From Candidatus Methanomethylophilaceae archaeon (GTDB lineage: Archaea; Thermoplasmatota; Thermoplasmata; Methanomassiliicoccales; Methanomethylophilaceae), in assembly GCA_017461225.1 (NCBI GenBank), contig JAFTYV010000050.1:1-39576 (forward strand): a stretch of 39,576 nt of DNA, given 5' to 3'. The translations under genes and the position numbers were made by a program. Below, in pieces: positions 1-39,576 of this stretch (positions are counted from its first letter, which is position 1; each line of letters starts with the position of its first letter). Under the pieces are notes generated by a model. That model was not told the DNA's origin, did not search any database, and saw only the letters and a program-made list of their open reading frames with translations.

Positions 1-1668
1 GACTCCGGTACCTTCCAGAGCCACATGTACGGCGAGGTGGAGCTCACCAACGAGGAGATCATCGAGTTCCAGAAGGCCATCGGAACCGACATCGGAACCG
101 TCCTGGACATCTTCACCGAGCCCTACTGGACCAAGGAGCAGACCGCCGCATCCATCGAGGTCACCCTCGAGAGGACCCAGCAGGCGTGCGACATGAAGGG
201 CGACATGATGCTGAACGGGGTCGCCCAGGGTTCCATATACACCGACCTCAGGGAGGACTGCGCACGCAGGATGGCCGTCATGGACATCGACGTGCACCCC
301 GTCGGGGGCATAGTCCCCCTGATGGAGCAGTACAGGTACTCCGAGCTGGTCGACGTGGTCATGTCCTCCAAGAGGGGACTCAACCCCAACAGGCCCGTCC
401 ACGCGTTCGGTGCCGGACACCCCATGGTCCTCGCGCTCCTCGCGCTCATGGGATGCGACTTCTACGACTCCGCATCCTACGCGAAGTTCGCCAGGGACGA
501 CAGGATGATGTTCGTCGACGGCACGTTCAGGCTCCAGGACATGGAGTCCCTGGACTGCAACTGCCCCGCGTGCCGCGGACACACCCTCGACACCCTCAGG
601 CGCATGGAGAAGAGGGCGAAGACCAAGCTCATCGCCGAGCACAACCTCTACCAGATCACGCAGGAGCTCGCGCTCGTCAGGAGGTACATCAAGGAGGGCC
701 GCCTCTGGGAGCTCGCCGAGATGAGGTGCAGGGCCCACCCCGCGCTCCTCGGTGCACTGAGGAGGCTCAGGGAGTACCAGGACCAGATGGAGCTCTACGA
801 CCCCATCAGCAGGGAGGGCGCCATATTCTACACCGGATCCGAGACCAGGGGCCGCCCCGTCTTCAAGAGGTACCTCGACAGGCTCGGAACCAGGTACGTG
901 CCCCCCACCGACAAGGCCGTCATCTTCGAGGACTGCCAGGGCAAACCCTACAGCAGACCCTACGCCGAGGAGTTCGCCAAGGCCCGCAGGGCCGGCTACA
1001 CGCCCATCGTGGTCAGCCCCTTCGGACCCGTCCCCGCAGAGCTGGACGAGCTGTACCCCCTCGCACAGTCCCTGTTCCCCGAGATCATGGACATGGAGAC
1101 CGAGATGGACGCCGAGAGGATCACGTTCCAGTTCCTGAGCACCATGGGGTTCAAGGAGGCCATATCCCCCGAGCAGATCCCCGAGGACGGCACCGAGGAG
1201 TTCGACGCGGACCTCCTCAGGGCCAAGGCCGTCGCCAGGTACCAGTTCGGCATCCCCGCCGCGGACGCCCTGTTCAGGGGCGAGATCCAGCTCGTCACCA
1301 GCAAGAAGACCGGCAAGATCAGGAACGTCATCTCCGACGGGGAGCACGTGCTCTCCATGCGTGCGGGCGACGGGCTGTACACCCTCAGGATGGAGGGTGC
1401 CAAGAGGATCGTGGAGGCGTGCCCCGCACCCTTCATGAGGGTCTCCGTCATGGACGACTCCATACCGTTCGTCTCCGAGGGGAGGAACGTGTTCGCCCAG
1501 TTCGTCCTCGACTGCGACCCCGAGCTCCGCCCCATGGAGGAGGTCATCGTCACTGACAAAGACGACAACCCAATCGCGACCGGACGCGCGTTCCTCATAC
1601 CCTTCGAGATCAAACAGATGAAGAAGGGAATGGCCGTGAAGGTCCGCTCCGGTTCGGGCGACGAGTGA
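1..1668 (+). CDS. tgtA: Archaeosine tRNA-guanine transglycosylase (5' truncated by the window edge)
   Basis: Exchanges guanine-15 of archaeal tRNA for preQ0, the first step of archaeosine synthesis. The reading frame is open from base 1, and the first residues, DSGTFQ, are the family's conserved catalytic Asp-Ser-Gly motif. The ATG at 25 is therefore internal and the N-terminus lies outside the window. The nucleophile motif DSASY has its Asp codon at 466. The zinc site C-x-C-x2-C...H has the spacing of the Pyrococcus enzyme (2, 3 and 23 residues). A central C1-type domain and a C-terminal PUA RNA-binding domain (roughly the last 80 residues) follow, so the C-terminus is complete. It is followed by a hairpin plus T-run. 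Confidence 0.95.
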   Translation, partial: DSGTFQSHMYGEVELTNEEIIEFQKAIGTDIGTVLDIFTEPYWTKEQTAASIEVTLERTQQACDMKGDMMLNGVAQGSIYTDLREDCARRMAVMDIDVHPVGGIVPLMEQYRYSELVDVVMSSKRGLNPNRPVHAFGAGHPMVLALLALMGCDFYDSASYAKFARDDRMMFVDGTFRLQDMESLDCNCPACRGHTLDTLRRMEKRAKTKLIAEHNLYQITQELALVRRYIKEGRLWELAEMRCRAHPALLGALRRLREYQDQMELYDPISREGAIFYTGSETRGRPVFKRYLDRLGTRYVPPTDKAVIFEDCQGKPYSRPYAEEFAKARRAGYTPIVVSPFGPVPAELDELYPLAQSLFPEIMDMETEMDAERITFQFLSTMGFKEAISPEQIPEDGTEEFDADLLRAKAVARYQFGIPAADALFRGEIQLVTSKKTGKIRNVISDGEHVLSMRAGDGLYTLRMEGAKRIVEACPAPFMRVSVMDDSIPFVSEGRNVFAQFVLDCDPELRPMEEVIVTDKDDNPIATGRAFLIPFEIKQMKKGMAVKVRSGSGDE

Positions 1669-1678
1669 CGCCGCCCCA

Positions 1679-1708
1679 TGGCCCCCTACGGGGGCCACCA
1701 ACTTTTTT
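1679..1708 (+). terminator. Hairpin plus T-run after tgtA
   Basis: An 8-bp stem (TGGCCCCC / GGGGGCCA, loop TAC) spans 1679-1697, starting 11 bases after the tgtA stop. A run of six T follows at 1703-1708. T-runs alone can terminate archaeal RNA polymerase, so this is a good transcript end before the hydrolase gene. Confidence 0.7.
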
Positions 1709-1737
1709 GTAGGATTCCGCGATAGGGCACCGATAAC

Positions 1738-2517
1738 ATGCCTTTCGCAAACATCAACGGGATTGAGATGCACTACAACGACGAGGGCGAGGGAACCCCC
1801 GTCGTACTCGTGACCGGGTTCTCCGGGGACACGACCTTCTTCAAGCAGCTCATCCCGGAGCTCACCCCCGACCACAGGGTCGTCACCTTCGACAACAGGG
1901 GTGCGGGACTCACCAGGTACCCGGGCGAGGGCATAGAGCCCCAGGACTTCGTCGACGACGTCCTCGCGCTCATGGACGAGCTCGGCATCGGCAGGGCCCA
2001 CATGCTCGGATGGTCCATGGGGGGCCACATCGCCCAGGAGTTCGCCTACCAGCACCCAGACAGGCTCATCTCGCTGACCCTCGTGTCCGCCTACCCCTAC
2101 AGGCCCGCCAGGTCCAGCTACTTCATGAACGGCATCGTCGACTGCGCCCTCCGCGGCGGCGGGGCGGAGTACATCAGCATGATGACCAACGCCTTCTGCT
2201 TCACCGAGGGCTTCTTCTCCGGTCTGGAGGCGAAGGGCAGGACGCTCAGGTCCCTGACCGACCTGGACCCCCGCGGCCTCAAGGACCAGATGGGCGCGCT
2301 GGACAGGTTCGACACGAGGGAGAAGGTGGCCGGCATCACGGTCCCCACGCTCTCCATCCACGGACTCAGCGACATCATGGTCGAACCCGTCCTCGGGGAC
2401 TACATCTCCGACAGGATCCCGGGATGCAGGGTGCTGAGGATCCCCGACACGGGGCACATCGTCAGACCGTCCCTGTACTCCGCGGAGTTCATCGACTTCA
2501 TCTCGTCGTTCGAGTGA
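1738..2517 (+). CDS. Alpha/beta hydrolase
   Basis: A 259-residue cytosolic alpha/beta-hydrolase-fold enzyme of unknown substrate. The oxyanion region follows the first strands (VTGFSGD near residue 26). The nucleophile elbow GWSMGG places Ser at about residue 93, the acid is probably the Asp of HGLSD near 212, and the base is the His of DTGH near 240, so the triad looks intact. Length and spacing resemble esterase, lactonase or haloperoxidase-like members, and sequence alone cannot choose among them. It stands alone between the tgtA terminator and a convergent symporter gene. The ATG lies about 30 bases past the T-run, and no strong Shine-Dalgarno sequence is visible. Confidence 0.85.
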   Translation: MPFANINGIEMHYNDEGEGTPVVLVTGFSGDTTFFKQLIPELTPDHRVVTFDNRGAGLTRYPGEGIEPQDFVDDVLALMDELGIGRAHMLGWSMGGHIAQEFAYQHPDRLISLTLVSAYPYRPARSSYFMNGIVDCALRGGGAEYISMMTNAFCFTEGFFSGLEAKGRTLRSLTDLDPRGLKDQMGALDRFDTREKVAGITVPTLSIHGLSDIMVEPVLGDYISDRIPGCRVLRIPDTGHIVRPSLYSAEFIDFISSFE

Positions 2518-2627
2518 CGGGATACGACGGGGGATCCCCGTCATCCTTCTTGTCTCGGATAAAAATGGAAGTGCCGGGGGCGGACCCCGGGTTTTGAACA
2601 GCGGGGTGACCCCGCCGTGTCCCCCGA

Positions 2628-4268
2628 TCACTCGAGGGAGGGCGCACCCTCGGGGACACCGTCCCTTCCGGTGAGCCTGCAGACCGCCCAGACGACGACC
2701 AGTGTCACGGAGGACAGGGTCAGTCCGATGATGAGGGGGTCCACGAATCCGACGAGTCCGTCGAACAGGTAGGGTTTGCCGAATATCGCGTCGCAGAGCC
2801 CGATCATGTTGGAGGTTCCGCGCTCGATGAAGAACGCCCAGATGGACCAGGAGACCGCACCGACGATGATGCTGGCCTTCGCCGCGATGGTGTTGGGCCT
2901 CTTGGAGAAGACACCGTAGGTGAAGGTGGGCAGGATGGCGGCGGCGGTGAGTCCCATGAAGATGGTGGTCGCCTTGGCGATGATGTTGTCGGGCATGACG
3001 TACGCCTCGAGGACGACGACGAGGATCATGATGAGCGTGCAGATCCTGCTGGCTTTGAGGGACTTGACGTTTCCGCCGGCGAGATCCTGCTTCTGTCCCC
3101 TGCGCTCCTTGATCTGTCCCCACAGGTCGTAACCAGCGGAGGAACCCATGGTGTGGAGCAGTGCGGCCATCGTGGAGATGGACGCGCAGACGAGGGCGAG
3201 GATGAACACGGAGATGAACACGTCACCGAACGTCACATCGGCGAAGAGCTCGTTGACGAAGGTGGGGATGATCAGGTCCGAGTTGGAGAGGTACTCCGTG
3301 GCTGTGAGGCCGTGGAGCTCGTAGAACAGGACGTTGCTGAGGGGACCGATGGTGAACGCGGTTCCGAGGATGAGCATGATGAAGATGCTTCCGATCCACA
3401 TGGACCTGTTGATGGTCCTGTCGTCCTTGGCGCTCATGAAGCGCACGGCGAGCTGGGGCTGTGCGAGGGAACCCACACCGACCCCCATGAGGAGCGTGGT
3501 GACCACGGTGAGCCATATCGGCGTGCCGAAGCTGGGTGCCTCGGTCCATCCGTTCATTCCGTTGGAGACGAGGTCGGAGAACGCGCCGTTGGCGACCTTG
3601 ACCTCCCAGAGGGTGCCGAGGCTCTCGAACGCCTCGGTGACACCTCCGAGCTTCCAGAAGGAGAACACGAGGATGATGGCCATGCCGAAGAACATGATAC
3701 CGGCCTGGAGCGCATCGTTGTACATGACTGCGATGACACCGCCGAAGGTGACGTAGAGGGCGACGATGAGGGACAGCGCGAAGAGCGTCGCATCCTTGTC
3801 GATGCCCATGGTGACGGAGACGAAGTTGACGCCCCCGATGAGGACGGCCGCACAGTAGATGGGCATTCCCACCAGGACGATGATGGAGACGGTGGTCCTG
3901 ATCCCGGGGGAGTGGAAGATCTTCCCGAGGAGGTCGGCGAAGGTGTAGGCACCGAGCTTGGCCCCGATCCTCCTGGTGCGCTTACCGTAGACCGCGAACG
4001 CCAGGATCGTACCGACGACCAGGCACAGAACGGTCAGCCACATGATGACCAGACCGTACTTCGCACCCATACCGCCGAAACCGACGATGGCCGAGGCGCT
4101 CAGGAACGTCGCACCGTACGACAACGCTATCAGCAACGGGTTCGACTTGTTCCTCCCGAGCAGGAACTGGTCGTTGTCACGGGTGCTCTTGTAGCCGTAC
4201 CAGCCGAGGTAGATGGTCGCTGCGACGAACAGGACCGTGACCACACCGAGGGTGACCATGTTGACCAT
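2628..4268 (-). CDS. Sodium:solute symporter (SSS) family permease
   Basis: A 546-residue integral membrane protein of the SSS family, which couples Na+ entry to uptake of a small solute such as an organic acid, amino acid or vitamin. About 13 hydrophobic segments are visible. The family core begins with a first helix followed by DQFLLGRNKSNPLLIALSYG and the glycine-rich region around ASAIVGFGGMGAKYG. The length fits the family and the substrate cannot be read. Its ATG at 4268 shares one base with the TGA of the upstream 36-residue ORF (TGATG), so the two are translationally coupled. It lies next to regulator-ligase genes on the opposite strand, which makes a carboxylic acid substrate attractive but unproven. 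Confidence 0.9.
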   Translation of the reverse strand: MVNMVTLGVVTVLFVAATIYLGWYGYKSTRDNDQFLLGRNKSNPLLIALSYGATFLSASAIVGFGGMGAKYGLVIMWLTVLCLVVGTILAFAVYGKRTRRIGAKLGAYTFADLLGKIFHSPGIRTTVSIIVLVGMPIYCAAVLIGGVNFVSVTMGIDKDATLFALSLIVALYVTFGGVIAVMYNDALQAGIMFFGMAIILVFSFWKLGGVTEAFESLGTLWEVKVANGAFSDLVSNGMNGWTEAPSFGTPIWLTVVTTLLMGVGVGSLAQPQLAVRFMSAKDDRTINRSMWIGSIFIMLILGTAFTIGPLSNVLFYELHGLTATEYLSNSDLIIPTFVNELFADVTFGDVFISVFILALVCASISTMAALLHTMGSSAGYDLWGQIKERRGQKQDLAGGNVKSLKASRICTLIMILVVVLEAYVMPDNIIAKATTIFMGLTAAAILPTFTYGVFSKRPNTIAAKASIIVGAVSWSIWAFFIERGTSNMIGLCDAIFGKPYLFDGLVGFVDPLIIGLTLSSVTLVVVWAVCRLTGRDGVPEGAPSLE

Positions 4269-4378
4269 CAGGAATCATCCTCCCCGCGGTTCATCCATCC
4301 ATACACTATGCAGAAAATCACCGCCGCGAAGCCGACGATGTACGATCCCCAAATCCATGGGTCCTCTATTCCGAACAT
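4268..4378 (-). CDS. Symporter small accessory protein (36 residues)
   Basis: A small ORF on the minus strand encodes 36 residues: MFGIEDPWIWGSY, one hydrophobic helix (about residues 13-27) and a polar tail ending MNRGEDDS. It precedes the SSS permease and overlaps it by one base. Short single-helix proteins starting M-x-G-I-x-D-P-W-I-W are known as accessory proteins encoded beside SSS-family symporters, and both sequence and position match. It probably sits in the membrane with the permease; its exact role is not established. Confidence 0.8.
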   Translation of the reverse strand: MFGIEDPWIWGSYIVGFAAVIFCIVYGWMNRGEDDS

Positions 4379-4434
4379 GTTTCACACTTACCGTAAAAAT
4401 GAGTCGGGTAACCGACGTTCGACGGAGAATCGCA

Positions 4435-4446
4435 CATTATAAAAAA
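4435..4446 (-). promoter_or_regulatory. TATA box for the symporter pair
   Basis: On the minus strand TTTTTTATAATG lies about 60 bases upstream of the small accessory ORF, predicting a transcript start near 4412 and a leader of about 35 nt. The rest of the 268-base divergent region (4379-4646) holds small palindromes but no gene I can support. Confidence 0.5.
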
Positions 4447-4605
4447 TGTTCCCTTACGGACGTTTATGTCCAATATTTGAACACGTTACAACACAACGGG
4501 TCGCACGTTGTCCGATGCGGGTCACGGACTGTACCGTACGGCACGGCCCCGGCCGCACCGATGTGTACGCCCGGACCTCCGGAGTGTCTGTGCACCCACC
4601 ATCAT

Positions 4606-4640
4606 CTTTTTATCGTATGCAGTATAACGAATCCCGAGGT
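4606..4640 (+). promoter_or_regulatory. TATA-like element and Shine-Dalgarno for the XRE-cupin gene
   Basis: CTTTTTATC near 4606-4614 is placed to start RNA near 4634, and GAGGT at 4636-4640 sits six bases before the ATG at 4647. The predicted leader is therefore only about a dozen bases. The same CGAGGTTA leader sequence occurs before the desulfoferrodoxin gene. Confidence 0.45.
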
Positions 4641-4646
4641 TAAACT

Positions 4647-5201
4647 ATGGCCGATACGAACAAACTCGGAAAGAGAGTTACGAAATACAGAGAACAGCTC
4701 GGATTGACGCAGGAACAGCTCGCCACCAACTCCGGACTCGGACTCTCGTACATCGTGGATGTGGAGGAGGGCAACGTGTACCCCTCCGTGGGATCCATCA
4801 TCAAGCTCTCCCGCGCACTCGGCCAGAGGGTCGGAACGTTCATGGACGACCAGTTCGAGCCCGACCCCGTCATCGTGAGGAAGTCCTCCAGGGAGGAGGA
4901 GTCCTCCGCGAAGGGCGCCAACGGCCACTACCACTACTACCCCCTCGGCAAGGGCAAGACCGACAGACACATGGACCCCCTGTTCATCAGGATCACCCCC
5001 GACGAGATCAGGGAGACCTCCTCCCACGAGGGAGAGGAGTTCATCATCGTCGTGTCCGGGAAGATCCTCCTGAAGTACGGACAGGAGGAGAAGGTCCTGG
5101 AGGAGGGAGACAGCGTGTACTACAACGCGGTCGTCCCCCACTACATCGGAGCCATCGACGGACCCGCGGAGATCTACGCGGTCCTCTACACCCCCATGTG
5201 A
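4647..5201 (+). CDS. XRE-family regulator with C-terminal cupin sensor domain
   Basis: A 184-residue DNA-binding protein. Residues about 8-62 form an XRE helix-turn-helix (REQLGLTQEQLATNSGLG then SYIVDVEEGNVYPSVGSI). Residues about 110-184 form a small cupin barrel (SHEGEEFIIVVSGKILLKYG, EEGDSVYYNAVVPHY) likely to bind a small effector. The ligase gene starts 10 bases downstream, so the pair is one operon and this is probably its ligand-responsive local regulator. A second protein of the same build (10857-11429) also precedes a ligase, which supports a link between sensor and acyl-acid metabolism. Confidence 0.88.
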   Translation: MADTNKLGKRVTKYREQLGLTQEQLATNSGLGLSYIVDVEEGNVYPSVGSIIKLSRALGQRVGTFMDDQFEPDPVIVRKSSREEESSAKGANGHYHYYPLGKGKTDRHMDPLFIRITPDEIRETSSHEGEEFIIVVSGKILLKYGQEEKVLEEGDSVYYNAVVPHYIGAIDGPAEIYAVLYTPM

Positions 5202-5211
5202 GGTGCGGTGA

Positions 5212-6873
5212 ATGGTCTGCGTCCCCAGGGAGAACATAACCAGCGAGGAGAGGTTGGGAGACCTCCTCGACAAGTGCATCAGGAACCACCCCGACAACGA
5301 CGCCATAGTGTTCGTCGACAGGGACCTCCGCCTCTCCTGGAGGGAGTGGGGTGTCGAGGTCGACCGCGTCGCCAAGGGGATGATGGCCATGGGCATCCAG
5401 AAGGGCGAGAAGGTCGCCGTCTGGGCGACGAACGTCCCCGACTGGATCACGCTCATGTTCGCCACCGCGAAGATCGGCGCCATCCTCCTGACGATCAACA
5501 CCAACTACAAGTCCGCGGAGCTGGACTACGTCCTCAGGCAGTCCGACATGGAGAACCTGTTCCTCATCGACGGCGTCAGGGACGTGGACTACGTCCAGAC
5601 CGTCTACGACCTCGTGCCCGAGCTCAGGGTCCAGCCCAGGGACAGCTTCCACAGCGAGACGTACCCCCACCTGAAGAGGGTCGTCTTCCTCGGTCCCGAG
5701 AAGCGCCGCGGCATGTACTCCATGAACGAGGTCAAGTCCCTCGCCTGCCAGATCTCCGACGAGGAGTACCAGGCCAGGAAGGACTCCGTCGACGTCCACG
5801 ACGTCACCATGATGCAGTACACCTCGGGTACCACCGGGTTCCCCAAGGGTGTCATGCTCTCGCACTTCAACATAGGCAACGACGGCTACTGGCTCGGGGC
5901 CAACATGAACTACGGTCCCACCGACCGCCTGTGCATCAACGTCCCGCTGTTCCACTGCTTCGGATGCGTGCTCGGTGTCATGGCGTGCATCAACCACGGT
6001 GTCACCATGTGCTTCGTGGAGGTATTCGACCCCGTGAAGGTCATGACCACCATCGAGACCGAGAGATGCACATCGGTGTACGGTGTCCCGACGATGTTCA
6101 TCAGCATCCTCGGACACAAGCTGTTCGACAAGTTCGACTTCTCGTCCCTCAGGACCGGCATCATGGCCGGGTCCCCGTGCCCGATCAAGGCCATGGAGCA
6201 GGTCGTCGACAAGATGAACATGAGGGAGATCACCATCGTCTACGGACTCACGGAGGCATCCCCCGGCATGACGCAGACCACCTACGACGAGCCCTCCCTC
6301 GAGAGGAAGTGCTCGTCCGTGGGGAAGAAGCTGCAGGGTGTCGACACGGTGATCCTGGATCCCGAGACGAACGAGCCCTGCCCCGACGGGGTCATCGGCG
6401 AGTTCTGCTGCAAGGGGTACAACGTCATGAAGGGTTACTACAAGATGCCCGAGGAGACCGCCAAGATCATCGACTCCAACGGCTACCTGCACTCCGGGGA
6501 CCTCGGCTACAGGGACTCCGAGGGGTACTTCTACGTCACCGGCAGGATCAAGGACATGATCATCCGCGGAGGGGAGAACATCTACCCCAAGGAGGTCGAG
6601 GACTTCCTCTACCACTGCCCCGGCGTCAAGGACGTCCAGGTGGTGGGCGTACCCAGCGAGAAGTACGGGGAGCAGCCCGGTGCCTTCATCGTGAAGGAGC
6701 CCGGAGCGGACCTGACCGAGCAGGACGTCATCGACTACTGCAAGGGCAAGATCGCATGGTACAAGACCCCCAAGTACGTGGCGTTCGTGGACGACTTCCC
6801 CATGAACGCGGCTGGCAAGATCCTGAAGTACGAGCTCAGGAACACCGCCCACCAGCTCTGGCCCGACGCCTGA
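5212..6873 (+). CDS. AMP-forming acyl-CoA ligase
   Basis: A 553-residue ANL-superfamily enzyme that activates a carboxylic acid through an acyl-adenylate to an acyl-CoA. The P-loop motif YTSGTTGFPKG lies at residues 203-213, the adenine-site motif YGLTEASPG near 344, the hinge region TGRIKDMIIRGGENIYPKE near 445, and the catalytic lysine motif AAGKILK near the C-terminus. It is full length and closer in layout to medium/long-chain fatty-acid ligases than to the two ANL enzymes downstream. GAGGTG overlaps the stop of the XRE-cupin gene and serves as ribosome site for the ATG at 5212. The acid used cannot be deduced. Confidence 0.9.
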   Translation: MVCVPRENITSEERLGDLLDKCIRNHPDNDAIVFVDRDLRLSWREWGVEVDRVAKGMMAMGIQKGEKVAVWATNVPDWITLMFATAKIGAILLTINTNYKSAELDYVLRQSDMENLFLIDGVRDVDYVQTVYDLVPELRVQPRDSFHSETYPHLKRVVFLGPEKRRGMYSMNEVKSLACQISDEEYQARKDSVDVHDVTMMQYTSGTTGFPKGVMLSHFNIGNDGYWLGANMNYGPTDRLCINVPLFHCFGCVLGVMACINHGVTMCFVEVFDPVKVMTTIETERCTSVYGVPTMFISILGHKLFDKFDFSSLRTGIMAGSPCPIKAMEQVVDKMNMREITIVYGLTEASPGMTQTTYDEPSLERKCSSVGKKLQGVDTVILDPETNEPCPDGVIGEFCCKGYNVMKGYYKMPEETAKIIDSNGYLHSGDLGYRDSEGYFYVTGRIKDMIIRGGENIYPKEVEDFLYHCPGVKDVQVVGVPSEKYGEQPGAFIVKEPGADLTEQDVIDYCKGKIAWYKTPKYVAFVDDFPMNAAGKILKYELRNTAHQLWPDA

Positions 6874-6992
6874 GACATTCCACGGTGCGGGGTCGTCCCC
6901 GCACCACCCAAACCCGTTACGACACCGTTCTCGACACCGCTTCGGATCCGTGATCCACGTGCTTCTGTTGTAAGGTATTAATATCTAAGTTC

Positions 6993-7070
6993 GCGGGAAC
7001 GTGCAAAATTCAGTGTTCGAGAATTGCGGGAACGTGCATAGAATGGTGTTTCGTAATCGCGGGAAATGCC
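6993..7070. repeat. Three direct repeats with an exact 33-bp period
   Basis: GCGGGAACGTGCA occurs at 6993-7005 and again at 7026-7038. A degenerate copy, GCGGGAAATGCC, lies at 7059-7070. Both start-to-start distances are exactly 33 bp, and the bases between copies are partly similar (GTGTT and AAT blocks align), so the units look like decayed 33-bp tandem repeats about three helical turns long. A TATA-like sequence follows directly. Confidence 0.75.
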
Positions 7071-7159
7071 ATGATATATAAACACAGCATGCTCCCATGA
7101 ATTGTTTTACCCTTCTCCACCAACCTCCATCCTGGTTGTTCCGATATAAATATCTTGGA

Positions 7160-7175
7160 AAACGATCAATCGTTT
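7160..7175. repeat. Short perfect inverted repeat
   Basis: AAACGAT and ATCGTTT are separated by two bases. It could be a dimeric regulator site, but no gene start lies nearby on either strand. Confidence 0.4.
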
Positions 7176-7321
7176 CTCATTTGGGTCCGTTCCTAACTTT
7201 TCGGATTTTCCATTCCGAGGTTTTCGGATCACGGACCCGATGACATCGGACGGAAATGGATCTGATGGCGAGAATGTACACTATTCGTAATCGGAATGGG
7301 TGTTCGGACCACACGTCCGCG

Positions 7322-7362
7322 AAAAAGATGATGCGGGACGGGATGCCACTGGCACCCCGCCC
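7322..7362 (-). terminator. Hairpin plus T-run after the minus-strand ligase
   Basis: Downstream of the stop at 7391, a stem formed by 7336-7347 and 7351-7362 (two mismatches) is followed on the minus strand by five T (7322-7326). Position and composition fit a transcript end. Confidence 0.5.
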
Positions 7363-7390
7363 ACGTTTTGAAAACGATTGTGCCGACCGC

Positions 7391-9046
7391 TCACTCGGAC
7401 GATATGTCGAGCTCGTCGCTCTTGCGGATGACGACCCTGCGGACCTTCCCGCTGACCGATTTCGGAAGTTCCTCGACGAAATCGATCACCCTGGGGTACT
7501 TGTAGGGGGCGGTGTTCCTCTTGGTGTAGTCCTGGATCTCCTTCCTGAGGGCATCGGACGCCTCATAACCGGGCCTGAGGACGATGGTCGCCTTGACCAG
7601 CTGGCCCCTGACGGGGTCGGGGACACCGGTGACCGCGCACTCGAGGACCGCGGGGTGCTCCATGAGGACGCTCTCGATCTCGAAGGGGCTGATCCTGTAT
7701 CCGGAGGACTTGATGATGTCGTCGTTCCTGCCCATGTACCAGAAGTAACCGTCCTCGTCCCTCCATGCGACGTCGCCGGTGTGGTGCCATCCGTCCCTGA
7801 GGGTCTCGGCGGTCTTGGCTGCGTCCCTGTAGTACTCCTTGAATATGCCCGGGACACGGGGCTCGATGCTGACGACGATCTCGCCCTCCTCACCCGTGGG
7901 GACGGGCCTGCCCTGCCTGTCGACCAACTCGACACGGTACTGCGGGGACGGCTTGCCCATGGATCCGGGTTTGGGCGTCATGCCCCTGAGGGTACCGACG
8001 ATGACCGAGGACTCGCTCTGACCGAAGGCCTCCATGAGCTTCAGACCGGTGGCCTGGTACCATGTGTTGAACGTGTCGGGGTTGAGCGCCTCCCCTGCGA
8101 TGCAGCAGTTCTGGAGGGAGGACAGGTCGTGGCCCTCGAGTCCCGCGTTCAGGTAGAGCCTGAACATGGTGGGGGGACAGCAGAACGTGGTGACCCTGTG
8201 CCTCTCAATCATGTCGAGGATGTCGCTGGGGTCGAACCTGTCGAACTCGTAGACGAAGACCGCGGCCTCCATGATCCACTGGCCGTAGATCTTCCCCCAT
8301 GCGTTCTTCGCCCATCCGGTCTCGGCGACGGACCAGTGGAGACCCTCCGGGTCGACCTGGTGCCAGTGCTTGGCGAGGAGGATGTGTCCGAGGGGGTAGG
8401 AGTGGTCGTGGACCGCCATCTTGGGGTTGCCGGAGGTGCCGGATGTGAAGTACATCAGGAACCTGTCCGTCTTCCTCGTGGGGACCCTCTCCCATTCGTC
8501 GGAGAACGTCTCGACCTCCCTGTCGAAGTCGCACCATCCGTCCCTGGGACCGCCTACGATGAACCTGCAGGCGAGCTTGCCCACGTTCCCGGAGGCCTCG
8601 AAGGACTCCGCGATGTCGGTCTCGGATGTGACGATCGCCGCCTTGATGCCCGCCGCATCGATGCGGTACTCGATGTCGTGGGGCTTGAGCATGTACGTCG
8701 CGGGGACCGCGATGGCCCCCATCTTGTGGAGTGCGACGGAGATGTACCAGAACTGGTAGGCGTGCTTGAGGACCAGCATGACGAAGTCCCCCTTCCCGAT
8801 CCCCTTTGATGCGAGGTAGTTGCACGTCTTGTCGCTCATCCTCTTGATGTCCGCGAAGGTGAACGTCCTGGTCTCGCCGTTCTCGTGCTGCCATACGAGC
8901 GCCCTCCTGTCCGGGTCGTTCACTGCGATGTCGTCTACGATGTCGTATCCGAAGTTGAAGTCGTCCGGGCAGTCTATCCTCAGGTCCTCGAGGAGGCCGT
9001 TCTCGTCATAGGTCTCTCTGACGTATCTCAGATTGATGTTCCTCAT
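7391..9046 (-). CDS. AMP-forming acyl-CoA ligase, benzoate/medium-chain (ACSM-like) type
   Basis: About 551 residues, ANL superfamily, forming acyl-CoA from an acid, ATP and CoA. Motifs: YFTSGTSGNPKM (P-loop) near residue 200, AFGQSESS (adenine site), WYMGRNDDIIKSSGYRISP (hinge region) and the catalytic lysine in SVSGKVRR near the end. A GTG three codons earlier could also start it. I prefer the ATG because the paralogue also begins just before RNIN. It has its own upstream region with a TATA box and a large inverted repeat, so it is probably controlled separately from the paralogue. The SSGYRISPFEIE version resembles benzoate-CoA and medium-chain ligases; the true acid is unknown. Confidence 0.88.
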   Translation of the reverse strand: MRNINLRYVRETYDENGLLEDLRIDCPDDFNFGYDIVDDIAVNDPDRRALVWQHENGETRTFTFADIKRMSDKTCNYLASKGIGKGDFVMLVLKHAYQFWYISVALHKMGAIAVPATYMLKPHDIEYRIDAAGIKAAIVTSETDIAESFEASGNVGKLACRFIVGGPRDGWCDFDREVETFSDEWERVPTRKTDRFLMYFTSGTSGNPKMAVHDHSYPLGHILLAKHWHQVDPEGLHWSVAETGWAKNAWGKIYGQWIMEAAVFVYEFDRFDPSDILDMIERHRVTTFCCPPTMFRLYLNAGLEGHDLSSLQNCCIAGEALNPDTFNTWYQATGLKLMEAFGQSESSVIVGTLRGMTPKPGSMGKPSPQYRVELVDRQGRPVPTGEEGEIVVSIEPRVPGIFKEYYRDAAKTAETLRDGWHHTGDVAWRDEDGYFWYMGRNDDIIKSSGYRISPFEIESVLMEHPAVLECAVTGVPDPVRGQLVKATIVLRPGYEASDALRKEIQDYTKRNTAPYKYPRVIDFVEELPKSVSGKVRRVVIRKSDELDISSE

Positions 9047-9084
9047 GGCTAACACACACTTTTGTAGAGTGTCCGAGTTTCTTC

Positions 9085-9097
9085 ATATTATTTAATA
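9085..9097 (-). promoter_or_regulatory. TATA box of the downstream ligase
   Basis: On the minus strand GATATTAAATAAT covers about 9085-9097, predicting a start near 9062 and a leader of roughly 15-20 nt before the ATG at 9046. Confidence 0.55.
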
Positions 9098-9119
9098 TCG
9101 ATGTCCAAAAAAGGCGAAA

Positions 9120-9168
9120 ATTACGAATTTCGTAGATAAAACTACGGTTTCCCCACGAAATTCGTAAT
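9120..9168. promoter_or_regulatory. 14-bp perfect inverted repeat with nested hairpin upstream of a ligase promoter
   Basis: ATTACGAATTTCGT (9120-9133) and its exact reverse complement ACGAAATTCGTAAT (9155-9168) are separated by 21 bases. The left arm also overlaps a smaller hairpin, CGTAG (9131-9135) with CTACG (9142-9146), so the two pairings exclude each other. The element lies just upstream of the ligase TATA box and after the stop of the preceding ligase. It is most simply read as an operator for a dimeric regulator such as the XRE-cupin protein encoded nearby. In RNA it could also act as the 3' end of the upstream transcript. Confidence 0.6.
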
Positions 9169-9207
9169 GGTAGTTTAAATAGTTTGTACGAAAACCGAAG
9201 AATCGGA

Positions 9208-10866
9208 TCATTCGGCCTTCTTCGATGCCTCGGCGTCCTTCCCGCGGATCTCGACCCTGCGGACCTTTCCGCTGATGGTCTTAGGGAGCTCGGGTACGAA
9301 GTCCACCACACGGGGGTACTTGTACGGGGCGGTCTCCCTCTTGGTGAACTCCTGGATCTCCCTCTTCAGGTCGTCGGAGGGTTCGAAGCCCTGCCTGAGC
9401 ACGATGGTCGCCTTGACCAGCTGGCCCCTGACGGGGTCGGGGACACCGGTGACCGCACACTCGAGGACGGCGGGATGGAGCATGAGGGCGCTCTCGATCT
9501 CGAAGGGACTGATCCTGTATCCGGAGGACTTGATGATGTCGTCGTTCCTTCCGACGAACCAGTAGTAGCCGTCCTCGTCCTTCCACGCGACGTCGCCGGT
9601 GTGGTGCCATCCTCCCCTGAGGGTGACGGCGGTCTTCTCGGGGTCCCTGTAGTACCCGATCATGATACCGGGTGCGTCCGCCTTGACGACGATCTCCCCG
9701 TTGACACCGGGGGGACAGGATTCGCCGTCCTCGTTCACGATGTCGACCTCGAACTGCGGGGACGGCTTGCCCATGGATCCGGGCTTGGGCTCCATGCCCC
9801 TGAGGGTGCTGATGGCCAGGGTGGTCTCGGTCTGACCGAACCCCTCCATGAGCTTCAGTCCGGTCGCCTGGTACCAGGTGTTGAAGGTGTCCGGGTTGAG
9901 CGCCTCCCCTGCGATGCAGCAGTTCTGGAGGGATGACAGGTCATGTCCCTCGAGTCCCGCGTTCAGGTAGAGCCTGAACATGGTGGGGGGACAGCAGAAC
10001 GTGGTGATCCTGTGCTTCTCGATGAGGTCCAGGATGTCGGAGGGCACGAACTTCTCGTACTCGTAAACGAACGCGGCGGCCTCCATGATCCACTGGCCGT
10101 AGAGCGCGCCCCAGACGGCCTTGCCCCATCCGGTGTCGGACACGGTGTAGTGGATACCCTCGGGATCCACCTGGTGCCAGTGCTTGGCGGTCAGGATGTG
10201 TCCGAGGGAGTAGGTGTGGTCGTGGAGGACCATCTTGGGGTTGCCGGAGGTGCCGGATGTGAAGTACATCAGCATGGGCTCCTCCGCCTTCAGGTCCCTG
10301 CGCTCGAACCCCTCGGGTGCGGCCTCGACCTCTGCGTCGAAGTCCAGCCATCCCTCCCTGTTCTCACCGCAGAGAATCCTGACCTTCAGGGAGGGGATGT
10401 CCTCCGCGGCCTCCACGGAGTGGCTGACGTTGGACTGGTCCGTGCAGATGACGGCCTTGACGTCGGCGGCCCTGACGCGGTACTCGATGTCGTGCTTGGT
10501 GAGCATGTGGGTGGCGGGTGCGGCGATCGCCCCGAGCTTGTGGAGCGCGACCATGCAGAACCAGAACTGGTACCTCTGCTTCAGGATCAGCATGACGACG
10601 TCGCCCTTGCCGATGCCGTGTGCGGCCAGGCAGTTGGCGGTCTTGTCGCTCATCCTCTTCATCTCCGCGAAGGTGAAGGTCCTCCCGCCGCCGTTGCAGC
10701 TGTCCCACACCAGCGCCCTCCTGTCGGGGTCGTTCACGGCGATGTCGTCGACGATGTCGTATCCGAAGTTGTAGTCCTCGGGGTACTTGACCCTGTACGT
10801 GCTGAGGAGCCCCTTCTCGTCGTAGGTCTCCTCGAGGTACCTCTCGTTGATGTTCCTCACTGGCAT
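9208..10866 (-). CDS. AMP-forming acyl-CoA ligase, benzoate/medium-chain (ACSM-like) type, paralogue
   Basis: About 552 residues and closely related to the ligase at 7391-9046, as a tandem duplicate. It has YFTSGTSGNPKM, GFGQTETT, WFVGRNDDIIKSSGYRISP and a C-terminal TISGKVRR lysine motif, so all ANL elements are intact. The adenine-site neighbourhood (GFGQTETTLAIS) differs from the paralogue (AFGQSESSVIVG), while a core of about 40 residues just before it is identical, consistent with similar chemistry on different acids. The ATG at 10866 overlaps the XRE-cupin stop by 10 bases. A GTG two codons later is an alternative start. Regulator and ligase form one operon. Confidence 0.88.
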   Translation of the reverse strand: MPVRNINERYLEETYDEKGLLSTYRVKYPEDYNFGYDIVDDIAVNDPDRRALVWDSCNGGGRTFTFAEMKRMSDKTANCLAAHGIGKGDVVMLILKQRYQFWFCMVALHKLGAIAAPATHMLTKHDIEYRVRAADVKAVICTDQSNVSHSVEAAEDIPSLKVRILCGENREGWLDFDAEVEAAPEGFERRDLKAEEPMLMYFTSGTSGNPKMVLHDHTYSLGHILTAKHWHQVDPEGIHYTVSDTGWGKAVWGALYGQWIMEAAAFVYEYEKFVPSDILDLIEKHRITTFCCPPTMFRLYLNAGLEGHDLSSLQNCCIAGEALNPDTFNTWYQATGLKLMEGFGQTETTLAISTLRGMEPKPGSMGKPSPQFEVDIVNEDGESCPPGVNGEIVVKADAPGIMIGYYRDPEKTAVTLRGGWHHTGDVAWKDEDGYYWFVGRNDDIIKSSGYRISPFEIESALMLHPAVLECAVTGVPDPVRGQLVKATIVLRQGFEPSDDLKREIQEFTKRETAPYKYPRVVDFVPELPKTISGKVRRVEIRGKDAEASKKAE

Positions 10867-11429
10867 CCCTTCATCACCACCGCTATGAACCTGCATCCGG
10901 TCTCGGAGGTGGCGTACATGCCGTGGGGCCTGCCGGAGTCGTAGTACACGGAGTCACCGGGGCCGAGGTCCATCTCGTGGCCGTCGTGGCTGAACCTGAG
11001 AGTGCCCTCCAGGACGTAGTCGAACTCCTGGCCCTCGTGGGTGGAGACGCGGATGGGTGCGCCCTGGTCCTCCTCGATGTAGGGGGCTATGACGACGAAC
11101 GTCTCGGACAGCTTGTCCTTGAAGTTGAAGGCGAGGTGCTGGTACTCGAAACCGATGCGCCTCTTCATGGGGAGACCCTCCCCGTTCCTTATGAGGGTGC
11201 ACTTGGACAGGTGCGGGCCCTCGCCCGTGATGATCTCGACGATGTCAATACCGAACCTCTCAGCGCACTTGTAGAGGAAAGTGAACGAGAAATCCCTGTT
11301 TCCGGACTCGTACTCCCTGTATTCTTCGACGGGCTTGCCGACGACATCCGCCATCTCCTCGACGGTTATGTCGCACAGCTCGCGCATAGCGACTATGCGC
11401 TCAGCAATCTCTGCGATGTTGGGTTCCAT
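10857..11429 (-). CDS. XRE-family regulator with C-terminal cupin sensor domain (second copy)
   Basis: A 190-residue protein with an N-terminal helix-turn-helix (RELCDITVEEMADVVGK then YREYESGNRDFSF, about residues 15-50) and a C-terminal cupin (STHEGQEFDYVLEGTLRFS, GPGDSVYYDSGRPHG). The cupin has metal- or ligand-site-like His/Glu residues. I chose the ATG at 11429 because the TATA box and helix-turn-helix layout fit; the frame stays open further upstream but crosses the divergent promoter. It overlaps the ligase start and probably controls that operon, perhaps also the inverted repeat at 9120-9168. It resembles the regulator at 4647 in design but is clearly diverged. Confidence 0.87.
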   Translation of the reverse strand: MEPNIAEIAERIVAMRELCDITVEEMADVVGKPVEEYREYESGNRDFSFTFLYKCAERFGIDIVEIITGEGPHLSKCTLIRNGEGLPMKRRIGFEYQHLAFNFKDKLSETFVVIAPYIEEDQGAPIRVSTHEGQEFDYVLEGTLRFSHDGHEMDLGPGDSVYYDSGRPHGMYATSETGCRFIAVVMKGCQ

Positions 11430-11457
11430 TGTTATCGCCGTACGGGCCAGAGCATGA

Positions 11458-11521
11458 TTGTATATATACGTACATGACGGGCGCGAACAATCGCGCGCGT
11501 TAAAGGTATATAGCACGCGCG
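11458..11521. promoter_or_regulatory. Divergent promoters with an inverted repeat around one TATA box
   Basis: For the minus-strand regulator, GTATATATAC at about 11460-11469 predicts a start near 11437, only a few bases before its ATG. For the plus-strand operon, GGTATATAG at about 11505-11513 predicts a start near the first codon, a leaderless arrangement. That TATA box is enclosed by a 7-bp inverted repeat, CGCGCGT (11494-11500) and ACGCGCG (11515-11521), well placed for a repressor to block TBP. Confidence 0.55.
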
Positions 11522-11525
11522 GGAT

Positions 11526-12203
11526 GTGACGGACATGTTCCCGTTGGAGAAGAGGGTGACCGTCGTCTGCGGACACTACGGCACCGGCAAGACCAACCTT
11601 TCCATCAACCTGGCACTGGACTGTGCCAGAAGGGGGGAGGAGGTCACGCTCGTCGACATGGATGTCGTCAACCCGTACTTCAGGTCCGCCGACTACTCGG
11701 ACCTCCTGGAATCGGAGGGCGTGAGGGTCATCGGCCCCAACTTCGCCAACACCAACCTCGACACCCCGTCCCTCCCCGGTTCGGCGAGGGTCGCGATCGA
11801 GGAGGGGGGAAGGGTGATAGTGGACGTCGGAGGCGACGACGCGGGCGCCACCGCGCTCGGTATGTACGCCGGGACCCTGGAGGGTTCCGACCCGGACGTG
11901 CTGTACGTCGTCAACATGTACAGGTCCCTGACCACCCGTCCCGAGGAGGCCGTGGGGATCCTCCGCGAGATCGAGGCCGCCGCCCGCATAAGGGTCACCG
12001 GCCTGGTCAACAACTCCCATCTGAAGCAGGACACGGTGGCGGACACCGTCCTGGGTTCGATGGGTTTCGCCGACGAGGTGTCCCGTGCCACGGGACTCCC
12101 CCTCAGGTTCACGACCGCACCGCGCCAGGTGGCGGTCGACCTCTTAAATAAAGTACCGAACATCTACCCCGTGGACGTCTGTGTTAGGGCGCCATGGGAA
12201 TGA
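11526..12203 (+). CDS. P-loop (ParA/MinD-like) ATPase linked to the 2-oxoacid oxidoreductase
   Basis: A 225-residue cytosolic nucleotide-binding protein. The Walker A loop GHYGTGKTN lies near residue 16, a switch-like DMDVVNPYFRS near 44, and a Walker B-like VIVDVGGDD near 97. It resembles the SIMIBI class of ATPases that load or mature metal enzymes. It starts the operon and overlaps the ferredoxin subunit gene by 10 bases. Related ATPases are often encoded beside KOR/VOR-type oxidoreductases, so a role in assembly or control of the complex is reasonable but not demonstrated. The start may be GTG 11526 or ATG 11535; the transcript would be leaderless or nearly so. Confidence 0.75.
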   Translation: MTDMFPLEKRVTVVCGHYGTGKTNLSINLALDCARRGEEVTLVDMDVVNPYFRSADYSDLLESEGVRVIGPNFANTNLDTPSLPGSARVAIEEGGRVIVDVGGDDAGATALGMYAGTLEGSDPDVLYVVNMYRSLTTRPEEAVGILREIEAAARIRVTGLVNNSHLKQDTVADTVLGSMGFADEVSRATGLPLRFTTAPRQVAVDLLNKVPNIYPVDVCVRAPWE

Positions 12204-12424
12204 ACAGGTGGTTTCAGATGCCCAGAGTAACCGTCAACAACAACATATGCAAGGGCTGCGAGATGTGCGTGGCAGCGTGCCCCAAGCACATCATGGCCCT
12301 CGACAAGAGTATCACGAACAGCAAGGGATACCACCCCGCGCACGTGACCGACGAGTCCGCGTGCACCGGATGCGGGTCCTGTGCGATCATGTGCCCCGAC
12401 GTGGCCATCAGGATCGAGGTGTGA
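12194..12424 (+). CDS. 2-oxoacid:ferredoxin oxidoreductase, delta (2[4Fe-4S] ferredoxin) subunit
   Basis: A 76-residue bacterial-type ferredoxin with two complete cluster motifs: CKGCEMCVAACP and CTGCGSCAIMCP. It relays electrons between the thiamine-diphosphate site of the oxidoreductase and external ferredoxin. An ATG at 12218 (MPRVTV) would give a shorter protein that matches family N-termini more closely; the ATG at 12194 overlaps the ATPase gene by 10 bases. It comes first in the order delta-alpha-beta-gamma, and the alpha gene begins two bases after its stop. Confidence 0.9.
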   Translation: MGMNRWFQMPRVTVNNNICKGCEMCVAACPKHIMALDKSITNSKGYHPAHVTDESACTGCGSCAIMCPDVAIRIEV

Positions 12425-12426
12425 TC

Positions 12427-13491
12427 ATGGGCGAGAAGGTCCTCATGAAGGGTAACGAGGCCATCGCGGAGGCCGCCATCGCGGCCGGATGCAGGCACTT
12501 CTTCGGATACCCCATCACACCCCAGACCGAGGTCGCGGCATACATGTCCAAGAGGATGCCCAAGATCGACGGCGTCTACCTCCAGGCGGAGTCCGAGGTC
12601 GCATCGATCAACATGGTCCTCGGAGCCGGAGCGGCCGGTGTCAGGGTCATGACATCCACCTCGTCCCCCGGTGTGAGCCTCATGGCCGAGGGTATCTCCT
12701 ACATCGCGGGTTCCGACGTCCCCTGCCTCATCGTCAACGTCCAACGCGGCGGACCCGGGCTCGGCGGCATCCAGCCCTCCCAGGCCGACTACTTCCAGGC
12801 CACGAAGTCCACCGCACACGGCGACTTCCACATGCTCGTCTTCGCACCCTCCACCGTACAGGAGACCGTCGACATGATCTCGACCGCCTTCGACCTCGGC
12901 GACAAGTACAGGATGCCCGCCATGGTCCTGTCCGACGGTATGCTCGGACAGATGATGGAGCCCGTCGTCCTCCCCGATGCGAGGGACCCCGACAACGACT
13001 CCAAGGAGTGGGCGGCATGCGGACACGGCAACAAGAGGGAGCACAACGTCGTGAACTCCCTCTACATCGACCCCAGGGAGCTCGAGACCCTCGTCCGCAA
13101 GAGGTACGAGAGGTACGCCGAGATCGAGGAGAACGAGCAGAGGGCCGAGGAGTACCTCACCGACGACGCGGACATCATCGTGGTCGCCTACGGATCCTCC
13201 TCCAGGGTGTCCCGCTCCGCCATCGACATGGCGAGGAAGCAGGGCATCAAGGTCGGAATGGTCAGGCCCATCACGCTCTGGCCCTTCCCCAAGAAGGCCC
13301 TCCTCAAGCACGCCGACCATGCGAAGGCGTTCCTGTCCGTGGAGATGTCCATGGGACAGATGGTCGAGGACATCAAGCTCGCAGTCGAGTGCAAGGTCCC
13401 CGTGGAGTTCTACGGCCGCACCGGAGGTGTGATCCCCACACCCAACGAGGTCCTCGAACAGATCATCAGAATCAACGGAGGTGACCAGTGA
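12427..13491 (+). CDS. vorB: 2-oxoacid:ferredoxin oxidoreductase alpha subunit, probably VorB (3-methyl-2-oxobutanoate)
   Basis: A 354-residue alpha subunit carrying the pyrimidine-binding domain (KGNEAIAEAAIAAGCRHFFGYPITPQTE) and the transketolase-C-like domain (VAYGSSSRVSRSAIDMA, VRPITLWPFP). The enzyme oxidises a branched-chain 2-oxoacid with CoA and ferredoxin to acyl-CoA and CO2, or runs in reverse. The AESE-INMV, RGGPGLG and SDGMLGQMMEP stretches, and the block around WAACGHGNKREHNVVNSLYID, look more like VOR than 2-oxoglutarate (KOR) alpha subunits. KOR specificity is not excluded. The leucine-pathway genes next door support a branched-chain role. Confidence 0.8.
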   Translation: MGEKVLMKGNEAIAEAAIAAGCRHFFGYPITPQTEVAAYMSKRMPKIDGVYLQAESEVASINMVLGAGAAGVRVMTSTSSPGVSLMAEGISYIAGSDVPCLIVNVQRGGPGLGGIQPSQADYFQATKSTAHGDFHMLVFAPSTVQETVDMISTAFDLGDKYRMPAMVLSDGMLGQMMEPVVLPDARDPDNDSKEWAACGHGNKREHNVVNSLYIDPRELETLVRKRYERYAEIEENEQRAEEYLTDDADIIVVAYGSSSRVSRSAIDMARKQGIKVGMVRPITLWPFPKKALLKHADHAKAFLSVEMSMGQMVEDIKLAVECKVPVEFYGRTGGVIPTPNEVLEQIIRINGGDQ

Positions 13492-14240
13492 TGGCAATCA
13501 AAGGGGAGAAGCCCCATGCACTCACCGACGCACCCTTCCACTACTGCCCCGGCTGCACGCACGGGATCGTGCACAGGCTCGTGGCGGAGGTCATCGACGA
13601 ACTCGGTGTCGAGGGCAGGGCCGTCGGAATAGCATCCGTAGGATGCTCCGTCTTCACTTACAACTACTTCAACTGCGACATGGTCCAGGCACCCCACGGA
13701 CGCGCACCCGCCGTCGCCACCGGTGTCAAGAGGGCCAGGCCCGACAACGTCGTCTTCACCTACCAGGGTGACGGCGACCTCGCCGCGATCGGAATGGGAG
13801 AGACCGTCCACGCGGCAAGCAGGGGCGAGAACATCGTCGCCATCTTCATCAACAACGCGATCTACGGCATGACCGGGGGACAGATGGCCCCCACCACCCT
13901 GCCCGGACAGGTCACCCAGACCTCCCCCTACGGAAGGGACGTGAAGACCGCCGGCAACCCCATCAGGGTCTGCGAGCTCCTGTCCTCCCTGGACGGGGTC
14001 GCACTCGCACAGCGCGTCACCGTCGACAGCGTGAAGAACGTCAGGGAGGCCAAGAGGGCCATCAGGAAGGCGTTCGAGTACCAGATCGCCGGAAAGGGCT
14101 ACAGCATCGTGGAGGTCGTCTCCACCTGCCCCACCAACTGGGGCATGTCGCCCACCGACGCACTCCAGTGGATGAGGGACAACATGATCCCCTACTACCC
14201 GCTCGGGGTCTACAAGGATGTCGGGGAGGGAGAGCAGTGA
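13488..14240 (+). CDS. vorA: 2-oxoacid:ferredoxin oxidoreductase beta subunit (thiamine diphosphate binding)
   Basis: A 250-residue beta subunit. The cluster-associated start CPGCTHG is at about residue 20, the thiamine diphosphate/Mg motif GDGDLAAIG at about 94 is followed by NNAIYGMTGGQ, and a conserved VGCSVF lies near 50. It forms the active site with VorB. The ATG overlaps the alpha stop by four bases (ATGA); a second Met codon two bases after that stop is an alternative start. The substrate is assigned only by the alpha subunit and context. Confidence 0.85.
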   Translation: MMAIKGEKPHALTDAPFHYCPGCTHGIVHRLVAEVIDELGVEGRAVGIASVGCSVFTYNYFNCDMVQAPHGRAPAVATGVKRARPDNVVFTYQGDGDLAAIGMGETVHAASRGENIVAIFINNAIYGMTGGQMAPTTLPGQVTQTSPYGRDVKTAGNPIRVCELLSSLDGVALAQRVTVDSVKNVREAKRAIRKAFEYQIAGKGYSIVEVVSTCPTNWGMSPTDALQWMRDNMIPYYPLGVYKDVGEGEQ

Positions 14241-14770
14241 GCGACCTCAACGTGCTCTTCGCCGGATTCGGGGGACAGGGCATCCTGTTCACCGGGAAGG
14301 TCATGGCCTACGCCGCCCTCGTGGAGGACAAGGAGCTCTCCTGGCTCCCCTCCTACGGACCCGAGATGCGCGGTGGTACCGCATCCTGCAGCGTCTGCAT
14401 CTCCGACAAGGCGATCGGTTCGCCCCTGGTCGTCAACCCCGACGTCCTGGTCGCGATGAACCTTCCCTCCCTGGAGAAGTACATGGACGACGTCGTCCCC
14501 GGCGGCATCATCATCGTCGACAGCTCGATCGTCCAGAGGGAGGTCGAGCGCGAAGATGTCAAAGTCGTCCGCATCGACGCGTCCAGGATCGCCGAGGAGA
14601 ACGGACTGAAGGGTGCGGCCAACATGGTCATCCTCGGGAAGCTGTTCAAGGAGACCGGGTTCTGCTCCGCGGAGAGCCTGGACCTGGGACTCCAGAAGAG
14701 CATACCCCCGAAGAAGGCGGCGCTCCTGGAGAACAACAGGAAGGCCATCGCCCTCGGTATCGAGAACTGA
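14237..14770 (+). CDS. 2-oxoacid:ferredoxin oxidoreductase gamma subunit
   Basis: A 177-residue catalytic-domain-III (gamma) subunit starting at a GTG that overlaps the beta stop by four bases (GTGA). The Gly-rich FAGFGGQGILFTGK motif near the N-terminus, SYGPEMRGGTASCSV and the C-terminal GAANMVILGKLFKETG are typical of the family and bind CoA or contact the other subunits. It is the last gene of the operon and is followed by two hairpins. An in-frame upstream ATG exists but would lie inside the beta gene and read non-conserved sequence. Confidence 0.88.
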   Translation: MSDLNVLFAGFGGQGILFTGKVMAYAALVEDKELSWLPSYGPEMRGGTASCSVCISDKAIGSPLVVNPDVLVAMNLPSLEKYMDDVVPGGIIIVDSSIVQREVEREDVKVVRIDASRIAEENGLKGAANMVILGKLFKETGFCSAESLDLGLQKSIPPKKAALLENNRKAIALGIEN

Positions 14771-14771
14771 T

Positions 14772-14820
14772 CGGGGCTCAGGCCCCGGTCAAACCATTTC
14801 GGAAACGTTTTCCACCTTTT
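14772..14820 (+). terminator. Hairpins and T-rich tail after the oxidoreductase operon
   Basis: A perfect 6-bp stem CGGGGC-TCAG-GCCCCG (14772-14787) is followed by a smaller GGAAA/TTTCC hairpin and short T-runs up to about 14820. The azlD stop lies convergently at 14857, so the 86-base gap probably ends transcripts from both sides. Confidence 0.55.
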
Positions 14821-14856
14821 CCCCCACGACCTTGGTCACCGGAGGTGTCGGCACCA

Positions 14857-15189
14857 TCAGACGAACACGAACTGTATCAGGAACATGTACAGGACGGTGC
14901 CCACACCTATGCTGAGCAGGATGTTCCTCTTCCATACATGGAGTGCGACGACCACGACGCAGGAGACCAGCTCCGGTATGCCGTAGGGGTACGCCAGGGC
15001 CTCCGTGGACTTCAGGCAGTACACCACGAGCATGCCTATGATGGCTGGGGTCAGGACCCTCCCGATGTAGCTCACCGTCGGGGGAATCTCCTTTCCCTTC
15101 GGGAACGCTATGAACGATGCCGCACGGGTGGCGAAGGTCGCCACCGCGACGACCGCGATCATGATCAGGGAGGACGTGGTGTCAAGCAC
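14857..15189 (-). CDS. azlD: AzlD-family branched-chain amino-acid transport subunit
   Basis: About 110 residues and three to four membrane helices, ending in a hydrophobic FLIQFVFV tail. AzlD proteins work with AzlC to export (or exchange) branched-chain amino acids. I chose the GTG at 15189, which overlaps the azlC stop by eight bases; an ATG at 15213 would add eight residues and overlap by 32. Sequence features: ATRAASFIAFPKG and YIGRVLTPAIIGML are typical of the family. It sits next to leucine biosynthesis genes, consistent with control of the Leu/Ile/Val pool. Confidence 0.85.
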   Translation of the reverse strand: MLDTTSSLIMIAVVAVATFATRAASFIAFPKGKEIPPTVSYIGRVLTPAIIGMLVVYCLKSTEALAYPYGIPELVSCVVVVALHVWKRNILLSIGVGTVLYMFLIQFVFV

Positions 15190-15904
15190 CGTCGTCGACC
15201 CCCTCTCCGTCACCGTGTCCGCCGTCGAGCCTCCTCCTGCTGATGAGCAGGACGGCCATGACGAGGATCATCGTGGGCAGGACGAAGCCGTCCGTGCCGA
15301 AGATCAGCAGGCACACCACCGCCGCGAGGGCACCCAGCAGCTCGGGGAACCTGTTGGACCTCCTCATCCACATCTCCACGAACAGCACGAGGAACAGCGC
15401 GGTCATGGCGAACTCTATCCCCTCGGAGTTGAACGGGATGACCGTTGCGGCCACCGACCCTATGATCGTCCCGACGATCCAGTAGACCTGGTTCAGAAAC
15501 GTTATGGACAGCAGGAACGTCTCCTCGTCCACGTCCTCCGGCACATCGGTGGTGCATATCAGCGAGTAGGTCTCGTCGGTCATCCCGAATATGAGGTACC
15601 ACCGCTTCCAATCGAACCGGTTGAACCTCTCCACCAGGGACAGTCCGTAGAAGACGTGCCTGATGTTGACCATGACCGTCAGGAAGACGGCCTGGACAAG
15701 GGACATCCCGGGGACGAAGAAGTTGACCGCGAGGTACTGTCCGGACCCCGCGTACACCACGGTGCTCATGAGGATCGCCCACAGCACGGAGTAACCCTGC
15801 TCGGCGAACATGACGCCGAAGGCCAGGCCTATGAACAGGTATCCTATGAGCACCGGCACGGTGTACGGGAACGCCCTGCGGAGGGCGGGGATGATCTTGC
15901 CCAT
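15182..15904 (-). CDS. azlC: AzlC-family branched-chain amino-acid permease
   Basis: A 240-residue integral membrane protein with about seven or eight helices, paired with AzlD. The N-terminal FPYTVPVLIGYLFIGLAFG, the YAGSGQYLAVNFF segment and the NIRHVFYGLSLVERF motif are family hallmarks. It likely exports branched-chain amino acids across the cytoplasmic membrane. A strong hairpin (15917-15936) separates it from the pcc1 end of the leu operon, so azlCD may be a separate or read-through unit on the same strand. Confidence 0.88.
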   Translation of the reverse strand: MGKIIPALRRAFPYTVPVLIGYLFIGLAFGVMFAEQGYSVLWAILMSTVVYAGSGQYLAVNFFVPGMSLVQAVFLTVMVNIRHVFYGLSLVERFNRFDWKRWYLIFGMTDETYSLICTTDVPEDVDEETFLLSITFLNQVYWIVGTIIGSVAATVIPFNSEGIEFAMTALFLVLFVEMWMRRSNRFPELLGALAAVVCLLIFGTDGFVLPTMILVMAVLLISRRRLDGGHGDGEGVDDGA

Positions 15905-15916
15905 TCTATCGTAGCC

Positions 15917-15936
15917 CGGGGTCGATGCCGACCCCG
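15917..15936 (-). terminator. Perfect hairpin between pcc1 and azlC
   Basis: CGGGGTCG-ATGC-CGACCCCG is a perfect 8-bp stem in the 67-base gap. No T-run follows, so it may be a processing or partial termination signal rather than a full terminator. Confidence 0.45.
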
Positions 15937-15971
15937 TTCATCAACGTTGCCCCGGGGCCGGGGGCCACGGG

Positions 15972-16199
15972 TCAGCGCGGTGCCAACCCGATGGTCTCCT
16001 CCGCGATCTTGATGCACGCCATCAGGTCGTCGGATGTGTTCTTCATGGTCCCGGATGTGGGTGCGGACATGGTGAGGACGAGTCTGGAACCCTCCAGCCT
16101 CGACTCCACGTACCCGTCGTTGTCGGGTCCCAGGGCCTCCATGACGGCCCTGGCCGTGGACTCGTCGGGGTACTCCAGCTCGAGCTCCAGTCCGATCAC
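15972..16199 (-). CDS. pcc1: KEOPS complex subunit Pcc1
   Basis: A 75-residue small alpha/beta protein matching archaeal Pcc1, the dimerising subunit of KEOPS, which with Kae1, Bud32 and Cgi121 makes the t6A modification at tRNA position 37. Family features are the early strand LELEYPDESTARAVMEAL and the C-terminal half SGTMKNTSDDLMACIKIAEE. It starts with GTG five bases after the leuB stop, with GGAG as ribosome site, so it is the last gene of the leucine operon. The functional link to leucine synthesis is not obvious. Confidence 0.87.
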   Translation of the reverse strand: MIGLELELEYPDESTARAVMEALGPDNDGYVESRLEGSRLVLTMSAPTSGTMKNTSDDLMACIKIAEETIGLAPR

Positions 16200-16203
16200 G
16201 CCA

Positions 16204-17325
16204 TCATCTCCTGGTGGAGAGCACCATGTCCGCGATGGTCCTTCCGACCTGCTCCGTGGTCATGTTCCCGCCGAGGTCGGGGGTGGTGCTGCCGTTGTCG
16301 AGGGACGCCCTGACGGCGTCGTGCAGCAGGGCGCCCTCCTCGGGGAAGCCCTGGTTCTCCAGGAGCATCTGCGCCGCCAGGACCGCCGCGATGGGGTTGG
16401 CCTTACCCTGACCGGCGATGTCGGGTGCGGAGCCGTGGATGGGCTCGAACATGCTGACACCCTCGGGGTTGATGTTACCGCTTCCACCCATGCCGAGTCC
16501 GCCCTGGAGCTGTGCGCCCAGGTCGGTGAGGATGTCGCCGAACAGGTTGGGGACCGCCACGGTGCCGAAGGTCTCGGGACGGACGATCATCGCCATCGCC
16601 ATGGCGTCGACGAACATGAACTCCAGGTCGATGCCGTACTCCGCGGACTTCTCCTGGAAGATCTCCCTCTGCATGCCGTAGATGTGCGTGCAGACGTTGG
16701 CCTTGTCCACGAGGGTGACCTTGGTGTCGCCCCTGTCGGAGGCGTACCTGAACGCGTAGTCGGCGAACCTCTCCACACCGCGCCTGGACAGCAGACCGAC
16801 CTCGAACGCGAAGTCGTCCCCGTTGGAGGACTCGGCGGACAGGTCCAGGTCGAGGGTGTACATGCCCCTCTCGACGTGGACGTGGGGGTTGGAGCCGTGG
16901 GAGGGTCCGAAGTGCCCCCCTGCACCCATGTAGAAGTCCTCGGTGTTCTCCCTGAGGAAGTGGATGTCGAAGTCCACCTGCCTCTTCAGGGGCACCAGGG
17001 GGAACCAGGATGTGACGGGCCTGAGGTTGATGTACTGGTCGAAGACGGCCCTCATGCGGAGCAGGACACCCTGCTCGAGCACTCCGGGGGCGACCCTGGG
17101 GTCGCCTATGGCGCCGAAGTACACCGCATCCTTGGACCTCATCACGGAGATGTCCTCGTCGGTGAGGAGCTCCCCGGTGGCGAGGTAGCGGTCGGATCCG
17201 ATGTCCAGGTACTCGGCGTCGAAGGAGAACGAGGAGATCTCGGAGACCGCCTCGAGCACCTCCATACCGGCGGCGATGACCTCCTTCCCGATGCCGTCAC
17301 CGGGGATGATGGCGAGGTGCTTCAG
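16204..17325 (-). CDS. leuB: 3-isopropylmalate dehydrogenase, apparent CTG start
   Basis: About 373 residues: a beta-decarboxylating NAD-dependent dehydrogenase of the IPMDH family. It oxidises 3-isopropylmalate to 2-oxoisocaproate precursor, and in archaea may also serve the citramalate route to isoleucine. The N-terminus KHLAIIPGDGIGKEV is canonical. LRENTEDFYMGAG, the DKANV region, and GSAPDIAGQGKANPIA complete the substrate and cofactor sites. No ATG, GTG or TTG precedes the Gly-rich motif at the right place. The only fitting start is CTG at 17325, overlapping the leuD stop (CTGA) and preceded by a GGGAGGGGAGG ribosome site. Starting at the next Met would delete the nucleotide-binding strand. 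Confidence 0.88.
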   Translation of the reverse strand: MKHLAIIPGDGIGKEVIAAGMEVLEAVSEISSFSFDAEYLDIGSDRYLATGELLTDEDISVMRSKDAVYFGAIGDPRVAPGVLEQGVLLRMRAVFDQYINLRPVTSWFPLVPLKRQVDFDIHFLRENTEDFYMGAGGHFGPSHGSNPHVHVERGMYTLDLDLSAESSNGDDFAFEVGLLSRRGVERFADYAFRYASDRGDTKVTLVDKANVCTHIYGMQREIFQEKSAEYGIDLEFMFVDAMAMAMIVRPETFGTVAVPNLFGDILTDLGAQLQGGLGMGGSGNINPEGVSMFEPIHGSAPDIAGQGKANPIAAVLAAQMLLENQGFPEEGALLHDAVRASLDNGSTTPDLGGNMTTEQVGRTIADMVLSTRR

Positions 17326-17804
17326 ATCCTCCCCTCCCTGACCATGTTCATGAGTCCGCCGCTGCGGACCAGCTCCGTGATGAACGGCGGGTACTCGGGG
17401 AACGAGTGGACCTGTCCGTCCACCTCCAGGCTGCCGTTGTCGGGGTCCACCGTCATCTCGGAACCCTCGGCGGGGGACCCGACGGGGCACTCGACCAGGA
17501 GTAGCCCGATGTTCATGGAGTTCCTGTAGAAGATGCGGGCGAAGGACTCGGCGACGATGCACGAGAACCCGGCCTGCATCAGGGACAGGGGCGCGTGCTC
17601 CCTGGAGGAGCCGCATCCGAAGTTCCTGCCGGCCACGAGGATGTCCCCCTTGCGGACCTCCTGCGCGAAACCGGGCCTGACCTTCTCGAAGATGAAGTCG
17701 TTGAGGTGGTCCAGGTTCGTGGACACCAGCCTCTCGGCGGGGATGATCTGGTCGGTGTCGACGTTGTCGCCGAAGACCCAGATCCTTCCGGTTATCCTGT
17801 CCAT
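17322..17804 (-). CDS. leuD: 3-isopropylmalate dehydratase small subunit
   Basis: A 160-residue swivel-domain subunit of the aconitase superfamily, pairing with LeuC to isomerise 2- to 3-isopropylmalate (or citramalate to methylmalate). Typical features are FGDNVDTDQIIPAERL at the start, the substrate loop GRNFGCGSSREHAP, and FARIFYRNSMNIGLL. Its ATG shares one base with the leuC stop (TGATG) and its own stop overlaps the leuB start, so translation is coupled throughout. Homoaconitase small subunits are similar, so specificity rests on context. Confidence 0.9.
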   Translation of the reverse strand: MDRITGRIWVFGDNVDTDQIIPAERLVSTNLDHLNDFIFEKVRPGFAQEVRKGDILVAGRNFGCGSSREHAPLSLMQAGFSCIVAESFARIFYRNSMNIGLLLVECPVGSPAEGSEMTVDPDNGSLEVDGQVHSFPEYPPFITELVRSGGLMNMVREGRI

Positions 17805-19066
17805 CAGATCACCTCCAGGTCGTCGGGGGTGACTATCCTGCCGGCGATGGCGGACGCCGCGACGACGGCGGGACCGGCGAGGTAGACCTCGGAGTCCTTG
17901 TCGCCCATCCTGCCGATGAAGTTCCTGTTGGTGGAGGAGACGGACCTCTCGCCCGATGCGAGGATGCCCATGTAGCCCCCGAGGCATGCGCCGCAGGTGG
18001 GTCCGGACACGAAGGCCCCGCAGTCGAGGAACACCTGCATGAGACCCTCGTCGATCATCTGCCTGTAGACCCTCTGGGACGCGGGCACCACGAGGAACCT
18101 GACTCCGGGGGCGACGGTGCGTCCCCTGACGATCTCCGCGGCGATCCTCATGTCCTCGATCCTGCCGTTGGTGCAGGACCCGAGGTAGGCCTGGTCGATC
18201 CTGACGTCGGTCTCCCTCACGGGGTGGCCGTTGCTGGGGAGGTGGGGGAACGCCACCATGGGCTCCAGCTCGCCGAGGTCGTACTCCAGTGTCATGCAGT
18301 ACTCCGCGTCGGGGTCGGCGTCCACGGGGGTGTACTCGCCCCTGACGCTGCCGGCGATGTACTCGCGGGTCAGGTCGTCGCAGGGGAATATGCCCGCCTT
18401 GCCACCGGCCTCGATGGCCATGTTGGATATGGTCAGCCTGTCGGCGACGGGGACGTTGCCCACGTCGCCGTGGAACTCGAAGGCGCGGTAGTTGGCGCCG
18501 TCGACACCGATGTCGGTGATGATCCTGATGATCAGGTCCTTCCCTCCTACGTGCTTGCGGAACGAACCCCTCAGGACCACCTTGATGGTCTCGGGGACCT
18601 TGAACCAGAGCCTGCCGGTGGCGAACGCCGCGGCGGCCTCGGTGGATCCGATACCGGTGGACAGGGCGTTGATGCCCCCGTACGTACAGGTGTGGGAGTC
18701 CGCACCGACGATGAGCCTGCCGGGGGCCGCGAAGCCCTCCTCGACCATCACCTGGTGGCACACTCCTCCCCTGCCGACCTCGAAGTAGTTCTCGATGCCG
18801 TGCTTCCCGACGAAGTCCCTCATCTCCCTCGCCTGCTCGGCGGATGCGATGTCCTTGTTGGGGACGTAGTGGTCGGGGATCAGCACCATGCGGTCCTTGT
18901 GCATGGTGCAGGTGCCCAGCTTCTCGTACTCGCGGAACGCGATGGGTCCGGTGACATCGTTCACCATCACGTAGTCCACATCGGCCATCACGATCTGGCC
19001 GGCGCGCGCGTCTGTCCCGGATTTCTCCGAGAGGATCTTCTCAACAATCGTCTTTCCCATCTTCAT
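17804..19066 (-). CDS. leuC: 3-isopropylmalate dehydratase large subunit
   Basis: A 420-residue aconitase-family large subunit that carries the [4Fe-4S] cluster. Cluster cysteines are in GSCTNGR (first) and GPTCGAC (second and third). The substrate motif VGADSHTCTYGG is at about residue 120. Archaeal LeuC and homoaconitase subunits are close relatives, but the leuA-leuC-leuD-leuB order favours isopropylmalate and perhaps citramalate. The ATG overlaps the leuA stop by four bases (ATGA). Confidence 0.9.
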   Translation of the reverse strand: MKMGKTIVEKILSEKSGTDARAGQIVMADVDYVMVNDVTGPIAFREYEKLGTCTMHKDRMVLIPDHYVPNKDIASAEQAREMRDFVGKHGIENYFEVGRGGVCHQVMVEEGFAAPGRLIVGADSHTCTYGGINALSTGIGSTEAAAAFATGRLWFKVPETIKVVLRGSFRKHVGGKDLIIRIITDIGVDGANYRAFEFHGDVGNVPVADRLTISNMAIEAGGKAGIFPCDDLTREYIAGSVRGEYTPVDADPDAEYCMTLEYDLGELEPMVAFPHLPSNGHPVRETDVRIDQAYLGSCTNGRIEDMRIAAEIVRGRTVAPGVRFLVVPASQRVYRQMIDEGLMQVFLDCGAFVSGPTCGACLGGYMGILASGERSVSSTNRNFIGRMGDKDSEVYLAGPAVVAASAIAGRIVTPDDLEVI

Positions 19067-20649
19067 TCCTCCTTCCTTGAGTAATCCCTGTTTATCGCAG
19101 CCATCAGTGCCTCCACCGATGTCTGCACCACATCCAGGCCGACGGATCTGCCGACCGAGTGGTTGCCGTCGTTCTGCACGTTGCCGACCATCACGGTGAC
19201 CTCGCAGATCGAGTCCCCGCCTCCGGTGACCGCGGACAGCTTGTACTGATCGAGTTTGATGTTCTCGTTGACGGCCTCGCTTATCGCCTTCAACGAGGCG
19301 TCCACGGGACCGACACCGGTCCTGGAGCAGGTCCTCCTCTCACCGTCGATGGAGACGGTGACGGTGGACGTCGAGGTGATGTCCTTCCCGGTGAACACGG
19401 CGAAGCTCTCCAGGACGACCCTGTCCTGTCCCACCTCGTCCTTCCAGCGGACGTGGTCGGCGATGGCCAGCAGCTCCGCGTCGTCGATCTCCTTGCCGCC
19501 GACGGCGATGGACTTGATCTCCTCCATCAGCGCGGGCATCAGCTCCTCTGGGAACCTGACCTTCAGCTCCTCCAGCCTGCCCTTCACGGAGTGCACGCCG
19601 GAGTGCTTGCCCACGACGATGTTCCTGTCCACACCGACCAGCTCGGGTTTGAACGGCTCGTACGTCAGGCTGTTGCCCATGACGCCGTGGACGTGGATGC
19701 CGGACTCGTGCGCGAAGGCGTTCCTGCCCACCACGGGCTTGTTGTACGCCATGGGGAACCCTGTGATCCTCTCGACCAGCTTCGCGGTCGGGCCTATCTT
19801 GGACAGGTCCACGGTCTCGACGCCGTAGTTCATGAACAGGTTGACCGCGACCTCCTCCAGGGCGGCGTTGCCGGTCCTCTCACCGATTCCGTTCACGGTG
19901 ACGTGGCAGATGGATGCGCCGGCCTCGACGGCCGCGATGGTGTTGGCCACCGCGAGTCCCATGTCGTTGTGGCAGTGGACCGCGATGGGGATGCCCACCT
20001 CCTTGCGGATCTCCCCGACCAGGTACGACATGCCCTGGGGCACGATGACACCGACGGTGTCGGGGATGTTGATGGATGAGGCCCCAGCCTCCTCCACCGC
20101 CTTGTAGACGGATGTCATGAAGCCCAGGTCGGACCTGGTCGCGTCCTCGCATGAGAACTGGACCTCCAGGCCGTGCTCGCGGGCGTACTCCACGGTGTCC
20201 ACGGCACGTGCCCTGACATCCTCGGGCGTCATCTTCAGCTTGTACTGCATGTGCAGGTCCGATGTCGCGATGAAGGTGTGGATGAAGTCCGCACCGGTGT
20301 CTATGACCGCGTCCACATCGGACTTGACGGAACGCGCGAGGCTGCACACCCTTGCACGGGGCTTCTCCGCCACGATCCTGCGTATGGTCTCCCTCTCTAT
20401 TTCGGACGAGGCTGCGAAACCCGCCTCCATTATGTCCACACCGAGGTCGTCGAGGGCGAGTGCGATGCGGATCTTGTCGTCCTGGCCGAGTGCGATACCC
20501 GGTGCCTGCTCTCCGTCCCTCAGGGTCGTGTCGAATAAGCATACGTCATCGGCATGACTAAGAAGACCGAGGGCAACCTGGTTGAACGGGCTCATGGCCA
20601 CCATCTCTTTCGAATACCGAGAGTTCTCACTGGTTTGCGTCGTCTTCAT
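19063..20649 (-). CDS. leuA: 2-isopropylmalate synthase (or citramalate synthase)
   Basis: About 528 residues. It condenses acetyl-CoA with 2-oxoisovalerate to start leucine synthesis. The catalytic TIM barrel carries FDTTLRDGEQAPG near residue 38 and the metal-ligand segment VHCHNDMGLAVANT. HESGIHVHG follows. A C-terminal LeuA-type dimerisation domain (roughly the last 120 residues, with TGVGPVDASLKAI) is present and normally gives feedback inhibition, so this is not the shorter homocitrate synthase. Citramalate synthase, for isoleucine, has the same build and cannot be excluded. I use the ATG at 20649; a TTG lies four codons upstream and two Met codons lie 15 and 18 codons downstream. An attenuator-like leader precedes it. 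Confidence 0.87.
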   Translation of the reverse strand: MKTTQTSENSRYSKEMVAMSPFNQVALGLLSHADDVCLFDTTLRDGEQAPGIALGQDDKIRIALALDDLGVDIMEAGFAASSEIERETIRRIVAEKPRARVCSLARSVKSDVDAVIDTGADFIHTFIATSDLHMQYKLKMTPEDVRARAVDTVEYAREHGLEVQFSCEDATRSDLGFMTSVYKAVEEAGASSINIPDTVGVIVPQGMSYLVGEIRKEVGIPIAVHCHNDMGLAVANTIAAVEAGASICHVTVNGIGERTGNAALEEVAVNLFMNYGVETVDLSKIGPTAKLVERITGFPMAYNKPVVGRNAFAHESGIHVHGVMGNSLTYEPFKPELVGVDRNIVVGKHSGVHSVKGRLEELKVRFPEELMPALMEEIKSIAVGGKEIDDAELLAIADHVRWKDEVGQDRVVLESFAVFTGKDITSTSTVTVSIDGERRTCSRTGVGPVDASLKAISEAVNENIKLDQYKLSAVTGGGDSICEVTVMVGNVQNDGNHSVGRSVGLDVVQTSVEALMAAINRDYSRKEE

Positions 20650-20780
20650 AAAAACCACCAAACCGTCCTACTGTCAACTGGGTCAGATAAGAAGAATAAG
20701 ACCAAGCTGAATCGTGTTGCAGATCATCTCAATGACCTCGGACGGTTGATGGTAAATTTTCGTCATGATATATAAAACAA
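20650..20780 (-). promoter_or_regulatory. leuA promoter and candidate attenuator leader
   Basis: On the minus strand, reading 5' to 3': TATA box TTTATATA (20776-20769); predicted start near 20745; segment AACCGTCC (20747-20740) running into the leader-peptide Shine-Dalgarno; the leader ORF; a hairpin CAGCTTGGTC (20709-20700) with GACCCAGTTG (20684-20675), ten pairs with one mismatch and one wobble, covering the Leu codons; GGACGGTT (20668-20661), the exact complement of the first segment; a run of five T (20654-20650); then the leuA ATG. Pairing of the outer segments would close the leader ORF and mask its ribosome site. A ribosome stalled on Leu codons would open the inner hairpin. How these shapes would affect transcription or leuA translation is inference. 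Confidence 0.55.
20683..20727 (-). CDS. Leu/Ile-rich leader peptide upstream of leuA (14 residues)
   Basis: The minus strand encodes MICNTIQLGLILLI followed by TGA: four Leu, all CTT, and four Ile in 14 residues. CTT is uncommon in these genes, where CTC and CTG dominate. A Shine-Dalgarno GAGGT lies seven bases before the ATG. A TATA box (20769-20776) predicts a transcript start near 20745, about 20 bases before this ORF. It lies inside the leuA leader and inside two competing RNA pairings. This is the anatomy of an amino-acid attenuator leader such as bacterial leuL. Expression has not been shown, and a chance ORF of this length is possible. Confidence 0.6.
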   Translation of the reverse strand: MICNTIQLGLILLI

Positions 20781-20821
20781 TCATTTGGAACGTGGAAAAT
20801 CAATCGTTAACAGATCTATAA

Positions 20822-20990
20822 TGCGATTTAATACTGTTCCGGCCCAGGCCAGCCGGGTGGGAAACGGCCCTGATCGCCCGCCGCCGTCAGCGGCGGCGGG
20901 TTCTGGAGGCTGCCACGGCACTCGGGGTGCCGCGGATGCTTGCAACGGCCTGTTGACGCATCGCCGACTCGATGGAGGATTTAGTATTTA
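20822..20990. ncRNA. Possible structured RNA or hairpin-rich element
   Basis: About 170 GC-rich bases sit between AT-rich, TATA-like flanks on both sides (GATTTAATAC near 20825 on plus, TTTTAAATACT near 20985 on minus). A perfect 10-bp stem, CCCGCCGCCG-TCAG-CGGCGGCGGG, spans 20877-20900. A second stem, CGGCAC-TCGGG-GTGCCG, spans 20916-20932 and extends through a mismatch. CCGGC/GCCGG can pair near the left end. No coding frame is convincing. I looked for SRP RNA, RNase P RNA, 5S and tRNA signatures and found none. The orientation is undecided, although the minus-strand TATA has the better sequence. Confidence 0.35.
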
Positions 20991-21081
20991 AAACCATGCT
21001 ACATGATAGCACAGGACACGGCAGGACCGCCGGAACAGGGATGGACGGTACCGATGGAAGAAACGGGGTGAAGGGTGTTTT

Positions 21082-21107
21082 CCCGTGGCGGTCCGGACCG
21101 CCACGGG
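21082..21107. terminator. 26-bp perfect palindrome after the Mg2+ ATPase gene
   Basis: CCCGTGGCGGTCC is followed immediately by its exact complement GGACCGCCACGGG, nine bases past the ATPase stop. In RNA it gives an 11-bp stem with a CCGG loop. No T-run follows on the minus strand, so it may protect or process the 3' end rather than terminate. Confidence 0.45.
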
Positions 21108-21115
21108 GGGATGAC

Positions 21116-23818
21116 TCAGCAGGCGAAGTATCCCTTGGTCTTGAGCATGTGCTTCTTGACGAGGTGCGATCCGAAGAAGTACACGCATGCTATGAACGGC
21201 ATCCACAGCAGGGTGAACATCGGGATCGCGAGCATCTCGCCGTCGAATCCGGCGATGGCCGCCCAGAGGTCCCCGGTGAAGGGGAGGGTCGTACCGACGA
21301 CCAGCGCGATGATGGTCGTGGCCACCAGGATCTTGGAGGACCAGGCCTGGAAGAAGGGCAGCTTGTTGGTACGCACGATGTGGATCGACCACACCTGCAT
21401 CCAGTACTGCTCTATGCACCAGATGGACTGGAACAGGATCATGACGGCGGGCGCCGTGGTGCTGAGGTCGTCACCGCTGAGGACGGCGTCCATCGCGGTT
21501 CCGTATCCCTCGACGGGCACGGAGGCGAACACGACGAAGATCATGAACAGCCACGTCATTATATCGGTGATGGGGCACATCGGTCCGTACCTGAACATGA
21601 CCGACTTGAGGTTGTCCGGATCCCATGTGCGCGGCGTGCGGACGAACTCGTCCTCGACCTTGTCCCACGGGATGACCATGCAGGCGAAGTCGTTGATCAG
21701 GTTGAAGATCAGGATCATGATCGCGCCCATGGGTTCGAAGTTGAACAGGAGCGATCCGAGGATCAGCGAGAACATGTATCCGAAGTTGATCGAACCGATC
21801 ATCTTGACGTACTTGATGGTGTTGACGTAGACCTTCCTTCCCTCGATGGCCCCGGTCTTGAGGATTCCGAGGTCCTTCTCGAGGAGGATCATGCTGGCGG
21901 TCTCCTTGGCGATGTCGGAACCGGTGTCGACGGATATGCTCACGTCGGCGTTCTTCATGGCGACGACGTCGTTGATACCGTCACCCATGAGTCCCACGGT
22001 GTGTCCGTTGGCGCGGAGCGCGAGGACGATGCGGGACTTGTTGTCGGGCGTGAGGCGTGCGAATATGCTGGTGTTCTCCACGGCGGCCTTGAGCTCGTCG
22101 TCGCTCATCTCGTCGATCTGGGTTCCGATGAGGATGTTCTCCACATCCATGCCCAGCTCGTTGCAGACGTGCGCGGAGACGTACTCGTTGTCACCGGTGA
22201 GGACCTTGACCTCGATGCCGTACTCCCTCATGTCGCTGATCGCGACCTTGGCGGAGGGCTTGACGGGGTCGGTGAACACCATGAAACCCGCGAAGATCTG
22301 GTCGGACTCGTCCGCCGCGCTGAACTCGGTGCGGCCGACGGGCAGGTACTTGTGGGTGATACCGAGGACGCGCATGCCCTTCTGGCTGTACCACTCCACG
22401 AGCCCCAGGAGCTCGTTGGTCATCCTGTCATCGAGGGGCTGGATGTTCCTCTCCTCGTCCAGGTACCCGACGGAGATGGACAGGATCTCGGGAATGGCAC
22501 CCTTGGTGATCATCATGTTGACCTCGTCGTCCTTGTTGACGACGACGGTTGCCCTCCTCCTGACGAAGTCGAAGGGGACGTCGGCCACGTACGCGTAACT
22601 CTCCATCTCCTCGACGTCGAGGAACTCCTCGGCGTACTCGTCCAGCGCCCAGTCGATCTGGTTGGTCGAGGACTTCAGGTTGCCGCTGTTGAGGCAGGCC
22701 ATGAGCTCGACGGAGTGGCTGGGGTTGCCGTAGACGTCGTTGATGGTCTCGACGGAGATCCTGTTCTGGGTGAGGGTACCCGTCTTGTCGGAGCAGAGGA
22801 CGTCCATCGCACCGAAGTTCTGGATCGCGGTGGTGTCCTTGACGATGACCTTGTTCTTGGACATGTCCACCGCACCCTTGGCGAGGTTGGTGGAGACGAT
22901 GGTCGCCAGCATCTCGGGCATGAGTCCGATCGCCAGCGTCAGTGAGAACACGACGGCCTCCATGAAGCCGTCGAATGTGAACGTTCCCGCGTTGAGGTAG
23001 TCCTTGGCGATCATGATCAGGAACACGGGCGGGACCATGTACACCATGATCTTGATCAGGACGTTCGCGGTCTTCTTGCTGCCCTTGTCGAAGGTGGTTG
23101 CCGGACCCTTCTTGGAGAGCTTCTCCGTCATGGATCCGAATATGGTGTCGTCCCCGACCGCGACGACCACGGCCTCGGCGGAACCGCCGACGACGTTGGT
23201 CCCCATGAACGCCATGTTGTCGCATCCGAGGATCTGCTCACAGTCGTTGGTGTGGGCGTACTTGGTCACACCCCCGGACTCGCCAGTCAAGGCGGACTGG
23301 TCGACCTTGAGGTGGTTGGAGCTGACGATCCTCACATCGGCGGGGACCATGTCACCCGTGTCGAGGATGATGATGTCCCCCACGACGAGCTCCTTCGAGT
23401 CGATCTCGGTCTCCACACCCTCACGGCGGACCGTGATGATCGTGGTGACCATGCTCACCAGTTTGGCCGCGGCCTTGCTGCTCCGCGTCTCCTGGACGAA
23501 AGTCATCGTACCGCTCACTAGGATGAGGGTTGTGAGGATGACGAAGTAGATGATGTCCGGATCAAGGACCATCCAAAGAATGTCGATTACTGCTAAGGCG
23601 ATTATGAATACGTTTACGAATGAGTGATAAAGTCTCTTGAGTACCACGTGCTTGTTGTGGTTAGTGACCTCGTTCTTACCGTATTTGATACGGGATGTCG
23701 TGATCTCCTCATTGTAGTGTCCTTCCGGCCTACTGTCGTACTCGCTCATGACGGACGCGGCGTCCTTCGACGCTGCGCTCCTCATTCTCTGTTCAATAGT
23801 CGACGAACCATTTACCAC
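21116..23818 (-). CDS. mgtA: P-type ATPase, Mg2+-importing (P3B, MgtA-like)
   Basis: A 900-residue membrane pump. The actuator motif TGES is near residue 179, the membrane motif GLMPEML near 298, the phosphorylation site DKTGT near 344, TGDN near 540, and GDGIND in the hinge. The GLMPEMLATIVSTNLAKGAV segment and the C-terminal helices fit bacterial MgtA/MgtB better than Ca2+ or heavy-metal pumps, so it probably drives Mg2+ into the cell. The first codon is GTG at 23818, matching a near-leaderless transcript from the TATA box at about 23841-23848. An ATG 11 codons later is an alternative. No MgtC-like partner is visible. Substrate is inferred from family motifs. Confidence 0.85.
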   Translation of the reverse strand: MVNGSSTIEQRMRSAASKDAASVMSEYDSRPEGHYNEEITTSRIKYGKNEVTNHNKHVVLKRLYHSFVNVFIIALAVIDILWMVLDPDIIYFVILTTLILVSGTMTFVQETRSSKAAAKLVSMVTTIITVRREGVETEIDSKELVVGDIIILDTGDMVPADVRIVSSNHLKVDQSALTGESGGVTKYAHTNDCEQILGCDNMAFMGTNVVGGSAEAVVVAVGDDTIFGSMTEKLSKKGPATTFDKGSKKTANVLIKIMVYMVPPVFLIMIAKDYLNAGTFTFDGFMEAVVFSLTLAIGLMPEMLATIVSTNLAKGAVDMSKNKVIVKDTTAIQNFGAMDVLCSDKTGTLTQNRISVETINDVYGNPSHSVELMACLNSGNLKSSTNQIDWALDEYAEEFLDVEEMESYAYVADVPFDFVRRRATVVVNKDDEVNMMITKGAIPEILSISVGYLDEERNIQPLDDRMTNELLGLVEWYSQKGMRVLGITHKYLPVGRTEFSAADESDQIFAGFMVFTDPVKPSAKVAISDMREYGIEVKVLTGDNEYVSAHVCNELGMDVENILIGTQIDEMSDDELKAAVENTSIFARLTPDNKSRIVLALRANGHTVGLMGDGINDVVAMKNADVSISVDTGSDIAKETASMILLEKDLGILKTGAIEGRKVYVNTIKYVKMIGSINFGYMFSLILGSLLFNFEPMGAIMILIFNLINDFACMVIPWDKVEDEFVRTPRTWDPDNLKSVMFRYGPMCPITDIMTWLFMIFVVFASVPVEGYGTAMDAVLSGDDLSTTAPAVMILFQSIWCIEQYWMQVWSIHIVRTNKLPFFQAWSSKILVATTIIALVVGTTLPFTGDLWAAIAGFDGEMLAIPMFTLLWMPFIACVYFFGSHLVKKHMLKTKGYFAC

Positions 23819-23837
23819 GACCGTGGGATGGGGTAGT

Positions 23838-23850
23838 CGTATTTAAATGG
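23838..23850 (-). promoter_or_regulatory. TATA box of the Mg2+ ATPase gene
   Basis: CATTTAAATACGA on the minus strand is placed to start RNA at about 23819, next to the GTG start at 23818. This suggests a leaderless message. Confidence 0.5.
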
Positions 23851-23856
23851 GGTATC

Positions 23857-24026
23857 CCCCGGGGAGGTACGGGCGGTACCGATGACCGGACCGTCCGGGT
23901 GGACGTCGGATCCGTACGCCGGAGGCTCCCGGGGGCGAAAGTAATAATAACTAGTTGTCGAAGGGACCGTCACCGGCACGGTCGGCACCGCACCGGGGGA
24001 CGGTCCACGGGGCCGCGGACCCCGTT
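23857..24026. other. Cluster of strong hairpins between desulfoferrodoxin and the Mg2+ ATPase
   Basis: Three stem-loops follow the desulfoferrodoxin stop on the minus strand. A 6-bp ACGGGG/CCCCGT stem lies at 24007-24025. A two-tier hairpin at 23964-24006 has an outer 8-bp GGACCGTC/GACGGTCC stem and an inner 10-pair stem with a CGGC loop. Next comes an AT-rich stretch (23941-23955), then a large closure of CCCCCGGGGAG near 23857 with CTCCCGGGGG near 23935, enclosing smaller palindromes. The first two plus the AT-rich stretch could form a terminator. The third is unexplained and lies upstream of the ATPase promoter. Confidence 0.45.
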
Positions 24027-24034
24027 GCGACGGT

Positions 24035-24409
24035 TCACTGGTTGGACTTCCAGAGGCCGTGCTTGTTGCAGTACTCCCATGCGGTGATCTCCGCCGCATC
24101 GGTCCTGAAGAACGCCTCGGGTGCGTCGCCGGGCTTGAGGTATTTCCTCATGAGCACGCCGTCGGCGCAGATCTGGATGTAGATGATGTAGTGGTCGTCC
24201 GCCATGGGGTGGGCGGTCTCCTTGCCGACCTTGACGAGCACGCCGCCGTCGACCTTCTCGATGTAGGGGACGTGTTTCTCCTTGACGTAGTCCTCGGTCT
24301 TGGCCTCCACGGGCTGCATCGGCTCCCCGCAGCACTTGGGGAGGCATCCTCCCTTGAAGATGAGTTCGACAGCGGGTCCGCACTTGGCACAGACGTATGT
24401 TCTGGACAT
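24035..24409 (-). CDS. dfx: Desulfoferrodoxin (2Fe superoxide reductase)
   Basis: A 124-residue cytosolic enzyme that reduces superoxide to peroxide without making oxygen, typical of strict anaerobes. The N-terminal desulforedoxin domain has its four cysteines (YVCAKC and LPKCCGEPM) for the rubredoxin-like iron. The C-terminal domain keeps the active-site ligands: His in EKHVPYIEK, two His in HPMADDHY, and Cys and His in CNKHGLW. The ATG at 24409 is chosen because GAGGT lies seven bases upstream and a TATA box (about 24443-24450) predicts an RNA start near 24420. Nothing looks damaged. Confidence 0.93.
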   Translation of the reverse strand: MSRTYVCAKCGPAVELIFKGGCLPKCCGEPMQPVEAKTEDYVKEKHVPYIEKVDGGVLVKVGKETAHPMADDHYIIYIQICADGVLMRKYLKPGDAPEAFFRTDAAEITAWEYCNKHGLWKSNQ

Positions 24410-24440
24410 TTCTAACCTCGGTGTGTAGTCCGAGTTAGGT

Positions 24441-24450
24441 GATATATTAC
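24441..24450. promoter_or_regulatory. Shared AT-rich element in a divergent promoter
   Basis: GATATATTAC reads as a TATA-like element on both strands and lies between the divergent desulfoferrodoxin and hypothetical genes. Distances to both starts (about 35-45 bases) fit archaeal promoters. Confidence 0.4.
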
Positions 24451-24489
24451 GGTTGCCGGGATGCTCGGGGAAGTTAAGTGCCATATAAG

Positions 24490-25140
24490 ATGCGGTCGTT
24501 CACACCGTACATGGATGTGCCCGCGTTCTTCACGTCGTTCCGCGACGGTTCCATGGTCGTCACCGACCACCGCTTCGAGGGGACCCTCCCGGTGACCGGC
24601 GACAGGTGGTCGCCGTTCGGGGAGGCGACGTCGGCGGGCACCGTGCGCGAGGCCAGGGCGCCGGCCGTCGTCGTCGACTGCGAGAGCCTCCGGAGGAGGA
24701 CGTTCACCGAGGGGGTGCTCAAGGGCATGAGGGTCCGCGGTGCGGACATATGGTTCATGACGCACATCGAGTTCGTCGAGGACCTGTTCGACGCGTTCAA
24801 CACCAGTGCGGAGATGGTCCTCGCACCGTACCACACCACCGCATCGGATGCGGAGCTGGAGGACATGCACAGCGTGTCGGACTGCCTGATCCACGTGGTG
24901 TACGTCGTGAGGGGGAGGTGCGTGACGAGGCGCGGGGGCACGGACCGGGTCACCCGCGTGCTGGAGGACCTGTCGGACCTCGGGTTCTACAGGACCTGCG
25001 TCCTGGACACCGACGACTCCCTGCCGCTCCACGAGTGGGAGCTGGTGCGCGAGGACTACCCGTCCGCGGTACCGTTCACTGGTTCCGGCCGCACGGACGC
25101 CCTCGGGTTCCCCACCAGGGTAGTGCCCTTCAGGGTCTGA
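24490..25140 (+). CDS. Conserved-looking protein of unknown function
   Basis: I do not recognise this 216-residue protein with confidence. It is soluble, with no signal peptide or membrane helix, and has alternating hydrophobic strands such as APAVVVDCE, ADIWFMTHIEFVEDLFDAF, AEMVLAPYHT, CLIHVVYVVRG and FYRTCVLDTDD. The strand-helix alternation hints at a TIM-barrel or Rossmann-like fold, perhaps distantly like HisA-type proteins; this is weak. The ATG at 24490 or a GTG at 24478 may be the start. It overlaps the convergent Fe-S flavoprotein gene by 11 bases. Codon use matches its neighbours, so it is not an obvious recent import. Confidence 0.65.
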   Translation: MRSFTPYMDVPAFFTSFRDGSMVVTDHRFEGTLPVTGDRWSPFGEATSAGTVREARAPAVVVDCESLRRRTFTEGVLKGMRVRGADIWFMTHIEFVEDLFDAFNTSAEMVLAPYHTTASDAELEDMHSVSDCLIHVVYVVRGRCVTRRGGTDRVTRVLEDLSDLGFYRTCVLDTDDSLPLHEWELVREDYPSAVPFTGSGRTDALGFPTRVVPFRV

Positions 25141-25663
25141 GGACGGAATCGAGGAACGAACGGACCGCCTCCGGGGCGCCGTCCGAACCGACACGGTCGG
25201 TGTCCGGGAACCCCATGTGCCCCAGCCAGTCCATGCGCGTGGTTATCGAGAACGCCCTGAGGATCGAGACGGTGTTGTCGAACCTGGGCTCCGGTCCACC
25301 TCCGCACAGGAGGGCGACGACCCCCGCGGGGTGCGGGAGGTCACGGTCGTACCAGTAGGGCTGGAAGCGGTCCAGGAACGTCTTGATCAGCGACGAGGGA
25401 CCGCTGAAGTGCACGGGGGATGTCAGGACCAGGAGGTCCGCTTCGCGGAACAGCCCGTAGACGCGGTCCATGTCGTCGTCGATCACGCACGGTCCGCCGG
25501 CGCATGCGCCGCAGTCCGTGCAGTGGCGGAGGTCCATCGTGTGTGGCAGGACCGTCTCCACGTCGTATCCCATGGACGCGAGGTGCTCCCCCGCGGACGT
25601 GCACATGCACATGGTGACCCCGTCGGGTCTGGCGCTACCGCACACTATCAGGGCTCTCGGCAT
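25130..25663 (-). CDS. Iron-sulfur flavoprotein / NADPH-dependent FMN reductase family
   Basis: A 177-residue flavodoxin-fold protein. The FMN phosphate loop is CGSARPDGVT near the N-terminus. The flavin-contact motif LTSPVHFSGPSSLIKTFLDRF lies near residue 80. CTDCGACAGGPC near residue 48 provides a compact four-cysteine motif as in methanogen iron-sulfur flavoproteins (Isf), which carry FMN and a [4Fe-4S] cluster and are linked to oxygen or peroxide defence. The nearby superoxide reductase gene fits that role. A shared flavodoxin-fold reductase without a cluster is the alternative. Confidence 0.82.
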   Translation of the reverse strand: MPRALIVCGSARPDGVTMCMCTSAGEHLASMGYDVETVLPHTMDLRHCTDCGACAGGPCVIDDDMDRVYGLFREADLLVLTSPVHFSGPSSLIKTFLDRFQPYWYDRDLPHPAGVVALLCGGGPEPRFDNTVSILRAFSITTRMDWLGHMGFPDTDRVGSDGAPEAVRSFLDSVLRP

Positions 25664-25723
25664 GCATCCCGATACGGCATATGGATATAGTTAGATGTCC
25701 CCCGTCCGGCCGGTCAATGCACC

Positions 25724-25736
25724 ATTCTATATAGGC
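25724..25736 (+). promoter_or_regulatory. TATA box of the G1P dehydrogenase gene
   Basis: ATTCTATATAGGC predicts an RNA start about five bases before the ATG at 25762, so the message is almost leaderless. Confidence 0.55.
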
Positions 25737-25761
25737 ACCGACGCCTTTCACCGTCCCAGGG

Positions 25762-26823
25762 ATGCATATGGATATTTTCGAGAAGGCCAAGATGGTTGAG
25801 TTCCCCAGGAACGTCGTTGCGGGCCACGATGTGCTCGGGGAGGTCAGGACCGTCTGCTCCGGACTGCACTCCGACCGTGTCGGGACCATAATCGCGGGTA
25901 GGAACACCATGGAGGCCGCGGGCAACGCGGTGAGGGACCACATGGACGGTTACGACATCGACGTGTGCCTGGTCGGCGACGCCACCACGGACAACGTCCT
26001 CAAGGCGGAGGACCAGGTCCGCGAGTTCGGATCCAGGTTCATAATAGCGGTCGGGGGCGGCAGCAAGATCGACACCGCCAAGATCGTGTCCAAGGAGCTC
26101 GACCTGCCCTTCATCAGCGTCCCCACGTCCGCTGCCCACGACGGCATCACGTCCAACAGGGCCTCGCTCAAGTCCAACATGGGGTCCAAGTCCGTCACGT
26201 CCGCATCCCCCATGGGCGTCGTCGCCGACACCGGCGTCATCGCGAAGGCCCCCTACCGCCTGCTGGCGTCCGGATGCGCCGACGTCCTGTCCAACCTGAC
26301 GGCCCTCCGCGACTGGGACTTCGCCAGGAGGCTCAGGAACGTCCCGTTCAGCAGATCCGCGTACGCGCTCTCCAGGATGGCCGCGGAGTCCATCCTCGAC
26401 GACTGCGGGCTCATCAAGCCCAACCTCGAGGAGAGCGTCTGGCACGCGATCAAACCCATCATTATTTCAGGATTCTCCATGTGCCTGGCCGGCAGCTCCA
26501 GACCCACGAGCGGCGCCGAGCACATGATATCGCACATGATCGACCTCAGATGCCCCGGAAGGGCCCTTCACGGTGAACAGTGCGGGGTCGCATCGATCCT
26601 GACCATGTACCTCCACGGAGGGGACTGGCAGCAGATCAGGGACACGCTCGAGATCATAGGCGCCCCCACCACGGCGGCGCAGCTCGGGCTGAGCGACGAG
26701 GAGCTGATCGACGCGATGGTGCACGCCCACGAGATAAGGACCGACAGGTTCACGATCCTGGGCGACAAGGGCATCAGCGAGCAGGTGGCCGAGACGGTCG
26801 CCCGCAGCACTGGTGTGATCTGA
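25762..26823 (+). CDS. egsA: sn-glycerol-1-phosphate dehydrogenase
   Basis: A 353-residue NAD(P)H-dependent zinc enzyme that reduces dihydroxyacetone phosphate to sn-glycerol-1-phosphate, the first step toward archaeal ether lipids. The nucleotide motif IAVGGGSKIDTAK lies near residue 95. SVPTSAAHDGITSNRAS follows. Zinc ligands are probably the Asp of HDG and the His residues of GAEHMISH and LHGEQCG. Length is normal. A Met two codons further is an alternative start. It is followed after nine bases by the UPF0179 gene. This gene is a strong archaeal marker. Confidence 0.93.
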   Translation: MHMDIFEKAKMVEFPRNVVAGHDVLGEVRTVCSGLHSDRVGTIIAGRNTMEAAGNAVRDHMDGYDIDVCLVGDATTDNVLKAEDQVREFGSRFIIAVGGGSKIDTAKIVSKELDLPFISVPTSAAHDGITSNRASLKSNMGSKSVTSASPMGVVADTGVIAKAPYRLLASGCADVLSNLTALRDWDFARRLRNVPFSRSAYALSRMAAESILDDCGLIKPNLEESVWHAIKPIIISGFSMCLAGSSRPTSGAEHMISHMIDLRCPGRALHGEQCGVASILTMYLHGGDWQQIRDTLEIIGAPTTAAQLGLSDEELIDAMVHAHEIRTDRFTILGDKGISEQVAETVARSTGVI

Positions 26824-26832
26824 GGTGATTCA

Positions 26833-27261
26833 ATGGCACTTATAACGTTGCTCGGAAAGGCCCATGCCGAGGTCGGCAGGGAGTTCTACTACATGGGACC
26901 GCTCACCGAATGCAAGGACTGCAGGCTCAAGGGGGTGTGCTTCAACCTGGAACCGGGATCCAAGTACAGGGTCGTGGAGGTCAGGTCGCAGCAGCACGAC
27001 TGTCACGAGTTCGACGGGGACTCCGTCACGGCGGTCAGCGTCGAGAAGGTCCCCACGGCCGCGGCCGTCCCGAAGAAGCTCGCCATCGAGGGCAGCGTCA
27101 TAACCTTCCAGGAGTCGAAGTGCGAGAACATAGGGTGCCCCAACCACCACCTCTGCCACGCGGTGGGCAAGAGGGATGGTGGGAAGTACTCCGTGACCGC
27201 CGTGAAGGGCGATCTGGAGTGCCCCCTCGGGGCGAAGATGGTTTCGGTCGACCTGTTCTGA
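26833..27261 (+). CDS. UPF0179 family protein
   Basis: A 142-residue archaeal protein of unknown role. It carries conserved cysteine groups, TECKDCRLKGVC near residue 27 and CENIGCPNHHLC near 98, plus CPLGAK near the end, which suggests metal or Fe-S binding. The start MALITLLGKAHAEVGREFYYMGP matches the family. It follows egsA by nine bases and is probably cotranscribed. The stop lies 10 bases from the convergent purC stop. Confidence 0.88.
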   Translation: MALITLLGKAHAEVGREFYYMGPLTECKDCRLKGVCFNLEPGSKYRVVEVRSQQHDCHEFDGDSVTAVSVEKVPTAAAVPKKLAIEGSVITFQESKCENIGCPNHHLCHAVGKRDGGKYSVTAVKGDLECPLGAKMVSVDLF

Positions 27262-27271
27262 GGGGTCCCCC

Positions 27272-28174
27272 TCAGAAGGTCTCCCCGGTGATCCTCTCGT
27301 ACATGTCGACGTAGAGCCTGCTCACGCGGTCGACGATGTCCTGGGGGAGCGCGGGGATGTCGGGCTCCTCGGCGCCCGCGTCGCGTGCGTCGTAGAGCGC
27401 CTTGTGGTAACCGGACTCGCGGTAGTACTGGCGGACGAACTCCTTGGAGAGCTCGACGATGTTGCCCCTGGCGTACTCGTCGGCGTCCCACCAGCGGTCC
27501 TCGTCGAGGGTGCCGAAGGTGTCGATGACCATGAGCCTCCTCTCCTTGTCGAAGGCGAACTCCTTCTTGCCGTCGCAGTGGATGAGCCCGCGCTTGCCGG
27601 CCTCCCTCTCGATGATGGCATCGACCCTGAGGACGGTGTCCTTGATCTCCTGGATCTCGGCGTCGGTGAGTCCGGCCATCTCCTTGGCCTCGGCCTCGGT
27701 GAGGTTCATGTCGTGCTCCTCCAGCTTCGTGGTGAACTCGATGAAGGGCGTGGGGAGCCTCTCGCCGCGTACGACCTCGTGACCCGCGGGGAAACCGAGG
27801 TCCTCGACCGCGACCTTCCCGGACTTGATCCTGTCCAGGAGGGAACCGGCGGCGTAGTACCTGCAGATGACCTCGAGGGGGATCAGGTAGTTGGTGGTCG
27901 TGGTGTCGATCTTGTCGTAGTCCCTGATGATGTCGACCCTCTTCACCCTCATGGTGTTCTGGGAGGGCTCGCTCAGGTAGTGGTTGTTGATGCCCTCCTT
28001 GGTGAGGAGGTTGAACCAGTACTTCGCGGTCCTGCAGAGCGTCGCTCCCTTGTGGGGGACCTGCGAGGGGATGATCTTGTCGAAAACCGAGATGTTGTCC
28101 GTGTAGGCGAACTCGAGCGTGTCGTCGTCCACCTTGTAGACCTCCTTGACCTTCCCGGTCATGATGTGCTCCAT
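27272..28174 (-). CDS. purC: Phosphoribosylaminoimidazole-succinocarboxamide synthase
   Basis: A 300-residue SAICAR synthetase of purine biosynthesis, joining CAIR and aspartate with ATP. The N-terminal GKVKEVYKVDDDTLEFAYTDNISVFD, the middle LIPLEVICRYYAAGSLL and the C-terminal VIDTFGTLDEDRWW are characteristic. I use the ATG at 28174 (MEHIM) because a TATA-like TAAATA about 27 bases upstream would give a nearly leaderless message. An in-frame ATG at 28213 would add 13 residues with no family match. Length fits the longer archaeal/plant-like form of the enzyme. Confidence 0.9.
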   Translation of the reverse strand: MEHIMTGKVKEVYKVDDDTLEFAYTDNISVFDKIIPSQVPHKGATLCRTAKYWFNLLTKEGINNHYLSEPSQNTMRVKRVDIIRDYDKIDTTTTNYLIPLEVICRYYAAGSLLDRIKSGKVAVEDLGFPAGHEVVRGERLPTPFIEFTTKLEEHDMNLTEAEAKEMAGLTDAEIQEIKDTVLRVDAIIEREAGKRGLIHCDGKKEFAFDKERRLMVIDTFGTLDEDRWWDADEYARGNIVELSKEFVRQYYRESGYHKALYDARDAGAEEPDIPALPQDIVDRVSRLYVDMYERITGETF

Positions 28175-28345
28175 GTCTACCCGGAACGCTCCTGCGTATT
28201 TACCTAATCGCATGGCGGGGACCCCCGGGGACCGGTACGGGTGCCGCCGCGGACCGCGACGGTGTGTGGCAGGGGGACCGTGTGACCATGCGGCTGTGCC
28301 GGTATGTGGACGATAGGAATTGAGTTTCATGTTGATTTTACGTCA

Positions 28346-28426
28346 TTGGATGTCCACGGACACAACGTCCTATATATATTGGATGCAACACCAACGAATT
28401 AAATAGACATTGGATTAATCATCCAA
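28346..28426 (+). promoter_or_regulatory. Promoter and operator of ABC importer operon 1
   Basis: The palindrome TTGGATTAATCATCCAA at 28410-28426 lies between a TATA box (TTAAATA, about 28398-28405) and the ATG at 28438, where a bound repressor would block transcription. Two further TTGGAT half-sites lie at 28346 and 28379, the latter in TTGGATGCAACACCAA. An identical 17-bp palindrome, in the same relation to TATA and start, precedes importer operon 2 at 39044-39060. The regulator is not in the window; a DtxR-, Fur- or other metal-type repressor is a guess. Confidence 0.75.
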
Positions 28427-28437
28427 CACTGATTGGT

Positions 28438-29697
28438 ATGGAGTCCAAGAAGATTATTGCGATATTCGCCGTGGTCATCATCGTGGCCGCGGCAGGTGCC
28501 TTCGCGATCTCCGCCCTCATGAGTGACGATGATTCATTCGCAGAGGCCGGGGACCAGGGGGCCGTGTTTGGGAACGCCGACGGGGACTGCGAAGTGGACA
28601 GCAGGGACATCGAACTCATCGAGGCGATCATAGCCGGAGAGTACGATGCCGCCGACTACCCGTTCGCCGATGCCAACTGCGACGGCACCGTCGACGAGAA
28701 GGATGTGTCCATGACCGAGGACATCATCGACAGGAAGAACATGAGGGTCAACGTCCTCGATGTCAACGGGGACATCATCAGCGTCCAGTTCCCCGTCACC
28801 AAGGTCATGGTCACCGGGGGAACCAACAGCAGGGTCATGACCGCCGTCCTCGGTATCGAGGACATCATGGTCGCGGCCTACGTCGGATCCACCATCGACC
28901 GCGTCATGGACAAGACGCTCTACAGCTACATCGACCAGGGCAAGATCCTCGCCCTCTCCGGTGACAACACCGCCGCCGACTTCGACGAGCTCTCCAAGCT
29001 CGACTTCGGAACCGCCATCATCGAGGAGGACGCCATGTCCGACGACAACATCAAAACCCTCCAGAGCTGGGGTGTCGACGTCCTCGAGATGAACCTCACG
29101 GGTGCGTTCGAGACCATGGGTGTCATCTCCACCATCGGTATCCTCACCGGTGACGAGGACAGGGCCAACGACTACTACGACTACTGCGAGGACCTGTACG
29201 ACACGATCGAGAAGAACCTCGGCGACAAGTTCGGCGAGACCACGGTCATGTGCGCCACCATGAGCAACTCCGTCAGCGGTACGCTGTCCGACTACTACGC
29301 CGCGACCATCATCGCAGGCGGCAACAACCTCGCCGACTGGGAGGACAAGACCAAGAAGTTCAACGTCGGGGACACCTGGCTCCTGGACCCCAAGTACCAG
29401 AGCGAGTACATGTTCCACTTCAAATCCCTCACCTACGAGTCCGAGCCCTCCACCGCGGACCTCGACAAGTACCGCAAGTACTTCGAGAACACCTCCGCGT
29501 ACAAGGACGGGAAGTACTACCTGATCAACGGTCTCTGCCCCACCCCCGTGAGGGTCGCCTACATGGCCGAGCTCCTCAACCCCGAGTGCTTCGACGAGGG
29601 CTGGGCCGACAAGATCCACCAGAAGTACTTCGACCAGTTCATCGAGGGTTCCGACTGGGATGTGACCGAACACAACAGCTGGTGGTCCGTCGCCTGA
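28438..29697 (+). CDS. ABC transporter substrate-binding protein with N-terminal dockerin-like module (operon 1)
   Basis: A 419-residue extracytoplasmic protein. An uncleaved-looking hydrophobic anchor (about residues 5-28) is followed by an acidic linker. Two dockerin type I calcium loops come next: N46-x-D48-x-D50...D57 and D78-x-N80-x-D82-G...D89. From about residue 105 the FecB/BtuF-type helical-backbone binding domain begins (VMVTGGTNSRVMTAVLG; later YYAATIIAGGNNLADWED). It should deliver iron, heme, corrinoid or a similar chelate to the permeases encoded downstream. The dockerin insert is not part of normal FecB proteins. First gene of the operon, directly under the palindromic operator. 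Confidence 0.88.
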   Translation: MESKKIIAIFAVVIIVAAAGAFAISALMSDDDSFAEAGDQGAVFGNADGDCEVDSRDIELIEAIIAGEYDAADYPFADANCDGTVDEKDVSMTEDIIDRKNMRVNVLDVNGDIISVQFPVTKVMVTGGTNSRVMTAVLGIEDIMVAAYVGSTIDRVMDKTLYSYIDQGKILALSGDNTAADFDELSKLDFGTAIIEEDAMSDDNIKTLQSWGVDVLEMNLTGAFETMGVISTIGILTGDEDRANDYYDYCEDLYDTIEKNLGDKFGETTVMCATMSNSVSGTLSDYYAATIIAGGNNLADWEDKTKKFNVGDTWLLDPKYQSEYMFHFKSLTYESEPSTADLDKYRKYFENTSAYKDGKYYLINGLCPTPVRVAYMAELLNPECFDEGWADKIHQKYFDQFIEGSDWDVTEHNSWWSVA

Positions 29698-29701
29698 AAC
29701 C

Positions 29702-29719
29702 GTGGGGGATCACCCCCAC
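29702..29719 (+). other. Intercistronic hairpin between binding protein and ATPase genes
   Basis: GTGGGGG-ATCA-CCCCCAC forms a perfect 7-bp stem just after the binding-protein stop. Hairpins here commonly raise the stability of the upstream message, which would give more binding protein than transporter. A GTG inside it is in frame with the ATPase, but the ATG at 29735 is the better start. Confidence 0.5.
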
Positions 29720-29734
29720 CCACTTATCGATAAC

Positions 29735-30580
29735 ATGCAATCCGTAACGGTCGATGGTGTGGACTTCGCATACGGCTCAGGGGAACTCATCCTGAAGGAC
29801 GTCACCATCGACATACGCAACCCGCAGCTCATCTCGATCATCGGCCCCAACGGGGTCGGCAAATCCACACTGATCCACTGCATGAACCGCATCCTCACCC
29901 CGAGGAAGGGGACGGTCATGGTGGACGACGTCAACGTGGAGGAGTACAAGGTCAAGGAGCTGGCGAAGAAGATGGGGTACGTACCGTACTCCGCCAACGA
30001 CACGTTCCCCCTGACCGTGGTCGACACCATCCTCATGGGCAGGAACCCCCACCGCAAGTGGAAGTCGCTACACGACGACATGCAGGTGGTGAAGGAGGTC
30101 CTGGAGATGATGGACATAACCCCGCTCGCCATGAGGCCCTTCAACGAGCTGTCCGCAGGACAGCACCAGAGGGTCATGCTGGCACGCGGACTCGCACAGG
30201 AACCGGAGATCCTCCTCCTGGACGAGCCCACCGCCAACCTGGACATCAGGCACCAGATGGACGTCATCAGGCTGCTGAAGCAGCTGTCCGTCAAGCGCGG
30301 GATCGTCGTCATCATGATCAGCCACGACCTGAACATCGCCGCGAAGTACTCCGACAACATCATCATGATGTCCGAGGGTACGATATACGCGGTCGGGAAA
30401 CCCGTGGACGTCATCACCCCCGAGAGCGTGAAGGCGGTCTACGGCGTGGACACGGACGTGGTCCTCTCGGACGGACGCCCCCATATGATGATCAGGGACC
30501 ACGGGTTCTCCGAGGAGGATGCGGCCACACCCGAGGGATCCACTGTCAGCGGCGTCACCACCTCCGGGATGAACGGGTGA
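29735..30580 (+). CDS. FecE/BtuD-type ABC transporter ATPase (operon 1)
   Basis: A 281-residue cytoplasmic ATPase. It has Walker A GPNGVGKST near residue 37, signature LSAGQHQRV near 140, Walker B ILLLDEPTANLD near 160 and the H-loop MISHDLN near 195. NLDIRHQMDV after Walker B is shared exactly with the operon 2 ATPase, showing they are paralogues. It powers the two permeases immediately downstream (four-base gap). The C-terminal extension of about 25 residues after RPHMMIRDHG is weakly conserved. Confidence 0.92.
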   Translation: MQSVTVDGVDFAYGSGELILKDVTIDIRNPQLISIIGPNGVGKSTLIHCMNRILTPRKGTVMVDDVNVEEYKVKELAKKMGYVPYSANDTFPLTVVDTILMGRNPHRKWKSLHDDMQVVKEVLEMMDITPLAMRPFNELSAGQHQRVMLARGLAQEPEILLLDEPTANLDIRHQMDVIRLLKQLSVKRGIVVIMISHDLNIAAKYSDNIIMMSEGTIYAVGKPVDVITPESVKAVYGVDTDVVLSDGRPHMMIRDHGFSEEDAATPEGSTVSGVTTSGMNG

Positions 30581-30584
30581 TCCC

Positions 30585-31667
30585 ATGTCCGGAGGAGAAG
30601 ACATAGAGGTCCAGTACACCCACCATGTCCAACGCAGATTGATCTTCATCGCATTCTGCACCCTCGGAGTCATCCTCGTGGCCGGGTTCTCCCTGACCAT
30701 CAACGGTCGCGGCATAGGGTTCCTGGAGTGCTACGAGTACATAATCAACCACATCCTGGGCACGGAGTACCCGTTCAGGTCCGATGCCTGGTTCGACGAC
30801 TACGTCCTGTGGAACACGTACGTGCCGCGTATCGTCATGGGCATCCTCGTCGGATGCGGACTAGCCGTGTGCGGTGTGGCGATGCAGAGCCTCATGAACA
30901 ACCCCCTGGCAGATCCGTACACCGTCGGTATCTCCGACGGTGCCTGCTTCGGTGCCGTGGCGGCCATAGTCACGGGGTTCTCCCTCTCCAGCGTCATGGG
31001 ATCCATGGGGGTCGTGACCAACGCCTTCGTGGGCGGTCTGATCCCAGCGATGATCATCGTCCTCCTGTCCAGCATAGTCCGCCTCAGTCCGGCGACGACG
31101 ATCCTGATCGGTGTGGCGATGTCCTACATCTTCAGCGGACTGGAGACCACGATAATGATGACTGCGGATGCGGACACCCTCAAGGAGGCCTACCTCTGGC
31201 AGATCGGTACCCTGAACGGGATGACCTGGGAGAGGTGCTACATACCCATGATCCTCACAATCGTCGGTTCGGCGTTCCTGATGTACTCCAGCAAGAACCT
31301 CAACCTCCTGTCCCTCGGGGACAGCAGTGCGAAGAGCCTGGGGCTCAACGTCGACCAGTTCAGGACGCTCTGCATGCTCATCGTGGCGTTCCTCGTCGCA
31401 TCCCTCGTCAGTTTCGTCGGAGTCATAGGTTTCGTCGGACTGGTGGCACCGCACCTGGTGCGGATGTTGCTGGGAGGAGACAACAAGTTCGTGATGCCGG
31501 CATCCATGATGCTGGGTTCGCTGTTCGTCCTGTTCGCCGACCTGCTGTCCCGTGTCCTGATCTACCCCGGCGAACTGCGCGTGGGACTGATCATCTCGAT
31601 GATAGGTGCACCCATCTTCCTGTACATGATCGTCAGGAAGAAGAAGGGTTACGGGGAGGTGTTCTGA
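30585..31667 (+). CDS. FecCD-family permease, type A (operon 1)
   Basis: A 360-residue permease with about ten membrane helices. Family motifs are LPRIVMG-like VPRIVMGILVGCGLAVCGVAMQSLMNNPLADPYTVG (split here for the coupling region) and the C-terminal GFVGLVAPHLVRM. It ends in KKKGYGEVF, the same ending as the first permease of operon 2. It probably pairs with the following type B permease as a heterodimer. Its stop shares one base with the next ATG (TGATG). Confidence 0.9.
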   Translation: MSGGEDIEVQYTHHVQRRLIFIAFCTLGVILVAGFSLTINGRGIGFLECYEYIINHILGTEYPFRSDAWFDDYVLWNTYVPRIVMGILVGCGLAVCGVAMQSLMNNPLADPYTVGISDGACFGAVAAIVTGFSLSSVMGSMGVVTNAFVGGLIPAMIIVLLSSIVRLSPATTILIGVAMSYIFSGLETTIMMTADADTLKEAYLWQIGTLNGMTWERCYIPMILTIVGSAFLMYSSKNLNLLSLGDSSAKSLGLNVDQFRTLCMLIVAFLVASLVSFVGVIGFVGLVAPHLVRMLLGGDNKFVMPASMMLGSLFVLFADLLSRVLIYPGELRVGLIISMIGAPIFLYMIVRKKKGYGEVF

Positions 31668-32734
31668 TGTCCCCCGAGATGTTCGATGAGAACGTCTACT
31701 ACCGTTCGAACAGCAGGAAGGTGTCGCTCACCATCGTGTTCCTGGTGCTGGCGGTCCTCACGGCGTTCTTCTCGATATTCCTGTCCAAGATCGGGGACCT
31801 GTCCTTCGAGGCGACATGGGAGATCCTGAAGGCACACCTCTCCGGGACATCCGTGGACAACGAGATCCACGACCTGGTCGTATGGGAGTACAACGTGCCC
31901 CGTGCGATCATGGGGCTGTTCGTCGGAGCGGGGCTGGCCGTCGGCGGTGCCGTGATGCAGGCGCTGATGCGCAACCCGCTGGCGGACCCGTACACCACGG
32001 GAGTGGCCTCGGGTGCGTCCCTGGGAGCGGTGATGTTCTTCACCATGGGCATCTCCCTGCTGTCCCTGGACAACTACACCCTCGCGACCACCACCAACGC
32101 GCTGATCCTGTCGATGATACCCACGATGGCGATCGTTCTGATATCCCAGCACAAGCACATCACCCCCACCACGATGATCCTGGCCGGTATCGCGATCATG
32201 TACGTCTTCCGCGCCGCGACATCGCTCATGATGTTCGTGGCGGACCCTGAGAGCGTCGAGGAGGCCTACATATGGTCCGTCGGTACCCTCGGGAGCGCCA
32301 GCTGGGACAACATATGGTTCGTCGCCGGATCGGTGACCGTCATCAGCGTGTTGCTGCTGCTGGTCTCCAACCAGGTGACCATCATGACCGCAGGCGACCG
32401 CAGCGCATCCACGATGGGCGTGTGGGCCAAACCCCTGCGCATCATCTGCCTGCTGCTGATAGCGATCATGACGGCGATCATGGTCAGTTTCACCGGGACC
32501 ATCGGTTTCATGGGACTAGTCGCGCCGCACATCGCAAGGGTGTTCGTAGGTTCGAACATGCGTTACCTGATACCGTGCTCGGCGGCGCTGGGGTCCCTCA
32601 TCCTCATCGGTGCGGACTGCCTGGCCAAGACCATCTCCATGACGGGTATGCCTGTGGGTGTCATCACATCCATCATCGGCGGACCGATCTTCATCATACT
32701 CCTGATAAAGGGAGCCAAGAAGGTCTGGTTCTGA
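31667..32734 (+). CDS. FecCD-family permease, type B (operon 1)
   Basis: A 355-residue permease with about ten helices. It carries the family motifs VPRAIMGLFVGAGLAVGG, NPLADPYTTG and TIGFMGLVAPHIARV, and ends in KKVWF, like the operon 2 type B protein (KVWN). The start at 31667 overlaps the type A stop, giving translational coupling and equal amounts, as expected for a two-permease transporter. A long hairpin lies 17 bases after the stop. Confidence 0.9.
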   Translation: MSPEMFDENVYYRSNSRKVSLTIVFLVLAVLTAFFSIFLSKIGDLSFEATWEILKAHLSGTSVDNEIHDLVVWEYNVPRAIMGLFVGAGLAVGGAVMQALMRNPLADPYTTGVASGASLGAVMFFTMGISLLSLDNYTLATTTNALILSMIPTMAIVLISQHKHITPTTMILAGIAIMYVFRAATSLMMFVADPESVEEAYIWSVGTLGSASWDNIWFVAGSVTVISVLLLLVSNQVTIMTAGDRSASTMGVWAKPLRIICLLLIAIMTAIMVSFTGTIGFMGLVAPHIARVFVGSNMRYLIPCSAALGSLILIGADCLAKTISMTGMPVGVITSIIGGPIFIILLIKGAKKVWF

Positions 32735-32751
32735 ACCCCCAAACGATTTGA

Positions 32752-32781
32752 CCCATGGCGGGTCCCGGGATCCGTCATGGG
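32752..32781 (+). terminator. Long hairpin after ABC operon 1
   Basis: CCCATGGCGGGTCC (32752-32765) pairs with GGATCCGTCATGGG (32768-32781), 14 pairs with two G-T wobbles and a very short loop. No T-run follows. A second stem, GGGGGC-TGT-GCCCCC, lies at 32920-32934 near the end of the convergent thiF-like gene. The 219-base gap holds nothing else I can support. Confidence 0.5.
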
Positions 32782-32953
32782 AACCCCGTTCTCGTTGCGA
32801 TTATGGAGAAGCGGAAGGGGAAACGACCATGGTCGCGACAAGATGATTGGGGTGTCCGGATCGTGTCGTCGGGGCATCATCGACCGCTTCGGATCGGTGT
32901 GCATCCCCATGGTGGAACGGGGGGCTGTGCCCCCATCTTACCATTGATTGTTC

Positions 32954-33625
32954 TCAGAACGATGTGGACTCCACATCCCATGTGGACATGTCCACCGTGA
33001 CGAGCTTCCCCGCAGTCTCCGTTCCCATGCCGGATATGACCTTCAGGACCTCGAGCGCCTCCATGGATGCGATCACTGACACAGCGGCACCCACGGACGG
33101 CGTCACACCCTCCGGATCGGTCATCGTACCGATCATGTCCCTGAGGCTCGGTGTGGAACCGGGGATGCAGACCGCTATCTGACCCTCCGTCCTCGTCACG
33201 CCCGCGTGGACGAGCGGGACGCCCATCTCCTCGGAAAGGTCGGACAGGACCATCCTGGAAGCGAAGTTGTCGAGGCAGTCGACGATGATGTCGCATCCGG
33301 CGAATATGGCACGGTTGTCGACGGTCACGGGCTCGTTGTGCACCTCGATGTCCGCGAGGGGGTTGAGGGCGAGGATCCACTGTGCCGCGACCTCCGCCTT
33401 CGGCCTGTAGTCCGCGGCCGTGTAGATGAACTGGCGGTTCAGGTTGGTTATGTCCGGGGCCTGGGGATCCGCGAGCACGAAGTTGCTCACACCGGCTATC
33501 GCCAGCTGCGTTATCACGTTGACGCCGAGTCCCCCGCATCCCGCGATGGCGACCCTCGCCGACATTATCCTCTCCTGTCCCTCCTCGCCGAAAACCGGCA
33601 GCTGCCTGTCGAACCTTCCTATCAT
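32954..33625 (-). CDS. ThiF/MoeB/HesA family E1-like adenylyltransferase
   Basis: A 223-residue protein that should adenylate the C-terminus of a small sulfur-carrier or ubiquitin-like protein. The start [17 protein letters not shown], the nucleotide loop [18 protein letters not shown] and [10 protein letters not shown] are typical of the family. The usual paired CxxC zinc motifs are absent, as in HesA-like members, and no obvious catalytic cysteine region can be fixed. The ATG overlaps the pncC stop by four bases (ATGA). Roles in thiamine, molybdopterin or tRNA thiolation are all possible. Confidence 0.85.
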
Positions 33626-34104
33626 AACCTTCCCTCCACCATGTCGGTGAGCATGAGCAGGGCCTCGCGGACCGTCGATGAACGCACCTCCGACCTGTCC
33701 CCGCCGAAGTTGAATCCCGATACCACCGTGCGCGGACCGTGGGCGACGGCGATGTACACCAGTCCCACGGGCTTCGTCTCCGTCGCACCCCCGGGACCCG
33801 CGATCCCGGTCACCGCCACGGCGTAATCACTACCGAAAACACGCACAGCGCCCGTGGCCATCTGGCGCGCCACCTGCGGACTGACCGCACCGTGCTCCGC
33901 CAGGGTGTCCGGGTCGACGCCCAGGACGCGCACCTTCGCGTCGTTGGAGTACGTGACGGCACCGCCCATGAATACCGACGAGGAACCCGGGACGTCCGTC
34001 ACGGACGCACCTATGAGGCCCCCGGTGCATGATTCGGCGGTCGACGCGGTCGCACCGCGCGACGACAGCGAACCGATCAGCGCCTCGGCCTCAGATCGGT
34101 GCAC
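33622..34104 (-). CDS. pncC: Nicotinamide-nucleotide amidohydrolase (CinA C-terminal family)
   Basis: A 160-residue single-domain CinA/PncC protein, which deamidates NMN to nicotinate mononucleotide. The N-terminal [20 protein letters not shown] contains the catalytic Ser, and [18 protein letters not shown] and VTGIAGPGG follow the family order. It overlaps nadM by 14 bases, so two NMN-using enzymes are made together, supporting a true PncC role in NAD recycling rather than the competence-protein name. Confidence 0.88.
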
Positions 34105-34633
34105 TGTCCCTGCCCCCGGAGATGTCCACCATCCTGCCGACCCCGTCGATGTCGTCGATGACCTGTGCCACCGCGGCGGGGACCAGCGAGCGCCACTCCT
34201 CCCCGGCGACGATCCTGCGGCGGATCTCCGTACCGGAGTACACCTCCCTGTTGTACAGGGGGGAGTTCCTGACCTCGAAGCCGGACTCCTCGAAGAGGCG
34301 CTTGGTCATGGGGTTGTTGGAGTACACCACCCTGAACGGGGGTGCCATGCAGACCACGTGGGCGACCCACACCGAGAACCTGTTCAGGTCCTCCATGGGG
34401 ACTATGCTGTAGTTGTCTATGCCCTCGTCCCTGAGCGAGTTCTGTATCATCAGGTACCTCTCACCGGCGGTGAAGGGGTCCGAGGGGTAGTGGGAGTACT
34501 GTGCGCTTCCGATACCTATCACGAGATGGTCGGATTCCGACGCGCACTTGCGGATGACGTCCATGTGACCGTTGTGGAACGGCTGGAACCTCCCGATGAC
34601 GAGGGAGTGGCCGCTGTAATCGTTCCCACACAT
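34091..34633 (-). CDS. nadM: Archaeal nicotinamide-nucleotide adenylyltransferase
   Basis: A 180-residue nucleotidyltransferase that makes NAD from NMN and ATP. The HxGH-type motif is [14 protein letters not shown] near the N-terminus and the SxTxxR-like motif is [11 protein letters not shown] near residue 145. Length fits archaeal NadM. The ATG at 34633 is 25 bases past the ABC ATPase stop, with an AT-rich TTAAAGGTTAATTA between them that could be a weak promoter. It may therefore be transcribed alone or as a read-through from importer operon 2. Confidence 0.9.
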
Positions 34634-34658
34634 GCTACGAGTAACCTTCTCCCTGTAA

Positions 34659-35498
34659 TTAACCTTTAAGACATCCCGTGTTCGGCATGGTGCAGGATGA
34701 TTCCGAGGGGTCCCACAACGTCTCCTCATCCGGGATGTTGTCCTTCAGGATTATGTGCGGATGTCCATCCTCGGTTATTATCCTGGACTCCACACCGTAA
34801 ACCTCCATTATGTTCCCCTCGGTCAGGACCTCCTCGGGGGTCCCGACGTCGAACACGGTCCCGTCCTTCATCAGGATGATACTGTCGGAGTACCTGGCGG
34901 CGATGTTTATGTCATGACTGATCATAATCACCATTATGCCCTGGGTGTGGGACAGGTTGCGCAGCATACGGGTGACATCCATCTGGTGTCTGATGTCGAG
35001 GTTCGACGTGGGTTCGTCCAGGAGGAGTATCTCCGGCTCCTGAGCGAGTCCGCGTGCGAGCATGACCTTCTGATGCTGGCCGGCCGACAACTCGTCGAAC
35101 GACCTGAGGGCGAGATGCGTCATCTTCAGCTTCCTCAGAATCTCGTACACCTTCTCCAGGTCCGCCTCGTTGGAACGCCTGTTGCTGTGGGGGTGCCTGC
35201 CCATCAGGACCGTATCTATGACGCTCAACGGGAACGAGTCCCCCGATGTGTACGGGACGTACCCGATCTTCTTCGCCATGTCCTTGAGGGTGTACTCCGA
35301 CACCTCCTTTCCGTCGACCAGGACGGTTCCGCTGGATGGGGACAAGATCTTGTTGAGGCAGTGGATCAACGTCGATTTGCCGACACCGTTGGGTCCGAGA
35401 ATGGAAATGAACTGGGGGTTGTTCAGATCCAGGTTTATGTTCTTCAAAACTGGGATGTCGGAATAACCGAAACCCAGATCCTTGATCTCAATCCTCAT
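34659..35498 (-). CDS. FecE/BtuD-type ABC transporter ATPase (operon 2)
   Basis: A 279-residue cytoplasmic ATPase and close paralogue of the operon 1 ATPase. Walker A GPNGVGKST near residue 35, LSAGQHQKV near 138, ILLLDEPTSNLD near 158 and MISHDIN near 193 are intact. It is the only gene in the window ending in TAA. It lies 43 bases after the binding-protein gene of the same operon. Confidence 0.92.
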   Translation of the reverse strand: MRIEIKDLGFGYSDIPVLKNINLDLNNPQFISILGPNGVGKSTLIHCLNKILSPSSGTVLVDGKEVSEYTLKDMAKKIGYVPYTSGDSFPLSVIDTVLMGRHPHSNRRSNEADLEKVYEILRKLKMTHLALRSFDELSAGQHQKVMLARGLAQEPEILLLDEPTSNLDIRHQMDVTRMLRNLSHTQGIMVIMISHDINIAARYSDSIILMKDGTVFDVGTPEEVLTEGNIMEVYGVESRIITEDGHPHIILKDNIPDEETLWDPSESSCTMPNTGCLKG

Positions 35499-35541
35499 TT
35501 TACCTCACCTGGAAAGGGAGGGCCGTATGGCCCTGTTTCAA

Positions 35542-36807
35542 TCAGCTCACATCCGATGCGGAGATGACTCCGACGAACTGCTCGGACACGTCGTACTTCC
35601 CACTGAGGTTGTCGAGGAACTCGTCGACGTACTCCTGGTGCGCCTTGTCCCCGTAACCCTCACCGAAGATGTCGGGGTAGAAGATCTCGGCCATGTAGGC
35701 GACCCTGAGGTGGACCGGTATGTTGCCGTTCAGGATGTAGTAGTTCCCGTTCTTGTACGCGTGGGTGTCGGAGAACAATTCCCCGTTAGAGGTCCAGGTC
35801 TTCTGGATGTCGATCTCCCCGTATCCGAGGGTACGTGCATGGATGATGAACTGGGCGGGGTACTGGTGGATCCACTCCGCACCCTCCTCGTACTTCTGGG
35901 TGGTGGTGTTCCAATCGGCGATGTTGATGGAACCAGCACGGGTCGTCGCATCGTAGTAGTCTGAGGTGGTTCCACCGACGGAGTTGCTCATGGTGACGCT
36001 CAGGGAGGTCACCTTCTCATCCACCTCCTCCAGCTTCTTCTCGATGTCGGCGAGGAGGTCGTCGCAGTACTTGGCGTATGCCTGTGCACTCTCCTCTCTC
36101 TGCATGAGGAACCCGAGTGTGATGGCACTGCTAAGGGAGTCCTGGGTGTTGGATGCGGCGATGCGGACGACGTCGGCACCGGAGAGTACGAATGTCGATT
36201 CGTTCTTGATGTAGGACGCGGAGTCCTGGGTGATGATGGTTCTGGTTCCGAGCTCGGAGAAGATCTCCTCGTCGACCTTCAGGATGCTGTCGCTGACGGC
36301 CTCACCGTTGGCGATGATGTCGGAGAAGTACACGGTGTCGGGAGAGGTTCCGAGCGCGTATCCCACCACAAGATCCTGGCATCCGATGGATTTGAGGATC
36401 ATTGCGGGGTTGGTTCCCGCCACGACGCAGTTGACGATGGGGTACTTCACCTTGCAGATGGCAGGATCCCCGCCGGAGTACCCGTTGTAGTAAACAGTCA
36501 TGGACTCCCCGTTGACGAGTCTCTTGACCATGTCCACATCGGCCTCGGTGATGGAGCCGTCCTGGTCGGCGTCGGCGAGGGGACTCGCCTCCTTGTCCCA
36601 TGTTCCCGAGGAGATGATATCCTCGAGGCATTTCACATCCTCGTTGTCGAGGTAGTCGTCGTTGGTCGCGTTCCCGTACACCATCAGGCGTCCCGTAGTG
36701 TCCATGTCCGACGGTCCGTCGTCACCACTGGTGACGAGGACGACCGCCGCTCCGGCGACCGCCAGGATTATGACGGCCGCGATGGCAATGATCTGGTTCC
36801 TGTTCAT
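35542..36807 (-). CDS. ABC transporter substrate-binding protein with N-terminal dockerin-like module (operon 2)
   Basis: A 421-residue extracytoplasmic protein with the same layout as the operon 1 protein: membrane anchor (about residues 6-26), acidic linker, dockerin-like pair, then a FecB/BtuF-type binding domain. The first calcium loop is degenerate (N46, T48, D50, D57); the second is complete (D79, D81, D83-G, D90). The binding domain shows TMSNSVGGTTSDYYDATTRAG, which matches TMSNSVSG-LSDYYAATIIAG in the paralogue. Pairwise divergence is greater than for the ATPases, suggesting a different or shifted ligand. It follows the type B permease by 21 bases. Confidence 0.87.
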   Translation of the reverse strand: MNRNQIIAIAAVIILAVAGAAVVLVTSGDDGPSDMDTTGRLMVYGNATNDDYLDNEDVKCLEDIISSGTWDKEASPLADADQDGSITEADVDMVKRLVNGESMTVYYNGYSGGDPAICKVKYPIVNCVVAGTNPAMILKSIGCQDLVVGYALGTSPDTVYFSDIIANGEAVSDSILKVDEEIFSELGTRTIITQDSASYIKNESTFVLSGADVVRIAASNTQDSLSSAITLGFLMQREESAQAYAKYCDDLLADIEKKLEEVDEKVTSLSVTMSNSVGGTTSDYYDATTRAGSINIADWNTTTQKYEEGAEWIHQYPAQFIIHARTLGYGEIDIQKTWTSNGELFSDTHAYKNGNYYILNGNIPVHLRVAYMAEIFYPDIFGEGYGDKAHQEYVDEFLDNLSGKYDVSEQFVGVISASDVS

Positions 36808-36823
36808 CAGATTACCTTCCTTG

Positions 36824-36838
36824 TTGGATCAGTTCCAA
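36824..36838. promoter_or_regulatory. Operator-like palindrome at the permease B / binding protein junction
   Basis: TTGGATCAGTTCCAA has the same TTGGA/TCCAA arms as the two operators but a spacer two bases shorter. It includes the permease stop codon and lies 17 bases before the binding-protein ATG. It may be an internal regulatory site or chance. Confidence 0.3.
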
Positions 36839-37938
36839 ACCTTCCTCCTCTGTCTGATCAACAGCGCTATAAACAGCGGACCTCCAATGAGGGCCGTTAT
36901 CACCCCTACGGGCAGTCCCGTCGCCCCGGCCTCCTTGGCGACGCAGTCGGCCAAGACCAGGAGCAGTGCCCCCAGGCAAGCCGAGGCGGGGATGACGTAC
37001 CTGTTGTCAGAACCTATGAAGAACCTGACCACGTGCGGAGCCACCAGACCCACGAAACCTATCGTTCCGGTGAAGCTGACCACAGTGGCCGTTGTTATTG
37101 AGACTAAAAGCATCAGCAGAACACGGCATCTCCCGGTGTCGACACCCAGTGTCGTGGAGATCTTGTCCCCTGCGGATAAAATGTTCAGCTGCTTCCCCAT
37201 CATGGAGACCAGGGCCATCCCGACCACGGTGACCGCGATGACGACCGGGAGGTTCTCCCAGGAGGACTTCCCGAGTGTGCCGACGGACCAGGAGTATGCG
37301 TCCGCCAGGTTGTCAGGATCGGCGTAGAGCATGATGAGCTGGGTGGTCGCGCTGAACACGTACATGATCGCGATACCGGAGAGGATCATCATCGTTGGAG
37401 TGGTCTTCTTGAACCTGGTGATCAGCGTTATCGCGACTATGGGAATCATCGAGAATATGAACGCGTTGACCATCGTCCCGGCGGACTTCGTGAGTCCCGG
37501 TACGAGGGAGAAACCCAGGACTATGCAGAGCGTGGCCCCGAGGGATGCCGCGGAGGACACTCCCAGGGTGTAGGGGTCCGCGAGGGGATTCCTCATCACA
37601 CCCTGCATGACCACTCCCCCCACGGCAAGGGCGGCACCCACGAAGAGCGCCATTATCGCACGCGGGAGCCTGAGGTCCCATACTATGAAGTCCTTGGTCT
37701 CACCCATCAGGGTGGTGGGCTCCACACCCATCAGATGGTTCCATATGATGATGTACGATTCGAGGAAGCCTATGTCGAACTTGCCGACAGACAGCGTCAC
37801 ACCGACTCCCACGACGGCGAGTGCCAGACACAGTACCGTGAAGAGCACCTTCTTGTGGACCTGCAACCCATACTTGAAGCGGATCTCGCTGTACTCCACC
37901 AGCCGCATGTCGGACCTGTCCTTGACACGGTCCGCCAT
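36829..37938 (-). CDS. FecCD-family permease, type B (operon 2)
   Basis: A 369-residue permease with about ten helices and a cytoplasmic N-terminal extension of some 30 residues. LPRAIMALFVGAALAVGG, NPLADPYTLG and TIGFVGLVAPHVVRF are family motifs. It ends in RRKVWN, which groups it with the operon 1 type B permease. The ATG at 37938 shares one base with the type A stop. The frame is open further upstream, but that sequence is the type A gene read in another frame. Confidence 0.9.
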   Translation of the reverse strand: MADRVKDRSDMRLVEYSEIRFKYGLQVHKKVLFTVLCLALAVVGVGVTLSVGKFDIGFLESYIIIWNHLMGVEPTTLMGETKDFIVWDLRLPRAIMALFVGAALAVGGVVMQGVMRNPLADPYTLGVSSAASLGATLCIVLGFSLVPGLTKSAGTMVNAFIFSMIPIVAITLITRFKKTTPTMMILSGIAIMYVFSATTQLIMLYADPDNLADAYSWSVGTLGKSSWENLPVVIAVTVVGMALVSMMGKQLNILSAGDKISTTLGVDTGRCRVLLMLLVSITTATVVSFTGTIGFVGLVAPHVVRFFIGSDNRYVIPASACLGALLLVLADCVAKEAGATGLPVGVITALIGGPLFIALLIRQRRKVWN

Positions 37939-39041
37939 CAGAACACCTCCCCGTAGCCCTTCTTCTGACGTAGGATGATATACAGGAAGACCGGACCGCC
38001 GATGAAGGACATGATGAGCCCGACCGGTAACTCGCCCACCTCCGTCAGCGTACGGCCCACCAGGTCGGCTGCCAGAAGCACCACCGCCCCCAGGGCCATT
38101 GATGCGGGCACGAGGAACTTGTTGTCGGAACCCAGGATCATGCGCACGATGTGCGGGACCACGAGTCCGACGAAACCGATGATCCCCGTGAAGCTGATGA
38201 CGGATGCCGTTACGACGGACAGGGCGATGAGGCACAGTGTACGGTACTTGGAAGCATCCAATCCGAGGCTCTTGGCGCTCTCATCACCTAGAATCAGCAG
38301 GTTGAGCTTGTTAGCGGTGAAGATCAGGAATATGGATCCGATGACCGTGACGACCAACATCAACGGGATCTCCGACCACATCGCATCCTCGAACGAACCT
38401 ATCTGCCAGAGGTAGGCGGTCTGAAGCTTCTCGTCATCCGCCGTGATCATTATGAGCGTCGTCAGGGCGTTGAATATGTACGACAGGGCCGTTCCGGCCA
38501 GGATCAACGTCGCAGGTGACGTGCGGGATATCCTGGATATGAATATCATGGCCAGGGCGGGGACCAGACTGCAGACGAACGCATTGGTCACGATTCCGTA
38601 CTGACCGAGGATGCTCGAAAAGGAGAAGCCCATGATGAGAGCGGTGACCGCACCGAAGCAGGCTCCGGATGATATTCCAGTGGTGTAGGGATCCGCCAGG
38701 GGATTGGACATAATACTCTGCATCGCCACCCCTCCGATCGCCAGACCCATACCGGCTATGATGGCCATGACTATCCTCGGCAGACGTATGTTGACCACCG
38801 AGTAGTCGTCCCACCATTCGGGACTCCCCGGCTCGTATGAAACGCCCTGGATATGCTCCCATATTATCTGGTAGACCTCGAGGAACCCTATGTCGCGGTT
38901 CCCGAGGGTGCAGGCCACACCTGCCAATGCGAAGACGATTATGCAACAACCCACTATGAACAGGGTCTTCCTGAGAAGGTACTTCCTGTAACCCTCCTTG
39001 ATCGATTCAACATCCTCCACAGGTGGGTTGCATTCGCTCAT
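37938..39041 (-). CDS. FecCD-family permease, type A (operon 2)
   Basis: A 367-residue permease with about ten helices and the motifs LPRIVMAIIAGMGLAIGGVA, NPLADPYTTG and GIIGFVGLVVPHIVRM. It ends in KKGYGEVF like the operon 1 type A permease. It is the first gene of operon 2, directly downstream of the palindromic operator, so here the permeases precede the binding protein and ATPase, the reverse of operon 1. Confidence 0.9.
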   Translation of the reverse strand: MSECNPPVEDVESIKEGYRKYLLRKTLFIVGCCIIVFALAGVACTLGNRDIGFLEVYQIIWEHIQGVSYEPGSPEWWDDYSVVNIRLPRIVMAIIAGMGLAIGGVAMQSIMSNPLADPYTTGISSGACFGAVTALIMGFSFSSILGQYGIVTNAFVCSLVPALAMIFISRISRTSPATLILAGTALSYIFNALTTLIMITADDEKLQTAYLWQIGSFEDAMWSEIPLMLVVTVIGSIFLIFTANKLNLLILGDESAKSLGLDASKYRTLCLIALSVVTASVISFTGIIGFVGLVVPHIVRMILGSDNKFLVPASMALGAVVLLAADLVGRTLTEVGELPVGLIMSFIGGPVFLYIILRQKKGYGEVF

Positions 39042-39043
39042 TG

Positions 39044-39089
39044 TTGGATGATTAATCCAACTGTATTTAATGCATTACAATCATTGGAT
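39044..39089 (-). promoter_or_regulatory. Promoter and operator of ABC importer operon 2
   Basis: TTGGATGATTAATCCAA at 39044-39060 is the exact reverse complement of the operon 1 palindrome. On the minus strand it sits between the TATA box TTAAATAC (about 39064-39071) and the ATG at 39041, as in operon 1. Another half-site lies at 39084-39089. The rest of the 211-base gap to 39252 shows no gene. Confidence 0.75.
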
Positions 39090-39252
39090 ATTTACGGATT
39101 CAAAATACATTGTAGGCCACGGCACTGGCCACATTGTGGTATGCCGCATCGATTGACATCGGACCATCCAACACAGGATCGACGGATGACTGAAACTTAG
39201 ACGTATGTGATAGCAAGAACGCAACCGCGTACCGAAGCCGATGCATCCAGAG

Positions 39253-39576
39253 TCACAGATCCATCCTCTCCGACAGGACCGTCGGTCTCTTGTTGCGGAA
39301 CGCCACCCCGTAGATGAATGTCGGGCCGGTGAGACCATGGAGGTAGTCCCTGTCCTTTATCTGTTCCAAAGCCTTCTTCGCGGAAGATGCCGCCAGGTCT
39401 TCGGATGAATCGATTGGTATGCGCTTGACCTCGATGACGATGTTCGGGAAGTTCCCATACCTGCGCTCCAACCTTATGTCGTAGCGGCCGTTCCCCTCCT
39501 CGAAATCCGCCTTCACCGAGTATCTGCGGTTTAGGACCATCAGCATCCCGGTGATGAACGCCTGGTACGAGTGCTC
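39253..39576 (-). CDS. PD-(D/E)XK nuclease-like domain, C-terminal part (5' truncated by the window edge)
   Basis: The frame is open to the last base, where it reads EHSYQAFITGMLMV, a motif that precedes the nuclease core in large AAA-ATPase/PD-(D/E)XK proteins. GNGRYDIRLERRYG and NIVIEVKRIP provide the D...ExK active-site pattern; AAKKALEQIKDRDYLHGL-like residues follow. The visible 107 residues are therefore the C-terminal nuclease-like domain of a longer protein starting beyond the window. Its role is unknown; such proteins are often in multicopy, mobile-looking families. Confidence 0.8.
   Translation of the reverse strand, partial: EHSYQAFITGMLMVLNRRYSVKADFEEGNGRYDIRLERRYGNFPNIVIEVKRIPIDSSEDLAASSAKKALEQIKDRDYLHGLTGPTFIYGVAFRNKRPTVLSERMDL

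Follow-up and report, generated by a model that had tools for sequence, protein, structure and literature searches.

The window, i.e., the whole 39,576-nt stretch of DNA analyzed in this work, codes on its minus strand for a 2-isopropylmalate synthase, LeuA (19063..20649; best NCBIfam match NF002085, 616 bits), the first gene of a leuA-leuC-leuD-leuB array in which leuA is followed on the same strand by a leuC-type gene and then by reading frames that match leuD- and leuB-type genes. The initial annotation had placed a TATA box, a GAGGT Shine-Dalgarno motif (hereinafter SD) and a 14-codon open reading frame (ORF) with four CTT and four isoleucine codons upstream of leuA, and we recovered all of these as described; they, and the further features of the leader given below, lie on the minus strand. 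The TATA box TTTATATA (20776-20769; 8/8 match) is found 41 nt before the ATG of the ORF, and in 41 of the 42 leaders of the window's own family such a box lies 38-47 nt upstream of the leader. Given this distance and the usual archaeal spacing between TATA box and transcription start, by which we placed it, the 5′ end of the leuA mRNA is predicted near 20746 (±3), i.e., at the first base of the 5′ arm (AACCGTCC, 20747-20740; core ACCGTC, 20746-20741) of an outer helix, P1. The 3′ arm of P1, GGACGGTT (20668-20661), lies directly upstream of the leuA SD.

The leader SD, GAGGT (20739-20735), is located seven bases before the ATG at 20727 of the leader ORF (20727-20683), which codes for the peptide MICNTIQLGLILLI in 14 codons and ends in a TGA stop (20685-20683). 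Its CTT codons begin at 20706, 20700, 20694 and 20691, and its isoleucine codons comprise two ATT and two ATC. Further downstream, the leuA SD, GGTGG (20659-20655), is separated from the leuA ATG at 20649 by a T5 tract (20654-20650) and lies in a loop closed by a second helix, P2. The 5′ arm of the latter, GGTTTG (20664-20659), shares its GGT with the 3′ arm of P1, and its 3′ arm, CAAACC (20637-20632), falls within leuA codons 5-6 and is conserved at the nucleotide level. In the intergenic region between leuA and a gene for a magnesium-type P-ATPase (21116-23818, minus strand) we also observed a perfect GC-rich inverted repeat, CCCGCCGCCG-TCAG-CGGCGGCGGG (20877-20900).

Leucine-rich leaders and rare leucine codons

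We searched for LeuA in 150 relatives (102 with a match) and 300 genomes of the class Thermoplasmata and then read the upstream regions; the window's family was placed among metagenome-assembled genomes of the Methanomethylophilaceae/Methanomassiliicoccaceae, in the order Methanomassiliicoccales. Curation yielded 103 leuA leaders, 42 from the window's own family, 40 from five further families within the order, 18 from family f8, two from f27 and one from f24; hence, the leaders occur in all six sampled families of Methanomassiliicoccales (82 curated), with the remaining 21 in f8, f24 and f27 of Thermoplasmata. The encoded peptides are 12-21 residues long and differ in their N-terminal parts; in all groups they are rich in leucine toward the stop (e.g., MICNAFIGLLLLLE, MIFAQHIGLLLIE, MVDVHDVPDILLL, MRHNKMICLLLLLH, MNAERLGLLLILRLVPAPLL and MANKSNELIILPLGLLLLA, each followed by a stop codon). 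Under a strict rule, demanding an SD-like motif and 12-21 codons with at least three leucines, at least two of them among the last six, a leader was recovered upstream of 77 of 110 leuA genes, as against 104 of 5500 dinucleotide shuffles (1.9%), and in control upstream regions it was recovered at 0 of 29 hisG, 1 of 25 ilvD and 1 of 26 ilvB genes. Taken alone, one 14-codon ORF containing four or more leucines is only mildly unusual (P about 0.02). A leucine leader is absent at nine own-family loci (L039, L040, L041, L043, L046, L053, L191, L206 and L207), and a conserved SD-led leucine leader was not found at about two dozen leuA loci outside Thermoplasmata, from Nitrososphaeria, Brockarchaeota and related groups. 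Two further observations concern leuA itself. First, 20 out of 30 further genomes from the window's genus, several of which are close to complete, gave no leuA match (E ≤ 1e-100), which suggests that leucine synthesis has been lost repeatedly among close relatives. Second, many leuA promoters in the order's other families (L060-L089, e.g., L060, L068 and L070) carry AGCAAYG directly before the TATA box.

The leucine codons of these leaders are the rare ones of the host, a property that the initial annotation had cited for bacterial leu leaders. With host usage taken from leuA and ilvB coding regions (one gene per genome) and three genes of the window, CTT accounts for 63% of leader leucine codons in the own family as opposed to 4.1% in leuA genes (958 leucine codons), and TTG for 52% in the order's other families as opposed to 8% in ilvB genes. 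In a genome-by-genome comparison the leader leucine codons are rarer than the host expectation in 29 of 29 genomes. For instance, in L018, where leuA uses CTT for 11 of its 30 leucine codons, the leader has CTG, CTA, TTA, TTG and TTG, and no CTT. Relative to expectation, the host frequency of leader codons is 0.10 for leucine, 0.70 for isoleucine and 0.90 for the remaining residues taken together; base composition on its own would not be expected to mark out leucine in this way. Across families, moreover, leucine is the only residue kept in the leader peptides, and isoleucine is not. Because residues other than leucine show little rare-codon bias, the signal is likely to be leucine alone, judging from these codon comparisons. 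The joint sensing of leucine and isoleucine charging that had been proposed thus stands in its leucine half and was set aside in its isoleucine half, with leucine codons about ten-fold rarer than expected and isoleucine codons just 0.7-fold.

Alternative helices around the leuA start

The pairing of the two P1 arms, AACCGTCC and GGACGGTT, had been noted in the window; it is indeed present there and covaries in relatives. In an alignment of relatives, a check that had been laid down beforehand, the ORF, its leucine content and this outer pairing proved to be retained with compensatory changes. Among 36 own-family sequences, 98.1% of the alignment cells in P1 (ACCGTC/GACGGT) are paired and three of its six pairs show two-sided changes, with a covariation score reached by none of 500 shuffles, a type of comparison that relatedness of the sequences can inflate. 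For example, the arms read ACCATC/GATGGT in L028, ACCGTC/GGCGGT in L029 and ACCACC/GGTGGT in L005, while in L004 one arm is misaligned by MAFFT and the true pairing is ACCACCT/AGGTGGT. Duplexes of each sequence's own arms are more stable than those with swapped arms, at −19.4 vs −16.8 kcal/mol for the own family and −18.6 vs −15.7 kcal/mol for the order's other families; in f8, own arms are not better than swapped ones by these duplex energies. Unconstrained RNAalifold does not return P1, because it prefers local hairpins and because P1 excludes P2.

P2 (GGTTTG/CAAACC) encloses both the SD and the ATG of leuA, and in the own family 99.1% of its cells are paired, with one two-sided change (GGTTCG/CGAACC in L027). 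A comparable start hairpin with two-sided changes at three pairs is seen in the order's other families, and one is also present in f8, where the leuA SD itself is within the stem. As P1 and P2 both require the GGT at 20664-20662, they are mutually exclusive.

The inner stem that the initial annotation had drawn over the leucine codons is weak in the window sequence, whereas in many relatives stems at this place are visible by eye. A further candidate helix is P4. In relatives the slot of its 5′ arm (20699..20706 in the window) reads ACCGGACU, overlapping the first conserved leucine codon, and is complementary to GGUUUGGU over the leuA SD. Over 36 own-family sequences 89.9% of P4 cells are paired, although the window sequence itself forms it poorly; its covariation (0.305 vs 0.248 in shuffles) was reached by 1 of 500 shuffles, and it is unpopulated in the folding models. 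In the order's other families, a candidate counterpart would pair CAUUGCU with the leuA SD; although paired at 94%, it does not covary, and we did not rely on it. In these families, moreover, CUCAUUGCU, located past the leader stop, is complementary to the region of the leader start (73% paired, two-sided changes at five of nine pairs). Separately, we observed in own-family loci a motif, CCAGUGAGAGCUAGG, between the leader stop and the 3′ arm of P1, often with a GNRA-like loop (AGU-GAGA-GCU). A motif of this type recurs within leuA codons as CCAGUGAGAACGCUAGG, this second copy being conserved at the nucleotide level; the copies in the window (20682-20667 and 20633-20617, minus strand) are degenerate.

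We then computed partition functions for the 36 own-family sequences, with the 5′ end set at −22 and ribosome-covered stretches forced to be single-stranded. The probabilities of P1 and P2 were 0.57 and 0.53 without a ribosome, 0.00 and 0.93 with a ribosome at the leader start, 0.27 and 0.71 with one stalled at the first leucine codon, and 0.50 and 0.56 with one stalled at the last. The ribosome-free state thus resembles the stalled state in these models, and P1 is weak when the 5′ end is set at position −17 relative to the leader AUG or downstream thereof. With ribosome masks, the leuA SD is predicted to be mostly paired in every state; since its accessibility does not tell the states apart, the helices themselves were scored, and the switch is visible only as P1 against P2. 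The modeled direction, with the leuA start closed during initiation at the leader and more open with a ribosome parked on the leucine codons, would fit a leucine-starvation switch; we put it forward tentatively, at somewhat short of even odds.

Upstream regions of other amino-acid operons

Upstream of ilvB we found ORFs ending in runs of valine, isoleucine and leucine; they occur in families f2, f3, f5 and f6, across ten genera (L213-L228, e.g., L213, L219 and L223). Their C-termini, each immediately before the stop, include AVVIIIS, GVVVVLIR, VVVVL and STVIVVLG, and in 16 loci V, I or L make up five to seven of the last eight residues. In some cases GTG or TTG is the sole start codon available, or a clear SD is missing, and the starts of these ORFs are accordingly uncertain. 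Directly after the leader stop lies a stable, covarying stem whose arms differ between loci yet remain complementary (GAGGCAUCC..GGAUGUCCUC, GAGGACAUCC..GGGUGUCCUC and GAGGACGU..GACGUCCUC). The window's own family has no such ilvB leader. The ilvB leader ORFs with their stem are, apparently, previously undescribed. Leader residues thereby match the product of the pathway in two operons, which is the strongest single argument against coincidence.

No histidine-rich ORF or leader was detected upstream of hisG and no tryptophan-rich leader upstream of trpE; a scan of thrC was uninformative, as the profile match starts inside the gene. Some of these regions have features of their own. Upstream of trpE (L271, L272, L273 and L276; families f5 and f3) there are short, apparently leaderless ORFs with one conserved tryptophan (MKQKRDFLWKQKKEI and MKRSRDLLWKLGNEFQ, each followed by a stop), and the trpE promoters also contain TGTACA-like repeats reminiscent of a TrpY-type box. 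In family f6 (L243, L248 and L257), hisG is preceded by a conserved block around TTTATGGGGACAGG(A/C)TATCACC.

A predicted leucine attenuator and its alternatives

The leuA leader thus combines an SD-led ORF between the promoter and the first gene of the operon, conserved rare leucine codons, and mutually exclusive structures that covary, strongly in the case of P1 and, in that of P2, little in the own family and more in others. These observations support the earlier interpretation of the leader as an amino-acid attenuator. We accordingly consider it likely (roughly 80%) that the region is a leader-peptide attenuator that reads the charging of tRNA-Leu and controls leuA, and through leuA the leu operon, with the initiation of translation as the most likely point of control; the stalling of ribosomes and its effect on leuA are what we infer from this anatomy. 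The mRNA would begin at the 5′ arm of P1. When leucine is plentiful, ribosomes would pass the rare leucine codons quickly and fresh ones would keep loading on the leader SD, covering the 5′ arm of P1, such that P2, and possibly also P4, forms and leuA is poorly translated. When charged tRNA-Leu is scarce, a ribosome would stall on the leucine codons, at about codons 8-13, where it would mask the P4 arm and, because the first conserved leucine lies at about codon 8-9, would, judging from the size of a ribosome, also hinder the next initiation owing to its closeness to the start. The freed 5′ end could then form P1, withdrawing the shared GGU from P2 and exposing the leuA SD.

The same leucine-codon sensor might instead act through premature transcription termination, dependent on a U-tract or on FttA, with the stalled or coupled ribosome protecting the transcript. 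Polarity in archaea has been attributed to FttA (PMC12548453), and if leuA translation were blocked, this could in turn promote FttA-dependent termination. The T5 tract before the leuA ATG, to which attention had been drawn in the window and which is present there, also lies in or near the stretch between SD and ATG in 21 of 42 own-family and 10 of 18 f8 leaders. However, it is not conserved across the order, being found in just 4 of 40 leaders of the other families, which weakens the terminator reading. Furthermore, no conserved GC-rich terminator stem directly precedes the T tract; instead, the conserved helices enclose the SD and start of leuA. These conserved alternative helices argue for control at leuA translation initiation rather than at a T-tract terminator, and we regard termination as an unlikely output.

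That the leader acts as an arrest peptide, as in TnaC or SecM, sensing not the charging of tRNA but leucine in its free form, or some other ligand, is a reading to which we accord a small probability: the f8 peptides do have LPLGLL(I/L)LA in common, but this motif falls in a predicted RNA stem, leucine alone is kept across families, and codon rarity should be irrelevant to a peptide sensor. Constitutive translational coupling, in which ribosomes ending the leader near leuA re-initiate there with no sensing of amino acids, appears very improbable. The distance from leader stop to leuA start is indeed short and fairly constant, measuring for the most part 31-45 nt within the own family, 37-42 nt in most others and 32-37 nt in f8. 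However, coupling would not account for rare codons specifically at leucine, nor for the switch of leader residues to valine and isoleucine before ilvB; moreover, in E. coli and H. volcanii series there is little coupling past 30 nt (PMC12548453), and the spacing of 31-45 nt set against these published data renders termination-reinitiation unlikely. Finally, we consider it highly unlikely that ACCGTC...GACGGT are paired DNA operators for a repressor looping from promoter to gene start, with the ORF incidental, because, despite the 5′ copy lying at the predicted transcription start, the arms covary even between close relatives (L028 against L029; L005), as base pairing and not a shared repressor predicts, and the leucine codons would be left unexplained.

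Leader-peptide attenuation is a textbook bacterial mechanism. The bacterial leu/ilv attenuators (e.g., that of Corynebacterium ilvBNC) consist of an SD-led short ORF with rare codons for the end product and alternative mRNA structures; in the archaeal leader, such an ORF and structures likewise precede the pathway's first gene, but it lacks a conserved terminator hairpin with a U run, and its output is likely to be translational. In the translational attenuators of the ermC and cat leaders, a ribosome that stalls within the leader ORF alters how the SD downstream is paired. By contrast, uncharged tRNA-Leu rather than an antibiotic would be the signal at leuA, and the key helix there is built with the mRNA 5′ end, so that the trigger may be hindered re-initiation rather than direct melting. 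Control of amino-acid genes by tRNA charging is also reminiscent of T-box riboswitches, except that here it would be the ribosome that reads the signal. The actinobacterial LEU element upstream of leuA likewise has alternative RNA structures, in which a stretch of leucine codons can pair with the leuA SD region (PMC1262725), a pairing with which the candidate helix P4 may be compared. Unlike in that element, the outer helix here connects the region of the leuA start with the predicted 5′ end of the mRNA; the helices and sequence are also different, and the host is an archaeon with TATA promoters. According to the same paper (PMC1262725), similar-looking ilvB and leuA leaders of Streptomyces coelicolor, when their codons were mutated, did not behave as classical attenuators; anatomy is therefore not proof.

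In Rfam, neither the T-box nor any other family matched the window at E ≤ 1, and none matched 15 related loci, some of them from termite-gut relatives, at E ≤ 0.5. Across the window and 24 related loci no relevant hit was obtained, in a release (15) that may no longer include the Termite-leu candidate RNA (RF01730). Similarly, we found no case of archaeal leader-peptide attenuation in the literature searched, from which most subscription journals fell outside. On these comparisons, the leaders look like signatures in Archaea of a kind of attenuation known so far, as far as we could find, only from bacteria. Several families of Thermoplasmata have an SD-led ORF with rare end-product codons that track the host and covarying alternative helices. 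It is probable, if less than certain, that Thermoplasmata possess a standing system of ribosome-operated attenuation, for leucine at leuA and for valine/isoleucine at ilvB, acting on translation initiation by way of a switch in which the mRNA's extreme 5′ end takes part. If so, it would be the first such amino-acid-specific, ribosome-operated system to be described in Archaea. If it works as proposed, these archaea would link the speed of translation to amino-acid synthesis without a dedicated protein, and leader-peptide attenuation would either be ancient or have arisen twice.
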